Source: Candidatus Blautia intestinavium
Lineage (GTDB): Bacteria; Bacillota; Clostridia; Lachnospirales; Lachnospiraceae
Reading direction: 5' to 3'
Length of the DNA: 64,000 nucleotides
NCBI GenBank assembly: GCA_019113745.1
Contig: DXGV01000022.1
Location: forward strand, 31,523 to 95,522
The translations under genes and the position numbers were made by a program. The notes beneath the pieces are model-generated. The model did not search any database, had not been told where the DNA came from, and worked only from the letters and a program-made list of their open reading frames with translations. Each line of letters begins with the position of its first letter. Position 1 is the first letter of the stretch. Shown piece by piece: positions 1 through 64,000 of this stretch.

Positions 1-332
1 TCTTCCCACAGACGGATATGCGTAGTCTTTCCCACTCCGCTGGGAGCCGCAAATACATAAGCCTCCCCGTCCATGGAAATCGCCGCGGAATGCATCAGAA
101 AAGCGTCGTACTTTGCCAGCGCAAAACAGATATTCCGGTAAATACAGAGACTTTCACAGTAACCTTTCGAAAAACGGTTGTCTCCGTTCTGCTCCTTCAG
201 GATTTCTTCTTCTGTGACCGCTACCGTAAACGCAGGCTTTTCTTCTGTCTCGTAGCCCTCGCACAAACGCCGGATATAAGGATAGCGATTCTCAATTCCT
301 ATAGGGATATCCGCAATCTTAATGCAAAACAT
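1..332 (-). CDS. HPr kinase/PEPCK-like P-loop protein, RiPP-cluster type (partial, runs off left edge)
   Basis: Minus-strand reading from ATG at 332: MFCIKIADIPIGIENRYPYIRRLCEGYETEEKPAFTVAVTEEE...MHSAAISMDGEAYVFAAPSGVGKTTHIRLWE; Walker A APSGVGKTTH. Preceded by a GAGAGG RBS-like sequence. Confidence 0.75.
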   Translation of the reverse strand, partial: MFCIKIADIPIGIENRYPYIRRLCEGYETEEKPAFTVAVTEEEILKEQNGDNRFSKGYCESLCIYRNICFALAKYDAFLMHSAAISMDGEAYVFAAPSGVGKTTHIRLWE

Positions 333-440
333 TATATCCTAGCACCTCTCTGTCCTCTGTACTTTCTGCCCCGGCCAGTATACGCTGCAGCCTGAAACAA
401 TTCTGAAGCTTCATAATATTTCCGTTCTGCAGATAAACGC

Positions 441-489
441 AAAATAAAAAGCTGCCGGTATTTTCCACACTAAAGAAAATATCAGCAGC
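441..489 (-). terminator. Intrinsic terminator in the leader of the HPrK-like gene (riboswitch expression platform)
   Basis: Minus: GCTGCTGATATTTTC-loop-GAAAATACCGGCAGC followed by TTTTTATTTT. Confidence 0.75.
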
Positions 490-548
490 TGGCTGCCATT
501 CTCAGGCCCTGTAGCTTTGCGTCACAGCTTTTCAGCTGCTTTGCCTTT
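490..548 (-). ncRNA. Candidate c-di-GMP-I (GEMM-I) riboswitch aptamer
   Basis: Minus: GGCAAAGCAGCTGAAAAGCTGTGACGCAAAGCTACAGGGCC; has the GGCAAA / GAAA-capped P2 / GACGCAAAG signature; followed by a terminator. Confidence 0.75.
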
Positions 549-588
549 GACATAAATTATTATATGCTTCCGCACAATTTCTTTAGAT

Positions 589-618
589 ATTATAGCACAT
601 ATCTGTCCTATAAATCAA
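589..618 (-). promoter_or_regulatory. Candidate sigma-A promoter for HPrK-like gene leader
   Basis: Minus TTGATT-18 nt-TATAAT immediately upstream of the aptamer. Confidence 0.5.
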
Positions 619-621
619 TCG

Positions 622-2022
622 TCATTTTTTCTCAAATTTCGTGTTTACTTCTTCCAGCTTTCTGCGGATGCGCTCCACATATCCCTCTTTCCACATCCTG
701 CACATGTCCCGGTCGCAGCCCATCAGATTGTGCTCGCCTGTCAGCAGAGCCGCCGCCCGGCATCCTCCGCCGCATTCATAGCGGTATCCGCAGGAATCAC
801 ATTCCTTATTCGCCGCGAACAGATCCCCGACGCGGCTGTCCACAAACTGCATATAATAGCTGTCCCGCAGCCCTTTCCTTAAGCCTATATCCTGCACCTT
901 AGGAAAGCGTTCCTGATCCGGACTGGCCGTCATAGGCATACAGGGCAGGAGCCTTCCCTCCGGAGTAATATAGCAGGACCAGCGGGTTGCCCCGCATAAA
1001 TAACATTCTCTGCATTTTTCTGTTCCATCGTAATGTCTTACGCTCAGGGTCGCCGGTTCATCCCGCGACATCCTTGCAATGCCGCCAAATTCCAGGCTTT
1101 CTATCGGGCGTCCGGCCTCATAATACCACTCGATATAAGGAAGCATGGCGTCCACATACTCCTGCCACGTCAGATCATTTCCCTCGCTATGACGCCTCCA
1201 GAGATCTGTTTCATCCACATGAGCGGTTTTCAGCTCTGTGGCTCCCACCGACCGCAGCGTCTCCACCGTCTGAGGAATCGTATCCTTATTTCCACGGTGA
1301 ATACACATACTCACACTTGTATGAAATCCATGTTCATGACACAGCTTCAGCGCGCGCAGCGTCCGCTCTTCCGCTCCGGGAACGCCCCGCATCCAGTCAT
1401 GACATCCCGTACCGTCGAAGCTGATATTTATCTCCGGTTTAAGACCACGGCGTTCAAATTTCTCTAAAATCCTCTCATCTAACAGCCATCCATTTGAATA
1501 AATCTGCGCCACAAACATTTTGTGAGAAAGAATACGATCTATCAGTTTCCAGAAGTCTTTCCGTACAAAGGGCTCGCCGCCAGTAATGTCCACCCGCAGC
1601 ACACCGCACTCCGCCATCTGATCGATCAGGGCAAAAGCTTCCTCCGTGGAAAGCTCTCCAAGCATCGCGTCCGGCGCGTCCATATAACAGTGGCGACAGC
1701 GGAAATTACATCTGCCTGTAACGGACCAGAAAACTCTCCTGGTAAATCTGTTAGGGTAATACCGGTAATTCTGATCCGGATCCAGCGGAGACGTCTGAAC
1801 AGAAGCTTCAATGATCCCTTCTGATTCACACTTATGCAGGACTTCCAAAAATGTATCGTCCAAAAATTCCCCCGGTAGTTCCGTTTCTCCATCACAAAGC
1901 AGGAGCACCTGAAACATTTTCTGCGACAGCAGGCGCGTCGCATTCTCCGGGCGCTTCACCAACACCCAGGACATCTCCTCCCAGCCCCGCAGCACATAAT
2001 CGGGTTTTAATTTATAAAACAT
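622..2022 (-). CDS. Radical SAM/SPASM peptide maturase with N-terminal PqqD-like (RRE) region
   Basis: CNFRCRHC (CX3CX2C) radical SAM motif; C-terminal SPASM cysteines (CRECYLCG...CDSCGYRYECGGGC...CDRDMC); N-terminal PqqD-like segment. Confidence 0.9.
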   Translation of the reverse strand: MFYKLKPDYVLRGWEEMSWVLVKRPENATRLLSQKMFQVLLLCDGETELPGEFLDDTFLEVLHKCESEGIIEASVQTSPLDPDQNYRYYPNRFTRRVFWSVTGRCNFRCRHCYMDAPDAMLGELSTEEAFALIDQMAECGVLRVDITGGEPFVRKDFWKLIDRILSHKMFVAQIYSNGWLLDERILEKFERRGLKPEINISFDGTGCHDWMRGVPGAEERTLRALKLCHEHGFHTSVSMCIHRGNKDTIPQTVETLRSVGATELKTAHVDETDLWRRHSEGNDLTWQEYVDAMLPYIEWYYEAGRPIESLEFGGIARMSRDEPATLSVRHYDGTEKCRECYLCGATRWSCYITPEGRLLPCMPMTASPDQERFPKVQDIGLRKGLRDSYYMQFVDSRVGDLFAANKECDSCGYRYECGGGCRAAALLTGEHNLMGCDRDMCRMWKEGYVERIRRKLEEVNTKFEKK

Positions 2023-2052
2023 TGCCTGTCTCCTTAATAAAACAGGAAATCA

Positions 2053-2220
2053 CTATTTCCATGATCCCCCCGGACAGTCACCGCTGTTGCCCTTGCATCC
2101 GTTTCCATTATCCTGTCCATTATTACGACAGCCGCCTATATCTAATCCGCCGCTTGTGGTGATCACGTCCCGGTTCGTAAAATAAACAACCTCTGCTTCC
2201 GCTTTTTCATAATTCATCAT
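2053..2220 (-). CDS. Putative Cys/Gly/Asn-rich RiPP precursor peptide (55 aa; absent from the ORF track)
   Basis: Minus: MMNYEKAEAEVVYFTNRDVITTSGGLDIGGCRNNGQDNGNGCKGNSGDCPGGSWK*; GGGAGG RBS upstream; directly upstream of radical SAM/SPASM gene. Confidence 0.85.
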   Translation of the reverse strand: MMNYEKAEAEVVYFTNRDVITTSGGLDIGGCRNNGQDNGNGCKGNSGDCPGGSWK

Positions 2221-2285
2221 AATATGCGCCTCCCTTTTTCATATAAAAATTCTGTTCCACGTCATTTCTTCATGGAATAAAGCAA

Positions 2286-2315
2286 TAAAAAAAGCTGCAA
2301 CAATATAGTTGCAGC
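2286..2315 (-). terminator. Intrinsic terminator in the RiPP operon leader
   Basis: Minus GCTGCAAC-TATATT-GTTGCAGC followed by TTTTTTT. Confidence 0.85.
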
Positions 2316-2324
2316 CGAACGACC

Positions 2325-2410
2325 TTGTGGAATCAGATGAAAAATCATCCTCGCCCACCTAAGGTTCCTGACTTTGCGTCCCTGCATTTCTACAGGTTTG
2401 CCAAGGATTT
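2325..2410 (-). ncRNA. c-di-GMP-I (GEMM-I) riboswitch
   Basis: Minus: GGCAAACCTGTAGAAATGCAGGGACGCAAAGTCAGGAACCTTAGG; canonical GGCAAACC, GAAA tetraloop, GGGACGCAAAG; terminator follows. Confidence 0.88.
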
Positions 2411-2419
2411 ATTTTCTAA

Positions 2420-2449
2420 ATTATACGATACTGCATACTGTTCTGTCAA
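2420..2449 (-). promoter_or_regulatory. Sigma-A promoter driving riboswitch and RiPP operon
   Basis: Minus TTGACA (2449-2444), 18-nt spacer, TATAAT (2425-2420); both hexamers consensus. Confidence 0.85.
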
Positions 2450-2551
2450 TTCTAAAATCGTACAATTTAGATAAAATTTCACTTTTCGCTTTTCCAAAGC
2501 GCTGTTTTCCTTTATAATAAAAGAAAATATAACGCTTTACGGGGGCCAAAA

Positions 2552-3712
2552 ATGATCAACTATAAAAATCTTGAAGAATTATACACAGCCGGTTCTTATC
2601 TGGTGAAACTGCTGTCCGCTGTCCTTCACGAAGAAGAAGCGCCGCCTCTTCCTGAATCTCTAAACTGGAAGCTTATATATGATATGGCGAAGATGCATTC
2701 TGTAGAGACTATGGCTTTTTATGGCGCAGAGCCATTTATCAGAGATGATGCAGAACTTTATCAAAACTGGAAAAAGAGCCGGGATGCCAACATTGCCCAA
2801 AGCCTGCACCAGATAGAAGCACGGAAAGAAGTATTCCAGGCTCTGTATGAAGCGGGAATCCGCTTTCTGCCACTGAAGGGATACGAAATGAAGTGTCTGT
2901 ATCCCCGGCCTGAATTCCGCCAGATGGCAGATGTCGACGTATTGATCGATCCTGAAAATACCTCCCGCGCAAGAGAAATCATGATACATCTTGGATATCG
3001 GCAAAAAGAAGCGCTGCCGCATCACGACGAATACTTTCGCCCGCCTTTTGTGACTGTGGAGGTTCATCGGCAGATGCTTCTTGTAGGAGAATCCAGACAG
3101 GCATATTATGATAATATATGGGACAGAGCGCTTATCGATGAAGAAAATCCAGGCGGTTATAAACTCAGCCCGGAAGATTTCTATATTTATCAGATTGCAC
3201 ATTTCGAAAAACATTATAGTCTTATGGGCAGTGGTATCCGGTCTGCGCTGGATATCTATGTTTATTTGAATAAATTCAGGACAATTTTAAACCGAGACTA
3301 TATAAAAGAAGAATTTCAAAAACTTAACATTTATAATTTTGGCACAAAAATGGAATATCTGAGCCAGTTCTGGTTTTCTAAGCAGCAACCGGACATAAAA
3401 ATTAGTAAAGACGAATTAAATGAAATACAAAAAAACATTTTCCTTTCCGGCGTTTACGGATCACTGGAATTTTCAAGATTTAAAAAGATGTCTAATCTTC
3501 ATATAGAAAAGGGATTCAAACAAACTTTCCATTATTTCTGGACAAGGATTTTCACCAGAAAAAAAGACTTTAAAAATTCTTATCCTTTTCTCAGAAAGTA
3601 TCCCTTTCTTCTACCTTTTTGTTGGTTTCACAGACTTATTTACGTTTTACTGCATAAAAAGCAATCTATCAAAAGAGAACTTGAATTATATAAGAAAGTA
3701 AAGGAAAAATAA
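2552..3712 (+). CDS. Nucleotidyltransferase family protein (NTP_transf_5-like)
   Basis: LPLKGYEMKCLYPRPEFRQMADVDVLIDPENTSRAREIM...VEVHRQM pattern of uncharacterised NTP_transf_5 proteins often found in RiPP loci; GGGGG RBS. Confidence 0.8.
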   Translation: MINYKNLEELYTAGSYLVKLLSAVLHEEEAPPLPESLNWKLIYDMAKMHSVETMAFYGAEPFIRDDAELYQNWKKSRDANIAQSLHQIEARKEVFQALYEAGIRFLPLKGYEMKCLYPRPEFRQMADVDVLIDPENTSRAREIMIHLGYRQKEALPHHDEYFRPPFVTVEVHRQMLLVGESRQAYYDNIWDRALIDEENPGGYKLSPEDFYIYQIAHFEKHYSLMGSGIRSALDIYVYLNKFRTILNRDYIKEEFQKLNIYNFGTKMEYLSQFWFSKQQPDIKISKDELNEIQKNIFLSGVYGSLEFSRFKKMSNLHIEKGFKQTFHYFWTRIFTRKKDFKNSYPFLRKYPFLLPFCWFHRLIYVLLHKKQSIKRELELYKKVKEK

Positions 3713-3764
3713 GCAGTCGGTCCCTCTTATTCTAAAAAGGGACTGACTATATTTTTAAATATAC

Positions 3765-5261
3765 TTATTTGGATTTCAGCTTTTTTAAGTTTCTTTCTTC
3801 CTGCATTAATTTTATATATGTTTTTATCGTTTTGGATATTCCCATAATACGAATTCTGACCACCAATTTTCCCACTCTGTTAAATATCATCTTATTTATT
3901 CCGTGCTTTTTTTTAGCATATTCAATCCCATCCAGTTCAGGACATACATAAGCAATTAATTTATCCTGATGCTTTTTGACTCTCCTTTCCTGGATTGGAA
4001 AATCTGCAAGCATAGAAATAAGAAATCTTGAATTAACTGGCTGTAAAGAAGTAATATCTTCCATTATATCAAATGACTGTTCTATTGGCGAAAGCCAACT
4101 TGCATTTCTTTGTTCCCAAAAAAACCTGTCACAATCTGAAATACCAACCTGTTTTGTCTTTTCCAGCCATTCAAAATACGATTTCAATGACTTTTGAACT
4201 AATTCATTTGCAACAAAAAAACTGTATATACTCTCTATGTCCAGTTTACCTTTGTCATCTAAAAATTTCTGGTAATAGTTTGTGACCGTTTCCCAGACTG
4301 AACTTCTGAGAAGAACTATATTCCCATATTTCTGTACCAAATCACGATATTGACCATAAGCATAAAACCGTTTATCCTCGTCATCCGCCAATCCGCCAGT
4401 ATGCATTATATATTCCTTTTCTAATTCTTTAGAATACTTTTTTTTTCTAGGTATATATGTATATTTTTTCTTTAATGCCTTACAAAGCTTTTGGGGAATT
4501 TCTACATCTCCGTCTGATATTTTTTTATGGTCTAATGTATAGCAATCAAAATCTATTCCTGCATATTCTGCCAACGCAAGTAATGTTCTTGAATCATAGC
4601 CGCCTGTAAGGGCTATCAAAATTTTCTTTTCCGGAAACATATCCTGCAGATTATGTAATGAATTAGAAAAAAGTTCTGAAAAAGCTTCTATTCTTTCCTG
4701 CTCATCTTTATATCGGGGAATATGCGTCGCTAAAAGCTGTCGGCTGTTTATTGTCTGGTCGTTGTAATTATAAATCTGGCTGGGTAGCAACCGTTTGATC
4801 TGTTCATACTGAGTTAGAGGACCTGGAAGCCAATTAAAACCAAATGTAGGACGATATATAATTTGAGGTAACCCCATAATTTCTGCCAGCATCATACAAC
4901 TGCTGGAAATCCCCTCTCTGCTGTAAAAAATCCCCAGTAAACCAGTCGCATCCAGATAAATTTTTTCGTTTACAATCAACACGTATCTTCCGCACCAGGA
5001 TTCTTCCATCCTCAAAATCTCTTCTTCCGGTATATATCCTTCGTACTTTTCCGCCAGCTTTTCAATTTCAGATACGGGATCTTCCTTTTTTTCTTTTACC
5101 TGCCATGCAATACCAAGCAGTATAATCTCATATTGCTTATTTATATAAATATTTAAGTCCTTATGATAGCTTAAAATATAATTATTCTTTAGCTCAACAT
5201 AAATATAATCAGAACTGTGAATTTTTTTCTTTGCTATAATAAATTGTTTCTTATTGATCAA
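3765..5261 (-). CDS. Asparagine synthase-like protein of the polysaccharide cluster
   Basis: ALTGGYDSRTLLALA ATP-PPase loop; degenerate N-terminal glutaminase-like domain; EPS cluster context. Confidence 0.75.
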   Translation of the reverse strand: MINKKQFIIAKKKIHSSDYIYVELKNNYILSYHKDLNIYINKQYEIILLGIAWQVKEKKEDPVSEIEKLAEKYEGYIPEEEILRMEESWCGRYVLIVNEKIYLDATGLLGIFYSREGISSSCMMLAEIMGLPQIIYRPTFGFNWLPGPLTQYEQIKRLLPSQIYNYNDQTINSRQLLATHIPRYKDEQERIEAFSELFSNSLHNLQDMFPEKKILIALTGGYDSRTLLALAEYAGIDFDCYTLDHKKISDGDVEIPQKLCKALKKKYTYIPRKKKYSKELEKEYIMHTGGLADDEDKRFYAYGQYRDLVQKYGNIVLLRSSVWETVTNYYQKFLDDKGKLDIESIYSFFVANELVQKSLKSYFEWLEKTKQVGISDCDRFFWEQRNASWLSPIEQSFDIMEDITSLQPVNSRFLISMLADFPIQERRVKKHQDKLIAYVCPELDGIEYAKKKHGINKMIFNRVGKLVVRIRIMGISKTIKTYIKLMQEERNLKKLKSK

Positions 5262-6822
5262 CGATGTATCTACTCCTTATTTCCCTGATTATTTTTTTTA
5301 TTTTTTCCCAGTCTTCATAATTACCCACAATAAATAAATGAAGCAAACAACCTATAATCGCATAAAGCAAAATACAGATTATTAAAGTCAACCATTTTCC
5401 CGGCGTGAATATCAAAGAAAAAAACTTAAAAACACTTGATAATACAAAACAGGAGATTACATTTCTGATTATCTCTGGATAAAATGTATGCCATGGCAAA
5501 TGAAGAACATAGGACATATACAATGGATTTGTTACAAAATTAATGAGCATCATAACCACAGCCGTCGTCCCTGCGACTGCATATACCCCCATATCAGTGT
5601 ACTTAATAAGAAAATACATAGCGGTCACATTAGCCAAACCTCCCACCAATGTAATAAAACATGGAATTTTTCTTTTTACAGTTAAGATATAGATATAGTA
5701 TAAAGGCTGCATTGGGCCTCCAGGAATACAGGTTAATAAAGTAATAACTGTCAATTTATAAATCAAATTAATATCCTCGCCCGGTATCCATAATCTGAAG
5801 TACGCTAATCCTAATGCAATAAATCCAGCAATTCCTACATTAGTAAACATTCCTGATATTTTCATAGAAAATTTTAGTTCCTGCAATAAACCCTCTGTAT
5901 TTTTTTCCGAATAACTTTTTAAAAATAATGGTTGAAAAGCTTGAGATACAACAGAATATAAAGCTTGAAATATCGAGTAAATCATCTTAGCAATCGCCAT
6001 TTGTCCCATTGCCGTAGACGACAGCATTAAATTGCAGATCAACAAATCCAATCCATGATTTAATAATTCGCCCAATGAATTGACAGAAGTCCAAATCCCT
6101 CCAAACACCAACTGTTTTACAGCGCCAATTGAAAAACTACCTTTTGAAATTCTTAATTCTGGAATATGCCGTTTACAAAGCCATATATTAGCAAATACAA
6201 TCACCAGAGAGGCAGCAACAAGTCCAATTCCCACATAAAAGACTCTTGTAGGAAAAAACATATAAAGTATATATAGTATCAGCGCTTCAGTTATATACGA
6301 TATACCTTTAAATACTCCCACAATATCCAGTTTATTTTTTATAATTGCCACCGAACTGAACACAGAAAATACTGTAGTGATCCAAAAATTAATAAATATA
6401 AATAAAAATAAAAATTTAACATCTGCAAGAATGTCGGGGAGTATATTTAATAAATTCTGCAATATGCTGATACAGCCTAACGCTCCTAAAAATATAACGG
6501 AACCTAATACTAAATCGCCCCAAAAAACAGAACTGAAATATATATTTGCTTTCTTTTTTTCCTCCTGATAATATTCAACTGCAATATACCTTGCAGCAAA
6601 TGAATTCAAAGTTCCAACAACTATCGCTGCATATTCAGCAAACTGTTTTGCCAGTGATACATATCCATAAGCTTCTGTACCAACATTATCTGTTATATAC
6701 GGAACTAAAACAAGGTTAATACCATAATTCAACATATATGCCAGACCAGTAACCACCATTGTTTGGAATAGTTTCATATATTTATTATATTTCTTCATTC
6801 TTGTTCCGTAATCTCCTCTCAT
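5251..6822 (-). CDS. Polysaccharide flippase (Wzx/MATE-like)
   Basis: Multi-TM, MLNYGINLVLVPYITDNVGTEAYGYVSLAKQF motif typical of PST flippases. Confidence 0.88.
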   Translation of the reverse strand: MRGDYGTRMKKYNKYMKLFQTMVVTGLAYMLNYGINLVLVPYITDNVGTEAYGYVSLAKQFAEYAAIVVGTLNSFAARYIAVEYYQEEKKKANIYFSSVFWGDLVLGSVIFLGALGCISILQNLLNILPDILADVKFLFLFIFINFWITTVFSVFSSVAIIKNKLDIVGVFKGISYITEALILYILYMFFPTRVFYVGIGLVAASLVIVFANIWLCKRHIPELRISKGSFSIGAVKQLVFGGIWTSVNSLGELLNHGLDLLICNLMLSSTAMGQMAIAKMIYSIFQALYSVVSQAFQPLFLKSYSEKNTEGLLQELKFSMKISGMFTNVGIAGFIALGLAYFRLWIPGEDINLIYKLTVITLLTCIPGGPMQPLYYIYILTVKRKIPCFITLVGGLANVTAMYFLIKYTDMGVYAVAGTTAVVMMLINFVTNPLYMSYVLHLPWHTFYPEIIRNVISCFVLSSVFKFFSLIFTPGKWLTLIICILLYAIIGCLLHLFIVGNYEDWEKIKKIIREIRSRYIVDQ

Positions 6823-6840
6823 GTCAACACAGATCTGCCA

Positions 6841-7614
6841 TTATTTTTCATATTCTTCTATAAATCCAAATTCAAAACCAACCCGTCCTGTTAATTTTAT
6901 TTTTCTTCTCAACATCCCTTCAATCTTTCGTTTTTTATTCAAATCCCTTCCTCCCATCATTGAAATATTATCATTCGTATTCCGAACATAAATCGTTGTG
7001 GGAAAAGGCATTCTGGCTAATTCTCTTCCATGTTCTTTTAAATATTTTGGCAGCAACCTGTGGGATTTTCGGATAATCCATTTATCTTTAAAAGTATCGT
7101 CCCAAAGATTTTCAGGCATAATATCCGGAAGATCTTCAACAGAATAGTTTATAATAGAACACGATCCGCAAATCCTGTGAGGGGCATATATCTTTTTCAC
7201 ATATGGCATACCCTCTCTATATAAATATCCAAATTTACTCAAAAAACCATTCTCTCCCGGATGAGCATTTACATATTCGGCAATGCGATTTGATACAATG
7301 TCATCAGAATCAACTATCATTGTATATCCGCCGCCCATCTGTCTGATCCTGACAGCAATCATTGATATTTTCCAGCCCTTATCCAACCTCATTTCTCGTT
7401 TATTTTCCGGCAACGGCTGATCCGATACGAGAAATTCAACTCTTTCATCATAGTTTCTATACAGTTCAGGAATATCATGGCATGCGATGATCACATGAAA
7501 ATCCGGATCCGTCTGTCTGTATATGGATTCAAGTGTTCTATTAAATATCTTTGTAACCATTGCCCAGTTTTTAGAAGCTTTTTTTGACCGAAGAGGAATC
7601 CCAAAATATATCAT
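6841..7614 (-). CDS. GT-A type glycosyltransferase
   Basis: TLESIYRQTDPDFHVIIACH and IVDSDD motifs. Confidence 0.75.
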   Translation of the reverse strand: MIYFGIPLRSKKASKNWAMVTKIFNRTLESIYRQTDPDFHVIIACHDIPELYRNYDERVEFLVSDQPLPENKREMRLDKGWKISMIAVRIRQMGGGYTMIVDSDDIVSNRIAEYVNAHPGENGFLSKFGYLYREGMPYVKKIYAPHRICGSCSIINYSVEDLPDIMPENLWDDTFKDKWIIRKSHRLLPKYLKEHGRELARMPFPTTIYVRNTNDNISMMGGRDLNKKRKIEGMLRRKIKLTGRVGFEFGFIEEYEK

Positions 7615-8813
7615 TTTTTTCTCCTTTCTGCGTTATCATAAATGTTCTCTGCTGCTTTCTTTTTTATCACAGTGTTATATATATCAGCTGTCATTTTTGC
7701 AGAAATAACCCAATTATACTTATTACTTGTAAGCCATGTGATCGAATCAATCATTCGATTAATTTTTTCCTGTGGCATGTTTGAAAACATGATCAATGCC
7801 TTCGCCAGAGATTCTGCATCCTCATTTTTGAACAAAATCCCTGTACTGCCTGAATCTGTTTCTTCTACAAAAACAGGAACATCACTTGCGATCACCGGTT
7901 TTTCAAAAGAATATGCCATCAGAAGCGCCCCGCTTCCATAAATCTCCCGATATGGAAATATACATGCGTCCGCCCAGTCAAATAGTTCCGGCAGTTCGTC
8001 ATCTTCTATTCTTCTGCGAACTAATTTTACACAATCTCCGATCCCTAAGTCATTGATCATATGTGCATAATCTGTTGTATCCTGATTGTCGTATTGCCGT
8101 CCGGCAATAATAAACTCCATATCTGAACGTTTCTCTTTCGGAATTTTGGAAACCGCCTGCAATAATACGTCTACTCCTTTATACCGCCGTATTACACCAA
8201 ACATCAGATAATGCTTTTTTTTATCAGCTTTTAAAACAGCCGGAATTTTCTTAACCTGATATGTACCATGAGGTATAACTGATATTGTGTCGTCTTCCAG
8301 ATTAAACACTTCTATCAGTCTCTTTTTACTTTGTTCATTATGTACAATCAAATGATCACATGCTTTATAAAAATCTCCATATAATTTTATATCCTTTCTA
8401 TCAGTCTCATGGGGCAGGACATTATGCACAGTATGGATCAGTTTTGCATGCATCTTTGTTTTCGTATATAATGGAATCTCCACCGCAGCATTTTTAAAAG
8501 TCTGAACATGGATCACCTGATATTTTTTGTTCTTAACCTCTTTCGCCAAAAAAAAGATTCCTTTCACATATTTGACAAACGCTTTTAGCTTATTTTTTTC
8601 TCCGCCAGCATACATAACTGCTTTCCGGTCAATCTTTTTTGCAAACTCTCCTGCATTGCTTTTGCATAAAACAGTAATATCCGCATATTCCGCTAATTCA
8701 TGACACAGTTCAGCGCTATATGTATTTCCCGGAGAAAAATGCTCTACCATTAAAATTTTCATCATAAAAAGCCTCTGCATTTCTTTGATTACACTTGTTA
8801 TATCCCACGGCAA
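7611..8813 (-). CDS. Glycosyltransferase, GT4-like
   Basis: VIPHGTY, RRYKGVDVLLQAV, PYREIYGSGALLMAYSFEKPVIASD. Confidence 0.88.
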   Translation of the reverse strand: MPWDITSVIKEMQRLFMMKILMVEHFSPGNTYSAELCHELAEYADITVLCKSNAGEFAKKIDRKAVMYAGGEKNKLKAFVKYVKGIFFLAKEVKNKKYQVIHVQTFKNAAVEIPLYTKTKMHAKLIHTVHNVLPHETDRKDIKLYGDFYKACDHLIVHNEQSKKRLIEVFNLEDDTISVIPHGTYQVKKIPAVLKADKKKHYLMFGVIRRYKGVDVLLQAVSKIPKEKRSDMEFIIAGRQYDNQDTTDYAHMINDLGIGDCVKLVRRRIEDDELPELFDWADACIFPYREIYGSGALLMAYSFEKPVIASDVPVFVEETDSGSTGILFKNEDAESLAKALIMFSNMPQEKINRMIDSITWLTSNKYNWVISAKMTADIYNTVIKKKAAENIYDNAERRKK

Positions 8814-9844
8814 TACTGGATTGCACTTATGAATCCCTGATACATTTTGTCTATCGTCACTTCTTCTTCATATTCTTTCTGGCACTCCTTCCGCATCTTT
8901 TGCAGAACGTCATCATTTTGAAGCAGATACAGCAGCTTCTGTTTATAGTCTTCTTCGTTTTTTGCAATAAATCCAGTTTTTCCCTCTTTCAGATAATAAA
9001 TCTCCGGAGGCTGGAATCCCTGCATAGTCACAACGGGCATGTTCCAGAATATCGCTTCGTTGATTCCCAGGCCTACGTTGACCGGAATGCTAAAAATGTC
9101 CCCCATCGCCCATATTTCTGTACCCTCTTCTCCATATTTTGTTCCCATATAATATAAATTGGAAACAGAATCAAACATTTCCTTAAGCGCAGGAGTAATA
9201 CCCGCTCCCATAACAACGACCGCCACATCCGGCATATCCGCCAGCGCGTTTAACAGAATTTCTATCCGTTTATTTTTCTTTAAACGGCTGATATACAGCA
9301 CTACCTTCTTTTCTTTTATACCATATTTCCTGCGGATTGTCTGCTTGTTATATTTTGACCTGTCAATATCGGAACAGTCCACCGTATTATAGGCTATGAA
9401 CAGTTTATGGCGATTTTTTTTCTGAAAATTCTCTGTCATTTCCGGCGTATATGTAATAAGGGCGTCGCAGCAGTTATGGATATGATGGTAAAGCATATTT
9501 TTTACAGGGTTGTGCGGATCCTGGTCGCTGACTCCCTTGTTCCAGAATATAACGGGAATTTTCTTCCTTTTGCAGTAATGAATAATAGGAATCTGGATTT
9601 TATCTTTCAGATGAAGAAACACAATAACCACAGCGGGCTTTAATTTTCTGATTACCGTCTCGTAACCTCTCGCCGACATTGGGAGGGTGTGCGCTGTAAA
9701 TTTAAAGTCATACCCTGCATTCTGGAATTCATTGGACAAAACATGAAATTCATATCCGTCCTGCATAAACCGGTCTACAAAATAATTATAAACTTTCTGC
9801 CTGTAGTGAAAAACATAATTTGAGATCAACAGTATTTTTTTCAT
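8798..9844 (-). CDS. Glycosyltransferase (GT4-like)
   Basis: VVLYISRLKKNKRIEILLNALADMPDVAVVVMGAG...INEAIFWNMPVVTM. Confidence 0.82.
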   Translation of the reverse strand: MKKILLISNYVFHYRQKVYNYFVDRFMQDGYEFHVLSNEFQNAGYDFKFTAHTLPMSARGYETVIRKLKPAVVIVFLHLKDKIQIPIIHYCKRKKIPVIFWNKGVSDQDPHNPVKNMLYHHIHNCCDALITYTPEMTENFQKKNRHKLFIAYNTVDCSDIDRSKYNKQTIRRKYGIKEKKVVLYISRLKKNKRIEILLNALADMPDVAVVVMGAGITPALKEMFDSVSNLYYMGTKYGEEGTEIWAMGDIFSIPVNVGLGINEAIFWNMPVVTMQGFQPPEIYYLKEGKTGFIAKNEEDYKQKLLYLLQNDDVLQKMRKECQKEYEEEVTIDKMYQGFISAIQYCRGI

Positions 9845-9853
9845 AAATCCCTC

Positions 9854-11209
9854 TTACTGTACAGCAGTATTGTTTTCTGTGATGTAATTTACTATCCAGC
9901 TATATTTACCTCTTTTGCTCATAATAAGCTTATCAACAACCCGTATCTCTATTTTCAATATACCCTCGCACTTTCTCTCATAGTAATCATTTATAATTTT
10001 GAAATCATTGTCTGTGAGCGGACAATCTGCCATCACATCCAAATACGCCTTTCCAACCTCATACTGTACAAACTGATATAATTTAATCTTTTCAAATGGC
10101 GCAATACGGGCTGCCAGAGTACCTTTATATATTTTGACGCCGCCCCTGCCTATCAGGTATGTCTCTGACATTTTATGTCCTGAAATTTCAATCTGCCCCT
10201 GCTGATTATAAGTTACCACGTCGTCTGTCATATATCGGATCAGAGGCATTTTTCTGGAAAGGAATCCCGTACATACAATTCTGAACTTCTTCACATCACT
10301 GTTATCATTAACTGGAATCAATTCTGTGAATCCATATAATTCATTAAATTTATATCCTTCCGGATAAAGCTCCGCAAAAACGGCCCGTTCCGTATGTCCA
10401 TACCTGGCGACGGTTCTGCATCCGAAAGTCTTTTCCACATATTCTTTTATCTCAGGAGTATAATTATCCGCATAAAATTCCACAAATTTCACAGGCAGTT
10501 TTTTGTTATATTTCCGTACTAATTTCGCAAACACATAGATTGCCGATGGATATCCGGACAACACATCCGGCTTAAATTTATTTATATCCGCCCAGACAGA
10601 AGGGAACTCACTTTCTTTAAAAAGGCGGAACGGCGAGATCACGATCTCGTTTTTCATAGGTGAATAATAGTAATCCTGATCTTTATTATGGCCCCAAAAG
10701 GCAAGCGTTCGCGTTTTTCCAGAATCAAATCCGAATTTATTCAGATAATGAAGCACAAAAGCCCTTTCTTTGTAAATCGAATCTTTATCCAGCAAAATCC
10801 GAAAAGCTGTTCCTGTGCTTCCGGAAGTACGAGATTCATAGCACGCGATATTTTCCCTGGAATATAAATTTTCTCCTTCGCTGACAGCGATATTTTTATC
10901 GAGGAACGGAATAGCCTGCATTTCCTCCACATTTCTGAACTTGTACGGATCAAATTTTACTTTGTCAAACGTCCTTCTGTAGTACGGGACATTTTCATAG
11001 GCATAAATCAATGTTTGTTTTAATTTATTGAAAATAATCTCTTTTTTCTTCTCTTCTTCGAGATTTTCAAATTGATCTAACTCTGTATATGTTTTTTTGT
11101 ATACTTTATTTCTGATTAAAACTCTCTGGAACAAAGGAGCCAATAAATACTTTATTTCCTTTGGCATATTTTCATATAATATTTTTATTTTTTCATAATT
11201 CATTGTCAA
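9854..11209 (-). CDS. Phenylacetate-CoA ligase/CapK-like adenylate-forming protein
   Basis: ESRTSGSTGTAFRILLD AMP-binding loop; CapK-like layout in EPS cluster. Confidence 0.82.
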   Translation of the reverse strand: MTMNYEKIKILYENMPKEIKYLLAPLFQRVLIRNKVYKKTYTELDQFENLEEEKKKEIIFNKLKQTLIYAYENVPYYRRTFDKVKFDPYKFRNVEEMQAIPFLDKNIAVSEGENLYSRENIACYESRTSGSTGTAFRILLDKDSIYKERAFVLHYLNKFGFDSGKTRTLAFWGHNKDQDYYYSPMKNEIVISPFRLFKESEFPSVWADINKFKPDVLSGYPSAIYVFAKLVRKYNKKLPVKFVEFYADNYTPEIKEYVEKTFGCRTVARYGHTERAVFAELYPEGYKFNELYGFTELIPVNDNSDVKKFRIVCTGFLSRKMPLIRYMTDDVVTYNQQGQIEISGHKMSETYLIGRGGVKIYKGTLAARIAPFEKIKLYQFVQYEVGKAYLDVMADCPLTDNDFKIINDYYERKCEGILKIEIRVVDKLIMSKRGKYSWIVNYITENNTAVQ

Positions 11210-11265
11210 ATCCCCCGCTGCAGTCAGTACCTTTACGTCTCGCAGGTTCTTATGTATTAACTTAC

Positions 11266-13140
11266 CTACGTTATTTTCTGCACCTGAATACAGGAAACAA
11301 GATAATTTCCGCCGAAATCCACCCTGACGCCCTGCGTTTCCCTTTTTATTCCATATTGAGACGAATACATTTTATTTTCTTTATATAAATTCATATAACC
11401 ACCGCATTTAAAATCTATTTTTATTATATATGTATTCCCCTGAACAATTACCTGCTTTTCCAGAATATCGACTTTAAGGCCCGGGGCAAAAACAAAATCC
11501 GCCTCTTTTTTCTGTTCTCCCTCCACAAAATCAGATATCACCAGTCTGTCTTTCTTATTAAAGCAAAATTCCCGTCTGTGTACAACCGGTTTATAACCAT
11601 TATGCTCTGCTTTCAAAATTATCTGGCTGTTTTCTTCAAAATCGGTAAGCCTGCATTCCGCCCTTCTGCCCCAAAGAAACGGCCCCAGCATTTCTGACTG
11701 GTCCCTGCCGTCCATACATACGGTATTATGATTTTCTGTCTTTCGAAATGCATTCCTGCTTTTAATATCACAGTGATAAATGTAAGTACCGGGATCCGCA
11801 AATACCGGCTGCCCTTCCACAAACATCTGAAAACTTAAGGCGTCCGCATGTCCATGGGCGGCAATACTTCCAAATCCCAGTTCCGCATGGTCAATATCGA
11901 TCAATATCTTTCTGTCTTCGCTTCTCAGGATTGTATTTCCGCCTTCACGATAGCATGCGCTGAGCGGCGGATGATAAACGGCTTTTCGGCAGGCCTCCTC
12001 TGTTTCATCACTGTCAAAAAGCCATTTCAGGTTTTCACATCGGATATCTTTTTCATTCGCGTAACGCGCCGGCAGAATATAACTGAAAAGTCCCAACACA
12101 TAAGGATAATAGTCCAGTCCGCCCTGCAGATCCAGGATTTTCCCTTCGTCGTTATCACCAAATTCCACGACTTCACCATAGTCGCCTGTACAGTCCGCCA
12201 CATAGCGGCACATTTTATCAAGCATCGTATTCCATATTTCCGGATATGCAATATGATTTTTATGGAAGAGCCGCATCGTCAGTCCCATGGCTTCCATATA
12301 AAACGCCTGGTAGTGCAGAGACAGTTCTCTATTAACGCCGTCTGGATAGTTCTGAAGCGGAAGTTCTTTTGTAAGTATTTCAGATGCCAGCTTGATCCAT
12401 GGAAAGTAACCGCAGAGTATACCGGTCTGTCCGATGGCGTAAGCTTCTACGATCAGATGATTATTTGCGGAAGAATATCGGGAATAATGCTTTGCGATAT
12501 AGTCTGCCATATTTATAATACCCGTTCTTATTTTTCCCTGTAATCCTGCCGCGTCTTTCATTCCGTCCAGAAAGCAGTATGTAAAGCACCAGTTGCTGCA
12601 TCGGATAGCGATTTCCATGACGCTTGTCCATGAAATTCCCCACAGAAAGGGATTTTTTTTATTCCAGTCATAAAAAAGCGTTTCCAGCTCATCTAAATAC
12701 TTTTTGTTTTCTGAAACCCTGTAGGCTTTTGCAAGTAAGGCAAACTGAAAGTGTCTGTTTAACTCCCAGTTTGTTCTGGCGTCGCCGATATCGTCTCTCT
12801 GTTTGTATTCCAGTTCATAAGAAAATCTTTCCGGCCATACCTGTGCCGTCTGAAATCCTGCGTTCCACTTCTGTTTATAAAAACTGTAATCATATCCCCC
12901 AAGGAGAGGGATCACTGTACTCATGGAAAATGTGGTGTTTTTCAGATTTAAGTGCATTTTTTCCGCATCTATCCTCAGATCCGTAAGTTTCGGATTGAAA
13001 ACCTTCCCCACTACTTCAGTTTTATTAGGTTTAAAGTAAACGGCTTCTTTTTTCTGTGTGATCTTCTGACCAGTTCTCCATACAACCTCCGGTATACTCA
13101 TTGCCCTGAGACGCCGGACAAGCCACATTACATCAGCCAT
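11266..13140 (-). CDS. Heparinase II/III (alginate lyase)-like family protein
   Basis: SSANNHLIVEAYAI, AHGHADALSFQMFVEGQPVFADPGTYIY motifs. Confidence 0.85.
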   Translation of the reverse strand: MADVMWLVRRLRAMSIPEVVWRTGQKITQKKEAVYFKPNKTEVVGKVFNPKLTDLRIDAEKMHLNLKNTTFSMSTVIPLLGGYDYSFYKQKWNAGFQTAQVWPERFSYELEYKQRDDIGDARTNWELNRHFQFALLAKAYRVSENKKYLDELETLFYDWNKKNPFLWGISWTSVMEIAIRCSNWCFTYCFLDGMKDAAGLQGKIRTGIINMADYIAKHYSRYSSANNHLIVEAYAIGQTGILCGYFPWIKLASEILTKELPLQNYPDGVNRELSLHYQAFYMEAMGLTMRLFHKNHIAYPEIWNTMLDKMCRYVADCTGDYGEVVEFGDNDEGKILDLQGGLDYYPYVLGLFSYILPARYANEKDIRCENLKWLFDSDETEEACRKAVYHPPLSACYREGGNTILRSEDRKILIDIDHAELGFGSIAAHGHADALSFQMFVEGQPVFADPGTYIYHCDIKSRNAFRKTENHNTVCMDGRDQSEMLGPFLWGRRAECRLTDFEENSQIILKAEHNGYKPVVHRREFCFNKKDRLVISDFVEGEQKKEADFVFAPGLKVDILEKQVIVQGNTYIIKIDFKCGGYMNLYKENKMYSSQYGIKRETQGVRVDFGGNYLVSCIQVQKIT

Positions 13141-13157
13141 AAGATTCCACCTCTGTT

Positions 13158-14582
13158 TTAAAATTCTGTTTTCATCATCGACCGTACAAGTTCTTCCTTC
13201 TGCGCCGGATTGGAATTAATATTTCCCCAGCTTATCCCCTCATAATTTCCCTCATAATCTAGCTCCTTATACTGGCGCGCAAGATCGACGATTGCTTTAT
13301 GGGGATATTTTTCAGGAATGCAGTCAAAATCTTTATCCCTGTTTGTGATAACCAGCACCTCGCACTGAGAGCAGACAGCATCCAGATCATCCGTGATCCT
13401 TTCATGAAGGTGAGGAAGCTTTGCCTCTATAAAGTCGGCGTTTGTGCCTGTCATCTGGGAGATGCGGACATTTTTATCATAAATAGAAAGCTCATATCCT
13501 TTTCCAAGCAGCGCTTCGGCAACGTCTATAATCGGGCTGTACCGCAGATCGTCCGTTCCCTCTTTGAAACTCAGACCCAGAATACCTATTTTTCGTTTTC
13601 CTTTGCTTTCGATTATTTCAAGCGCCTTCTTTTTCTGAAGCTCATTAGACGGATTGATCGCGCTGATCACCGGGACGTCTACATATAGATCATGGGCCAG
13701 CGTACGCAGTGCTTTGGAATCTTTTGGCAGACAGGATCCCCCGTAAGCAAATCCCGGTTTAAAGTAATAAGGCGAAATGTTCAACTGTCTGTCCTTACAG
13801 AAAATGTCCATCACTTTGTGACTGTCTATATTCATAGCTTTGCAGATGTTTCCAATCTCATTGGCAAAGACGATCTTCAGTCCATGATAGGTATTATTCA
13901 CATATTTCATGATTTCCGCCACTTCAATATCTGTTGCAATAAATTCCCCCGGAATATCCTTATACAGCTCCCGGAATTTTTTCTCCGCAGTTTCACTGTC
14001 TGTACCGATCAGCGTCAGGGGCGGATTCTTGTAATCCTGTACGGCAGTTCCTTCCCGCAAAAATTCAGGATTAGACACAACGGCAAAATCTTTGTTTCGT
14101 TTCTTTCCTGAGGACTGCTCAATGATGTCCCCCACTTTTTTATTCGTTCCCGGAAGAACCGTACTGCGGATGGCTATAATATGGAAGCTGTCTTTATGTC
14201 TGAGCGCTTCTCCGATCTGGCGGGCAGCTTCAAAAATATAGTCCAGATTCAGATGCCCTTCACGGGTACTGGGTGTTCCCACTACAATAAATGAAATTTC
14301 GGACTGGCTTACCGCGTACTGAGGATCCATCGTTGCCTCCAGAAGCCCCCTGTCATGCGCTTTCTTTACCAGTTCCCCGATTTCCGCTTCAATAATCGTC
14401 GGTTTTCCCTGATTGATCAGATTTACTTTATTTTCAGATATATCGTTCCCGATCACCCGGTGTCCCATATCCGCAAGACAGGCCGCTCCCACGCAGCCCA
14501 CATATCCCAGGCCAAACATACTGATGTCCATTTTTTCCCCTCTATGCCTTTCTTCTCTCATATCTACAGTTAACATTATCAT
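13158..14582 (-). CDS. Nucleotide-sugar dehydrogenase, GDP-mannose 6-dehydrogenase (AlgD)-like
   Basis: MDISMFGLGYVGCVGAACLADMGHRVIGNDI; GFAYGGSCLPKD catalytic motif; overall resemblance to Pseudomonas AlgD from memory. Start probably at MDISMFG (14531). Confidence 0.8.
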   Translation of the reverse strand: MIMLTVDMREERHRGEKMDISMFGLGYVGCVGAACLADMGHRVIGNDISENKVNLINQGKPTIIEAEIGELVKKAHDRGLLEATMDPQYAVSQSEISFIVVGTPSTREGHLNLDYIFEAARQIGEALRHKDSFHIIAIRSTVLPGTNKKVGDIIEQSSGKKRNKDFAVVSNPEFLREGTAVQDYKNPPLTLIGTDSETAEKKFRELYKDIPGEFIATDIEVAEIMKYVNNTYHGLKIVFANEIGNICKAMNIDSHKVMDIFCKDRQLNISPYYFKPGFAYGGSCLPKDSKALRTLAHDLYVDVPVISAINPSNELQKKKALEIIESKGKRKIGILGLSFKEGTDDLRYSPIIDVAEALLGKGYELSIYDKNVRISQMTGTNADFIEAKLPHLHERITDDLDAVCSQCEVLVITNRDKDFDCIPEKYPHKAIVDLARQYKELDYEGNYEGISWGNINSNPAQKEELVRSMMKTEF

Positions 14583-14610
14583 ACCACCTTTTCAGGCAGT
14601 CAGTTCCGGA

Positions 14611-16920
14611 TCATATCCAGGATACTAAAATTTTCACATTGCCGGATACTTTTACTTTTTCTCCTGCCTGCACAAAAAAGCTGTCTCCCGCAAAAGTCTT
14701 ATACTTTGCCTTCTGAACCTCCATTTCTCCTTCTCCCGACAGGCAGAGTACAGAAGCGAAATGACTGTTATCGATGTTAAATTCCACCTCATCCTGTACC
14801 TCAAAAACGATCACTTCAAAGAATTTACACCGGCTCACCACGGTTCCGGCAATAGTCGTCTCTGTATCAAATTCATACGGCTGATACCTGCTGTAGTCCA
14901 GCACATCCAAAGCCTTGGCAAGCTGCAGCTTTCTTACATTTCCATACCGGTCTTTCCGGTCATAATCGTAAAGCCGGTAGGTACAGTTGCTGCTCTGCTG
15001 CACTTCGCACAGCAGATTTCCCGCTCCCACCGCATGAACCGTACCGGCCGGGATAAAAAATACATCTCCCGGATGGGTGTACACTTTATTCAGAATTTCG
15101 GGAAGTGTATGATCCCGTATCCTCGTTTCGACCTCCTGTCTGTCGGTGGCTCTTTTAAACCCTACATAAACAAACGCGTCTTTTTCGCAGTCCAGGATAT
15201 ACCACATTTCACATTTTCCATACTCGCCTTCATGCTCCAGCGCATAGTCGTTGCCGGGATGTACCTGGATCGAAAGCATTTCCTTCGCGTCAATAAATTT
15301 CACCAGCAGCGGAAACGGTTCTCCCGGCTGAACTTTCCATCCCATTCCTTTCTTTCCGATGTTTGTCAGATAAGCGCCGAACGGAAGGCCTTTAAATCTG
15401 CCCGAATCCACGATACTCTGCCCTGCGGGATGCGCGGATAACTCCCAGCTTTCCGCTATCATATTCAGCTCGCTTTTTTTCCGGTACCGCTCCCGTATCT
15501 TTGTTCCGCCCCACAGGTAATCCTTAAAGGCCGGACGCAGCTTTACCACCGGCTCTCTCTTTACATCGGTAATAGATTTCTGTGTTGCGATATTGTCTTC
15601 CTCAAATATGGTATCGCCCAGAGCAATTTCAATAAAAACGGCATTGCCGTCTCCCACATTTGATATCTGGTGCTCTGTCCCCCTTGGAACACAAATATTG
15701 CTGTGCTCTCCATATTCATACTGCTGGTCATCCAGAATAACTACTACGTTCCCCTCTACAATGATCCAGTTTTCTTCCCGCATTTTATGCCTGTGAGGAA
15801 AAATGCTTTTCCCCGGAAAAAGCGTTACTTTTCGTACCCGGTATCCTGTTTCCGCCGTAATGTCTTCATAAAATCCCCAGCTTCGGAATGTTGTCGTACC
15901 TTTTTCCACATATTTCCTGAGTTCAGGATAACGGGAATAGATATCACTTATTTCACCGGCCTTTCCTTTTTTTCCTACATACACAACATCCTGTGTGTTG
16001 ACAACTGTCAGATCTTCAAGTCCGTCTACATATACAATCTGCGACCGGTTATCATTGACGATCATCGTACCTGGGCTTTTTTCCGCAATTCCAGTTCCTT
16101 TTGGATGATAAGCCGCTACTGTGAGATCATTCAGGCATGTAATATCCTTCCAGCCAAATTTCACGTCTACCACGCTTAAAAGACTGCTTCTTGCCATCAG
16201 AATTTTTTCTATCGAATCTCTGAATCTCGTATCCACAATATTTTTATATATAACAGATCCGGCCTGATTGTACTCAGATCTGTATAAGCTCTGGCAAAAA
16301 TCATAAAAATCAGGAGCCACCCTGCTTAATTCATTTTCATATGTTCCTTTTTCAAAGAGGTACATTCCGCTGTTGCGTAAATAATTTTCATCCGCGCAGA
16401 TATTCGCAAACCTCTCCCGGGACTTTGCAACAAATTCTGTTACTTCTTCGCCGCAGTGCCGGATAAATCCCATATAAGGCGACGCGTTTTTCTTCTCCAG
16501 CCCAAACGTCACGATCCTTCCCTGCTGTGCCAGATTCCTGGCTCTCGTAACTGCGTCTTTATAATTCCCCAGTCCTTCTTCTGAATCCAGCAGATGATTG
16601 GACGCCATAACAAAAACCAGTTCTGACATAGGAAGATCCCTGCAGGCTGCCGTGATCGCCGCAGCCGTTCCGAGAGGATTCTCCTCATAAATGCAGCGGT
16701 AAGCTGTTCCCTGAAAAACTGTCATCTGATTTTCCACAATATATCGGTTCTCAAACCCTGTAACAATAATAAATTCATCACAATACGGAAGATTCCTGGC
16801 TACTGTTTCCTGGAAAATCGAATGATTATTCTGTATTGGTATAAACTGCTTCGGATAATCCATCCTCGACAAAGGCCATAGCCTTTCTCCACGTCCGCCT
16901 GCAAGAATCAAACATTTCAT
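14611..16920 (-). CDS. Mannose-1-phosphate guanylyltransferase with cupin region, fused to type I mannose-6-phosphate isomerase
   Basis: N-term LILAGGRGERLWPLSRMDYPKQF; cupin FPHRHKMREENWIIVEG; C-term FKDYLWGGTKIRERY...LSIQVHPGNDYA...IPAGTVHAVGAG (ManA). Confidence 0.9.
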   Translation of the reverse strand: MKCLILAGGRGERLWPLSRMDYPKQFIPIQNNHSIFQETVARNLPYCDEFIIVTGFENRYIVENQMTVFQGTAYRCIYEENPLGTAAAITAACRDLPMSELVFVMASNHLLDSEEGLGNYKDAVTRARNLAQQGRIVTFGLEKKNASPYMGFIRHCGEEVTEFVAKSRERFANICADENYLRNSGMYLFEKGTYENELSRVAPDFYDFCQSLYRSEYNQAGSVIYKNIVDTRFRDSIEKILMARSSLLSVVDVKFGWKDITCLNDLTVAAYHPKGTGIAEKSPGTMIVNDNRSQIVYVDGLEDLTVVNTQDVVYVGKKGKAGEISDIYSRYPELRKYVEKGTTTFRSWGFYEDITAETGYRVRKVTLFPGKSIFPHRHKMREENWIIVEGNVVVILDDQQYEYGEHSNICVPRGTEHQISNVGDGNAVFIEIALGDTIFEEDNIATQKSITDVKREPVVKLRPAFKDYLWGGTKIRERYRKKSELNMIAESWELSAHPAGQSIVDSGRFKGLPFGAYLTNIGKKGMGWKVQPGEPFPLLVKFIDAKEMLSIQVHPGNDYALEHEGEYGKCEMWYILDCEKDAFVYVGFKRATDRQEVETRIRDHTLPEILNKVYTHPGDVFFIPAGTVHAVGAGNLLCEVQQSSNCTYRLYDYDRKDRYGNVRKLQLAKALDVLDYSRYQPYEFDTETTIAGTVVSRCKFFEVIVFEVQDEVEFNIDNSHFASVLCLSGEGEMEVQKAKYKTFAGDSFFVQAGEKVKVSGNVKILVSWI

Positions 16921-16957
16921 TTTTATACACTTCCTGTTCTTTTTCGCATGATGTCTT

Positions 16958-18034
16958 CTATAAAAATTCTTCTCTTCCGTCCGCCCGGAGCTTATCCACG
17001 ATCTCTTTTACACCCTGCGCCTTATCTTTACTGCATACCATAACTACGTCCCCGGCGTCCACAACTACAAGATTCTCTACTCCTTCCAGAACAACCAGCC
17101 TGCCTCCCGAATATATCACGCTGTCTTTTGTATCGACAGCGAGCACATCGCCCACTGTGATATTGCCCTGTTCATCCGGCTCATGAAGCGCCGCCAGCAT
17201 ATCCCAGCTCCCCACGTCGCTCCAGCCAAACTCGCCAGGTACCACCAGAACTCTGCTTTCCAGAGAGGCCGGTTCCATAACTGCATAATCTATCGAAATA
17301 CTGCGGATACCCGGATAAACAGCCTGCAGCACAGCATCTTCTTCCTCTGTATTCATGGCTTGACCGATTTTATCCAGATTCTCATAAATATCCGGCGCGT
17401 AAATACGGAATGCTTCCAGTATAGCGCCTGCTTTCCAGATAAACATCCCGCTGTTCCAGACATATTCCTCCGTTTCCAGATATTTCTTTGCAGTTTCTTC
17501 ATCCGGTTTCTCCTTAAAGGACAACACCTGCTTTGCCGCGGCTTTTTGTTTCCTGTCATACCTGATATATCCGTATCCTGTCGCCGGAAAAGCCGGAGAA
17601 ATACCAATCGTCACTAATTTATTCTGATCCTCCGCCGTTTTTACAGCTTCCTGCAGCGTTCTTGTAAAAGCTGCCGTATCCTTTATGTAAGCGTCGGACG
17701 GCGTGATGATCATTACTCCGTCTCCATGCTTTCTGACGATCTCCATAGCGGCATAACCGATACAGGCCGCCGTGTTTCTTGCAGACGGCTCGGAAAGGAC
17801 ATGCTCCTGCAAAACTTTTCCTTTCGTCGCTTTTTTCATCTGTCCATACTGGTCTTTATTTGTCACTATAAAAATATTCTCATTATCCACCGTATAGGAA
17901 AGCCGTTCAACCGCCTCGTTCACCATCAGATCTCTGCCTGTCAGATTCAGAAGCTGTTTTGGGGTTTTCTTTCTGGATAACGGCCAGAAACGGGTTCCAC
18001 CGCCGCCTGCCATGATTATGCCGTATTTTTTCAT
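16958..18034 (-). CDS. manC: Mannose-1-phosphate guanylyltransferase
   Basis: YGIIMAGGGGTRFWPLSRKKTPKQLLNL; FKEKPDEETA; EFGWSDVGSWD. Confidence 0.9.
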   Translation of the reverse strand: MKKYGIIMAGGGGTRFWPLSRKKTPKQLLNLTGRDLMVNEAVERLSYTVDNENIFIVTNKDQYGQMKKATKGKVLQEHVLSEPSARNTAACIGYAAMEIVRKHGDGVMIITPSDAYIKDTAAFTRTLQEAVKTAEDQNKLVTIGISPAFPATGYGYIRYDRKQKAAAKQVLSFKEKPDEETAKKYLETEEYVWNSGMFIWKAGAILEAFRIYAPDIYENLDKIGQAMNTEEEDAVLQAVYPGIRSISIDYAVMEPASLESRVLVVPGEFGWSDVGSWDMLAALHEPDEQGNITVGDVLAVDTKDSVIYSGGRLVVLEGVENLVVVDAGDVVMVCSKDKAQGVKEIVDKLRADGREEFL

Positions 18035-18068
18035 GTGTTTATCATCTCCCAGGTAGATCTAAAAACGA

Positions 18069-19802
18069 TTATGCATTCGTATTAAAGTCTATGATTTTCT
18101 TCATGGATTGACGCAGGTTTTTCATACGTTTCTCCGCGTCTTTCTGTTCGCTGCCCCTGACACTGTAATATATTTTAATTTTCGGTTCCGTGCCGGAAGG
18201 ACGTACCGCCGCCCAGGAGCCGTCTTTTAATATAAACTTCAGCACATTTTCCAGCGGCAGAAAACCAAATCCAGGTTCCGCTTCAACCGGATTGCTGTAA
18301 TCTATCATCCGGTCCATATCCGCATCAAAAGGAGTTTTTCCTCCTCGCAGCTCATTCATAATAGCGGTAATTTTTTCGGCTCCGTCTTTTCCCTTCAGGG
18401 TATAGCTGTCCAGAGCTTCCTGATAATACCCGTATTGTCTGTAAATATCGTCCAGTCTGTCCAGCAACGTCTTACCCTCCGCCTTTGCTTCCGCCGCCAT
18501 TTCACAGATCAGAAGAGAGCTTACTACAGCATCCTTATCGCGGGCATGGGTTCCTGCCAGATATCCGTAAGATTCTTCATAGCCCAGAACAAAATCATAA
18601 TCCTGTTCCGTATTTCCATTTTTCTTCGCCTGTTCAAACTGCGTGATCTTTTCACCGATGTATTTGAATCCTGTCAGAGTAGAAAAAACCGACAGATTTT
18701 TTCCACGGGCAATCTCAGCTCCCAAATCCGACGTCACAATCGTCTTGATCACTGCCGGCCGCTTCCAGACAGACATATCTGTATGATCTAAGACAAACTT
18801 CATCAGAAGAGCCCCCACCTGATTTCCCGTAAGCAGATGATACGTTCCATCCGCCGCCTTTACCGCGACGCCAACCCGGTCGCAATCCGGATCTGTTCCC
18901 AGAACGATATCGCTGTCCAGATTTTCCGCCTTACTGATCCCTTCTTCCAGCGCCCGGGAATCCTCCGGATTTGGTGAAATAACAGTAGGAAAACCTCCGT
19001 CTGCCACAGCCTGCTCTTCCACTATAGCCACCTGTGAAAATCCGTCCATACCCAGTACCTTCCGCACCGGAATATTTCCTGTTCCGTGAAGAGGCGTATA
19101 TACGATCTTCAGCTTCTTTTTCGCTCCGCTTTCTTTATACCGGCTCTGCTTTATCACAGACAGAGCAAAATCGTCTGTCACATCAACCATAGAAATAAGA
19201 GACGCGTTACCCATAAACTGAATTATACGGTAATCCGTAATCTGATCTATATAACTGATCACCTGCTTCGCCTGGGACGGAACAAGCTGACAGCCAAATT
19301 CATCATAAACCTTATATCCGTTATATTCTTTTGGATTGTGGCTGGCTGTGATCACGATACCCGCTGCCGCATGTAAAAAACGTACTGCAAAACTAAGCTG
19401 CGGGGTGGGGCAGGGAGTTTCATGTAAATATACATGAATCCCCATACCGCTCAGAATATCCGCTGCTGTGCGGGCGAAAAGGTCACTGTTATACCGGGTA
19501 TCATAAGCAATTACAACTCCGCGTTTCCTGCTGTCTTCTTCACCGTAAGTATCTGTAAGATACTTACCCAAACCTGCCGTGGCTTTTCCTACTGTGTATC
19601 GGTTCATACGGTTTGTTCCCGCGCCCATAACGCCGCGCAGACCTCCTGTCCCAAAACGCAGATCACGGTAAAAACGATCCTCTATCTCTTTTTCGTCTGT
19701 AATAGCCGCCAACTCTTTTCTCGTACCTTCGTCAAAAAAAGTATCCGTCGTCCACTCTTCATATTTTTTTCTGTAATCCATACTTCTTTGGTTCTCCTGC
19801 AT
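18069..19802 (-). CDS. Phosphoglucomutase/phosphomannomutase
   Basis: GTGGLRGVMGAGTNRMN; VITASHNPKEYNGYKVY; GTDPDCDRVG; RPSGTEPKIKIYY. Confidence 0.92.
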   Translation of the reverse strand: MQENQRSMDYRKKYEEWTTDTFFDEGTRKELAAITDEKEIEDRFYRDLRFGTGGLRGVMGAGTNRMNRYTVGKATAGLGKYLTDTYGEEDSRKRGVVIAYDTRYNSDLFARTAADILSGMGIHVYLHETPCPTPQLSFAVRFLHAAAGIVITASHNPKEYNGYKVYDEFGCQLVPSQAKQVISYIDQITDYRIIQFMGNASLISMVDVTDDFALSVIKQSRYKESGAKKKLKIVYTPLHGTGNIPVRKVLGMDGFSQVAIVEEQAVADGGFPTVISPNPEDSRALEEGISKAENLDSDIVLGTDPDCDRVGVAVKAADGTYHLLTGNQVGALLMKFVLDHTDMSVWKRPAVIKTIVTSDLGAEIARGKNLSVFSTLTGFKYIGEKITQFEQAKKNGNTEQDYDFVLGYEESYGYLAGTHARDKDAVVSSLLICEMAAEAKAEGKTLLDRLDDIYRQYGYYQEALDSYTLKGKDGAEKITAIMNELRGGKTPFDADMDRMIDYSNPVEAEPGFGFLPLENVLKFILKDGSWAAVRPSGTEPKIKIYYSVRGSEQKDAEKRMKNLRQSMKKIIDFNTNA

Positions 19803-19822
19803 ACCTTGCCAAAATATCCCGG

Positions 19823-21043
19823 TCAGTCAAATTTCCCCTCAAAAAATTTTTCATATCCATCCAGCAAGACCCGGCTTGTATGTTCCCAGCTCAGTTCTGT
19901 TCTGATCCGGTTTCGTCCATACTCTCCCATTTTCTTACGTCTTTCAGGGTCTTTCAGCAATTCTATGATTTTTTCAGCCATATCGACTGCATCGTTATTT
20001 TTTGCATACAGAGACGCTTCTCCTGCCGAATATCTCCCTTCCGTCATATCGAACTGTACGATAGATTTCCCAAGAGCCATATATTCCAGAATTTTATTCA
20101 TGGTACTTTTATCGTTCATACTGTTCCATTTATCACTGTTCACACATACGTCTGCAGTATTCATGTATTCCAGCATCTGTGGATCCGGAATACGTCCTGT
20201 AAATTCCACACAGTCGTCAAGCCCCATCTCTTTCGCTTTCTTCTTCAGGGCTTCCAGATGCGGGCCGCCCCCTACGATTCCCCAGAACACATTATTTTCG
20301 TGTTCTTTAATATACTGCGCAGCCTCCAGAAGATACTCCACGCCTTCCTGCTGTCCGATCACTCCCAGATATCCTACCATATAACGATATCCCCGTTTTA
20401 GGTTTTCCCGGGGGGGCATAATCTTCATGCGTTCCAGTCTCGGACCGCTTCTGAGAACCAGCACTTTGCGGGGATCCATTCCTCCCCTTTCTACCGCGAT
20501 TTTTTTATAGCTTTCATTTGTCACAAAGGCAAATGCGCAATGCCTGTAAGTCTGCCGTTCCAGCCATATCTGGCTGAAATAAAGGAGTCTCTTCGTCTGT
20601 CCGAATTTTGCCTCAAATAATTCCGGGCAGATGTCATGATGGTCAAATACATATTTCACACCATATTTTTTAAATTTCCTCGCCACCATATAAATATCGT
20701 CCGGCGGGTTGCATCCATGAATGACGTCAAATCCAATCTCTTTATAGATCTTTTTCGCCAGCCGGATTTCTTCTTTCAGAGCAGAAAAATATTCCCGCAG
20801 ATATCCCAGCGCGCCGTTTCCCTCTTCCGGAAGACTGTGCCGGAAAATATGTACTCCCTGCAGGTATTCTTCTTCTTTTGTATATCCCTTTCCCTTAGGA
20901 CAGATCACAGAAACAACATATCCGTGATCCGCCAGTGTAACAGCTTCCTGCCATACCCTGGTATCAAAAGGTACCGGAAGATTTTCTACAATGATCAAAA
21001 TTTTCTTTCTTTCTGCCATACCGTATGCTGTCCTCCATAACAA
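19823..21043 (-). CDS. Glycosyltransferase family 4 (likely start MAERKKILIIV, about 21019)
   Basis: NLPVPFDTRVWQEAVTL; GYLGVIGQQEGVEYLLEAA; ILEYMALGKSIVQFD. Confidence 0.9.
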   Translation of the reverse strand: MLWRTAYGMAERKKILIIVENLPVPFDTRVWQEAVTLADHGYVVSVICPKGKGYTKEEEYLQGVHIFRHSLPEEGNGALGYLREYFSALKEEIRLAKKIYKEIGFDVIHGCNPPDDIYMVARKFKKYGVKYVFDHHDICPELFEAKFGQTKRLLYFSQIWLERQTYRHCAFAFVTNESYKKIAVERGGMDPRKVLVLRSGPRLERMKIMPPRENLKRGYRYMVGYLGVIGQQEGVEYLLEAAQYIKEHENNVFWGIVGGGPHLEALKKKAKEMGLDDCVEFTGRIPDPQMLEYMNTADVCVNSDKWNSMNDKSTMNKILEYMALGKSIVQFDMTEGRYSAGEASLYAKNNDAVDMAEKIIELLKDPERRKKMGEYGRNRIRTELSWEHTSRVLLDGYEKFFEGKFD

Positions 21044-21050
21044 TCCATTT

Positions 21051-21734
21051 TCATTGCCTGAGCTTTTTGTTCCTTTTCACTTTCAAATAAACGGCCGACA
21101 GTAAAGCGCCTGCCGCCGCACCCAGTGTATTTGCCAGAATATCGTCAATATCGCACAGACCTGAGTGGAATAAAAGCTGTCCTGTCTCGATCAGGACGGA
21201 CAGAAGCATACCAAACGACGCTCCGGCTACAAACTTCTTTTCTGTATTTTCTGTGATAAAAGGAAAAACAATACCAAGTGGAATAAACATAACAAAATTG
21301 GAAAATGTATGACTGAATGTACTGATATTATTTGACTGTGCAGACGAATTGAGCCAGTTAAAAACATGCATCTGTATTCTATGCTCCGCCCCGCTTTCAC
21401 GGGTGATCAGCGTAAGATAAAGTATGGCCAATATATATGCCAGTAGCGTCAAAAAAGGTCCCCACTGTATCTTATGCCGCTTCCCGGTTGATTGATATCC
21501 TTTCCATATCCAGTATGCCAGAGAATAGACCAGACAGACCGCATAGAGCAGGAGACCCGACTGACCGAAGTATTTTCCAATCAAAATAATTATGCCGGCC
21601 GCACATCCATAAATCAGCAAAACAACAAGAGCCAATGTCGACAGAGAAGTTCTGCTGTCTAATCTTGAGGCTGCCAGCACAAAACAAATAAAATACCCAG
21701 CAACAATCAGCAAAATAATCAAAAACAGATTCAT
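21051..21734 (-). CDS. VanZ-like family protein
   Basis: NFVMFIPLGIVFPF...SVLIETGQLLFHSGLCDIDDILANTLGAAAG. Confidence 0.88.
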   Translation of the reverse strand: MNLFLIILLIVAGYFICFVLAASRLDSRTSLSTLALVVLLIYGCAAGIIILIGKYFGQSGLLLYAVCLVYSLAYWIWKGYQSTGKRHKIQWGPFLTLLAYILAILYLTLITRESGAEHRIQMHVFNWLNSSAQSNNISTFSHTFSNFVMFIPLGIVFPFITENTEKKFVAGASFGMLLSVLIETGQLLFHSGLCDIDDILANTLGAAAGALLSAVYLKVKRNKKLRQ

Positions 21735-21751
21735 AATATCCTCGTCCTATT

Positions 21752-23032
21752 TTAATTTTCTATTCGTTTTCTGTTCTCATCCGTATCCTGAATAGAGGAC
21801 AAACGGCATCCAAGAGCTATCACCAATAAAAATCCCATCATTTTATAATCGTAGTTACCGCCCAGGCATCTCTCCGTAAATCCATTCAGCATCAGATAAG
21901 TCAGAATAAGTACACAAAAAATATATTGTTCTTCCGAAAATATCTGCAATTTTTTCATTGAAAACAAAACCATGGCAAAAAGCAGAGCAATCCCGATCAG
22001 ACCGCTGTTTGCCCAGATTTCCAGCAGCATATTATGGGCTCCCGACGTAATACTTCCCAAAAACGATCCTTCTTCAAACGGCGCCCGCACCAGGGCGACT
22101 GCGTTTTCATCCCGCCAGAACATACCGTAACCAAAGCCTGTAAAGGTATTATGCCGTGTCAGAACAGTGATCATCTGATTCCACAGAGGAATTCTTCCTG
22201 TTAATGTGGCGTCTTTTCCCAGGAGTTCAAAAATCCATTCAAATGCCGGCATCAGAGTCAGGGTTAAAAACAGAAACAAAATATTACCGGCTATATAAAT
22301 CCATCCCATGGGAATGCGGATATATTTTACAAAAAGAAATAGTATAAGGACACATACTGTACAGACCAGCGCTCCCGTTGCCTGACACATCAAAAGCAGC
22401 GCTATCTGGATAGCTTCGATCACCAGCCACCCAAAATATATTTTTCTTTCATGCGCTCTCTGCCGTATTAGAAATCCAATTATAATGATTCCGAACGCCA
22501 GCTCGGAGGCACAGGTATTTTTTGTGCCGTACAGACCTATAAACGGCTCTGTAAAAGGCGTCCCGCCTGAAAATGCGAATCTGAAATATTGTAAGGTAAA
22601 AAAGAGCGTAACAATAAGAAAAATCGTCTGAGCCGTACATATTAGTTCTATCATACGCTCAAATTCAAACTGTTCCTGCAGCCAGATTACAAAAAAGATC
22701 GTCACGGTAAGTCTTGTACAGGTGATAAACTCCAGATCTTTGTATTCCGCCACCCACATGGATTCCACAAAGATCACGGCGGCAAAAAGATACATGACTG
22801 TATATTTGCGGTCCAGATTGATAATCTGAACGTCCAGCCAGCTATTTCCGCTGGAAAGGAGCATGGCCAGGATTTGCGCAATAAAAACGGCATAAGCCAT
22901 CACAGTCTCAACCTGCTCTCCATATACCAGCGCATAGTTTCCGGGAAATCCCAGAGAAATCAAAAAGGCAAAAACCACAAGTAATTCAACTTTAAAACTA
23001 TTTCTTTTTGCATTACTTATTGTTCCTGCCAT
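21752..23032 (-). CDS. O-antigen ligase/Wzy-type polymerase
   Basis: Multi-TM; LTGRIPLWNQMITVLTRHNTFTGFGYGMF...GAHNMLLEIWANSGLIG. Confidence 0.85.
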   Translation of the reverse strand: MAGTISNAKRNSFKVELLVVFAFLISLGFPGNYALVYGEQVETVMAYAVFIAQILAMLLSSGNSWLDVQIINLDRKYTVMYLFAAVIFVESMWVAEYKDLEFITCTRLTVTIFFVIWLQEQFEFERMIELICTAQTIFLIVTLFFTLQYFRFAFSGGTPFTEPFIGLYGTKNTCASELAFGIIIIGFLIRQRAHERKIYFGWLVIEAIQIALLLMCQATGALVCTVCVLILFLFVKYIRIPMGWIYIAGNILFLFLTLTLMPAFEWIFELLGKDATLTGRIPLWNQMITVLTRHNTFTGFGYGMFWRDENAVALVRAPFEEGSFLGSITSGAHNMLLEIWANSGLIGIALLFAMVLFSMKKLQIFSEEQYIFCVLILTYLMLNGFTERCLGGNYDYKMMGFLLVIALGCRLSSIQDTDENRKRIEN

Positions 23033-23078
23033 TTTGATGCTCCTAATCTTTTATTTATTATTTTTGTTGTCTGACGTC

Positions 23079-24716
23079 TTACTTTCTTTTATCATTTGCG
23101 TCTGTGTCCTGATTGCTTTCCTCCTGGAACAGAAAATCTACAAACTCGCCGCTGGAAGTAACCTCCCGCTTTTTCTCCGTTGGTTTTTCTTCTACATCCG
23201 CCGCAAATCCTGCAACAAGAGAATTGTCTGAATCTCCATTCTTTATGCCAAAGCTGTTTTCATCCCCGGCCTTTCCCATTTTTACGAGAGGATCGCCGAT
23301 CGTATTCAGCTTGACTTCAGCTTTTTTGATATTTTCTCTCTCTTTTACAGGGTTCTTAACGCCTTTTTTACTTACTTTTATACCGTTCACCACACAGCCA
23401 AGAAGCTGGACTCCCGACTTTTCCACTCTCTCCAGGGCGTCCTTGATCTCCTGCAAAGTAGCGTTATCATAGCGGACTACAAACAGCGCCGCGGACGCGA
23501 TCTGATTCAGGCTCATGGGATCTGCCGTCAGACCCACAGGGGCCGTATCCATCAGAACGTAGTCGTACCCTTCCGCGATCTTCCTGATCACCTGGAAAAG
23601 ATTGCTGTCAAGCGGTATTGCGCTTCTCTCCAGGATCGTAGGTATGATATCCAGATAACCTGTCAGAGATATAATAGCTTCCTCCTTCGTGATATCGCCT
23701 GTATAAAATGCGTTCAGAGAATGTTCATAATCCACACGCTTCAGGAACATACCTCCAAGATTTGGATTCTTCATATCCAGATCCACCAGGAGGACTTTCT
23801 TTTCCAGATCGGACAACTGTACTGCCAGATTTGCAAGAATGCTGGTTTTCCCTTCATCTTTTAAAGTGGAAGTGATGTAAATAATATGCGGGCCGGGTTT
23901 CCGCAGATGATTCTGTATGATATGGGCGGCAGAGGAGAAGCTTTCTCTTACCTCTGTCCCGATCCCGTCGTCTACAAGAATAGAATCCTTCTTTTCAAAG
24001 TAGGCTTTGTCATCTGCTATCTCACAGAGTACCTCCAGACCGTACTCACTCTCAATTTCCTCCACATTCAGCAAAGTCGGGCGCATGATCAGTTCAAGAA
24101 GGATGATTCCCAGGCTGAGCCCGAAGCCAAGCAATGCCAGATATCCCCAGAGTACCACATTGACGCTTCCTCCAATCAGATATTTTGCGCTGGGCGGGTT
24201 GATCACCGCCGTATTTCCGATATTCAGCGTCTCCTTTAACACCGCCGGCGCCTCATTATTGAGCGCCGTAAGGATATTGATTCCCTCATCCGCGCTTCTC
24301 CAGTACAGCGACATTTCGATGATCTGTGTTTCCTCATATGGAGTCAGCGTCAGATTATCCGCGATATCTTTCGTGGTAACTCCAAGAAGTCCCAGAGAAT
24401 CGATGATCTCATCCAGCATTTTATCGCTTTTCAGGACATAGGAAACTGTATCTGCCAGGTCCGTCGCCATATCAATATCATTAATACTGGGAAAGTCATA
24501 TCCTGAGGTAAACAGTCCGTTGTCTGTCTGCGTATTCACAGAAAACGCGCTTGTAACAAGGTATTCCTTGCTCATTTCTCCCTGCAGATAGGAAATCCCT
24601 GAAAGTACCATGCCTACAAGAAGACCTGCCACCGTCATACCAATGATCAGAAGACGATGTTTGATTATTCCATATAAGATATCTGCAATTCTGATATGAA
24701 TCCCGTTATTTCTCAC
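23079..24716 (-). CDS. Wzz-type chain-length determinant fused to BY-type tyrosine kinase
   Basis: Two TMs around an extracellular region; YITSTLKDEGKTSILANLAVQLS, VLLVDLDMKNP, YDYVLMDTAPV. Confidence 0.9.
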   Translation of the reverse strand: MRNNGIHIRIADILYGIIKHRLLIIGMTVAGLLVGMVLSGISYLQGEMSKEYLVTSAFSVNTQTDNGLFTSGYDFPSINDIDMATDLADTVSYVLKSDKMLDEIIDSLGLLGVTTKDIADNLTLTPYEETQIIEMSLYWRSADEGINILTALNNEAPAVLKETLNIGNTAVINPPSAKYLIGGSVNVVLWGYLALLGFGLSLGIILLELIMRPTLLNVEEIESEYGLEVLCEIADDKAYFEKKDSILVDDGIGTEVRESFSSAAHIIQNHLRKPGPHIIYITSTLKDEGKTSILANLAVQLSDLEKKVLLVDLDMKNPNLGGMFLKRVDYEHSLNAFYTGDITKEEAIISLTGYLDIIPTILERSAIPLDSNLFQVIRKIAEGYDYVLMDTAPVGLTADPMSLNQIASAALFVVRYDNATLQEIKDALERVEKSGVQLLGCVVNGIKVSKKGVKNPVKERENIKKAEVKLNTIGDPLVKMGKAGDENSFGIKNGDSDNSLVAGFAADVEEKPTEKKREVTSSGEFVDFLFQEESNQDTDANDKRK

Positions 24717-26422
24717 GACTTATTTCCTTTCCTGACCTTTTTTCTTATGATTACGGCAACTGCGGATATGGCCAGTATAACTGCGCCGCATCCCACAATA
24801 ATCACAATGATATTCTGCATTGTCCAGACAGAAACAGAAAATTCCTGCAGTGCCTCGTCCTCAGAAAAGTCAAATTCATATTTCTTTTCTTCATCCCCCT
24901 TCAGCAGAACGTAGTATCCGCCCTCTGGAAGATCTTCAAAAGTAGTATCCGTACCGTTTGTCGTCCATGTCTGGATCAGGCTGCCGTCCTCGCTGTATAA
25001 GGACAGGCTGTAGTCTGAAACAGGCTTTCCTAAAAGTTTATCTGTTACATTGATGTTGACGCGCGGGATATAATTTGTAAACTCAAACGATGCTTTCGCT
25101 TCGCCGTCGATGCGTCCGTCCTCCGTTACAGTGATCTCCACAGGCGTATCGTCAAATCTGTAATCGTCAGGCGCTCCGACCTGCTGCAGTTTATAGGTTC
25201 TGTTTTTCTCAAGATCTGTAAAGACAAGTTCTCCGTTCTCATCTGTTTCCGCCTCCTGATTAAGCTCCGGATAATTGTCGCAGCTGAGAAGAAATTCTGC
25301 CCCTTCCAGTCTCTGGCTTGTATACACCTCGTCCGACAGAGTCAGCTCTATTTTTGTTTTTTCACAGGAAAATTTCACAGCCGCCGGCGTACTTCCGTCT
25401 TTCTCTTCCACTGTTCTCTCCGCCGTGTCTTCTATGCTGGCGTAATACTTCGGTATCTCGTCCTGGGAAATAATATAACTGCCCAGGTACAGTTCCTTAC
25501 TCTGGCCCTGCCCGTCTTCGTCCATCACGATTGTATCTGCCGTCTCATCTTTCGCATAACGCAGGGTTTCGTCTGAGGTGATGATATCCTCCGCTGCGGT
25601 AACTTTAAAAGTACCGTCAGAAACCGGTTCCTGTGTTTCCGCGTCTGTCAGCTCGACAGGAATAATATTTTTCACCGGGGAAATCGCGATGGAAACCACA
25701 TAGGGATCCGGCCAGTCGTATACGTCGTCGATTTCAAAGTTCACGGCTTCCGCCAGATCGTATCCTTCCACTTCGGATATCTGTTTAAAATAGTAATTTC
25801 CCTCGTCGATTTTCTCCGGAAGGTAGAATACGCCCGCTTCTGTAGTCGCGTAATTCCTGTATTCTGTTTTTTCCGGATAATATGTATTCAGGAAACGGAG
25901 GGAACCGCCGTCGTCCCCGCCTTCTTCTTCGTACAATTCAAAGGTAATGCCTGCCTGACGGATAGCGCGTCCGGTCTCTTCGTCTACTACCGTGGCATAG
26001 ACGGCGGCTTTTCCCCACTCGTCGCCGCTGGTAGGAGGATAAGGGAATTCATAGTCTCCGCCGTAGTCGTCGCCGCCTCCGCCGCCACCTCCGCCGGATA
26101 CGATATCCTCTTCCTCCTCGTACTCTTCTTCACCGTCGCCTCCGCCGCCGGCGCCGTCCCAGTCATCGTCGCCGTCATCAGAATCGCCCCCGAGATCATG
26201 GGCATGATCATCGATCGTATTTCCCAGTTGATTATCTACCGTATAGCCGTTTCCCTCTTCCGCATCTGGCAGAGTATCTTCTGGTATCTGCATTAAATAT
26301 AAGATCAAAAGGAGGATGATCAATACCAGTACGAGCACGAGACCTGTCATCATATCTGTGTTTGATTGCCAGTAATTGATCTCCGAATGGTTTTTTTTGT
26401 TTCTTTTCATTCTTCTCTCCAA
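24713..26422 (-). CDS. MotB/ExbD-like membrane protein with Gly/Asp/Glu-rich linker, several SpaA/Cna-B-like domains and C-terminal TM
   Basis: N-term YWQSNTDMMTGLVLVLVLIILLLILYL (MotB-like D-x-M-T before/at TM); repeated prealbumin-like units (DEETGRAI..AGITFELYE, RLEGAEFLLS..TDENGELVFTDL, DYSLSLYSEDG); C-term IIVIIVGCGAVILAISAVAVIIRKKVRKGNKS. Confidence 0.72.
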   Translation of the reverse strand: MERRMKRNKKNHSEINYWQSNTDMMTGLVLVLVLIILLLILYLMQIPEDTLPDAEEGNGYTVDNQLGNTIDDHAHDLGGDSDDGDDDWDGAGGGGDGEEEYEEEEDIVSGGGGGGGGDDYGGDYEFPYPPTSGDEWGKAAVYATVVDEETGRAIRQAGITFELYEEEGGDDGGSLRFLNTYYPEKTEYRNYATTEAGVFYLPEKIDEGNYYFKQISEVEGYDLAEAVNFEIDDVYDWPDPYVVSIAISPVKNIIPVELTDAETQEPVSDGTFKVTAAEDIITSDETLRYAKDETADTIVMDEDGQGQSKELYLGSYIISQDEIPKYYASIEDTAERTVEEKDGSTPAAVKFSCEKTKIELTLSDEVYTSQRLEGAEFLLSCDNYPELNQEAETDENGELVFTDLEKNRTYKLQQVGAPDDYRFDDTPVEITVTEDGRIDGEAKASFEFTNYIPRVNINVTDKLLGKPVSDYSLSLYSEDGSLIQTWTTNGTDTTFEDLPEGGYYVLLKGDEEKKYEFDFSEDEALQEFSVSVWTMQNIIVIIVGCGAVILAISAVAVIIRKKVRKGNKS

Positions 26423-27966
26423 TTCATCATCTTCTCGAACTCTTCAATAGGAACCGGCTTTGAAAGATAAAATCCCTGCCCCTCCGTAATTCCGTTTTTA
26501 CGGAGAAGAGACATCTGTTTCATGCTTTCAATTCCTTCCGCCATAAGATCTACCTGCATGTTTCTTGCCTGCTCCGCAATCGATGTGATATTAACATCTT
26601 CATGGCAAAATCTGAGGTCAAGTTTATATGCGTCCGCACAGGGCGCTTCTTCCCCGGAATAAAGTTCAAAAAAGGCTCCTTTGAAACCGTCCACAACAAC
26701 CCGGAAACCTCTTTGCTGAAGTGTTTTCTCAAATTGAAGCGCGACGTTTCTTGATTCAAGGTATGCGTTCTGCGCAATATCAAACTCCACATATTTTGGC
26801 GGCAGCCTGTATTTCTGGATCATATCGGTAAATACTTCTGAAATGTCCAGTGCCAGAACGTCCGTCTTCGATATATTTACCGCAATAGGCACCGGATGCA
26901 GCCCCGCATCCACCCACTCTCTGATCTTTGCGCAGACTTTATCCCATATGTACTGATCGAGCTTTGCAATATAGCCGTTTTTTTCCAGAATAGGTATAAA
27001 CACCGACGGCGCGATAAGCCCTAATTTCGCGTGATTCCAGCGCACCAGAGCCTCGGCGCCAGTGATCCTTTGCGTATTGAGATCAAATCTCGGCTGAAGA
27101 TAGAATGTAAATTCTCCGTTTTTCAGACCTGTCATAATCTGCGGCATCAAAACAGACTCGCTGCCAGCGTTACTGAACATCGCGCCGTTGGAATTTGCAA
27201 GGGAATATCCTTCATTGCGGGGAAGATGTTTCAATTTGTCCTGTATCTTCTCCATATCTTTCTTCTGGGAGTATCTTTCCTGTTCCTCCACAGACGGAAT
27301 GATATTTCTCTGGAACGACGCCGTAAACATACCCAGATCGCGCAGCATGATATTCCAGAGGAATTTATAAACTATATTAAAAAGAACAGAAAGGATAACG
27401 CCGGAAATAGAGGTATAGAACGCTACCCTGATACCGTCGAACAGCGTCTGTATACTTGCCAGCGTCGCGTCCACTGAGCTGATCTGCACGCTGCTGATAC
27501 CTGTGATCAGACCGATGAATGTTCCCAAAAGTCCCAGACCTGTCAGGGTGCCCGGTATCTGAAGCACGACTCCCTGCCAGCACCTCACGGAAATCTCTTC
27601 CTCATTGATCATCTCGTCAATCCCCTCGATGATCATATTATTTTTTCTTTCTTCTTCGACCTTCTCTCTGTACTGCTCAAATAAACGGTCCAGCACTCTC
27701 TGGTTAAAAAAATTATCCATTTTCACAACCGCCAGCCACGGCATGGACGTCTGGGTTTTCTGCGCAGTCAGAATATTCCTGGCCGCATGATTAAATCCCG
27801 CGCTGTAATTTATGACAGGGAACACTCCGAGAAACCCTCCCACAACAACGATTCCTGTCATTACGCCGCCGAAAATCCGGGAGAGAATATCGGGCGCCAG
27901 AACTGTCAAAGCCACTGCCGCGCCAACCACAATTAAAAATGCTCCGTACGAAATCCACTTTTTCAT
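26407..27966 (-). CDS. MotA/TolQ/ExbB-like proton channel fused to degenerate EAL domain
   Basis: GVVLQIPGTLTGLGLLGTFIGLITGIS...GIRVAFYTSISGVILSVLFNIVYKFL (MotA/TolQ/ExbB core); then GAEALVRWNHAKLGLIAPSVFIPILEKNGYI...AVNISKTD...VVVDGFKGAF...MAEGIES...QGFYLSKPV (EAL). Confidence 0.85.
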   Translation of the reverse strand: MKKWISYGAFLIVVGAAVALTVLAPDILSRIFGGVMTGIVVVGGFLGVFPVINYSAGFNHAARNILTAQKTQTSMPWLAVVKMDNFFNQRVLDRLFEQYREKVEEERKNNMIIEGIDEMINEEEISVRCWQGVVLQIPGTLTGLGLLGTFIGLITGISSVQISSVDATLASIQTLFDGIRVAFYTSISGVILSVLFNIVYKFLWNIMLRDLGMFTASFQRNIIPSVEEQERYSQKKDMEKIQDKLKHLPRNEGYSLANSNGAMFSNAGSESVLMPQIMTGLKNGEFTFYLQPRFDLNTQRITGAEALVRWNHAKLGLIAPSVFIPILEKNGYIAKLDQYIWDKVCAKIREWVDAGLHPVPIAVNISKTDVLALDISEVFTDMIQKYRLPPKYVEFDIAQNAYLESRNVALQFEKTLQQRGFRVVVDGFKGAFFELYSGEEAPCADAYKLDLRFCHEDVNITSIAEQARNMQVDLMAEGIESMKQMSLLRKNGITEGQGFYLSKPVPIEEFEKMMNWREE

Positions 27967-27999
27967 TTACTATTTCCGCCTTCCTGTTGTTATAAATAC

Positions 28000-28031
28000 A
28001 AAAAGCTGCATTTGAATTCATCAAATGCAGC
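28000..28031 (-). terminator. Intrinsic terminator in EPS operon leader
   Basis: Minus GCTGCATTTGA-TGAAT-TCAAATGCAGC followed by TTTTT. Confidence 0.85.
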
Positions 28032-28034
28032 CAG

Positions 28035-28100
28035 TCAATCATAGGAATCCCCTTAGATACTAAACTTTGCGTCCCTACATTTCTATAGGTTTGCCTCCCT
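28035..28100 (-). ncRNA. c-di-GMP-I (GEMM-I) riboswitch
   Basis: Minus: GGCAAACCTATAGAAATGTAGGGACGCAAAGTTTAGTATCTAAGGGGATTCCTATGATTG; canonical core, GAAA tetraloop and CUAAG...UAUGA receptor-like strands; terminator follows. Confidence 0.9.
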
Positions 28101-28190
28101 ATTAACCTTTGACATAAGCCGCTGGGATTTTATGCCATAATCCTGTTTAATTATGTCAATGGAAAACGTATAAACGTCCTTATGTTTTAC

Positions 28191-28219
28191 ATTCTACAAT
28201 ATCCGCCTTTTTCTGTCAA
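28191..28219 (-). promoter_or_regulatory. Candidate sigma-A promoter for EPS operon leader
   Basis: Minus TTGACA-17 nt-TAGAAT overlapping the GGDEF gene stop. A second TTGACA lies about 60 bp downstream with a weaker -10. Confidence 0.7.
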
Positions 28220-29760
28220 CTTAAATCATTTCCATTTTCGGGATATTTTTCATATTTTCCGAACTCGCATACCCGTTTTTTTCCGGCCTTCTTTGCCATA
28301 TACAGCGCTTCATCCGCGCATTGATAGAGTTTTTCATAATCCCATTCCGCGTTTTCCGTCACGGCGAACCCAATACTGCATCCTGTTTCTATCTTCTGTC
28401 CGTTCCAGCAGATATCGGCCATATGTCTGATCACTTTTTCCGCATATTCACTGATATATGCCGTATCTTCCCCTACCTTCAAAAGCACCATAAACTCGTC
28501 CCCGCCAAACCGTCCTATTTTTGCGTTTTCAGGAGCGTATTTTACCATGATATCCGCCACCTGCTTCAGCACATGATCGCCGCAGGGATGTCCGTATGTA
28601 TCGTTTATGTTTTTGAAATCATCCATGTCCAGGATCAGCATGGCTATCCTGTGGGATTTCAGATGCAGAGATTCCAGCCAGTTCCGGCCGCAGTCACCTA
28701 TGGAAGCCTTATTTAAAAGGCCTGTGGCGTCCAGAGTGGCGTTTTTCTGAAACTCTATAAGCTGTTCTTTTTCTTTTGTGATATCATTCATAAATCCTAT
28801 CGCGTACATCATACTCTCGTCAGATGATGAGCGCTGACAGGCTACCTGTATTTTGAACCAGCGCTGTATATTGCCTCTGGTCAGAAGCTTGATCTCAAAT
28901 TTCTGATAGGCGGCTCCCCTTCGCACCGCTTCCATACATTCCCGTATCTTTTTCTTTTCTGCGTCTTCTATCGTCAGACAACTGTTCAGGAACTGGCTGA
29001 AACGGGGAATCTCATAATCATTTTCAAAAAAATCCCTCCAGTTTTTTGAAAACACCAGCTTATCTTTTTCCGGATCCCACTGAAAGGTGATAAAGCCCGC
29101 GTTCTGGCTGATAAGATCATACTGTTCCTTTGTAAGCCAGAAACGTCTTGTATGCAGTTTTTCCCCTATTTCATGAATCTGCCTGCTCTGATCCAGTTCA
29201 ATACAGATATGCCGGAACCGCACGATACAGATCACGCTGGCCATCAGCGCGGTAAGCGTATAATTAATTCCATCTCCGGAAAAAAGAGAAATCTGCGCCG
29301 CCGTCATAAAAATAAAATAATTTGCCCAGATGATGATCAGACCATATACGGGCTCCACGATCACCAGCGCGGAAAAGGCCACAAGCATGGTAGACGCCAT
29401 TGTCACATGCACATGGTCGGATCTGAAAATGTCATATATATTCAGGCAGGTATTCCAGAAAAGCACGATACCTATATAAATAAGTGAAATCCTGTTTCCT
29501 TTCCTGAAAGACTTCTCTTTCTGTCTGTCATAGATCAGATACAGTATGGAACAAACCAGCAAAAAAGTGTAAAATCCGAAATAGATCCTGTTATTTAACG
29601 TATTCAGTCCGCTGTCGGAGCCAAACAGTACTCTGATTATATTAAACCCTTCCACAGCCAGGCAGAACACAGAGGCGACAATACACAAAAGTCTGTTATT
29701 CCGGAACGCCTCTTCTATATATTTTTCTTTTCCAACATCAGAAATTATGCTGATTTTCAA
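28216..29760 (-). CDS. Membrane PAS-GGDEF diguanylate cyclase (probable TTG start at 29760; ATG-initiated ORF extends to 29814)
   Basis: RFGGDEFMVLL active site; ILDMDDFKNINDTYGHPCGDHVLKQVA; PAS region; several N-terminal TMs. Confidence 0.9.
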   Translation of the reverse strand: MKISIISDVGKEKYIEEAFRNNRLLCIVASVFCLAVEGFNIIRVLFGSDSGLNTLNNRIYFGFYTFLLVCSILYLIYDRQKEKSFRKGNRISLIYIGIVLFWNTCLNIYDIFRSDHVHVTMASTMLVAFSALVIVEPVYGLIIIWANYFIFMTAAQISLFSGDGINYTLTALMASVICIVRFRHICIELDQSRQIHEIGEKLHTRRFWLTKEQYDLISQNAGFITFQWDPEKDKLVFSKNWRDFFENDYEIPRFSQFLNSCLTIEDAEKKKIRECMEAVRRGAAYQKFEIKLLTRGNIQRWFKIQVACQRSSSDESMMYAIGFMNDITKEKEQLIEFQKNATLDATGLLNKASIGDCGRNWLESLHLKSHRIAMLILDMDDFKNINDTYGHPCGDHVLKQVADIMVKYAPENAKIGRFGGDEFMVLLKVGEDTAYISEYAEKVIRHMADICWNGQKIETGCSIGFAVTENAEWDYEKLYQCADEALYMAKKAGKKRVCEFGKYEKYPENGNDLS

Positions 29761-29769
29761 CGTTAAATT

Positions 29770-29779
29770 CCCCCCCCCC
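29770..29779 (-). repeat. G10 homopolymer at SD position of the diguanylate cyclase
   Basis: Ten consecutive C on + strand (29770-29779), 9 nt upstream of TTG start. Confidence 0.9.
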
Positions 29780-29819
29780 GCCACACATACGGCTATACCG
29801 CATATTTTTTCCATGCACT

Positions 29820-29848
29820 ATTTTACCACAAATTTATACTACGCACAA
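29820..29848 (-). promoter_or_regulatory. Candidate promoter of the diguanylate cyclase
   Basis: Minus TTGTGC-17 nt-TAAAAT; predicted TSS about 29813. Confidence 0.5.
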
Positions 29849-29889
29849 TTTATATGCCGACATTTTCAGACATAATCCGTCTATAAAAT

Positions 29890-29942
29890 ATAAAATAAAA
29901 AACAAGACCCAGACGTTTTTCTGTCCGTCCGGTCCTGTTTTC
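29890..29942 (-). terminator. Intrinsic terminator after CarD-like gene
   Basis: Minus CAGGACCGGACG...CGTCTGGGTCTTGTTTTTTATTTT. Confidence 0.7.
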
Positions 29943-29948
29943 TCTGCT

Positions 29949-30467
29949 TCACGCTTTCGTTGTACGGATTGTTCTGATCCTGTCCTGTATATAGTCTTCC
30001 ATTTTGTTTTTCGGGATATCAAGCAGCATGGACAACTCTGTATATACGTTTTCCTCTGCTGTTTTCAGATATTTCTCGTCAGTAGCGGTCGCTTTTTTTC
30101 CACGGGAAATCCGGTCCCTTTTTCGGAAACGTATGGTTTTGATCATCCGGAGCAGCTCTCTGCACTGGCAGCTTCTGATACACTTTTTGTACGTCTCTTC
30201 CCTCATTTTTTCATTTTCCACACCCAGCACTTCCATAGCCGGGATCTCATCGATCAGTTCTTCCGCCTCTTCCCTTGTCAGCAGCCTTCGCATTACCATT
30301 TTCTGACTGTCTACCGGAGTAAAAATCTTGCCTTCTGTACTTCCTTCCGGCCGAAGGATATAATACAGGCGGTCTTTTGGAATCCCCTCCATATCCATCG
30401 TAGTGACTCCCATCACCTGACAGATGCCATTCTTTCCATATACAACATATTCTCCGGTTTCAAACAT
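29949..30467 (-). CDS. CarD/CdnL-like transcription regulator
   Basis: MFETGEYVVYGKNGICQVMGVTTMDMEG...YYILRP...IFTPVDS; RBS AAGGGTGTG supports internal start at 30467. Confidence 0.88.
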   Translation of the reverse strand: MFETGEYVVYGKNGICQVMGVTTMDMEGIPKDRLYYILRPEGSTEGKIFTPVDSQKMVMRRLLTREEAEELIDEIPAMEVLGVENEKMREETYKKCIRSCQCRELLRMIKTIRFRKRDRISRGKKATATDEKYLKTAEENVYTELSMLLDIPKNKMEDYIQDRIRTIRTTKA

Positions 30468-30701
30468 GTTTTCACACCCTTTCTTTTCTGCTTTCACAAA
30501 CTACTGTCCCGTGTTTTGAACAGGTTACTGTCTGCATTAGTTCACATAATACAATATCTGTTCAAATGAAAACTCCCTGCCGGAGGATGATCCGAAACAA
30601 GGAGTCTTTCTCTTAACTATATTTTACCATTTTTTCCGTTTTTTATCAAACAAAATATTTTTTCTGTCTGTTTTTTGTGAATAATGCGCATATATTCCCA
30701 C

Positions 30702-30893
30702 TTATATATTGTGCAGTTTGTCCTTACCGGATTTTTTCCTGTATCGGACGCATTCTGTCAGAAGATATTCAATCTGTCCATTGATCGAACGGAAATCGTC
30801 TTCCGCCCACTGGGCAAGATCATTATAAAGAGAGGCAGATACTCTCAGGGGAATCTGTTTTTTTGCTTTTTCTTTTGCTTTCTGATCCGCCAT
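30702..30893 (-). CDS. Arc/ribbon-helix-helix-like small protein
   Basis: IPLRVSASLYNDLAQWAEDDFRSINGQIEYLLTECV; downstream of SPFH gene. Confidence 0.72.
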   Translation of the reverse strand: MADQKAKEKAKKQIPLRVSASLYNDLAQWAEDDFRSINGQIEYLLTECVRYRKKSGKDKLHNI

Positions 30894-30915
30894 GGCACCG
30901 CCTCCCTTTTATATT

Positions 30916-31950
30916 TTAATATATTGATCCGCTGTTTACAACAGGCTGCGCGTCTTTATTTCCGCAAAGGACTACAAGAAGATTGCTTACCATAGCCGCC
31001 TTGCGTTCTTCGTCAAGTTCTACAATCTGATTTTCGCTGAGCTGGCGGAGCGCCATTTCCACCATGCTTACCGCGCCTTCCACGATCTTCTGACGTGCGT
31101 CGATCACTGCTTCCGCCTGCTGTCTTTGAAGCATTGCGGAGGCAATTTCCGGCGCGTAAGCCAGATGGGTGATACGCACATCCAGAATTTCCAGGCCGGC
31201 TTCCGTTACTTTATTCTGAAGCTCTGTCTGCATGATATCGGCGATTTCCTGGCTGCTGCCTCTCAGAGTTTTTTCTTCCGACTCTCCGCTGGTATCATAG
31301 GGATAATCTCTGGCAGCGTTTCTCGTTATCGCGTCGCACTGGATAGAAAGAAACTCTGTATAATTTTCTACATTCAGAACTGCCTTGGTCGCATTCTTTA
31401 CTTTCCAGATCACGATCGTTCCGATCTCCACCGGATTTCCCTGAGCGTCGTTGACTTTCTGGCGTTTATTGTCCAGAGTCGTAGTTTTCAGCGAGACTTT
31501 CTTGGAGCCGCCGCTCTGTCCCACATTCATATTGATGTTAATGGAGCTGCTCTTGGCGGCTGCGCTCTTTTCTGCTGACTCCTGATTTTTTGCGGCAGGA
31601 TTGACGGCGGTACAGAAGGGATTTACCCAGTAAAAGCCCGCGTCGTAAAGCGTTCCGTAATAATTACCGAACAATGTAAGTACAAGAGCCTCATTTGGCT
31701 GCAGGATCCTCAGTCCGAAGAGCATGATAAAACCCGTGCAGTTCAAAATCACTCCGATAATGATCGCGACCGCCAGGACTGCTCCCGACGCCGGTCCGTC
31801 CATACTCACATACGCTCCTCCCAGCACATAAGCCGGAATTCCCAGAAGCATGACAATCAGTGATACAAACAGCATCGCCATACCCGAAGCTGCCTTCAGA
31901 CGCTTTTCCTCCGTTACTTTGATTTTATCCATAACTCTCTCCTCCTTCAT
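30916..31950 (-). CDS. SPFH/Band-7 domain protein
   Basis: LRILQPNEALVLTLFGNYYGTLYDAGFYWVNPF; LEILDVRITHLAYAPEIASAMLQRQQAEAVIDARQKIVEGAV. Confidence 0.92.
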   Translation of the reverse strand: MKEERVMDKIKVTEEKRLKAASGMAMLFVSLIVMLLGIPAYVLGGAYVSMDGPASGAVLAVAIIIGVILNCTGFIMLFGLRILQPNEALVLTLFGNYYGTLYDAGFYWVNPFCTAVNPAAKNQESAEKSAAAKSSSININMNVGQSGGSKKVSLKTTTLDNKRQKVNDAQGNPVEIGTIVIWKVKNATKAVLNVENYTEFLSIQCDAITRNAARDYPYDTSGESEEKTLRGSSQEIADIMQTELQNKVTEAGLEILDVRITHLAYAPEIASAMLQRQQAEAVIDARQKIVEGAVSMVEMALRQLSENQIVELDEERKAAMVSNLLVVLCGNKDAQPVVNSGSIY

Positions 31951-32017
31951 GTGTGATGTTATGTTTTGATATCAATTTGATATCATCATAATACATCTCG
32001 CAATACGGAATGTCAAG

Positions 32018-34882
32018 TCACTTTTTCTCACCCAGCCTTAGTTTTTCCATATAGTCCGCCAGCTCACCGTCCATGCTATCGAACAGGTAATTCCTGCTGC
32101 TCTGCCGTCTCTGTCTCCATTCCTGTTTTCCCGCTTTTTCCGCGTCTTCGATCTCCTGCTTCAGCCCCTGGGCGGAAAGCCTGTGGGCGCCCTGTCCCAG
32201 GATGATCACCTGCTCCAGTCCGTCTGACGTAGCCACAGTCACCTGATGTTCCCGGCCGATGCGGTGGACAGTTTTTTCAATATACTGGTCTGCCGTCTCC
32301 GCTTCTCTGGTATATACCACATAGATGTTATGATAGGGAACCACTTCCTCCTGATGGCCTTCCACCTTGTAGGCGTCGAAAACCAGGATCAGGGTACATT
32401 TACGGTATCCCTGATAGTTACTGAGAATATCCTTCAGTTTATCGCAGGCGGCGTGGATGTTCTCTTCCGCCAGTTCCCTCAGCTCATCCCAGGAGAACAC
32501 AATGTTATATCCGTCCACCAGAAGATATTCTTCTTTTTTGGGTTTTCCCGGCCTGTAGCGTTTCGTCTCCGAGGGAGCCTGTACTGTTTTTTTCTGAAAA
32601 GCTCCTCTGTCTCTTTTTACAGGGCCGAAGGTTCTTTCAAAAATTGCCTGAAGTTCTTCTTCCTCTTCATAGCTTCCGCTGTAGGAATAACCGCCCGGTC
32701 TTTTTTCTCCGCTGCCGTATCCTGTCTTTGAACTTCCGCCAAAGCTTCCGCTGCTGCCGGAATTTTTTTGAAACATACCGCCGGCCGACTTACGGTTTAC
32801 GTCCGCCGGATTTTCATAATCTCCTGCACCGTTTCCCGAATCGGACAGATCCTCATACCAGGAATCTGCTTCCAGAGAATCCTCATCTATGCCGCTGTCT
32901 GTGTGCATATATTCTTCCACCTGATCCCATGGCACTACGAAGCCCGCTCCGTGGGAACAGAAAACGGAACCGGTCGGATTCTCCAGATCCCGTTCCGGAT
33001 CATAGCCGATCCGTTCCACGATCTCATCCTGGTTCCGGCAGGGCGCGTATCCTTTCAGGCTGCAGAAAAGACGTCCCGCTCCCCGGGTATAGGAATTGAT
33101 CTCCTTCTGATAATCCCTCATCTCCGCCACCGGAGCCGTTCCGGTGAGTACGGCTGTCTCTCCGTCCGTTTCCGGCGGCTGAAAGCTGCCCTGCATTTTC
33201 TGGATATCCGCCATGGCTCTCCCCAGCATTTCCCCGGGGAGCTCCAGACGGAACTCATAGTACGGCTCCAGAAGAATGCTTTTCGCCTTTCTCAGCCCCT
33301 GCCGCACCGCGCGGTAAGTCGCCTGGCGGAAATCGCCGCCCTCGGTGTGCTTTGTATGCGCCCGGCCGGTAAGCAGGGTGATCTGTATGTCTGTGATGGG
33401 CGACCCTGTCAGCACGCCCGGATGTTCTTTCTCCTCAAGATGAGTGAGGATCAGGCGCTGCCAGTTCCTGGCAAGCACGTCTTCGCTGCAGGCTGTGAAA
33501 TACTGGCATCCGCTTCCCGGTTCTCCCGGTTCCAGCAGAAGATATACCTCCGCGTAATGCCGGAGAGGCTCGAAATGTCCCGCGCCTGTCACCGGGGCGG
33601 CAATGGTCTCTTTGTATACGATGTTTCCCGCGCCGAATTCCACAGCGACATGAAAGCGTTCCCAGATCACCCGTTTCAGGATCTCGATCTGTACTTCTCC
33701 CATAAGCTGGGCGTGTATTTCTCCCAGGGCGCTGTCCCAGACAATGTGAAGCTCCGGCTCTTCCTCCTCAAGCTGTTTTAACTGCTGCAGCATTTTGTGC
33801 GGATCACAGCCTTCCGGAAGCCGGATCTGGTAGCTCAAAACCGGTTCCAGCACAGGCATTGCGGAATCCGCTTCCACTCCCAGACCTTCCCCCGGATAGG
33901 TCCTGGTAAGTCCCGTCACCGCGCAGACGGTTCCCGCCGGCGCTTCCTGAAGCGTTTCATATTTTCCTCCGGAATACAGGCGGATCTGATCCACTTTTTC
34001 CTCCCAGGGTTCTGCCTGTTCCTTCCGCCCCGGAAGCGTCTGTCCACGGCTTTTCTCTCCGCCTGCGAAGGCAAGATTGGCCTTGACCTTCAGGCTTCCC
34101 CCTGTGATCTTCATATAGGTAAGGCGGTTTCTCTGTCCGTCTCTGGCTATTTTGAATACTTTGGCTCCGAATTCTTCCGGATATATCTTTTCTCTTGTAT
34201 ACTCCTCAAATCCGCGGAGAAATTCTTCCACGCCCTGCATTTTCAGGGCGGAACCAAAATAACATGGGAACAGTTTCCGCTCCCGGATCAGTTCCGCCAC
34301 AGCGTCCTGATCTATTTCCCCGGATTCCAGATAGGATTCCATCAGCGTCTCGTCACAGAGGGAAACATTTTCCATCCATTCTTCCCTGTCCGTACCCGCG
34401 CTGAAATCAATGCAGTTCTCATCCAGTCTTTTTTTCAGGTCCGAAAGGATCCTGTCCCGATCCGTTCCCTCCTGGTCCATTTTGTTGATAAAAAGGAATA
34501 CCGGGATCTGATACCGTTCCAGCAGTTTCCACAGTGTCATGGTATGGCTCTGCACTCCGTCCATACCGCTGATCACCAGAACCGCGTAGTCCAGCACCTG
34601 CAGCGTACGTTCCATTTCCGCGGAAAAATCCACATGTCCCGGGGTATCCAGTAGGGTGATCTCCATACCGGCAGTACGCAGAACCGCCTGTTTGGAAAAA
34701 ATAGTGATGCCTCTTTCTTTTTCCAGTTCGTATGTGTCCAGAAAGGCGTCTCCGTGATCCACGCGCCCCAGTTTCCGGATCTCGCCGCAGAGATAGAGAA
34801 GTCCCTCCGAAAGAGTTGTTTTACCCGCGTCCACATGGGCGAGTATCCCCGCGCATATATGTTTTAATGTATGTTCTGTCAT
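32018..34882 (-). CDS. Tet(M)-like/EF-G-like translation GTPase fused to C-terminal NYN (YacP/Rae1-type) domain
   Basis: HICAGILAHVDAGKTTLSEGLLY, DTPGHVDFSAEMERTL, FINKMD; C-term EEYLLVDGYNIVFSWDELRELAEENIHAACDKLKDILSNYQGYRKCTLILVFDAYKV...TVATSDGLEQVIILGQGAHRLSAQGLKQEI. ORF extends to 34915; MTEHTLKHI start preferred. Confidence 0.9.
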   Translation of the reverse strand: MTEHTLKHICAGILAHVDAGKTTLSEGLLYLCGEIRKLGRVDHGDAFLDTYELEKERGITIFSKQAVLRTAGMEITLLDTPGHVDFSAEMERTLQVLDYAVLVISGMDGVQSHTMTLWKLLERYQIPVFLFINKMDQEGTDRDRILSDLKKRLDENCIDFSAGTDREEWMENVSLCDETLMESYLESGEIDQDAVAELIRERKLFPCYFGSALKMQGVEEFLRGFEEYTREKIYPEEFGAKVFKIARDGQRNRLTYMKITGGSLKVKANLAFAGGEKSRGQTLPGRKEQAEPWEEKVDQIRLYSGGKYETLQEAPAGTVCAVTGLTRTYPGEGLGVEADSAMPVLEPVLSYQIRLPEGCDPHKMLQQLKQLEEEEPELHIVWDSALGEIHAQLMGEVQIEILKRVIWERFHVAVEFGAGNIVYKETIAAPVTGAGHFEPLRHYAEVYLLLEPGEPGSGCQYFTACSEDVLARNWQRLILTHLEEKEHPGVLTGSPITDIQITLLTGRAHTKHTEGGDFRQATYRAVRQGLRKAKSILLEPYYEFRLELPGEMLGRAMADIQKMQGSFQPPETDGETAVLTGTAPVAEMRDYQKEINSYTRGAGRLFCSLKGYAPCRNQDEIVERIGYDPERDLENPTGSVFCSHGAGFVVPWDQVEEYMHTDSGIDEDSLEADSWYEDLSDSGNGAGDYENPADVNRKSAGGMFQKNSGSSGSFGGSSKTGYGSGEKRPGGYSYSGSYEEEEELQAIFERTFGPVKRDRGAFQKKTVQAPSETKRYRPGKPKKEEYLLVDGYNIVFSWDELRELAEENIHAACDKLKDILSNYQGYRKCTLILVFDAYKVEGHQEEVVPYHNIYVVYTREAETADQYIEKTVHRIGREHQVTVATSDGLEQVIILGQGAHRLSAQGLKQEIEDAEKAGKQEWRQRRQSSRNYLFDSMDGELADYMEKLRLGEKK

Positions 34883-34913
34883 ATTGTTTTCTCTTTTCTC
34901 AGACGTATTTCCC

Positions 34914-34982
34914 ACAGAAAATACCCCTTTCTGTGTCAGTTGATATAATCATAACACAGAAAGGGGTATAAGTCGATAAAGC
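34914..34982. repeat. 69-bp direct repeat copy 1 with internal 16-bp inverted repeat
   Basis: ACAGAAAATACCCCTTTCTGTGTCAGTTGATATAATCATAACACAGAAAGGGGTATAAGTCGATAAAGC, identical to 36183-36251. Confidence 0.95.
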
Positions 34983-36073
34983 TATTTTTTATTATTTTGC
35001 TGCAAATAAAACATCATTTTCTGTGTTTCGATTTCAGCCCGCAATTCTTCCTCTGTTGGAAGATAAAGTTTGTATTTAGAAGCAAATAGTTGCTCGTTCC
35101 CGTGCATAATTGAATACCGGGCGATATCTTCATCCGTATCTGAACATAATACGATTCCAATCGTAGGATTATCTCCTTCTCCTCTTTTTAATTCATCATA
35201 CATCCGGATATACATATCCATCTGTCCTACATCCTGATGTGTGATCTTCTCTGTTTTTAAGTCAATCAGCACAAAGCATTTGAGAATATAATTATAAAAC
35301 ACAAGATCAATATAGTAATCCTGCTTCTCTGTATGAATGTGTTGCTGTCTGGCCACAAAAGCATAGCCTTTTCCCAACTCCATCAAAAACTTCTGTAAAT
35401 TGGAAAGAATACTTTTTTCAAGATCACTTTCTGTATAATCTGTATCTGAAGAAAAGCCTAAAAATTCAGCGATGATCGGATTTTTTATAAATTCCAGTCT
35501 GTCCTGTTGAAATCCGGTTGTCCGTTCCCTCATTTCTTCTTCCACAAGATCTTTTTTCTGCGTTTTCAGCATACGATAATAATATTGAGAAGACACATTT
35601 CTCTGTAATGTCCTCACACTCCACATCTGACTGGCAGCCTCTTTTTCATACCAGTCACGGGCCTGTTTGTCACTAACCTGTAATAAAATTGCATAATGCG
35701 ACCATGACAACAACGCAGGAGATTTTCCAGACACTGTCTGGAAAATCTCAGGATACTCTCTGTAAAACGAATAAAAATTATATAAATTTGTTTTTGTGAA
35801 CCCCTTTCCATACTCAGCGGTAAGGATCTTTGACAATTTTGCGATGATATTGGCTCCATACTCTGCCCGGTCTGCACCCAAAAAGTCTTCCTCAGCAATC
35901 CGATAGCCTATCAGCCAGTTCCTTTGCACTAATATAGTATTTACCGCTCTATATGCAGTATCTCTTGAACTTTCAATGATTTTCCGCATATCTTTTTCAA
36001 TATCGTCTGTTTTAGAAAAATATTTCATAAGCATATTCTGCTCAAAATCTGTTGATATATCCCACATATTCAC
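34982..36073 (-). CDS. YhcG/DUF1016-family PDDEXK nuclease-like protein
   Basis: YRAVNTILVQRNWLIGYRIAEEDF...YGKGFTKTNLYNFYSFYREYPEIFQTVSG...YYIDLVFYNYILKCFVLIDLKTEKITHQDVGQMDMYIRMYDE. Confidence 0.9.
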   Translation of the reverse strand: MNMWDISTDFEQNMLMKYFSKTDDIEKDMRKIIESSRDTAYRAVNTILVQRNWLIGYRIAEEDFLGADRAEYGANIIAKLSKILTAEYGKGFTKTNLYNFYSFYREYPEIFQTVSGKSPALLSWSHYAILLQVSDKQARDWYEKEAASQMWSVRTLQRNVSSQYYYRMLKTQKKDLVEEEMRERTTGFQQDRLEFIKNPIIAEFLGFSSDTDYTESDLEKSILSNLQKFLMELGKGYAFVARQQHIHTEKQDYYIDLVFYNYILKCFVLIDLKTEKITHQDVGQMDMYIRMYDELKRGEGDNPTIGIVLCSDTDEDIARYSIMHGNEQLFASKYKLYLPTEEELRAEIETQKMMFYLQQNNKK

Positions 36074-36084
36074 TTCCCCCTTTC

Positions 36085-36153
36085 CGCTGTTTTGTTTCGC
36101 TTATTTATTTCGCTTGTTTTTTTCGCTCATTCTTTTCGCTCATTTTTTTCGCT
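36085..36153. repeat. 13-bp tandem repeat, five units plus partial
   Basis: cgctgttttgttt / cgcttatttattt / cgcttgttttttt / cgctcattctttt / cgctcattttttt / cgct. Confidence 0.85.
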
Positions 36154-36182
36154 CGTCTGACCAGCGGCAATGTTAAAATAGT

Positions 36183-36251
36183 ACAGAAAATACCCCTTTC
36201 TGTGTCAGTTGATATAATCATAACACAGAAAGGGGTATAAGTCGATAAAGC
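36183..36251. repeat. 69-bp direct repeat copy 2
   Basis: Identical to 34914-34982. Confidence 0.95.
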
Positions 36252-36267
36252 ATTTCCGCCCGCGGTG

Positions 36268-38142
36268 TCATCCTTTCCTGGTCTTCCAGTTCAGCAGGAA
36301 AGCGGAATTTACGATCACAATCACCGATCCGGCGTTGTGGACCAGGGCTCCCACTACCGGATCCAGGATCCCGGTGAAGGCAAGAACGATCGCCACAAAA
36401 TTCAGCGTCATGGAAAAGGTCAGATTACATTTGATCGTGATCATCATACGCTTTGCCAGCCGCAGAAGGTGAGGCAGTTCGCTGATCTTATCGTTGATCA
36501 GGGCGATATCCGCCGCATCCACGGCAATGTCGCTTCCGATACCGCCCATGGCGATTCCCACAAAAGCTTTTTTCAGCGCCGGCGCGTCGTTGATCCCGTC
36601 ACCGATCATGCAGATCTTTTTTCCGGCCTTCTGGTACTCTTCGATCCGCTTCAGTTTATCCTCCGGCAGGCAGTCGGCATACACCTGTGAAATCCCCAGT
36701 CTTCCCGCCATATATTCCGCGGCGCTCTCATGGTCTCCGGTGAGAAGGACCGGCTTTACTTTGATACTTTTAATTTCCTGTATGGTATCCGGCGCGTCCG
36801 CTCTGAGCGTGTCGGACACCGCGGCAAAGCCTTTCATTTTTCCGTTCACTGCGATATGAATGACCGTGCAGCCTTTTCTCAGGAATTCCTCCGCCTGTAT
36901 TTTCAGGCTGTCCGGAAATGTAATTCTGTTTTCCGAGAAAAGTTCTGTATTTCCCGCCAGAATCTCCTGCCCTTCCACTACAGAATATACGCCCTTTCCC
37001 GGAAGCATTCGGAATTCCTCCGGCTGAGGAATCTTAAATTCCTTTTCCTTTTTAAAGCAGCTTACCACCGCTTTTCCCAGCGGATGCTCCGAGCGAAGTT
37101 CCGCTCCTGCCAGCAGCCGGTACAGCTTCTCCCTGTCCATCCCCGGATCACAGCTTATCACAGCCATTACCTCCGGCGCGCCACAGGTAAGAGTTCCCGT
37201 CTTGTCAAAAGTAATGCCGGACACAAGAGCCAGCCGTTCCAGCGCGTCTCCTTCCCGCACGAGAAATCCATGTTTTGTGGCGTTTCCGATCGCGGCCATG
37301 ATTGCCGTAGGAGTGGCCAGCACCAGGGCGCAGGGACAGAATACCACAAGGATCGTGACGGCGCGGATGATTTCGCCTGTAATAAGCCAGGTAAGGGCCG
37401 CCGCCGTAAGGGCTATGACAACGATCCATGTGGCCCACCGGTCGGCAATTCCCACGATTTTCGCCTTGCCTGAATCCGCCGACTGTACAAGTCTTATCAT
37501 TCTCTGGATAGAACTGTCGTCTCCCACTCTGGACGCCTTCATATCAAAGGCGCCGAACTGATTCACAGTCCCGCTGGAGACTTCATCCCCCACCGTCTTG
37601 TCTACCGGCAGAGACTCTCCTGTCATGACAGCCTGGTTGACGGAGGTCTGTCCGGACAGGATCACTCCGTCCACAGGAATCGTTTCTCCCGGAAGAACCC
37701 GGAGAATATCTCCGATCTGCACGTCTTTTGCAGCGATCACTGTCTCCGAATTGCCGGATACTTTTCTGGCGGTGCGCGGCGTCAGATGCACCAGCTTCTC
37801 AATCCCGGCTCTGGCCTTCGCCACAGTGAGATCCTCCAGAAGAGCCCCCAACTGCATGATAAAAGCCACTTCCCCGGCGGCAAAGATCTCGCCGATAATG
37901 ACGGAAGCAATCAGCGCCATGGAAACAAGTACGTCCGCCTTTATATCAAATGCTGTCACAAGTCCGATCACCGCTTCCAGGATAATGGGAATCCCGCACA
38001 GGATGATCGCCGCCCACGCCGGATCGATCCCTGCCGGCCGGATGTGCATAAGACTTGCCGCCAGCGCGATGCCCGAAATCACCAGAAACGTGATATCTCT
38101 CTTTATTCCTCCCCATTCCAGCATTTTCTCCAATGTTTTCAC
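36268..38142 (-). CDS. Heavy-metal P1B-type ATPase lacking an N-terminal HMA domain
   Basis: [57 protein letters not shown]. Confidence 0.92.
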
Positions 38143-38165
38143 AAAAACTCCTCCTTTGCCCTCGC

Positions 38166-38206
38166 ATACCCCTATGGGTATATCTCCATTATACCTATAG
38201 GGGTAT
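38166..38206. promoter_or_regulatory. Two CsoR-type operator palindromes
   Basis: ATACCCCTATGGGTAT and ATACCTATAGGGGTAT between csoR-like and ATPase genes. Confidence 0.7.
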
Positions 38207-38221
38207 GGGCTGTCAAGGAGA

Positions 38222-38497
38222 TCATTTCATATTCGCGAAACGCTCTACCGCCTTTGTAAAATTGGCTATGGTCTGATCTGCATCCCCATGCTCGATCCCG
38301 TCCCGTACACAATGTTTGATATGCCCTTCCAGAACCACCTGTCCGGCTCTGTGAAGAGCTGATTTTGCCGCATTGATCTGCGCCAGGATATCTTCGCAGG
38401 GAACATCCTCGTCGATCATTCTGTCGATCGCCTGCACCTGTCCCACAATCTTCTTCAAACGCCGGTGCAGATTGTCGGAATCCATACACTGCCTCAT
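38222..38497 (-). CDS. CsoR/RcnR-family metal-sensing repressor
   Basis: [58 protein letters not shown] ligand pattern. Confidence 0.92.
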
Positions 38498-38582
38498 AAC
38501 TTACCTCTCCTGTCTGTATTATTTTTTATCATCACATCTGTTTGTCTGACACTGGAAAATCAGACTTTCCGAAAAAAGCGAT

Positions 38583-38598
38583 ATACCCTTGGGGGTAT
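38583..38598. promoter_or_regulatory. CsoR-type operator upstream of csoR-like gene
   Basis: ATACCCTTGGGGGTAT palindrome. Confidence 0.7.
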
Positions 38599-38634
38599 CT
38601 GTATGTAATATTATCCGCAGATATCTTTCTTTTG

Positions 38635-39189
38635 TCAAGCCTCCTCACTTTCAACATCAAACAAGGGCGCCAGTCTTTTTACGATTTTCTCACTGACACG
38701 GATCAGCATATCCAGATCTGCGCCCTGATTATTGAGATACACATAAAAAGAACCGTAAATCCCATAGGAAAGCAGGATATTTTTCTCCAGATCATCTTTG
38801 TACCGGGGGTATTTTTTCCAGATCAGTTTTTTCACCTCTTCTTCCAGGCAGTCCGCCAGACGGCTTTTATTTTTGCCTGAAAAAACAATATTGATCAGGG
38901 AACTGTTAGCGAGGCAGGCCATGTAAAGATTTCTGGCGAATATGTCCGAATTTTTCACTGAATAATCCTGTCCCTTGACGATACTCTGAAGAATGGAATC
39001 CACGACTTCTTTTTCCAGTTTTTCCGAAAGAGCATAGATGTCCTGATAATGGGTATAAAATGTAGATTTATTGATGCGGGCAAGCGCGCAGAGTTCCTTC
39101 ACCGTTATCTTTTCCAGCGGCCGCTTTGCTCTCAGCTCCAGAAAGGCGCTTTTTATGGCGTTTTCTGTTTTCTCTGTCCTGATATCCAT
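38635..39189 (-). CDS. TetR/AcrR-family regulator
   Basis: TENAIKSAFLELRAKRPLEKITVKELCALARINKSTFYTHYQDIYALSEKLE. Confidence 0.9.
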   Translation of the reverse strand: MDIRTEKTENAIKSAFLELRAKRPLEKITVKELCALARINKSTFYTHYQDIYALSEKLEKEVVDSILQSIVKGQDYSVKNSDIFARNLYMACLANSSLINIVFSGKNKSRLADCLEEEVKKLIWKKYPRYKDDLEKNILLSYGIYGSFYVYLNNQGADLDMLIRVSEKIVKRLAPLFDVESEEA

Positions 39190-39478
39190 ATTTCGTCCTC
39201 CATATTCCGTTATCGATGCAGCTCAGGATTCGCCTGCGGGTTCTGGCGTGGGATTCAGGCCAGCTTTTGCCGACATGACACATTTCCATTCCCCACGGGT
39301 TTCTCCGACACATCACACAATCTGTCGTTTATCCGTCTTTTTCCAAACATTATCGGTGGACATTGCGCGGGTGTTTTTTTATATTATAACCAGTAAATCA
39401 ACTCATGTCTATTATTTTCTTTTGCTTTACGGAAGCCGGAAAAAGGAGACACTGTAGACCGGATTATGAGGAGGAAAC

Positions 39479-41275
39479 ATGGATTTTTACGGATTTTATA
39501 CAGGAAAAATTTTTGACGCGTGGGAATATCTGGGCGCTCATATAGAGAAAGACGGGGTAACTTTCCGGACTTTCGCTCCCGGCGCTTCGAGGGTTTCTCT
39601 CATCGGCGAATTCAACGGATGGGAAGAGACAGCGATGCGCCGTGTCTCCGACGGCAACTTCTGGGAATGCCATATTGACAGCGCCGGAGAAGGTATGATG
39701 TACAAATACCGGATTTATGACCGTTCCGGAAACTGGATCGATCACTGTGATCCTTATGGTTACGGTATGGAACTGCGTCCCGGCACGGCTTCCGTGATCC
39801 GGGATCTTGGCGCTTATCAGTTCTGCGATGTGGAATGGATGAAAAACAGAAGCGACTGCCGCACCGGCCCGCTGAATATATACGAAGTCCATTTCGGCTC
39901 TTTTCGCAAGCCTTCCGAAGAGCCGGACGACTGGTATGATTATGAAGAGATGGCGGATATCCTGATCCCCTATCTTCTGGAAAACGGATATAACTATCTG
40001 GAGATCATGCCGCTGAACGAATACCCCTGTGATGAATCCTGGGGCTATCAGGCAACCGGATTCTACAGTCCCACTTCGCGGTACGGCACAGCCGCCCAGC
40101 TGATGGCCTTCGTTGACGCCTGCCACCGGAACGGAATCGGCGTGATCATGGATTTCGTTCCCGTACATTTTGCAGTGGACGGATACGCGCTGGCAAATTA
40201 TGACGGTACTCCTCTTTACGAATATCCCAATTCCGCTGTGGGAGTCAGCGAATGGGGAAGCTGCAATTTCATGCATTCCCGGGGCGAAGTCCGCAGTTTC
40301 CTTCAGTCCTGCGCCAGTTACTGGCTGAGCAAATATCATATCGACGGTCTCCGGATGGACGCTGTCAGCCGCGCCATCTACTGGCAGGGCGATCCCGCCC
40401 GGGGCGTGAATTCCAACGCTGTCGATTTCATCCGCTATATGAACCAGGGTTTGAAAAAGCTTTATCCCACAGCCATTCTCGCCGCGGAGGATTCTACCTC
40501 TTTTCCCAAAGTCACGGAACCTGTCGCGGACGGCGGTCTTGGCTTTGATTATAAGTGGGATATGGGGTGGATGAACGACACGCTGGACTATTTCCGCACA
40601 GCGCCGGAATACAGGAGCCGGGATTACCACAAACTCACTTTCTCCATGATGTACTACTATAACGACCGCTTTCTGCTGCCTTTGTCCCATGATGAATCCG
40701 TACACGGCAAGGCTACGGTCCTGCAGAAAATGAATGGGGATTATGACCGGAAATTCACCCAGGCGCGGGCGTTCTATATGTATATGTACGCCCATCCGGG
40801 CAAAAAGCTGAATTTCATGGGAAATGAATTCGGCCAGCTCCGGGAATGGGATGAAAAAAGAGAACAGGACTGGCTTCTTCTGGACTATCCTGTTCACAGC
40901 GGTTTCGCGCGGTTTATGAAAGATCTGAACCATCTGTATCTGAAGCATCCCGCTTTCTGGGAGAAAGATTACGAGACCGACGGTTTCCGCTGGATCGACT
41001 GCCATCAGGAAGATTCCTGCGTTTATGCGATCGAACGGAAAAGCCGGAAAGAACGTCTGGCCGCTGTCTTTAACTTCTCAGACCACGAACAGAAATATGA
41101 ACTGAACCTTCCGGAAGACACTTGCCTTCAGGAAGTTCTGAACAGTGATCTGTGCATTTACGGAGGCAGCCAGGACCGGGATCTGCAGACCCTTAAAATC
41201 ACAAAAAGAGGAAGCTGTCTTCTGACGCTTCCCCCTTATTCCGGCGTGTATTATCTCCTGCAGGAGAATACCTGA
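39479..41275 (+). CDS. glgB: 1,4-alpha-glucan branching enzyme
   Basis: GVTFRTFAPGASRVSLIGEFNGWEE; YEVHFGSFRKP; DGLRMDAVSR; LPLSHDESVHGKATVLQKM; MGNEFGQ. Confidence 0.95.
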   Translation: MDFYGFYTGKIFDAWEYLGAHIEKDGVTFRTFAPGASRVSLIGEFNGWEETAMRRVSDGNFWECHIDSAGEGMMYKYRIYDRSGNWIDHCDPYGYGMELRPGTASVIRDLGAYQFCDVEWMKNRSDCRTGPLNIYEVHFGSFRKPSEEPDDWYDYEEMADILIPYLLENGYNYLEIMPLNEYPCDESWGYQATGFYSPTSRYGTAAQLMAFVDACHRNGIGVIMDFVPVHFAVDGYALANYDGTPLYEYPNSAVGVSEWGSCNFMHSRGEVRSFLQSCASYWLSKYHIDGLRMDAVSRAIYWQGDPARGVNSNAVDFIRYMNQGLKKLYPTAILAAEDSTSFPKVTEPVADGGLGFDYKWDMGWMNDTLDYFRTAPEYRSRDYHKLTFSMMYYYNDRFLLPLSHDESVHGKATVLQKMNGDYDRKFTQARAFYMYMYAHPGKKLNFMGNEFGQLREWDEKREQDWLLLDYPVHSGFARFMKDLNHLYLKHPAFWEKDYETDGFRWIDCHQEDSCVYAIERKSRKERLAAVFNFSDHEQKYELNLPEDTCLQEVLNSDLCIYGGSQDRDLQTLKITKRGSCLLTLPPYSGVYYLLQENT

Positions 41276-41399
41276 CGCTGATATGGATTTGTCGCTCGCC
41301 GCCTCTTTAGACGGCGAGCCGTCCCCCATATGATATTAGCATCAGTGTACATGGGGACAATACGGTCGACAATGGGCTGACAGGTCATAACGGGCCGCA

Positions 41400-42308
41400 C
41401 TAAAGGCAATTATTTTTCTCCAGTATATCCTGGAGATATTTTATCTGCTCCTTATCCAGAGACGCAAACGGCCTGCGGCACTCTCCGCAATCGATTCCCT
41501 GGAGTTTTAACGCTGCCTTAACTCCTTTAAACACACCTACCTTTGTAAGCGCTTCGATCACTTCATTTACATCGTCCTGTATCTTTCGAGCGTCTTCCCA
41601 TCGATTTTCAGAAATCAACTTTTGCATTTTTACAAATTTATCCGGCATAATATTAAATGTAGAGCCGATACCTGCCTGAACGCCGATCACAGAAGCGCTG
41701 AGAAACAATTCATCATGACCGCAGAAGATACTTTTTTCAGGATATTTTTTCAGAATTCTTTCCAGCTGGAACAGATCATAGCTTGTATGCTTCATACCGA
41801 TAATTTTATCGTTGGAAAAAAATCTTTCGATATCTTCTGTGTTAAAAGTGATTCCTGACATAGCCGGAATGTTATAAATAATCACAGGAACATTTACAGC
41901 GTCTGCAAGATCGTTATAATACCGTATATATTCTTCCATTGTAAATGGAAAATAAAAAGGCGGAACCGACGAAACAGCAGATACGCCGAGAGATTCTGCG
42001 TGTTTTGCCAGTTCTATACCCTGGTCAGTAGAAAACACACCGATATTGGCGATCACATCCGCTCTGCCGCGCACTGTCTTTATAACCAATTCAAGCATAT
42101 AACGTCTTTCTTTGGCAGAAAGCAGATAAGATTCTCCTGTGCTTCCCCCTACATAAAAACCTCTGACTCCTTTTTCCAGACAATGCTCCACAAGTTTTTC
42201 CACAGATTCCGGCGCAATATTTCCTTTCTCATCAAAAGGAGTCACCAATGCCGGAAAAATCCCTTTGAACTTTTTCATATTCTTATATTCCCTCTCAGAT
42301 GTTTTCAT
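41400..42308 (-). CDS. Dihydrodipicolinate synthase/N-acetylneuraminate lyase family aldolase
   Basis: GIFPALVTPFDEKGNI; GGSTGESYLLSAKER; VIIYNIPAMSGI; IIGMKHTSYDLFQL. Confidence 0.92.
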   Translation of the reverse strand: MKTSEREYKNMKKFKGIFPALVTPFDEKGNIAPESVEKLVEHCLEKGVRGFYVGGSTGESYLLSAKERRYMLELVIKTVRGRADVIANIGVFSTDQGIELAKHAESLGVSAVSSVPPFYFPFTMEEYIRYYNDLADAVNVPVIIYNIPAMSGITFNTEDIERFFSNDKIIGMKHTSYDLFQLERILKKYPEKSIFCGHDELFLSASVIGVQAGIGSTFNIMPDKFVKMQKLISENRWEDARKIQDDVNEVIEALTKVGVFKGVKAALKLQGIDCGECRRPFASLDKEQIKYLQDILEKNNCL

Positions 42309-43773
42309 TATATTTCTTCATCGCATAACGGAAAATAACAGATTTTTCCTGTGTAACCTCTTCCAGTACAGAAGACATACACTCACGGCTGTTGCCGCTC
42401 ATCTTTTTCCCGCCTCCGAAAGGAAGCTCCTGCGCACGGAATCCACCGGACCCGTTTACCGCCACCATTCCGGTACGCAGACTTGCCGCCACCTTCATAG
42501 CATCCTGAAGATTATTGGTAATAACGCCGGAACTAAGTCCATAGTCTGAAGTTTCCGCAATTTCAATCGCTTCATCCAGAGTGCGGAAAGTAAACACAGG
42601 AAATACCGGACCGAAAATTTCCATATTTCTGCAGATATCCATCTCTTTCGTACAGTTATCCAGAACCGTGGGCATATAATAGGCACCTCTCCGCACTCCA
42701 CCGTATACCAGTTTAGCTCCCTGGGCAATAGTATGCTGTACCTGTCGCTCCACTTCCTCTGACGCTTTTTCACTGATCAGCACGCCGAAATCTGTATGAA
42801 TATCCATAAGGTCGCCCTCTTTGACAGTTTTCAGCCGTTCTTCAATAAGCCTTTTTACAAACACATCCTTAATAGACTCATGAACGATAAACCGTTTGGC
42901 GCCTGAACAGCACTGTCCTGCATTTCTGGTTTTGTCTCCCGCTTCATTAACTGCGAGATCCATATCACAGTCTGCGCAGATTATAAGGGGATCGTTTCCA
43001 CCCAGTTCGAATTTGTAAGGAGTTAAATTCTCCGCCGCATGTCTGGCAATTTCTTTTCCTGCCTCCACTCCTCCGGTAAGATTTAGCTGGGCAATGAATG
43101 GATTCTCGGAAATCCAGTTTCCTACGGTCGCTCCTCCTCCTGTAATACACTGTACCACGCCAGGAGTTACACCAGCCTCTATCAGAAGTCCCATCAGTTT
43201 GAGAACGGTCAAAGGATTGGAAGTAGCCGGTTTCACTACAATAGCGTTTCCCGCCATCAGGGCCGGTCCTGCCTTAAAAGCCCAGAGGGCGGCCGGAAAA
43301 TTAAAAGGAACTATACAGGCGATCACTCCTAATGGCTCATGCACCGTTACCTGAAGATCATCGTCATAACCGCCTTCAATTCCCATCGGCATAGTCTTTC
43401 CATAATGATGCTTTACGATCTCAATGGCGCTTTCGAAAGTCATATAGACGGAATCAATTTCTCCATAGGAATCATAAACAGGTTTTCCTGTCTCAAGTGT
43501 CAACGTTTTGGCAAGATCCTCTCGATGTTCTTCCAGAAGTTCCAGATATTTCCTGAGAATCTTTGCGCGTTCCCGGATAATGACTCTGTTCCATTTTTTC
43601 TGAGCAGCAACCGCCTCCTCAATAGCTCTGTCCACGTCTTCTTTCGTTGCGCTGGGAACAGTATCCAGGAAACTTCCATCATAAGGATTGGTAACTTCTA
43701 TTATTTCCCCATCAGATGAATCTGTCCAATTGCCGTTTATCAGCATTTTCATAATTTCAGCTCCTCCTTCCAT
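42295..43773 (-). CDS. Aldehyde dehydrogenase family protein
   Basis: IVPFNFPAALWAFKAGPALMAGN; FELGGNDPLI; AGQCCSGAKRFIVHE. Confidence 0.92.
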   Translation of the reverse strand: MEGGAEIMKMLINGNWTDSSDGEIIEVTNPYDGSFLDTVPSATKEDVDRAIEEAVAAQKKWNRVIIRERAKILRKYLELLEEHREDLAKTLTLETGKPVYDSYGEIDSVYMTFESAIEIVKHHYGKTMPMGIEGGYDDDLQVTVHEPLGVIACIVPFNFPAALWAFKAGPALMAGNAIVVKPATSNPLTVLKLMGLLIEAGVTPGVVQCITGGGATVGNWISENPFIAQLNLTGGVEAGKEIARHAAENLTPYKFELGGNDPLIICADCDMDLAVNEAGDKTRNAGQCCSGAKRFIVHESIKDVFVKRLIEERLKTVKEGDLMDIHTDFGVLISEKASEEVERQVQHTIAQGAKLVYGGVRRGAYYMPTVLDNCTKEMDICRNMEIFGPVFPVFTFRTLDEAIEIAETSDYGLSSGVITNNLQDAMKVAASLRTGMVAVNGSGGFRAQELPFGGGKKMSGNSRECMSSVLEEVTQEKSVIFRYAMKKYNENI

Positions 43774-44629
43774 AAAGAGCCGCTTTCCCGGTCGTCCGGA
43801 ACAGCTCTAATTTATGTTCTACCACTTTCTGCATAGCTGCGATGCAGGATGGCTGAATAATATTCGGCTCTCTCAGGCTTTCGTCTTTCAGTACTTCTCG
43901 CATTTTCTCATAATATGCAACCTTAATATCGCTGGAAATATTGATTTTATTAATTCCTATCTTTACCGCTTCAGCAATTTCCTCATCAGAATTGTTGGAA
44001 CCTCCATGAAGTACCAGCGGAACTCCGACTTTTGCCTTAATTTCTTTTAAAATATCAAGACGGAGTTTTGGTGTCATACCCGCAGGATAAAGACCATGAG
44101 ATGTTCCGATTGCCACCGCCAGGGTATCTACCTTTGTCCGTTCTACGAATTCCGCCGCATCTGCCGGATTTGTATAGATAATCTGTTCTGCCCCGGCCTC
44201 CGCCTGTCCATCGGTAGATCCTATTGTTCCAAGTTCCGCTTCCACAGAAACATTTGCCGGATGGGAAATTTCCACGATCTTCTGCGCTCCCTTGATATTT
44301 TCTTCAAAGGGAAGATCTGATCCGTCGAACATAACGGAAGTAAAACCTGCCTGAATGGCATAAATTATTTTTTTATAGTCATTACAATGATCCAGATGCA
44401 GACATACCGGTACCGGAGATTTATAAGCGCGTTTGATAATGGCATCCACCAGGTCCGTTCCGGTAAAATCCAATTCCAGTGGATGTATTTCAATGATCAC
44501 CGGCGAATCAGTTTTTTCGCAGGATTCCATGATTCCCATAAACATGGAATAGTCGCTTACATTAAACGCCGGAATAGCAAAATAGTTTTCATTTGCAATC
44601 TTTAACAGATCTTTCATATTTAAAAGCAT
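43757..44629 (-). CDS. Class II fructose-bisphosphate aldolase family protein
   Basis: PVCLHLDHCNDYKKI; EAELGTIGS; LVLHGGSNNSDEEI. Confidence 0.92.
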   Translation of the reverse strand: MLLNMKDLLKIANENYFAIPAFNVSDYSMFMGIMESCEKTDSPVIIEIHPLELDFTGTDLVDAIIKRAYKSPVPVCLHLDHCNDYKKIIYAIQAGFTSVMFDGSDLPFEENIKGAQKIVEISHPANVSVEAELGTIGSTDGQAEAGAEQIIYTNPADAAEFVERTKVDTLAVAIGTSHGLYPAGMTPKLRLDILKEIKAKVGVPLVLHGGSNNSDEEIAEAVKIGINKINISSDIKVAYYEKMREVLKDESLREPNIIQPSCIAAMQKVVEHKLELFRTTGKAALYGRRS

Positions 44630-44641
44630 AATTTATCCCTC

Positions 44642-46090
44642 TTATTTTCTTTCGTTGAACGCATAGCGGAACACAATGGATTTTAACTGGGTTACTTCAT
44701 CCATTACCTTGGAAAGGGACTCTCTGCTGTTCCCGCTCATTTTCTTTCCGCCGCCAAAGGGGAGTTCTGCCGCACGGAAATTTCCGGAACCGTTGATCGC
44801 AATATGTCCCGTTTTTAATTTCTTCGCTGTCTGCAAACAGGTATAGATATTTTTGGAGAAAAGTCCTCCACCCAGTCCATAATGCGAATTATTGGCAATC
44901 GCAACCGCTTCCTCCACAGTATCAAAACCTATCACCGGCCATACAGGTCCGAAAACCTCCATATCTTTTGCAATATCCATTTCCGGTGTAACATCCACCA
45001 GAATCGTAGGATCGTAAAACGCGCCGTTTCTCTTTCCACCCCGGGCTATTTTAGCTCCCTGAGCGACAGTAAGATTCACCTGCTCTTCCACTTTTTTTGC
45101 CGCCCGCTCCGCGATCATCGGCCCCATATTAACTTTAGGATCCATGGGATCGCCGATCACCAGTTTATCCAATTCTGCGGCAAGTCTTTTGACAAACTCT
45201 TCTTTTAAAGAGTTATGAATGATAAATCTCTTGGAACCTGTACAACACTGACGATTATTCCTTGCCTGATCCTCCGCTTCTTTGATCACGAGATCCATAT
45301 CCGCATCCTCAAATACGATAAAAGCATCGTTTCCGCCAAGCTCAAATTTATAATCTGTCAGATGCTTCGCTGCTGTTTTGGCAATACTGATTCCCGCTTC
45401 AGTGCTTCCGGTAAAGTTTACACCGGCAATCCTGGGATCATCCACCAGAAGATCGCCCACCAGAGAGCCTTTTCCTGTCAGGCACTGCGCCACGCCTGCA
45501 GGAACGCCTGCTTCATGGAGCATCTCATGAAGTACAAGAAGTGTCATAGGATCAAAAGAAGGAGCCTTTACGACAATCGTATTTCCTGCCGCCAAAGCCG
45601 CAGCTGTCTTAAATGCCCAGATCGCGGGCGGAAAATTATAGGGGATGATGCAGGCCAGAGTTCCCAGCGGTTCATGTATGGTGATCTGAAGATCGTCGTC
45701 ATATCCCGGTTCCGTACCCAGCGGCATCGTCGCCCCGTAATAATGAAGCGCAACATCGCAGGCGCCCCGGTACACATAAGCTACGGAATCCAGTTCCCAT
45801 ACCGCTTCCTTCATATAAGGCTTTCCAGCTTCTTTGGCAAGAATTTTTCCCAGCTCCAGACGTCTTTCCATAACCATATCTGCAAATCTTCTGAGGATAA
45901 TACAACGTTCTCTTACCGGCAGGGCCGCCCATGCCTCCTGCGCTTCTATTGCACCGTCTACCGCTTTCTTTACATCCTCCGCCGTGGCAGAAGGAACAGT
46001 GTCAATTACCTGAAGAGTTGCGGGATTGATAATATCCTGCGTCTTTCCGTCAGAAGAATCTACTTTCTGACCATTGATGATCATTTTCAT
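44642..46090 (-). CDS. Aldehyde dehydrogenase family protein, paralog of 42295-43773
   Basis: IIPYNFPPAIWAFKTAAALAAGN; FELGGNDAFIV; NRQCCTGSKRFIIHN. Confidence 0.92.
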   Translation of the reverse strand: MKMIINGQKVDSSDGKTQDIINPATLQVIDTVPSATAEDVKKAVDGAIEAQEAWAALPVRERCIILRRFADMVMERRLELGKILAKEAGKPYMKEAVWELDSVAYVYRGACDVALHYYGATMPLGTEPGYDDDLQITIHEPLGTLACIIPYNFPPAIWAFKTAAALAAGNTIVVKAPSFDPMTLLVLHEMLHEAGVPAGVAQCLTGKGSLVGDLLVDDPRIAGVNFTGSTEAGISIAKTAAKHLTDYKFELGGNDAFIVFEDADMDLVIKEAEDQARNNRQCCTGSKRFIIHNSLKEEFVKRLAAELDKLVIGDPMDPKVNMGPMIAERAAKKVEEQVNLTVAQGAKIARGGKRNGAFYDPTILVDVTPEMDIAKDMEVFGPVWPVIGFDTVEEAVAIANNSHYGLGGGLFSKNIYTCLQTAKKLKTGHIAINGSGNFRAAELPFGGGKKMSGNSRESLSKVMDEVTQLKSIVFRYAFNERK

Positions 46091-46128
46091 AATACAAATC
46101 TCCTTTCACGATATACAATGGACTGTTC

Positions 46129-47070
46129 TTATTTTCTATGGCTGTCCAGGTATGCCTGTACCTGTTCCTTACTTTTTATCGCACCATTAGCGCCATATTC
46201 ACTGATTGCGATAGCCGCAGCCGCGGATCCGAAATACAGGGCTTCTTCCAACTCTAATCCATCCATAATTCCTGTGAGAAATCCCGCCACGAAATTGTCG
46301 CCGCCGCCCAGTGTATCCACCACCTGATCGGCTATACTTTCCACCCGGAAGGTTCTTCCACCCTGACTGGCAAAAACGCCTTCCGCGCCCAGCTTGAGAA
46401 CCACTGTAGAGACGCCTCTTCTATGAAACTCATCTGCAATTTCCTCCGGAGTATTTTTTCCGGTAAAGTATGATGCCTCATGATAACTGGGAACAAGATA
46501 ATCAATATACGGGAGTGCCGCCCCGATGTCATCCAGCGTCATCTGAGACTGATCCAGCACCATATCCGCAGCAGTAAGCAGCCCCGCCTCTTTTGCAGTG
46601 TGGAAAAGTTCCTTGAGATCATCTTCTCTCTGACCCCTGCTCCAGAAAAGGCTTGCTACAGAAAGAAGCTTCGCTCCGCTAAAATCCAGATCAAATTGTC
46701 GCGGATTGTAGCACATATTGCCTGCCGCGCCGTTTTTCAACGTCATGCAGCCGTGCTCCCCGTCTGCTCCTACCGTCACTACCGTAGCCGTGGTTCCATG
46801 TTCTTTATCCAGAATAATACCGTCCGTCTCTATTCCGGCCTTTTTTATCATGCCAAGAAAGGCGTCTCCCAAACTGTCTTCCCCGATTACTGTATAAAGT
46901 TTTACATCGTTTCCCATAGCTTTCAGGCTCACAGCCTCGTTTACCGCATCTCCGCCCAGATACATGTTAATGGATTCCGAAAACTGCGTCATTCCATCTG
47001 GCGTACGGTCAGGACCGTTTTTTACGATCACATCCACCACCGCATTGCCTACACACAGAATTTTATTCAT
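46129..47070 (-). CDS. PfkB-family carbohydrate kinase
   Basis: LGGDAVNEAVSLKAMGNDVKLYTVIGEDSLGDAF; DTLGGGDNFVAGFLTG. Confidence 0.92.
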   Translation of the reverse strand: MNKILCVGNAVVDVIVKNGPDRTPDGMTQFSESINMYLGGDAVNEAVSLKAMGNDVKLYTVIGEDSLGDAFLGMIKKAGIETDGIILDKEHGTTATVVTVGADGEHGCMTLKNGAAGNMCYNPRQFDLDFSGAKLLSVASLFWSRGQREDDLKELFHTAKEAGLLTAADMVLDQSQMTLDDIGAALPYIDYLVPSYHEASYFTGKNTPEEIADEFHRRGVSTVVLKLGAEGVFASQGGRTFRVESIADQVVDTLGGGDNFVAGFLTGIMDGLELEEALYFGSAAAAIAISEYGANGAIKSKEQVQAYLDSHRK

Positions 47071-47089
47071 GGAATCATTCTCCTTTCCT

Positions 47090-48169
47090 TCAGTCGCCGC
47101 AGACCTTTATCACAGCCTTTACCATCGACTGTTTGTTGTTGATGCAGTCTTCAAAGGCATCCGCAGTCTTCTCAAACGGATAAATCTCTGAGATGATATT
47201 TTTTACATTAATCCGTCCTGCTGCGATTGCTTCAATGCAGACCGGATAAGCGTTGCGGTATCGGAAACAGGTCATCAGCGTAAGCTCCTTGTCGCACATT
47301 CTCTGAAGATTCAGAGAGGTTTCTCCTACTACGTTTCCTACCTGCATGATGATTCCGCCCTTTTTACAGATATATACAGAAGCTTCCGCTGTATAACGGC
47401 TGCCGGCTGTCTCAAAAACATAATCCGGTCCAATGTTTTCATAATATTTCAAAACCTCTGACACTGTATCTTTATCCTTTGTATTGACAACTCTTGTAGC
47501 GCCCACTTCCAAAGCCTTATCAAGACGGATATCAAAAAGATCTACTGCTGTAATATCTGTAATCCCTGCCGCTTTTAAAGCCATGATCGTCACAAGCCCG
47601 ATACATCCGCATCCAAGAACCACCGCGGAATCTCCTACATGGATGCCGGAGCGGATCACAGAGCTCATGCCTACCGCCAGCGGCTCTACCAGAGCGGCTT
47701 CCAGTGTTGAAACATTATCCGGAAGCTTAAAACAGAGTTCCGCCGGATGGGTAATATACTCCCTCATAGCGCCCAGTGTTCTGGGAGCAGAGAGAAACTC
47801 CATATTTTTGCAAAGATTATATTTTCCTTTCTTACACCATTCACATTTTCCACAGAAGGTACCCGGCTCTACACATACCCTGTCCCCAACCTTCAGATCT
47901 GTCACGTCGTCCGCCACCTCTACCACGGTTCCTGCGAATTCATGTCCCAGAATAAAAGGATACACGTCCGGAAATTCCGGTTCGCCAAAAGAATAAAAAT
48001 GCACGTCGGAACCGCATACTCCGCAATATTCTACTTTTACCTTCGCATAGCCTGGTTTCATCTCAGGCATGGGCGAATCCCCGATCTCAATTTTTCTGTT
48101 CTCCAGCAGCAGCGCTGCTTTATTTACCATATGTACGTTTGCCATTTCCCTGTACCTTCTTTCTATCAA
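47090..48169 (-). CDS. Zn-dependent medium-chain dehydrogenase (polyol dehydrogenase-like)
   Basis: CGVCGSDVHFYSFG; GHEFAGTVVEV; GDRVCVEPGTFCGKCEWCKKGKYNLC. Confidence 0.92.
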   Translation of the reverse strand: MIERRYREMANVHMVNKAALLLENRKIEIGDSPMPEMKPGYAKVKVEYCGVCGSDVHFYSFGEPEFPDVYPFILGHEFAGTVVEVADDVTDLKVGDRVCVEPGTFCGKCEWCKKGKYNLCKNMEFLSAPRTLGAMREYITHPAELCFKLPDNVSTLEAALVEPLAVGMSSVIRSGIHVGDSAVVLGCGCIGLVTIMALKAAGITDITAVDLFDIRLDKALEVGATRVVNTKDKDTVSEVLKYYENIGPDYVFETAGSRYTAEASVYICKKGGIIMQVGNVVGETSLNLQRMCDKELTLMTCFRYRNAYPVCIEAIAAGRINVKNIISEIYPFEKTADAFEDCINNKQSMVKAVIKVCGD

Positions 48170-48217
48170 TATAAGTTATAATTCACCGCTTCCGGCGCGC
48201 GACTGGTTTCCGGATAT

Positions 48218-49036
48218 TTATCCGAAAACCCTGCGCAGCGTCGCCGCGTCTCTTCCCAATAGTTCCGCCTCAGTTCCCAAACAGCTCACCGTGGGTTTTT
48301 CATAAACGCTTTCTATAATCAGACATCCGGAATAACTGCTCTCCAGGATTGCCTTTGCAGTTTTATAAAATCCGGAGGTTCCGCCGCCCAACAGAGAAGC
48401 GGAAAGCATTGAACCTTCGCCGTCTTTAAGATGTACGCCCCCGATCACATCCTCAAGTTCTCTGAAGTAAACCGCCATAGAAGTTCTGTTAAGTGCGTAT
48501 AGATTCTGAGAGTCGAAAAACAATTTCACCATGGGATTATCCACCGCCGCCAGAAGATTCCTTACAGCATCCGCGCTTTGATTCAGCTCCAGGTATGTCT
48601 CTATTCCGCTTTCTGCCGCCATGTCGCTGAATCTTTTGATATATTCCACTGCCCGGTGAAAAGAAGGACCGTCAACGATACCGTTACGACAGAGTACCGG
48701 CAGAAGAAAAGAGCGACATCCAAATGTTCTGCTCAGCTCTATGGTTTTCTCCACCAGTTTTATCGCCGTCTCCTCATCCTGCCTTCCTCTTGGCATAGTG
48801 AAACTGTACTCATCCACAAACTGTGGTGAAAGAGAATGAATAAAAAGGCCGTATTCCTCTGCTGCCTTCTGGTATTCCCCGATCAGCGCAGGGTTGCCTA
48901 AACCGCCGCCTCTGAAAATCTCTGTGCCCACCCCTAACTGCAGACAGTCCAGATTTTTTTCGGCAGCAAGTTTACAGAGCCCGTTTCCTCTGACGCGCAG
49001 GGTCCATTCACATACCCCGTACTGAAACCGCTTCAT
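48218..49036 (-). CDS. Sugar phosphate isomerase/epimerase (AP endonuclease 2-like TIM barrel); ORF opens to 49111
   Basis: YGVCEWTLRVRGNGLCKLAAEKNLDCLQLG...GIETYLELNQSADAVRNLLAAVDNPMVKLFFDSQN...GGVHLKDGEG. Confidence 0.85.
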   Translation of the reverse strand: MKRFQYGVCEWTLRVRGNGLCKLAAEKNLDCLQLGVGTEIFRGGGLGNPALIGEYQKAAEEYGLFIHSLSPQFVDEYSFTMPRGRQDEETAIKLVEKTIELSRTFGCRSFLLPVLCRNGIVDGPSFHRAVEYIKRFSDMAAESGIETYLELNQSADAVRNLLAAVDNPMVKLFFDSQNLYALNRTSMAVYFRELEDVIGGVHLKDGEGSMLSASLLGGGTSGFYKTAKAILESSYSGCLIIESVYEKPTVSCLGTEAELLGRDAATLRRVFG

Positions 49037-50109
49037 CACTGATCCTCTTCCGGAAGAAGAATTACCTTTGTTGCCTGGCGGTTTTTCACCAGTTCCAGAC
49101 CTTCCTGCCATTTTGATAACGGCATCCTGTGGGAAATGAAAGCTTCCATATCTACTTCTCCTTTTTCCAGAAGTGTCAGACAGTTCTTCCAGGAGGTACT
49201 GTCATAACCCATATGACCGATCAGAACGATTCCTTTCAACGCCATGGTATCCAGAGAAAATCCTACCGGATTTTTACTGTATCCTACTTTAATGATTTTG
49301 CCTCCGTTCCTGACAATGTCTATGGACTGTTTCAGGACCACCGGCGCACCCGCCGCGTCCACGATCACTGCTACCCCTTCCGGACCTGCGATCTCTTTTA
49401 CGCGGGCAACTACATCCTCTTTGTCCGCCACTACAAAGTCTGTAGCACCAAGCTTTTTCGCAAGAGGGAACCGCACAGGCTCATCCTCCGCCATGCCTAC
49501 GGCAATAATCTTTCCGGCGCTTCCCAGGCGGGCGGCGTTCATGGCGAAAAGTCCCATCGCGCCGCAGCCGAACACGACGATATTCTGTCCGGGAAGAAGA
49601 TTTCCCTCCTGAATAACCGCTTTATATCCATTACAAAGAGGATCCATCATTGCCGCCGCTTCATAGGATACGTTATCCGGAATCCTGTACAGACAGTTCG
49701 GAAAAGTCATCAGTACATCTCCGGGGATTTTTACATACTCTGCAAAACCGCCGTCCATATCGTTTCCCATACCCTTTCTGTCGGCGCAGAAAAGATACTC
49801 TCCCTTACTGCATGCATGACACACGCCGCATACATGTCCGGTATTGTCGGAAACCACTCTGTCCCCCACTTTCCATCTGGTTACTTTAGAGCCTACCTCG
49901 CAGATCTCACCGGCAAATTCGTGTCCGATAACGATGGGATAGGGAACTGTTTTTCCCTCTACTGTCCCATACATTAATCCGAGATCAGAACCACAGATGG
50001 CTGCCGCTTTTACTTTAATCAAAACGTCATAATCCTGTACCTCAGGTTTTGGAATATCAGTATATTCAATCTGATATGGTCCATAGTCCTTTTTGATCAC
50101 TGCCTTCAT
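49036..50109 (-). CDS. Zn-dependent medium-chain dehydrogenase
   Basis: AAICGSDLGLMYG; GHEFAGEICEVG; GHVCGVCHACSKGEYLFC. Confidence 0.92.
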   Translation of the reverse strand: MKAVIKKDYGPYQIEYTDIPKPEVQDYDVLIKVKAAAICGSDLGLMYGTVEGKTVPYPIVIGHEFAGEICEVGSKVTRWKVGDRVVSDNTGHVCGVCHACSKGEYLFCADRKGMGNDMDGGFAEYVKIPGDVLMTFPNCLYRIPDNVSYEAAAMMDPLCNGYKAVIQEGNLLPGQNIVVFGCGAMGLFAMNAARLGSAGKIIAVGMAEDEPVRFPLAKKLGATDFVVADKEDVVARVKEIAGPEGVAVIVDAAGAPVVLKQSIDIVRNGGKIIKVGYSKNPVGFSLDTMALKGIVLIGHMGYDSTSWKNCLTLLEKGEVDMEAFISHRMPLSKWQEGLELVKNRQATKVILLPEEDQ

Positions 50110-50181
50110 ACTTACATCCTCCTGTCATTTTCTTATCGAAAAATTTCCCTGTATCTCATCCTGTGTTTTTATATCCGTGTG

Positions 50182-51309
50182 TTAGAATTTCTCGTCATGC
50201 TCGCTGATAAAATCCATGTTCAGCCTCAGGCCCAGACCCGGGAGATCAGGAATCGTCATAAACCCGTTTACCGGCTTCGGTGCATCCAGGAAAGTATTTG
50301 CCGTGATGCCCTCGAAGAGCTTCAGTCTTTCCAGGAACGGAGCATTGTTAAACGCACTGATAAGATGTATATGGATATTTTCCATGGCATGAGGCGCAAA
50401 CTTCACGTTGAACGCCTGAGTCAATGCCGCGATCTTCAGCATCTCCGTAAAACCGCCTGCTCTCGTTCCGTCACATTGGATATAATCCGCGTCTGAATAA
50501 AGCAGCAGATCACGCGCTCCGTATTTGGTATATTCATGTTCTCCTGTAGCCAGTGGAAGATCCGTAGAATTTTTGTATTTTTTCAATCCCGGGATATCGT
50601 CCGCAAATACCGGTTCTTCCAGAAACATAATGTCATAATCTTTAACACAGTTTGCAAATCTTGCTCCAGTAGCAGCGTCCCAGCAGTTGTTGGCATCCAG
50701 CATAATACCGATGTCCGGCCCTACGGCTTCTCTTACCTTCTGCACCCGGATCACGTCCCGTCCCGGGTTCATGCCGCCCTCTACGCCGACTTTGAATTTG
50801 ATATTTTTGTAGCCGTCCACCTTTACCAGATTTACCATTTCCTCCACAAGCTCTTCATCAGAGTAGGAGGTCCAACCGCCGCTTCCGTATACCGGAACCT
50901 TCGTCTCAGTGCCTCCAAACAATTTATAAAGAGGCATATTCAGGATTTTGCCTTTCAGATCCCAAAGCGCGATGTCTACTGCGGAAAGTGCACAGAACAT
51001 CAGTCCCTTACGGCCTACGCCCCGGAGATATCCGAACATCTCGTACCAGAGCTTTTCTGTCTCAAAAGGATCCCGGCCGATTATTTTCGGCGCGATATTT
51101 TTCTCGATCAGCATCTTCGTCGCCTCGCCGCCCACCTCGTGGTAGGTAACGCCAAAGCCTTCTATTCCGTCCTCCGTAGTTACCCGGACGATAGTAAAAC
51201 CGATACATTCCACCTTACGTGTGGCGTCTGCAAAGCCGCCCTCTATCGGCTGCGATACAAGATGCACCTTTACTTCTTTAATTCTGTTATCTGCCATCTG
51301 AATCTCCAT
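50182..51309 (-). CDS. Mandelate racemase/enolase superfamily sugar-acid dehydratase-like protein
   Basis: NIKFKVG, MLDANNCWD, FLEEPVFADD, ATGEHEYTKYGARDLL, APHAMENIHIHL. Confidence 0.9.
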   Translation of the reverse strand: MEIQMADNRIKEVKVHLVSQPIEGGFADATRKVECIGFTIVRVTTEDGIEGFGVTYHEVGGEATKMLIEKNIAPKIIGRDPFETEKLWYEMFGYLRGVGRKGLMFCALSAVDIALWDLKGKILNMPLYKLFGGTETKVPVYGSGGWTSYSDEELVEEMVNLVKVDGYKNIKFKVGVEGGMNPGRDVIRVQKVREAVGPDIGIMLDANNCWDAATGARFANCVKDYDIMFLEEPVFADDIPGLKKYKNSTDLPLATGEHEYTKYGARDLLLYSDADYIQCDGTRAGGFTEMLKIAALTQAFNVKFAPHAMENIHIHLISAFNNAPFLERLKLFEGITANTFLDAPKPVNGFMTIPDLPGLGLRLNMDFISEHDEKF

Positions 51310-51396
51310 TCCGCCGCCGTTCCCGGCCGGCTGTTTCTATATTTTATTATTTCGAATATTTTTTCTGCGTCGCCATTCAGCGTGGAATCTTTTTCC

Positions 51397-52581
51397 TTAC
51401 GCAGCCTGTACTGTTTTGGCTTTTCTGTTATTGGCATATGCATCCAGCATGATCGCAAAGAGAAGTACGATACCGCGGACAATATACTGCATAGACGCGT
51501 CTACATTCATAAGGCTCATACCGTTATCCAGGGCAGCCATAAAAATAGTACCTACAACTGCTCCTACGACAGTACCTCTTCCTCCAAGAATTGAAGTTCC
51601 TCCTACAACGCAGCCTGTGATGGCTGTAAATTCATATCCGTCGCCGCCTGCTGTCGTTGCGGAGCCAAGGCGTCCAAGATATACAAGCGCTGCAGTCGCT
51701 ACCATAAAAGCGTGAAGAACATAAAGCTTCATCGTCTCTTTTGATACATTAATGCCGGAGAGAGCCGCCGCATTTGTGTTTCCGCCTATCGCATAAACAT
51801 ATCTTCCGAACTTCGTATTATTGCTCACGTAGGAGACTATCAGAGTCAGTACAAAAAGGATCAGCATTGCATAAGAGAACCCTTTATGCATAAAAAGAAT
51901 AAATGTAACCAGTGCGGCAAGTATGGAAATCATAACTGTTTTAGGAATGACTTTTCCCCAGCGCGGAGAGATCAGGCCCTGCGCTATATTCTTCTTCTCT
52001 TTGCTGACTGTCACTGCTATGTATGCTATGATCACAACTGCTCCAATGATCAGCGTGGTATCGTTGTATGTACCGCTGATAGTAGGAATATATCCATTTC
52101 CCATCTGATCGATCACTCCTGATACCGGACCCACGATCCTTCCTCCGCTGATCAGCTGATTAATTCCCAGAAATACAAGCTGTGTGGTCAGGGTAATAAT
52201 GAAAGCAGGAAGCTTCATATAACCGATCAGAAAACCATGAGAAAGTCCGGCGATCAAGGCAATTGCATATACGATCAGAACCACCGCAACCGATGGGAGT
52301 TTCGTATTCACCTGAAGAAGCGCCGCCACCATTCCCAGCATTCCCAGGAAACGTCCGGCTGCCAGGTCAGCATTACAGGTAACGATTACCAGGCACATAG
52401 TGATTGCAATAATGGAACAGGTTGCTCCCTGCATCAGAAGATTGGACAGATTACGGAAGGACAGGAATGTTCCCCCCGTAAGAATCTGAAAAATAAGAAA
52501 CACTATGATTGTTTCCACGGCAAGACTGTTTTTGTAAAACAGGCTAAATATATCAACTTTACTTTTCACTGCTTTTGTCAT
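51397..52581 (-). CDS. Sugar ABC transporter permease (RbsC/XylH-like)
   Basis: LSNLLMQGATCSIIAITMCLVIVT; YAIGGNTNAAALSGINV; TSILGGRGTVVGAVVG. Confidence 0.92.
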   Translation of the reverse strand: MTKAVKSKVDIFSLFYKNSLAVETIIVFLIFQILTGGTFLSFRNLSNLLMQGATCSIIAITMCLVIVTCNADLAAGRFLGMLGMVAALLQVNTKLPSVAVVLIVYAIALIAGLSHGFLIGYMKLPAFIITLTTQLVFLGINQLISGGRIVGPVSGVIDQMGNGYIPTISGTYNDTTLIIGAVVIIAYIAVTVSKEKKNIAQGLISPRWGKVIPKTVMISILAALVTFILFMHKGFSYAMLILFVLTLIVSYVSNNTKFGRYVYAIGGNTNAAALSGINVSKETMKLYVLHAFMVATAALVYLGRLGSATTAGGDGYEFTAITGCVVGGTSILGGRGTVVGAVVGTIFMAALDNGMSLMNVDASMQYIVRGIVLLFAIMLDAYANNRKAKTVQAA

Positions 52582-54146
52582 ACTGTGACACCTCCTGTTG
52601 CGGCCAGCGCGATATCTTCCTGAGTAAGAGTTCTCTCTTTATTATCAAACTCTCCGCTGATCCTGCCTTCTCTCATAACATATACTCTATCGCTCATTCC
52701 CAGTATCTCGGGAAGTTCTGATGAAATCATGATCACCGCAATTCCTTCCTCTGCCATGGAATTTATGAGCTGGTAAATTTCTGTTTTTGCTCCTATATCA
52801 ATCCCTCGTGTGGGTTCGTCCAGAATCAGAACCTTCGGTTCTGTCATAATAGCCTTAGCCAGGCAGACTTTTTGCTGATTTCCCCCGGAAAGATTACCGA
52901 CCTTCTGCAGAATAGAAGGTGTTTTTACTGTAAGTTTTTTTACCATTTCTTTCACTCGTTCCAGTTCTCTGTCCCTGTTGATAAAAATTCCTTTCTCGAT
53001 GAATTTCCCCAGGCTGGAAAGAGATGCGTTATAGGCAATATCAGAAGAAAGTACCAGGCCGTATTTCTTTCTGTCCTCCGAAGAATAAAAAACGCCTGCC
53101 TCGATCGCTTCTGACGAATTCTTAAAATGCGTCCGTTCTTTTCCCTGGTATTCCAGTTTTCCGGTAATAGCCCCTTCCATGGAACCAAAAATACTCATAG
53201 CAAGCTCTGTACGTCCGGCTCCGATCATTCCTGCGATTCCTACAACTTCGCCTTTATGTACCTCAAGATTAACGTTCTGTACGATCCATTTATTATTGAT
53301 ACCATCGTAGACTGACCAGTCAGATACTTTAAGCGCCACCTCTCCAATGACACAGTTCCTTGGTTCAAAACGTGTGTCAAGCTGCCGGCCTACCATTCCG
53401 TTGATCAGTGTCTCCTGGGTATATTCCGCCGCCGGTTTTGTGGTAATCGTATGTCCGTCGCGCAGAATTGTTATTGAATCCGCAATACTCAAAACTTCAT
53501 TCAGTTTGTGAGAAATAAACACAATGCTCATACCCTTGTTCTTCAGTTCTCTCACAAGCTGCAGGAGATTTTCAGAGTCATCCTCCGGAAGCGGCGCCGT
53601 AGGTTCATCCAGAATAAGTATCCGGCAGTCCTTATTTAATGCCTTTGCGATTTCAATCAACTGCTGCTGGCCGATTCCCAGATTTCCCACTCTGGTAGCC
53701 GGATTTACTTTTAGCTTTAATTCCCGAAGAAGTTCTGCTGATCTTTTGTATTCTTCCTCCCAGTTGATAGATCCGTTCTGACAGATTTCGTTTCCCAGGA
53801 ATATATTTTCACAGACATTCAGAGTCTCAATGAGTCCCAGTTCCTGATGAATGATAGCGATTCCTTTTGCCTCGCTTTCCTTTACTCCTTTGAAATGTAC
53901 AACTTCTCCATCCAGTATCAGTTCTCCGGTATAATCTGTATGTTCCCCGCTCAGTACCTTCATCAATGTGGATTTACCTGCACCGTTTTCTCCTACCAGA
54001 GCATGGATCTCACCTTTTTTCAGGTTCAGTGTGACATCATCCAGCGCTTTGACCCCGGGGAACTCTTTCGTAATATGACTCATCTGCAGGATATAATCTT
54101 CCATATACGAAGTTCCTCCTTTTCCTGATTCCGGAGGATGCCGCAC
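52578..54146 (-). CDS. Sugar ABC transporter ATP-binding protein (RbsA-like, two ABC domains); likely start near 54101
   Basis: GENGAGKSTLMKVLSG, GIGQQQLIEIAKAL, NLSGGNQQKVCLAKAI. Confidence 0.94.
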   Translation of the reverse strand: MRHPPESGKGGTSYMEDYILQMSHITKEFPGVKALDDVTLNLKKGEIHALVGENGAGKSTLMKVLSGEHTDYTGELILDGEVVHFKGVKESEAKGIAIIHQELGLIETLNVCENIFLGNEICQNGSINWEEEYKRSAELLRELKLKVNPATRVGNLGIGQQQLIEIAKALNKDCRILILDEPTAPLPEDDSENLLQLVRELKNKGMSIVFISHKLNEVLSIADSITILRDGHTITTKPAAEYTQETLINGMVGRQLDTRFEPRNCVIGEVALKVSDWSVYDGINNKWIVQNVNLEVHKGEVVGIAGMIGAGRTELAMSIFGSMEGAITGKLEYQGKERTHFKNSSEAIEAGVFYSSEDRKKYGLVLSSDIAYNASLSSLGKFIEKGIFINRDRELERVKEMVKKLTVKTPSILQKVGNLSGGNQQKVCLAKAIMTEPKVLILDEPTRGIDIGAKTEIYQLINSMAEEGIAVIMISSELPEILGMSDRVYVMREGRISGEFDNKERTLTQEDIALAATGGVTV

Positions 54147-54176
54147 TACGGCTCCTCCGGATTTTATGCCATCAAT

Positions 54177-55289
54177 TTATTCTTCTTCTGCTTCCGCGTC
54201 TTCCTCCGCGGTTTCTTCCGCCGCCTCTTCCGTCTCTTCTGCGGATGCCTCTTCGCCGTAAACCTCTTCGTGTGTAAATACGCCGGCATCGATAACCACT
54301 TCGTCGATATTATCTTTCGTAACAATAATTGCCGGATAAGACATAAACGGTTTTTCTTCACCAAGACTGTTCGTGTCTGTCATCTCAAAATCATCTTCTG
54401 ACATTTCCCCTAAATATAAGCTGATCGCTGTCTCAACAAATTCTCTTGCGTACTCTTTTCCGCCTTTCATAACTGTAGAAACCTGTGTCCCTTCCACGAT
54501 TCTCTGGCAGGCGGAAAGATCGCAATCCTGCCCGCACACAAGTACGTCTCCGGCCAGACCTTCGTTCTCCAGAGCCTGTACTGCTCCTCCGGCAAGACCA
54601 TCGTTCATGCAGAGAATTGCAGAAAGGGTATCCGCGTAATCAGACAGCCAGTTCTCCACATATCCCATTCCAGTAGCAGGATCCCAGTTGGTGACAAACT
54701 GTTCGCCAACAACATTTACGTCACAGTCTTTCATGCTGTCCTGCATACCGTCCTTGAAGTTCATAAGTCCGGTACCTCCCGCGGAATCTCCGTACAGATA
54801 TGCGATATCCCCTGTAATATCCATGTCCGCGATTGTTTTTGTGATCGCCTGTCCCACTTCGTAATAGTCGTTTCCGCCGGACATATCAAAATACGTTTCT
54901 CCCATTACCTGTTCGTAGTAACATACAAAGATCCCTGCGTCGTGCGCTTCTTTCAGCACATTATTTACAGCGCCCTTTTCAGCAGCAATGACAATCAGAA
55001 TGTCCACATCCTGAGAAATCAGATTCTCGATCTGCCCGACCTGCTTCTGGTTATCGTTTTCAGAACACTGATAAACCATCTCCACGCCCTGTTCTTCACA
55101 CACTTTCTCAATCTCTTCAAGTTCTGTGGCGTAGCGTTCCTCCTGAAGTGTCTTCCAGGAAACTCCTATCTTCAGGTCTTCCCTGCTTTTTTTGGTTTCC
55201 TCTTCAGCTTTAACAGTTACCACGTTTGACATCACCGGCGAAAAAGCCAGAACTGCTGCCATCATCCCCAATACTACTTTTTTGAACAT
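54177..55289 (-). CDS. RbsB-type sugar substrate-binding protein with acidic C-terminal tail and no lipobox Cys
   Basis: KIGVSWKTLQEERYATELEEIEKVCEEQGVEMVYQ; ends EEASAEETEEAAEETAEEDAEAEEE. Confidence 0.9.
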   Translation of the reverse strand: MFKKVVLGMMAAVLAFSPVMSNVVTVKAEEETKKSREDLKIGVSWKTLQEERYATELEEIEKVCEEQGVEMVYQCSENDNQKQVGQIENLISQDVDILIVIAAEKGAVNNVLKEAHDAGIFVCYYEQVMGETYFDMSGGNDYYEVGQAITKTIADMDITGDIAYLYGDSAGGTGLMNFKDGMQDSMKDCDVNVVGEQFVTNWDPATGMGYVENWLSDYADTLSAILCMNDGLAGGAVQALENEGLAGDVLVCGQDCDLSACQRIVEGTQVSTVMKGGKEYAREFVETAISLYLGEMSEDDFEMTDTNSLGEEKPFMSYPAIIVTKDNIDEVVIDAGVFTHEEVYGEEASAEETEEAAEETAEEDAEAEEE

Positions 55290-55407
55290 TTTGTTACCTC
55301 CCGTTTTTTATTTTGTGTTTTATTTCATGTATCAAAGATATCATTGTTCCCGCTTTTTATACATGGAACCAGATAACGGAATCGTAGAAAAATATAACCT
55401 GCAAAAA

Positions 55408-55463
55408 AAGAAAAACCATCGTACAAAAGCGGCTTTGCGCCCTGTACAATGGTCTTTTTTTAC
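55408..55463. terminator. Hairpin terminator between SBP and response-regulator genes
   Basis: ACCATCGTACA...TGTACAATGGT flanked by A/T runs on both strands. Confidence 0.75.
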
Positions 55464-55495
55464 CTCTTGTTATTATATTTTTACCTTTTAGAAAA

Positions 55496-57097
55496 TCATG
55501 TGTTAAAATTTTTACTCTGTTTTTTATAATCACTGACTGAAAGACCGGTATGCTTTTTAAAACATGAACTAAAGTAATGAGGATCTGAAATGCCTACTTT
55601 TTCCGCAATCTCATATGCCCTGAGATCAGTCCTCTGTACAAGTTTTTCGGCCTCCCGCATTCGTATTTCAAACAACCACCCACTGAATGTGTTTCCAGTT
55701 TTTTCTTTAAAAACCCTGCTCAGATAACTGGCATTTACATAAAAAATTTCCGCAAGAGAATTTAACGAGAGATCTTCTTCGCAATAATGATCCTCCATAT
55801 AATCTTTTACTTTATGGACCAGGTCTTTTTTCTTGCCGGAGATCTCTTTCCCGGTTACTCTGCATGCTTCCAGCACCGCATTTTCCAGATATCCACATAT
55901 TTCCTCGAATGTCTGCAAGGTAAATACATTAGCAAGCAAAGTGGAATAATTCAATAATTCGGAGGTTTCTTCCAGTTTAAGTTCCGAAATAACCTTCATA
56001 ACCGCGGATAAAATCTGCACAGAAAAAATCTGAATATGTTCTTTTTCTCCATTCGTCTTTTTCAGGTATCCGCAAATTTTTTTCAGAGAGTCTGACGCTT
56101 TATCCGAATCACTGATACGAATAGCATTTTCCAGTTCATGAAGATTTTCATCATCCAGCGCGGAGGCACTTTCTGTATCATAAAACGGATAGATATCGCG
56201 AAAACATATAACGCCTTCCTCCTCCGACACAAACCGGTATTTCAAAGCATCTTTAGCCTCCTGATAAGACTCTCGTAACATTTTAAGTTCTGCATAAACT
56301 TTTCCTACTCCGATACATATTGTTTCCTCTGTATTATTTTCCAGATATGTTTTCAGTTCTTCCGCACATTCATAAATAATGTTTTCCGACTGGTTGTTTA
56401 AAAGAATAAGCCGTTCTGCACCGCTGTCAACAACATACACTCCCGGATGATCGCCAAAATAATCTTCCACAATTTTTCTGGCATGCATCTTCATCAGAAG
56501 TTTTTCTTCCTCCCCTTCTTCTTTCCGAGAGTTGATTTCTATCAGAGCCACCTGAAAAGATTCTCCGTCCAGCTTCACTCCAAAATATGCCAGTGATTCC
56601 AGATATTGTTCCGGAGTTCTGCTTCGTACCAGCGCGCTTAACTGTCGATCCCTGATATAACTGGAATGTTTTTCAAGTTCTTCTTTAAAACGTTGAAATT
56701 CTTCACGATGGTTTCTTTCTTCCAAAACCGCGTCTCTTGCTTTTATAGCTGTTTTTTCCAGTTCTCCCGCATTTATCGGTTTTAGCAGGTAATCAAATAC
56801 GCCAATCCGGATTCCTTCGCTTGCATATTCAAATTCATCATGACCTGACAATATTACGATCTTAATTTCCGGATGTTTTTCCAGAATCCTTCTGCTGCAT
56901 GTCAATCCATCCATTCCCGGCATCCTGACATCCATAAAAACCAGATCCGGCCGTAGTTCATCAACCAGCTCCAACCCCATTCTGGCTGAGCTGGCCTCTC
57001 CTGCAATATGAAGGCCCAGCCCTTCCCAGTCAATACACCGCATTACCATCTGTCTTACCAGTTTTTCATCATCAATCACCAATACATTAAGCATCAT
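55496..57097 (-). CDS. Response regulator with AraC-type DNA-binding domain (YesN-like)
   Basis: NVLVIDDEKLVRQMVMRCIDWEGLG; DLVFMDVRMPGMDG; YEIAEKVGISDPHYFSSCFKKHTGLSVSDYKKQ. Confidence 0.94.
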   Translation of the reverse strand: MMLNVLVIDDEKLVRQMVMRCIDWEGLGLHIAGEASSARMGLELVDELRPDLVFMDVRMPGMDGLTCSRRILEKHPEIKIVILSGHDEFEYASEGIRIGVFDYLLKPINAGELEKTAIKARDAVLEERNHREEFQRFKEELEKHSSYIRDRQLSALVRSRTPEQYLESLAYFGVKLDGESFQVALIEINSRKEEGEEEKLLMKMHARKIVEDYFGDHPGVYVVDSGAERLILLNNQSENIIYECAEELKTYLENNTEETICIGVGKVYAELKMLRESYQEAKDALKYRFVSEEEGVICFRDIYPFYDTESASALDDENLHELENAIRISDSDKASDSLKKICGYLKKTNGEKEHIQIFSVQILSAVMKVISELKLEETSELLNYSTLLANVFTLQTFEEICGYLENAVLEACRVTGKEISGKKKDLVHKVKDYMEDHYCEEDLSLNSLAEIFYVNASYLSRVFKEKTGNTFSGWLFEIRMREAEKLVQRTDLRAYEIAEKVGISDPHYFSSCFKKHTGLSVSDYKKQSKNFNT

Positions 57098-58839
57098 TCT
57101 TCACCCTTTTCTTTTGGAATCCTGATAGTAATTACAGTTCCTTTTCCTTTTTCACTCCATATTTCCACTAATTTCTCTTCTTCGTCCTGATAATAAAGAC
57201 GCAGTCTCTGGATGGTCCCAAAAAGTCCAAAACGTTTCCCCTGATTTTCTTCTGACCGGTTCAGGACAAAATCCAGTTTTTCCTTCTCCATGCCGATTCC
57301 ATCGTCTTCCACCTGAAGGATGACATAGTTCCCTCCGTCTTTCGCACGGATGATGATCGTGCCTGTCAGTTCCGGTTCCCTCAGTCCATGATAAATCGCG
57401 TTTTCCACCAGCGGCTGAAGGATCAGTTTAATCATCCGGCAGGAATTTACGGACTCATCTATGTCGTATACAGCTTTGAAAACATTATCATATCTATATG
57501 ACTGAATAATCAGATAGTTCCTTACAATGTCTATTTCCTCTTTGACAGTAATTACTTCCTGGCCCTTATGAAGACTGTTCCTGTAATACTGCCCCAGTGC
57601 CTGCATCATCTTATATACATCCTGGGATCGTCCCATCATGGCAAGGGCGCATACGGAATCAAAAGTATTATAAAGAAAATGCGGTTTTATCTGGGCCTGA
57701 AGAAGGGAAAGCTCATATTTTCGGCGCAAACGCTGTTCTTCTACTTTTTGACTCATCAGGATTTCTGTCTCATCCAGCATTTGATTATAATTTTGCTGGA
57801 GATAGTCAATCTCCGCATTTGTTTCCACTATCTGGATCCGTTCCAGTTTCCCTTCTCCAATCTTTTTCATAGAGTCAAGAATATTTTTAATTGGTCGGAT
57901 AATCTTCGCTGTCAGAAAAGATGCACCCACAACACACATGATCATTCCCAGGACTACCAGCAGGATATTTAACAGCGTATACTGTTTTATTACAGACAAT
58001 GATTCGCTTCTGGGAATTGCGCCGATGATTTTCCAGGCTCCGTCACTCTGTGAAATAATCCCCGTCTTATATTTTTCCCCTTCGTGTTCTTTTTCAACAT
58101 AAGCTCCGTCCTTCTCCATTTTTTCTTCTGCTAGCCAGCTGCCGCGTGGCGAGGTAATAAGAGTATCCCCGTTTCTGTCCAGAATTGCCACATCCATCTC
58201 ATTTTGTTCCGAAATAACGCTGAATACTTCCTCCAGTCTGCTGTATGAAATATTTACTGCAAGAGTACCAAGAACATCCAAAGTATCTATATCTCTCACC
58301 GGTCGCACAAAAGAAATCATCTGCTGATCTGAATCTTCTTTTGCCTGATAGGTAAAGATCACATAATTGAATCTTTCCAGATTTTGTTTTTCCAGAGTAC
58401 TCTCATAACCGGATGTATCGTTCAGCCAGGAACGGATTGCCTCCACTTCATAAATATCGCCGGCCAGATAATTTTCTCCCTGCAGGTCAAACAAATAAAT
58501 CGAGGTGATGCCATCACAGCACGCCACCATCTGCACCAATGTATCCTGAAGTTCCATCCGCTCTTTATAACTGACATTTCCTTCTTTTTTCAAAGTGTTT
58601 TGAATCACTTCATCAAATGCAACAATTTTGGAATTGTCATTGATACTCCGCACCAGCGCCTGCATATTATTTTCAACCATCTGAAGACTGTACTGCAGAA
58701 TGTTATTATCAGATGCTGATAACATTCTGAACGCGGTGACCATATAGAGAATCCCGCATAAAAGAAAAATCAACAAAAACAGAAAAATATAGTAATATCG
58801 GATCTGACCGGAGAAAGTTCGCTGCTTAAATTTTTTCAT
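57094..58839 (-). CDS. Sensor histidine kinase (YesM-like)
   Basis: LLQAQIKPHFLYNTFDSVCALAMMG; HAMP; LQPLVENAIYHGLREPE; VEDDGIGM. Confidence 0.94.
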   Translation of the reverse strand: MKKFKQRTFSGQIRYYYIFLFLLIFLLCGILYMVTAFRMLSASDNNILQYSLQMVENNMQALVRSINDNSKIVAFDEVIQNTLKKEGNVSYKERMELQDTLVQMVACCDGITSIYLFDLQGENYLAGDIYEVEAIRSWLNDTSGYESTLEKQNLERFNYVIFTYQAKEDSDQQMISFVRPVRDIDTLDVLGTLAVNISYSRLEEVFSVISEQNEMDVAILDRNGDTLITSPRGSWLAEEKMEKDGAYVEKEHEGEKYKTGIISQSDGAWKIIGAIPRSESLSVIKQYTLLNILLVVLGMIMCVVGASFLTAKIIRPIKNILDSMKKIGEGKLERIQIVETNAEIDYLQQNYNQMLDETEILMSQKVEEQRLRRKYELSLLQAQIKPHFLYNTFDSVCALAMMGRSQDVYKMMQALGQYYRNSLHKGQEVITVKEEIDIVRNYLIIQSYRYDNVFKAVYDIDESVNSCRMIKLILQPLVENAIYHGLREPELTGTIIIRAKDGGNYVILQVEDDGIGMEKEKLDFVLNRSEENQGKRFGLFGTIQRLRLYYQDEEEKLVEIWSEKGKGTVITIRIPKEKGEE

Positions 58840-58855
58840 AGTAAATAATATCCCC

Positions 58856-60151
58856 CTATCCGATACTGTTTTTTAATTCATCAATGAATCCTTCTGTATT
58901 TATCCGCCGCTCAAATAATCCTGCGCAAACGTCCAGCCAGATATCCGCTTTGTCCGAGGTCATCAGTGAATCCCATGCAATCCCGCCGTCCGCTTTATCG
59001 CTATAGAGATTAAGAATGTCCTGACTTACCGCACTGATTTTATTTTTGGCATCCCCCTCGTCTATTTTAAATGTTGCATTTTCCGGCTGATAGCAACTCA
59101 GTTCATAACTCAGCCAGGATATGATCTCTGCCGCCAGTTCCGGATATTCTGTATCTGCCGACACAAGCCATCCGTTGCTGCCGCCGCCATGGTAATCTTG
59201 AGGATAAGAAGCCCCGGGAACTTCCGGCATTTTGACTGCTGCAAGTTTATCTCCCAGACTCTCTTCTGCAGACTGTGTAAACCAGCTTCCAATATAAAGC
59301 ATTGCTGCCTCTCCATCCAGAAACATTTCTTCCGCTTCACCCGATACCAGCTGATACATATCTGTACAGAATGCATCAGCATCTATCAGCTTTTCTGTCA
59401 GGTCCACAGCCTTCCGAAAAATTTCATTATCCAGACTTTCTTCTCCTTTCGCCATTGCCTTATAATATTCAGCCCCTCCAAGCTGTATCGTAAAATTGTT
59501 GATCCACTGCTGTCCCTGCCATTTATTCAGTATTCCAAGAGCGATCGGTTCAATATCAGCCTGGCGGAACTTTTTACAGACTTCCAGGAGTTCTTCATAA
59601 GTACCGGGAATCGACGCCCCTGCTTTTTGAAAAAGCTCCGTATTACAATAAAGCACTCCCTTCCAGTTAGCATAACAAATCCCATATTGTTTCCCATCAA
59701 AAATAAAATTATCCTGATATTCCATATCCATATGTTCCGTATAGAAATCATCCAGGTATTCATCCAGGGCCAGAATTTTTCCCGCATTTACAAAATTTTC
59801 AGAAAATCCGCCGCCATAACTGATCATAATATCAGGAATATCATCCGTAGCCATTAATACCCTTAACTTTTTCTTATAAGTTTCGTTATCACAGGTTTCC
59901 TGGATCAATTCAACGTCAGGAAAAGCTTTTGGAAAATCATTATCCAGGATCTCTTTCAGATATCTGGATGATATATCAGAATCCGTGTCTCCCCAATAAT
60001 ACATCATCCGCAGTGAAATTTTCTCTTCACTGCCTTCTCCGGCATGTACTTCTTCCTTTCCCGGGAATATATATGTAGAAGCACTCACAGCCAAAAGCAG
60101 CGTTCCTGCCGCAGCGCCTGCCCATAATATATTTCTGATCTTTTCCGTCAT
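58856..60151 (-). CDS. Extracellular solute-binding protein family 1, adjacent to the two-component system
   Basis: LLNKWQGQQWINNFTIQLGG style SBP; MLYIGSWFTQSAEE; ASYPQDYHGGGSNGWLVSADTEYPELAAEIISWLSYE. Confidence 0.85.
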   Translation of the reverse strand: MTEKIRNILWAGAAAGTLLLAVSASTYIFPGKEEVHAGEGSEEKISLRMMYYWGDTDSDISSRYLKEILDNDFPKAFPDVELIQETCDNETYKKKLRVLMATDDIPDIMISYGGGFSENFVNAGKILALDEYLDDFYTEHMDMEYQDNFIFDGKQYGICYANWKGVLYCNTELFQKAGASIPGTYEELLEVCKKFRQADIEPIALGILNKWQGQQWINNFTIQLGGAEYYKAMAKGEESLDNEIFRKAVDLTEKLIDADAFCTDMYQLVSGEAEEMFLDGEAAMLYIGSWFTQSAEESLGDKLAAVKMPEVPGASYPQDYHGGGSNGWLVSADTEYPELAAEIISWLSYELSCYQPENATFKIDEGDAKNKISAVSQDILNLYSDKADGGIAWDSLMTSDKADIWLDVCAGLFERRINTEGFIDELKNSIG

Positions 60152-60318
60152 ATCCGCCCTCCTGATTTACTACTATAGTCTGTTGGCATATTCTTTATTT
60201 ATTATAGCATCAATGTACAGGGGGACAATACAATCTCTGTACACTGACGCCAGCATCAGTGTTTCATAATCAGGGTCAAAATATCCGATTTCGACAAATC
60301 TTCATCTGTATAATAACA

Positions 60319-60353
60319 GAAAACGGTTCCATGATACATAGAACCGTTTTACC
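60319..60353. terminator. Hairpin terminator
   Basis: AAAACGGTTC-catgatacata-GAACCGTTTT. Confidence 0.7.
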
Positions 60354-60415
60354 AGAAAGTTAAATTTTATTACTTGGAAACATATTTTTTAGTACAGCAT
60401 ACCATGTCTTACCCC

Positions 60416-61522
60416 TCAGGATAAGGTCAGGTCTCCGTCTTTTACCCAGCCCAGCCGTCTGCATACCTGGTTGATCGCAGGCGCCAGTATAGCCGGCAGT
60501 ATAAAAGAAATCAGTATAAGTCCTATCCAGTCGAAAGCGGTCGGACTGATCGCGGCCGCTCCGTTGGCAACAGCTGTTTCACTTGGAGCGAGCCAGCCTG
60601 TCCAGACACCCAGCTGTCCGCATAATCCGCAGGTCCCCATACCGGAATTGATGGCGTCGCCATTCATCTGCAGACGGAAAATACATGTTGCAATTGGTCC
60701 TGTGATAGCTGACGCCACTGTGGGGGCAATCCAGACACGGGGATTTTTAACGATATTTGGCATCTGCAGCATAGATGTGCCAAGCCCCTGGCTCACCAGT
60801 CCTCCCCATCCGTTCTCTTTGAAACTCATGACTGCAAAACCAACCATCTGCGCGCAGCATCCGGCCACAGCCGCCCCGCCTGCAAGCCCTGTCAGACCAA
60901 GAACAGAGCAGATAGCGGCAGAGGAAATGGGAAGGGTCAACGCCACGCCTACCAGTACAGACACTACAACGCCCATCAGGAATGGCTGCAGTTCTGTCGC
61001 CTGCATGATCACCTGGCCGAAAGCGCTGGCAACAAAACCGATAGGCGGGGCAATCACCCAGGCGGCTCCTATGCCAACGAGAGTTGTAACAACAGGAGTC
61101 ACAAGGATATCGATCTTCGTCTCCTTACTGACTGCTTTTCCTGCTTCTGCGGCAATGATCGCTACAAAAAGCACAGCCAGCGGACCGCCTGCCTGCCCCA
61201 ACGCATTGCACGCGTACCCTACGGTAGCCAGAGAAAACAATACCAGCGGCGGCGCCTGCAACGCATACCCGATCGCCACCGCCATAGCGGCGCCGCTCAT
61301 AAAGGACGCCATTCCGCCAATAGTGTAACCTACGCCGTTAATGGTCACAATCTGCGCAGTGAGAAAACCCACATGGAACTGTGTTCCAATGGTATTCAGG
61401 ATCGTGCCGATCAGCAGCGAACAGAACAGACCCTGCGCCATAGCGCCCAGGGCGTCTATTCCGTACCGCCGGGCTGAAATGACAATGTTCTTCCTCTTCA
61501 TAAAAGCTTTTAATTTTTCCAT
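60416..61522 (-). CDS. PTS transporter subunit IIC-like membrane protein
   Basis: RYGIDALGAMAQGLFCSLLIGTILNTIGTQ...TCGLCGQLGVWTGW...LPAILAPAINQVCRRLGWV. Confidence 0.8.
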   Translation of the reverse strand: MEKLKAFMKRKNIVISARRYGIDALGAMAQGLFCSLLIGTILNTIGTQFHVGFLTAQIVTINGVGYTIGGMASFMSGAAMAVAIGYALQAPPLVLFSLATVGYACNALGQAGGPLAVLFVAIIAAEAGKAVSKETKIDILVTPVVTTLVGIGAAWVIAPPIGFVASAFGQVIMQATELQPFLMGVVVSVLVGVALTLPISSAAICSVLGLTGLAGGAAVAGCCAQMVGFAVMSFKENGWGGLVSQGLGTSMLQMPNIVKNPRVWIAPTVASAITGPIATCIFRLQMNGDAINSGMGTCGLCGQLGVWTGWLAPSETAVANGAAAISPTAFDWIGLILISFILPAILAPAINQVCRRLGWVKDGDLTLS

Positions 61523-61797
61523 AATGTACCTCTCTCTTTCAGCCGATGAGCAAAACCCTGCAGACCGTTTATAACGCAGATTCTCTGCTGGTATAAATCT
61601 GTATGTATTGGTGTCTTGTCATCTAAATACTCATCATACTATACAGCTTTTGGGAGGACTTGTCAATTCTTTAATTACATTAATTTTTTATTTATAAACG
61701 AGCCGTTTCAACAGACTTTTCCCTCTTAATCCTGCCTCATAATTCGACTAAATAATCTTTGCCTGCAAGAACAGGTGTTTTCTATTCATAAGAACCT

Positions 61798-62586
61798 CTA
61801 CAACAGATACCTTTCCACAAGCCCCTTTACTATTCTGATGTCCAGGATTGTTTTTTCTGTTTCAAATGTAAGAATCAGATTTTCTCCGGGATATATGCCG
61901 TTTTCTTCATACGCCTGTATTTTTCTGACTGCGCTTCGCGCGTATACCGGATCATCCATTTTCCCGTCATGTTCCCAGTATATTTCTTTTCTGGTTTTTC
62001 TGGAAAGACAGGTAAAGTCCGGATATACCGTTCCAGCACCTTTCAGATACAAAGGTCTTTCATACTTATATGGAATATTATTCTGGAAAAAATAATCCGC
62101 CAGAATTTTTTCTGATTTTGATCGTACCCGCTCGCCTTTTTGCGTCAGTATAACGGCAGTCCCTTCCTGAAACTCTTTGCCCTGATATCTCTCTTTAAGC
62201 CACTATGCTATCTGCTGCTCCCAGGTCGGTTCCACAGGATCGATCAATTTCTGTCTCTCCACATGTTCTCTCTGATATACATTTGCAATTTCATCATAAT
62301 CTTTTACCAGTTTTCTAACCCGGGACAGACGTTTATCAGCTAGTCTTATAATCTTCTCATCGTATGATTTCTGCGCCAATCTGCGGATCAATTCCATCTG
62401 TTCTTTAGGAATATAACTACCGTTCTTTCTAGCTCCCTGCGTGCAGTGATAATACTGTACATTTTCTCTGCAACTGGATAAACGGAGCTTCCCCTGCGGC
62501 GCATCCTTTAACCGGACTTTTGCTTTCTCAAGAATCTGTTCCAGTCTTTCCTGTTCCTTTAACAGCAATTCCTTCAGCGTTTCCAT
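61798..62586 (-). pseudogene. Conserved hypothetical protein with PD-(D/E)XK-like C-terminal region, interrupted by an in-frame TAG at 62203-62205
   Basis: METLKELLLKEQERLEQI...TWEQQIA*WLKERYQGKEFQEGTAVILTQKGERVRSKSEKILADYFFQNNIPYKYERPLYLKGAGTVYPDFTCLSRKTRKEIYWEHDGKMDDPVYARSAVRKIQAYEENGIYPGE; the frame continues across one stop. Confidence 0.82.
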
Positions 62587-62608
62587 AAAAATCCTCCTTT
62601 TTTCGTTC

Positions 62609-63762
62609 TAAGCGTACAAAAGACAACACGCTCCAGTCTGCGTAATTTCAACGATTTTCAGCACTATCCTCATTCAGTGTATCCTGCTTTCCATCGTCTG
62701 TCCTGTAAATCGCTGAAATTCCTGCGGTTGGAGTCTACGAGGCGAAAAGTAGTTTATTTCTGTTTCTTTAAGATACCTGATTATGATTGGCTCATGCAGG
62801 GCGTACGCGTAATGAAATTAACGCAAAAGAAACAGAAATCAGTCCTTTATTGGCCGTATTATCCCTCTTGTACACTGTTTTTTTAATCATTTCAGCGATA
62901 TCATTTATAGGCGTTGTCCAACGACTTCAACCTTTCTCGTCTAAATCGTACTTTGTGGCTTATATACCGCCCGGAATCAAATTTAACTTGTATAGCCGTA
63001 CATTTAAAACTTCAACACGGTTTAAGATCTCAAATTTAATCGCCAAACCGTATTTTCCCGGAGAAAATACGGTTATATTCTCTCTTCTGACCTCTGAACC
63101 GTATCTTCTCGGAGAAAGTACGGTTATATTCTCTCTTTTGACCTCTGAACCGTTTCTTCCCGGAGAAAATACGGTTATATTCTCTCTTCTGACCTCCAAA
63201 CCGTATTTTCCCGGAGAAAATACGGTTATATCCCTTTTTCTGTTCTCCGGACCGTTTCTTCCCGGAGAAAATACGGTTACATGCTCTCTTTTGACCTCTG
63301 AACCGTTTTCTCCCGGAAAATGTACGGTTACATCCGCGTTTCTGTTCTCTGGACCGTATCTTCCCGGAGAAAGTACGGTTACATGCTCTCTTTTGATATC
63401 CGGACCGTTTCTTCCCGAAGAAAGTACGGTTACATCCTCTTTTCTGATATCCAGACCGTATCCTTCCTGAAAATGTACGGTTAGAAAGTTCATAGTGATA
63501 CCACAGCGGTATCTTTTATAATTTTGTACAGCTCATATTGGGAATTCAATTCCAGAAACCGTATTATGTACGGTCGAAAATTTAGAACAACTTGATATAA
63601 CCGTATCGACTGCTTAAATTAGCTTTCCATACGGATTATAATAGATTTTCTTGTATGAATAGCGCCAGTGTACAATAAGTACAATAGAAGAAAACGGCAT
63701 ATATCAGCGACAATACCGTCAATGAATGGATAATTTAGAGAGTGTTGTCCTTTGTACGCTAA
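62609..63762. mobile_element. Approx. 1.15-kb element bounded by 25-bp imperfect terminal inverted repeats, no evident transposase
   Basis: Left TAAGCGTACAAAAGACAACACGCTC; right (rc) TTAGCGTACAAAGGACAACACTCTC; 22/25 identical. Confidence 0.6.
63046..63483. repeat. 51-bp tandem repeat array, eight full units plus partial, each with an inverted repeat
   Basis: Units begin at 63046, 63097, 63148, 63199, 63250, 63301, 63352, 63403, 63454; consensus AACCGTATTTTCCCGGAGAAAATACGGTTATATTCTCTCTTYTGACCTCYG. Confidence 0.95.
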
Positions 63763-63783
63763 CGCCTGATTAATGAGATGTTA

Positions 63784-63817
63784 AAAAATCCCGGAAGCCG
63801 AAACTTCCGGGATTTGT
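63784..63817. terminator. Hairpin terminator
   Basis: AAATCCCGGAAG-ccgaaa-CTTCCGGGATTT. Confidence 0.75.
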
Positions 63818-64000
63818 CTTACGTAAAATAATAAATTATCTCTTGCTGAACTGCGGAGCGCGACGTGCGGCTTTGAGACCGTATTGCGCTCGTTTTTGAG
63901 CCGTTTTTCCTTGGTATTTCGGGCTTTTCCGGACTTTTCGCTGTTCAGTTATCCTATGTGGTAACCACGGAAAATGGCTGTTTTTCAATCAGCAGCGTTC

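Follow-up and report, generated by a model that had tools for sequence, protein, structure and literature searches.

Sactipeptide and ranthipeptide systems (SkfB, CteB, thuricin CD, ruminococcin C, StsB) join an RRE, a radical SAM domain and a SPASM domain in enzymes encoded beside a cysteine-bearing core peptide. A second group of known systems, the Firmicutes lasso clusters (paeninodin, pseudomycoidin and those of Butyrivibrio), carries a kit of HPr-kinase homologue, PqqD-type RRE and nucleotidyltransferase. Kinase/nucleotidyltransferase tailoring is reported to add phosphate and sugar in the paeninodin and pseudomycoidin clusters (PMC8498205), and the gene kinds HprK, PqqD-type and nucleotidyltransferase are found in rumen lasso clusters (PMC7533575). 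The SynChlorMet cassette (ScmA-F) comprises the HprK-like ScmC, the PqqD-like ScmD and two rSAM/SPASM proteins, ScmE and ScmF; in the open-access PMC subset we found no papers on SynChlorMet or on the combination of rSAM, HPr kinase, PqqD and RiPP.

The window, the 64,000-nt stretch of Candidatus Blautia intestinavium DNA analyzed here, contains an ORF of 55 codons on the minus strand (2053-2220), made up of the leader MMNYEKAEAEVVYFTNRDVITTSG and the core GLDIGGCRNNGQDNGNGCKGNSGDCPGGSWK. The initial annotation had translated it exactly and had given the spacing of the core cysteines correctly as C-X10-C-X6-C; the good ribosome-binding site that it claimed is a GGGAGG Shine-Dalgarno sequence before the ATG. 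The ortholog in Candidatus Blautia excrementipullorum (L014:7994-8158, L014/L020) differs by 24 synonymous changes in 35 sites and 17 non-synonymous ones in 127 (pS 0.69, pN 0.13), a dN/dS of ~0.08 with synonymous sites near saturation, and the ORF is therefore a real gene under purifying selection. No NCBIfam or Pfam model matched the precursors, for either leader or core motifs, and no paper containing the motif string was found in the open-access PMC subset. With a probability of roughly 77%, we read the gene as encoding the precursor of a ribosomal, radical SAM-modified peptide within a c-di-GMP-controlled matrix program.

Scanning genome contigs for relatives yielded 80 loci. Precursor and rSAM/SPASM enzyme of the same kind lie side by side in ~20 Lachnospiraceae and Oscillospiraceae loci, and the ORF is thus conserved beside its maturase family, a point on which the initial annotation had made its reading depend. 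One to three DVITTSG-type ORFs directly precede nearly every rSAM of a 24-sequence clade, the clear exception being L036, which has the kinase and PqqD and in which no precursor was found; another member, L025, begins at a contig end. The leader (consensus Y-x-K-A-x-A-E-V-V-x-F-D-N-S-D-V-I-T-T-S-G) is strongly conserved through DVITTSG, immediately after which conservation falls and the cores become variable, the pattern that had been proposed as a check on homologues. The initial annotation was also correct that gut Firmicutes have further short peptides with DVITTSG. A leader HMM run over 14,867 short ORFs scored the precursors at E ~1e-8 or better and the next ORFs at ~1; being trained on these same precursors, it demonstrates separation rather than independent discovery.

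Cores fall into two types. Type 1 (C-x-x-W-[SA]-[NS]-Q-[NS]-x-x-x-C) was seen in nine precursors, and type 2 combines C-X10-C-X6-C with a terminal [SA]-W-K in 6/6 cases (the window, L020, L021, L022, L023 and L024). In the maturase tree type-2 cores are confined to one 8-row clade (99/97), to which the maturase of the L024 type-2 ORF also belongs, and type-1 cores occur solely outside it, so the maturases track the cores rather than the leader common to both types. One precursor of each type, with its own rSAM, is present in the window genome, in B. excrementipullorum and in F. gallinarum, the type-1 pairing in B. excrementipullorum being presumed across a contig break. Enrichment of C-X10-C across core families (5/14, shuffle P 0.0006) was noticed post hoc and serves as a hint. 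Because the leader is conserved, the cysteine-bearing cores vary and the type-2 core is restricted to one maturase clade, the identification of 2053-2220 as a RiPP precursor of the neighboring rSAM is supported; on the chemistry, which is a prediction, the initial annotation was rightly cautious. In L090 a divergent candidate precursor (MKYLKAEVETIILENVDIITASTHPCPRSPGSDACVGTGYTPC..., 9682-9918) lies upstream of an rSAM whose match spans query residues 1-237 only, the contig ending soon after.

Adjoining the precursor gene on its downstream side is the gene for maturase 1 (622-2022, minus strand; 466 aa; Pfam Radical_SAM 9.4e-25). Its CX3CX2C motif and seven SPASM cysteines (C343, C361, C408, C411, C417, C421 and C441) are invariant in 37 homologues. 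The closest PDB folds to its AF2 model (pLDDT 91.8) are the RiPP maturases SkfB and SuiB, followed by PqqE and TigE. The initial annotation had called the N-terminus RRE-like, and at the level of sequence nothing of the sort was detectable, profile-profile comparison of the N-terminal 89 aa with the PqqD of the kit being negative and no PDB entry matching by sequence. By predicted fold the description holds: the top PDB matches of this segment are nearly all RRE-bearing (TbiB1 with leader, SuiB, lasso B1, a heterocyclase, CteB and TigE, with MccB lower down), each weak individually at E of at least 0.03. The model thus supports an RRE at residues ~1-85. In B. excrementipullorum the corresponding rSAM has an in-frame TGA at the conserved Trp14 codon (L020:10001-10060, the same as L008/L014) followed by an ATG at codon 17, which may reflect an assembly error, a restart at M17 or decay.

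Cassette rSAMs with at least ~42% identity are preceded by one to three ORFs with the leader and accompanied by HprK, PqqD and S26. Farther rSAMs outside the clade (~43% and below) in many cases adjoin GG-leader (Nif11-like) peptides, and tblastn returned zero HprK, PqqD or S26 matches in the GG-leader rSAM loci of the same family. Three distant relatives lie by GG-leader peptides with repeated C-x-C...GGG blocks (L047:9693-9983, L051:9726-9947 and L062:9699-9938; example VCACAIAGGGTPGYKDEACACVVGGWGE), a different RiPP family with a maturase N-terminal 'LRGW' region common to both.

A paralog of rSAM 1, 64% identical, is encoded 3.5 kb further on in the same genome (G000). It belongs to an operon ordered HprK-related kinase, PqqD, SipW-like S26 protease, precursor 2, rSAM 2 and ABC exporter, of which the precursor/rSAM pair falls just outside the window. 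The 5' part of the kinase gene lies within it (3-332, minus strand), and the complete gene (235 aa) is at G000:C58:31147-31854, equivalent to L007:13148-13855; assignment to the HprK family combines weak model matches with an invariant P-loop and H/D residues (P-loop, H81, D123 and K124 in 16 homologues). The stand-alone PqqD (L007:12885-13154; Pfam 1.7e-15) resembles the lasso RRE TbiB1. Ser24, His63 and GDN are invariant in the protease (S24/S26; L007:12443-12892), the same Ser/His arrangement as in signal peptidases of the SipW/Sec11 type. Precursor 2, MLSQNTTANTPYEKAEAEVVYFDNSDVITTSGEVAGCVTWSNQNGVACQFGLTAS (L007:12203-12370), has the core C-x-x-W-S-N-Q-N-G-x-x-C, and is followed by rSAM 2 (L007:10593-12020) and the exporter (L007:8833-10596). 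Divergent from precursor 1 is a gene for an NTP_transf_5 nucleotidyltransferase-like protein (2552-3712, plus strand; PF14907 6.5e-45), homologues of which occur between rSAM and ABC genes in L024, L027 and L030 and directly after the rSAM in L022.

Three c-di-GMP-I riboswitches lie on the minus strand of the window, all above the RF01051 gathering score of 35 bits. The initial annotation had noticed neither these nor the second precursor/rSAM pair with its kinase, PqqD, protease and exporter genes. One precedes precursor 1 and rSAM 1 (2307-2412; 52.4 bits), the second the HprK-PqqD-S26-precursor 2-rSAM 2-ABC operon (481-555; 67.6 bits) and the third an exopolysaccharide operon (28023-28105; 61.6 bits); the first two are kept in L014. 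A sigma-70-type promoter, TTGACA-18-TATAAT, stands directly upstream of the first (2420-2449, minus strand; 12/12, by consensus scan only). Its aptamer overlaps an intrinsic terminator, GGCTGCAAC-tatatt-GTTGCAGCT with a T-run (2293-2316, minus strand; -15.1 kcal/mol, z -4.8 versus shuffles), also kept in L014, and the terminator 5' arm GGCTGCAAC doubles as the aptamer 3' strand. Given this shared strand, ligand binding is predicted to prevent termination, making the riboswitches putative ON switches for c-di-GMP. After the 481-555 riboswitch a terminator-like hairpin folds as well, weakly relative to shuffles (z -1.7).

These are the only three RF01051 matches at cut-off in the genome, all in this island, in an assembly that is 82.7% complete; a second Blautia genome (G025) likewise has just three, at the same positions. 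The family is common in the genus, with a c-di-GMP-I riboswitch over cut-off in 36/60 genomes. Among ~20 species with the cassette, four have a riboswitch at gathering score, and most other cassette loci are without one. No c-di-GMP-II riboswitch was matched in the genome, nor in control genomes. L026 and L037, both from Faecalibacterium, each have a switch before HprK and another before the same MotA-EAL and Wzz/BY-kinase genes. The predicted control of an rSAM RiPP by c-di-GMP riboswitches is the new element here, rSAM RiPPs themselves being a known kind; we found it described nowhere in the open-access PMC subset, in which no publication connected RiPPs to c-di-GMP riboswitches.

Polysaccharide biosynthesis genes extend over 3765-24716 (minus strand) and include a flippase, a mannose-1-P guanylyltransferase/PMI, a heparinase II/III-like protein and Wzz/BY-kinase-like and glycosyltransferase-like ORFs. 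The first gene after riboswitch 3 encodes a MotA/ExbB-EAL fusion (26407-27966, minus strand; EAL 1e-43, MotA_ExbB 9e-9), and upstream of the same riboswitch is a GGDEF diguanylate cyclase (28216-29814, minus strand; PF00990 9.2e-34). In L026 and L037 homologues of the fusion (48-49% identity) adjoin the RiPP cassette and likewise stand behind a riboswitch. This combination of proton channel-like and EAL domains at the head of a riboswitch-preceded exopolysaccharide operon, kept in L026 and L037, is unusual; in the window it is followed, within 24713-27966 (minus strand), by a protein that has SpaA-type domains and, at its N-terminus, a short membrane segment. The cassette is linked to exopolysaccharide genes in ~five species. 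Since c-di-GMP switches precede both peptide operons and the adjacent polysaccharide operon, the arrangement suggests that the peptide belongs to a biofilm program.

Under this scheme, high c-di-GMP would fold the aptamers and block the terminators, allowing transcription of the two RiPP operons as well as the exopolysaccharide operon. The leader would dock on the N-terminal RRE of the maturase, on the stand-alone PqqD or on both, and the SPASM maturase would cross-link the core, thioethers from the three cysteines being the modification that we moderately favor. The SipW-like Ser/His protease would cleave near TSG to release the leader, and the product would leave the cell through the ABC protein; precursor 2 would be made alongside with its own maturase. 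Further tailoring with phosphate or a phospho-sugar, in the manner of Firmicutes lasso clusters, may come from the HprK-type kinase and nucleotidyltransferase. We propose a function as a matrix-associated antagonist or signal, by analogy with the sporulation killing factor made by Bacillus matrix producers. No immunity gene was recognized, and an antimicrobial role is therefore proposed as an analogy only.

The initial annotation had linked DVITTSG to the rSAM, whereas the same leader is also found on peptides with no rSAM nearby. A profile of the leader run over 392 order-level genomes gave nine positives. The matches examined outside G000 are short, cysteine-poor peptides with cysteine-free cores, many of them directly after very large secreted proteins. 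Such peptides, in L104-L107, L110-L113 and L116-L119, follow very long secreted or repeat-bearing surface proteins (e.g., L116:7607-10813 and 11536-13461, L117:5919-8171 and L119:2694-2831; example peptide MRKFYTSPEAEVVEFDTKDVITTSPSILDSFTGESANEEQGWTGLF). All eight leader-positive genomes besides G000 encode PqqD and the protease, usually in a single HprK-PqqD-S26 operon, and operons of this kind without an adjacent rSAM of the clade occur in the same genomes; L102/L114 have the order peptide-PqqD-S26-NTP5. The protease is present in 9/9 leader-positive genomes versus 44/392 overall (hypergeometric P 1.3e-9, phylogeny ignored), on which basis the leader is probably read in general by the HprK-PqqD-S26 kit, the rSAM being an addition in the branch described here. 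Wzz/BY-kinase, NTP_transf_5-like, HprK, PqqD, S26 and ABC genes form one run beside polysaccharide genes in L166:5128-9400 and L171:2072-8022, near which no clade rSAM and no leader-bearing precursor were found.

DVITTSG could accordingly be mainly a tag for the kit, directing phosphorylation, cleavage or secretion, with the rSAM optional in one branch. We consider the odds of this evenly balanced: the cysteine-free peptides beside giant secreted proteins, the kit operons lacking a neighboring clade rSAM and the distribution of the protease all speak for it, but kit and peptide are often unlinked in leader-positive genomes, leaving direct action putative. It is also largely compatible with a radical SAM-modified product in Blautia. 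More tentatively, the kit and the Y..P/A..EVV.FD..DVITTSG leader may make up a hitherto undescribed system by which gut Firmicutes in general process peptides, both the cysteine-free ones encoded next to giant secreted proteins and, where rSAMs were recruited, cross-linked ones, serving in Blautia and Faecalibacterium as the RiPP arm of a c-di-GMP-riboswitch matrix regulon.

The nature of the modification invites a different alternative, in which the product is a RiPP on which the rSAM makes a non-thioether change (a C-C bond at the conserved Trp/Lys, oxidation or epimerization) and the cysteines form disulfides after export. Each of the six type-2 cores ends with an invariant W and K, and type-1 cores likewise have an invariant W; the Lys-Trp cross-linker SuiB ranks with the nearest folds and gives the longest alignments; and the even cysteine numbers of type-1 cores would suit disulfide rings. 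Type-2 cores, however, have an odd number of cysteines, three, and the other closest folds include the sactisynthase SkfB and, for the RRE, CteB. A C-C bond or other such change in the core is the unlikelier chemistry, though one to be reckoned with.

That the rSAM acts on another substrate, a polysaccharide or a cofactor, with the peptide as a bystander or small regulator, would fit the polysaccharide genes that adjoin the cassette in several species. It is rendered very improbable by the co-segregation of core type with maturase clade, the multiple precursor paralogs directly upstream of rSAMs, the presence of an RRE fold and PqqD, and the GG-leader peptides adjoining related rSAMs. A chance or non-coding ORF, for which its short length alone speaks, can be dismissed given the dN/dS of ~0.08, the ribosome-binding site and the clade-wide conservation.

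If a radical SAM-modified peptide within a matrix program is correct, a gut RiPP family is wired by riboswitches straight to c-di-GMP beside matrix polysaccharide, and it becomes testable whether gut Firmicutes that settle and form matrix produce a dedicated modified peptide, antagonist or signal. In addition, rSAM chemistry would be combined with tailoring by a kinase and a nucleotidyltransferase, as known for lasso peptides. Leader motif, processing kit and co-varying core/maturase pairs provide handles for mining.

A leader-bearing precursor beside an rSAM, CX3CX2C and SPASM motifs, an RRE by fold and a stand-alone PqqD together support classing the system, by how it works, as a radical SAM RiPP in which a radical modification of the core is predicted. 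Like the SynChlorMet cassette, it has HprK-like, PqqD-like and two rSAM/SPASM genes, with scores far below the cut-offs for membership (ScmE 107.5 versus 400, ScmC 26 versus 125 and ScmD 17 versus 100). With Firmicutes lasso clusters it shares the HPr-kinase homologue, PqqD-type RRE and nucleotidyltransferase, and its Y-x-K-[PA]-type leader presumably resembles theirs; in contrast, Blautia has rSAMs in place of B2/C, a SipW-like protease and cores without the lasso pattern. No B2 transglutaminase-like protease or asparagine-synthetase-like cyclase was recognized in the cassette operons, the AsnB-like neighboring ORF (3765-5261) having no Pfam match at 1e-5, and on this ground we do not class the system as a lasso cluster. 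The enzyme architecture and adjacent cysteine core are those of sactipeptides and ranthipeptides, and the Blautia pair recalls thuricin CD, in which each of two precursors has its own rSAM; the StsB-type maturase model (NF045574) gave 111.5 bits against a cut-off of 625, which places the enzyme outside that family, as it does not belong to other curated families either. Compared with these systems, the HprK/PqqD/S26 kit and the c-di-GMP riboswitches are additional in Blautia. The switches themselves resemble those of Clostridia c-di-GMP-I regulons, with a canonical aptamer and terminator and one standing before EAL/polysaccharide genes, but differ in that two of the three precede RiPP operons.

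Follow-up and report, generated by a model that had tools for sequence, protein, structure and literature searches.

Operons and features of the locus

The window, i.e. the entire stretch of 64,000 nt analysed here, derives from a chicken-gut Blautia relative, and coordinates on its minus strand are numbered on the window forward strand. Two adjacent operons of a putative RiPP system are encoded on the minus strand. Operon 1 reads, in minus-strand order, promoter, riboswitch RS1, terminator, the 55-aa precursor A1 and the radical SAM enzyme rSAM A, whereas operon 2, which is headed by RS2, continues beyond the window. A third riboswitch, RS3, precedes an exopolysaccharide operon. The features are as follows:

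1..332, minus strand: 5' part of the HprK-like kinase gene, the first gene of operon 2, which continues beyond the window
441..490, minus strand: RS2 terminator, with the C92 equivalent paired and the 5' arm overlapping the aptamer
481..555, minus strand: RS2, c-di-GMP-I riboswitch aptamer (RF01051, 67.6 bits)
589..618, minus strand: promoter of operon 2, TTGATT-18-TATAAT with TG before the -10 box (promoter scan)
622..2022, minus strand: rSAM A, predicted radical SAM/SPASM peptide maturase of 466 aa (CxxxCxxC; C-terminal CxxCxxxxxCxxxC)
2025..2046, minus strand: hairpin between precursor A1 and the maturase
2053..2220, minus strand: candidate RiPP precursor A1, 55 aa, MMNYEKAEAEVVYFTNRDVITTSG leader and GLDIGGCRNNGQDNGNGCKGNSGDCPGGSWK (ORF; precursor alignment)
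2286..2316, minus strand: RS1 intrinsic terminator, stem 2316-2293 plus U-run, with the C92 equivalent paired and the 5' arm overlapping the aptamer
2307..2412, minus strand: RS1, c-di-GMP-I riboswitch aptamer (RF01051, 52.4 bits; covariation)
2420..2449, minus strand: sigma-70 promoter of operon 1, TTGACA-18-TATAAT
2552..3712, plus strand: NTP_transf_5 nucleotidyltransferase, transcribed divergently and part of the cluster in related genera
26407..27966, minus strand: MotA/ExbB-EAL fusion, the first gene after RS3, in which the catalytic DDFG reads DGFK
28004..28032, minus strand: RS3 terminator stem, pairing the C92 equivalent
28023..28105, minus strand: RS3, c-di-GMP-I riboswitch of the exopolysaccharide operon (RF01051, 61.6 bits)
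28216..29814, minus strand: diguanylate cyclase with an intact GGDEF domain, just upstream of RS3 (domain search)
Locus L012, 11855-6833: operon 2 beyond the window, with PqqD, S26 peptidase, precursor A2, rSAM B and ABC transporter

In a preliminary description of this DNA, the range 2286-2449, which on the minus strand is bounded by the U-run and the -35 box, was read as a c-di-GMP-I riboswitch with a consensus promoter, a GEMM-I core and a terminator upstream of a 55-aa Cys peptide and its radical SAM maturase. All of these elements were recovered. The promoter TTGACA-18-TATAAT at 2449-2420 matches the consensus at 12/12 positions and is the sole such site in a scan of window positions 1-4000. 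The proposed search with RF01051, in which a missing aptamer hit was to count against the claim, was run and returned RS1 with an E-value of 2.2e-7 (whole window and library) as a match to the full-length model (1-87); its score, like those of RS2 and RS3, lies above the gathering threshold of 35 bits. The terminator stem, with the arms GGCTGCAAC/GTTGCAGCT, is followed by TTTTTT, and the peptide and the maturase correspond to the ORFs 2220-2053 and 2022-622, both on the minus strand. RS2, RS3 and a second precursor/maturase pair, which is located just outside the window, are additional to the single riboswitch of that description. The three switches are the only c-di-GMP-I matches in the assembly (2.73 Mb, about 83% complete), and all of them are found in one region.

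A candidate RiPP family

Precursor A2 (MLSQNTTANTPYEKAEAEVVYFDNSDVITTSGEVAGCVTWSNQNGVACQFGLTAS) carries the same DVITTSG leader as A1, and rSAM B is 64% identical to rSAM A. In an alignment of 11 precursors, the leader residues Y, KA, E, F, N, DVIT and S as well as two Cys residues are invariant, and a maturase follows in the same contig after 10 of the 11. The arrangement is that of a RiPP cluster, with a short precursor composed of a conserved leader and a variable core located beside a modifying enzyme. The maturase contains the CxxxCxxC motif and the C-terminal SPASM cysteines and gives profile matches to SkfB, PqqE and 5wgg; its best PDB match is SkfB, and 5wgg and 5v1q, which we take to be CteB and SuiB, respectively, were also matched. 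The HprK-like kinase has a conserved SGxGK(T/S)TH motif, and both the P-loop and the HprK/PEPCK fold were recognized. A model of the L020 homologue (pLDDT 93) gave HprK/P proteins as top Foldseek matches, with an E-value of 5e-6 and a probability of 1.0 and with low TM-scores (0.3-0.5).

For whole precursors, dN is 0.15-0.22 and dS, where computable, 1.2-1.8, and the leader codons vary mostly at third positions; the precursor is under purifying selection. Taken together, the sequence data support the assignment of the 55-aa ORF as a RiPP precursor, which is presumably matured. We consider it quite unlikely that the ORF instead codes for an unmodified peptide, for example a secreted signal or a structural peptide. 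The peptide has no match among NCBIfam or Pfam models and no known mature product, as might be expected for such a peptide, but it combines a leader with a Cys core, the invariant leader residues and the two Cys are shared by 11 precursors, 10 of them with a maturase in the same contig, and PqqD, an S26 peptidase and an ABC exporter are encoded within the cluster. Hairpins are found between precursor and maturase at the same place in the two related species described below, and one might speculate that this hairpin is a partial terminator, which perhaps favours the precursor over the enzyme and sets their ratio.

By composition, the nearest named cassette among the gene sets compared is SynChlorMet (ScmC, ScmD, ScmE), in which HprK-like and PqqD-like proteins and two radical SAM/SPASM enzymes likewise occur together. 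However, the scores for ScmC, ScmD and ScmE are 26, 17 and 107.5 bits, below the cut-offs of 125, 100 and 400, and the locus described here additionally codes for an S26 peptidase, an NTP_transf_5 protein and an ABC exporter and has a DVITTSG-type precursor instead. The maturases of sactipeptides and ranthipeptides (SkfB, CteB, StsB) share the radical SAM and SPASM domains and a Cys-rich core, but similarity to them is low and below every equivalog cut-off. Paeninodin-type lasso clusters contain an HprK-type kinase and an NTP_transf_5 protein, and the accessory genes for an HprK-like kinase, PqqD, a nucleotidyltransferase and an ABC exporter are indeed a point of likeness; in contrast, the operons found here have a radical SAM maturase and contain neither lasso B2 nor a cyclase.

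An asparagine-synthase-like gene (3765-5261, minus strand) with a TGGYDS loop and no confident Pfam match lies between the RiPP and the polysaccharide genes. It was considered as a lasso cyclase and rejected; as it has only a weak PF01171 match and is absent from the cluster in other genera, we assigned it to the polysaccharide genes.

The genomes used for comparison are mostly MAGs. The cluster, consisting of HprK-like kinase, PqqD, S26 peptidase, precursor, maturase, nucleotidyltransferase and ABC exporter, is present in whole or in part in Blautia, Faecalibacterium, Gemmiger and Candidatus Faecivivens. Among 392 Clostridia genomes, no maturase beyond that of the own genome was found at E 1e-90. 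Maturase A of Candidatus Blautia excrementipullorum (L013 7744-9132) has an in-frame TGA at a Trp codon that is conserved in most other maturases, which is either a sequencing error or the sign of a damaged gene.

Riboswitch authenticity, ligand and direction

Seven aptamers (three RS1, two RS2 and two RS3) were aligned, and the Vc2 numbering was mapped onto them by us. The equivalents of Vc2 G20, A47 and C92 are invariant in 7/7 aptamers. Helices P2 and P3 both covary, with both-sided changes at 6/6 pairs of P2; the 20 both-sided cells counted in total were matched by 0/500 shuffles, and slid structures lose pairing. A chance aptamer is ruled out by the score, the covariation and the conservation in three species. 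We therefore assign RS1, RS2 and RS3, on sequence grounds, to the c-di-GMP-I riboswitches, which, from knowledge of the family, would bind c-di-GMP. With the full-length model match, the G20/A47/C92 equivalents, P2/P3 and a terminator-based expression platform, they resemble the known c-di-GMP-I elements (GEMM-I, RF01051). The difference lies in their targets: those known or sampled are motility, adhesin, pilus, GGDEF/EAL and polysaccharide genes, whereas here a RiPP precursor and a maturation operon follow.

The cGAMP variant of the aptamer has an A at the G20 position. As all seven aptamers carry a G, c-di-GMP is favoured over cGAMP as ligand, and it is hardly credible that another cyclic dinucleotide, such as 3',3'-cGAMP, is sensed instead. 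The point in favour of such a ligand is that cGAMP aptamers have the same fold (PMC9262584).

The promoter with its 18-nt spacing, RS1, the terminator, the precursor and the maturase are kept together in Candidatus Blautia excrementipullorum (G025, equivalent to L013) and Candidatus Blautia faecigallinarum (L028), i.e. in three Blautia species. The three-switch layout is repeated on one contig of the former. In the latter, the cassette is a free-standing pair in an unrelated neighbourhood, in which the next genes resemble moaC and tatD (translations read by eye). The riboswitch-bearing maturases form a single clade with a support of 100/99. This joint conservation, together with the G20/A47/C92 equivalents and the covariation in P2, supports the central claim of the preliminary description, a c-di-GMP-I riboswitch upstream of a RiPP precursor.

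RS1 deviates from the consensus in that the A two bases before GGC (A9, corresponding to Vc2 A18) is replaced; it also has a long P3 loop, and its score is the lowest of the three window switches. It might hence be a decayed or relocated riboswitch without a present role, with the precursor being expressed independently of c-di-GMP, and clusters in other genera do lack an aptamer. We regard this as very improbable, since three species share RS1 and its terminator and show compensatory changes in P2, the cassette has been retained in Candidatus Blautia faecigallinarum despite the different genomic neighbourhood, and the ligand-binding residues are intact. No riboswitch was found near the RiPP cluster in relatives outside the Blautia A clade, and the cluster has none in Faecalibacterium, Gemmiger and one Blautia (G029). 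Control by c-di-GMP as a general trait of this RiPP family was rejected on these grounds, and it is not essential to the RiPP.

In 7/7 aptamers, the 3' edge doubles as the 5' arm of the terminator, in which the C92 equivalent is paired, so that aptamer and terminator exclude each other. The terminator stems have energies of -14.5 to -20 kcal/mol. By the same rule, this overlap is present in 21/40 other Blautia c-di-GMP-I elements. Class I c-di-GMP switches can work in either direction (PMC6366702). In the ON switch of pilM, a cGAMP riboswitch of Geobacter metallireducens, the terminator captures the cytosine with which the ligand pairs, so that it cannot coexist with the aptamer (PMC9262584). 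The switches described here share this arrangement, but their predicted ligand, based on G20, is c-di-GMP, and they occur in other bacteria and in front of other genes. Because the terminator pairs the ligand-contacting cytosine in RS1, RS2 and RS3, all three are predicted to be transcriptional ON switches, with the direction following from knowledge of the family. The converse, that the riboswitches are real but OFF and the peptide is made at low c-di-GMP, seems unlikely to us. In C. difficile, all seven functional class I riboswitches are of the OFF type (PMC6366702), but an OFF switch of the Cd1 type requires a separate antiterminator strand and its aptamer and terminator coexist (PMC9262584), whereas they are exclusive in all seven cases here.

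What is directly observed comprises the genes, the covarying and conserved RNA elements, the terminators that overlap the aptamers and the purifying selection on the precursor; from these we propose the following mechanism. When c-di-GMP is scarce, the terminator would form from the aptamer's 3' edge with its ligand-pairing cytosine, and transcription would end ahead of the precursor gene. When c-di-GMP is abundant, the ligand-bound aptamer would keep its 3' strand, which would block the terminator and allow RNA polymerase to read through. Read-through of operon 1 would yield precursor A1 and maturase A, and that of operon 2 the HprK-like kinase, PqqD, the S26 peptidase, precursor A2, maturase B and the ABC exporter. 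Judged by their families, PqqD-type domains could then recognize the leader and the radical SAM enzymes could introduce cross-links at Cys, followed by leader cleavage and export, and the RiPP could in this way be coordinated with the biofilm state. We consider it very likely that an ON-type transcriptional c-di-GMP-I riboswitch leads each of three operons, two of them adjacent and belonging to one RiPP system, the third for exopolysaccharide.

Links between c-di-GMP, RiPP and polysaccharide genes

Five GGDEF and three EAL domains are encoded in the assembly. In the RS3 operon, the MotA/ExbB-EAL fusion is accompanied by genes for a membrane protein containing SpaA domains and a Wzc-like protein, besides other polysaccharide genes. 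With its altered motif, the EAL domain of the fusion looks catalytically dead. At 24713-27966 (minus strand), this MotA/ExbB/TolQ channel-EAL (DGFK) fusion is followed by the SpaA-domain membrane protein, which is MotB/ZorB-like, and the pair recurs in Candidatus Blautia excrementipullorum and in Faecalibacterium gallinarum. One possibility is that the pair forms an ion-channel motor that is gated by c-di-GMP and serves polysaccharide secretion.

Around the sampled Blautia and other clostridial c-di-GMP-I matches, a maturase homologue was found at 0/140 loci with a maturase profile that recovers the known cases as positive control, and RiPPs as a common clostridial target of these riboswitches were rejected. 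Downstream of about 40 sampled Blautia elements, we noticed no RiPP; GGDEF/EAL, sortase-type surface protein, polysaccharide and other genes are located there. In Blautia overall, c-di-GMP-I elements occur in 40/65 genomes with up to 11 each, and many have a short form of 76 nt and precede genes for large surface and GGDEF/EAL proteins.

In F. gallinarum, two c-di-GMP-I elements are located some 30 kb away from the RiPP cluster, one of them upstream of a MotA-EAL polysaccharide operon. The other (L032 6586-6677, minus strand) lies upstream of a homologous peptide-type ABC exporter (34% identical) and an NTP_transf_5 gene, and exporter and nucleotidyltransferase are missing from the RiPP cluster itself; the switch-led exporter may serve the RiPP. 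By the same rule as above, no terminator overlapping C92 was found at this exporter switch, and its layout differs from that of RS1-RS3. A second kind of c-di-GMP link is seen in a Clostridia MAG (L027 8558-12379), in which a 1273-aa EAL protein is encoded directly after the RiPP maturase.

Since the RiPP operons and the adjoining polysaccharide operon share the same type of switch, peptide and biofilm are probably induced together by c-di-GMP. Somewhat short of an even chance, in our estimate, is the wider proposal of a c-di-GMP biofilm programme of gut Clostridia, in which parallel ON riboswitches turn on an exopolysaccharide operon together with a RiPP that has two precursors and belongs to an undescribed family, the peptide being a component or a guard of the biofilm. 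If this holds, the F. gallinarum exporter and nucleotidyltransferase under c-di-GMP would be a second, rearranged case, and a second messenger would act on a RiPP pathway directly by way of an RNA switch, with neither a two-component nor a quorum-sensing regulator in between. A role of the peptide in biofilm life would be suggested, and raising c-di-GMP would be a practical route to inducing a silent gut RiPP. An apparently unnamed RiPP family, with a DVITTSG leader and HprK-like kinase, PqqD, S26 and NTP_transf_5 proteins, common to Blautia, Faecalibacterium and Gemmiger, would also be added. The riboswitch class and radical SAM RiPPs are both known; the connection between them and the RiPP family itself appear to be undescribed. 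Consistent with the earlier statement that no characterised c-di-GMP riboswitch is known to control a RiPP pathway, no paper describing one was found in a full-text search with most subscription journals outside its scope.

Elsewhere in the window, overlapping ORFs on both strands at 62787-63493 encode short protein repeats in tandem, each about 14-15 aa long.
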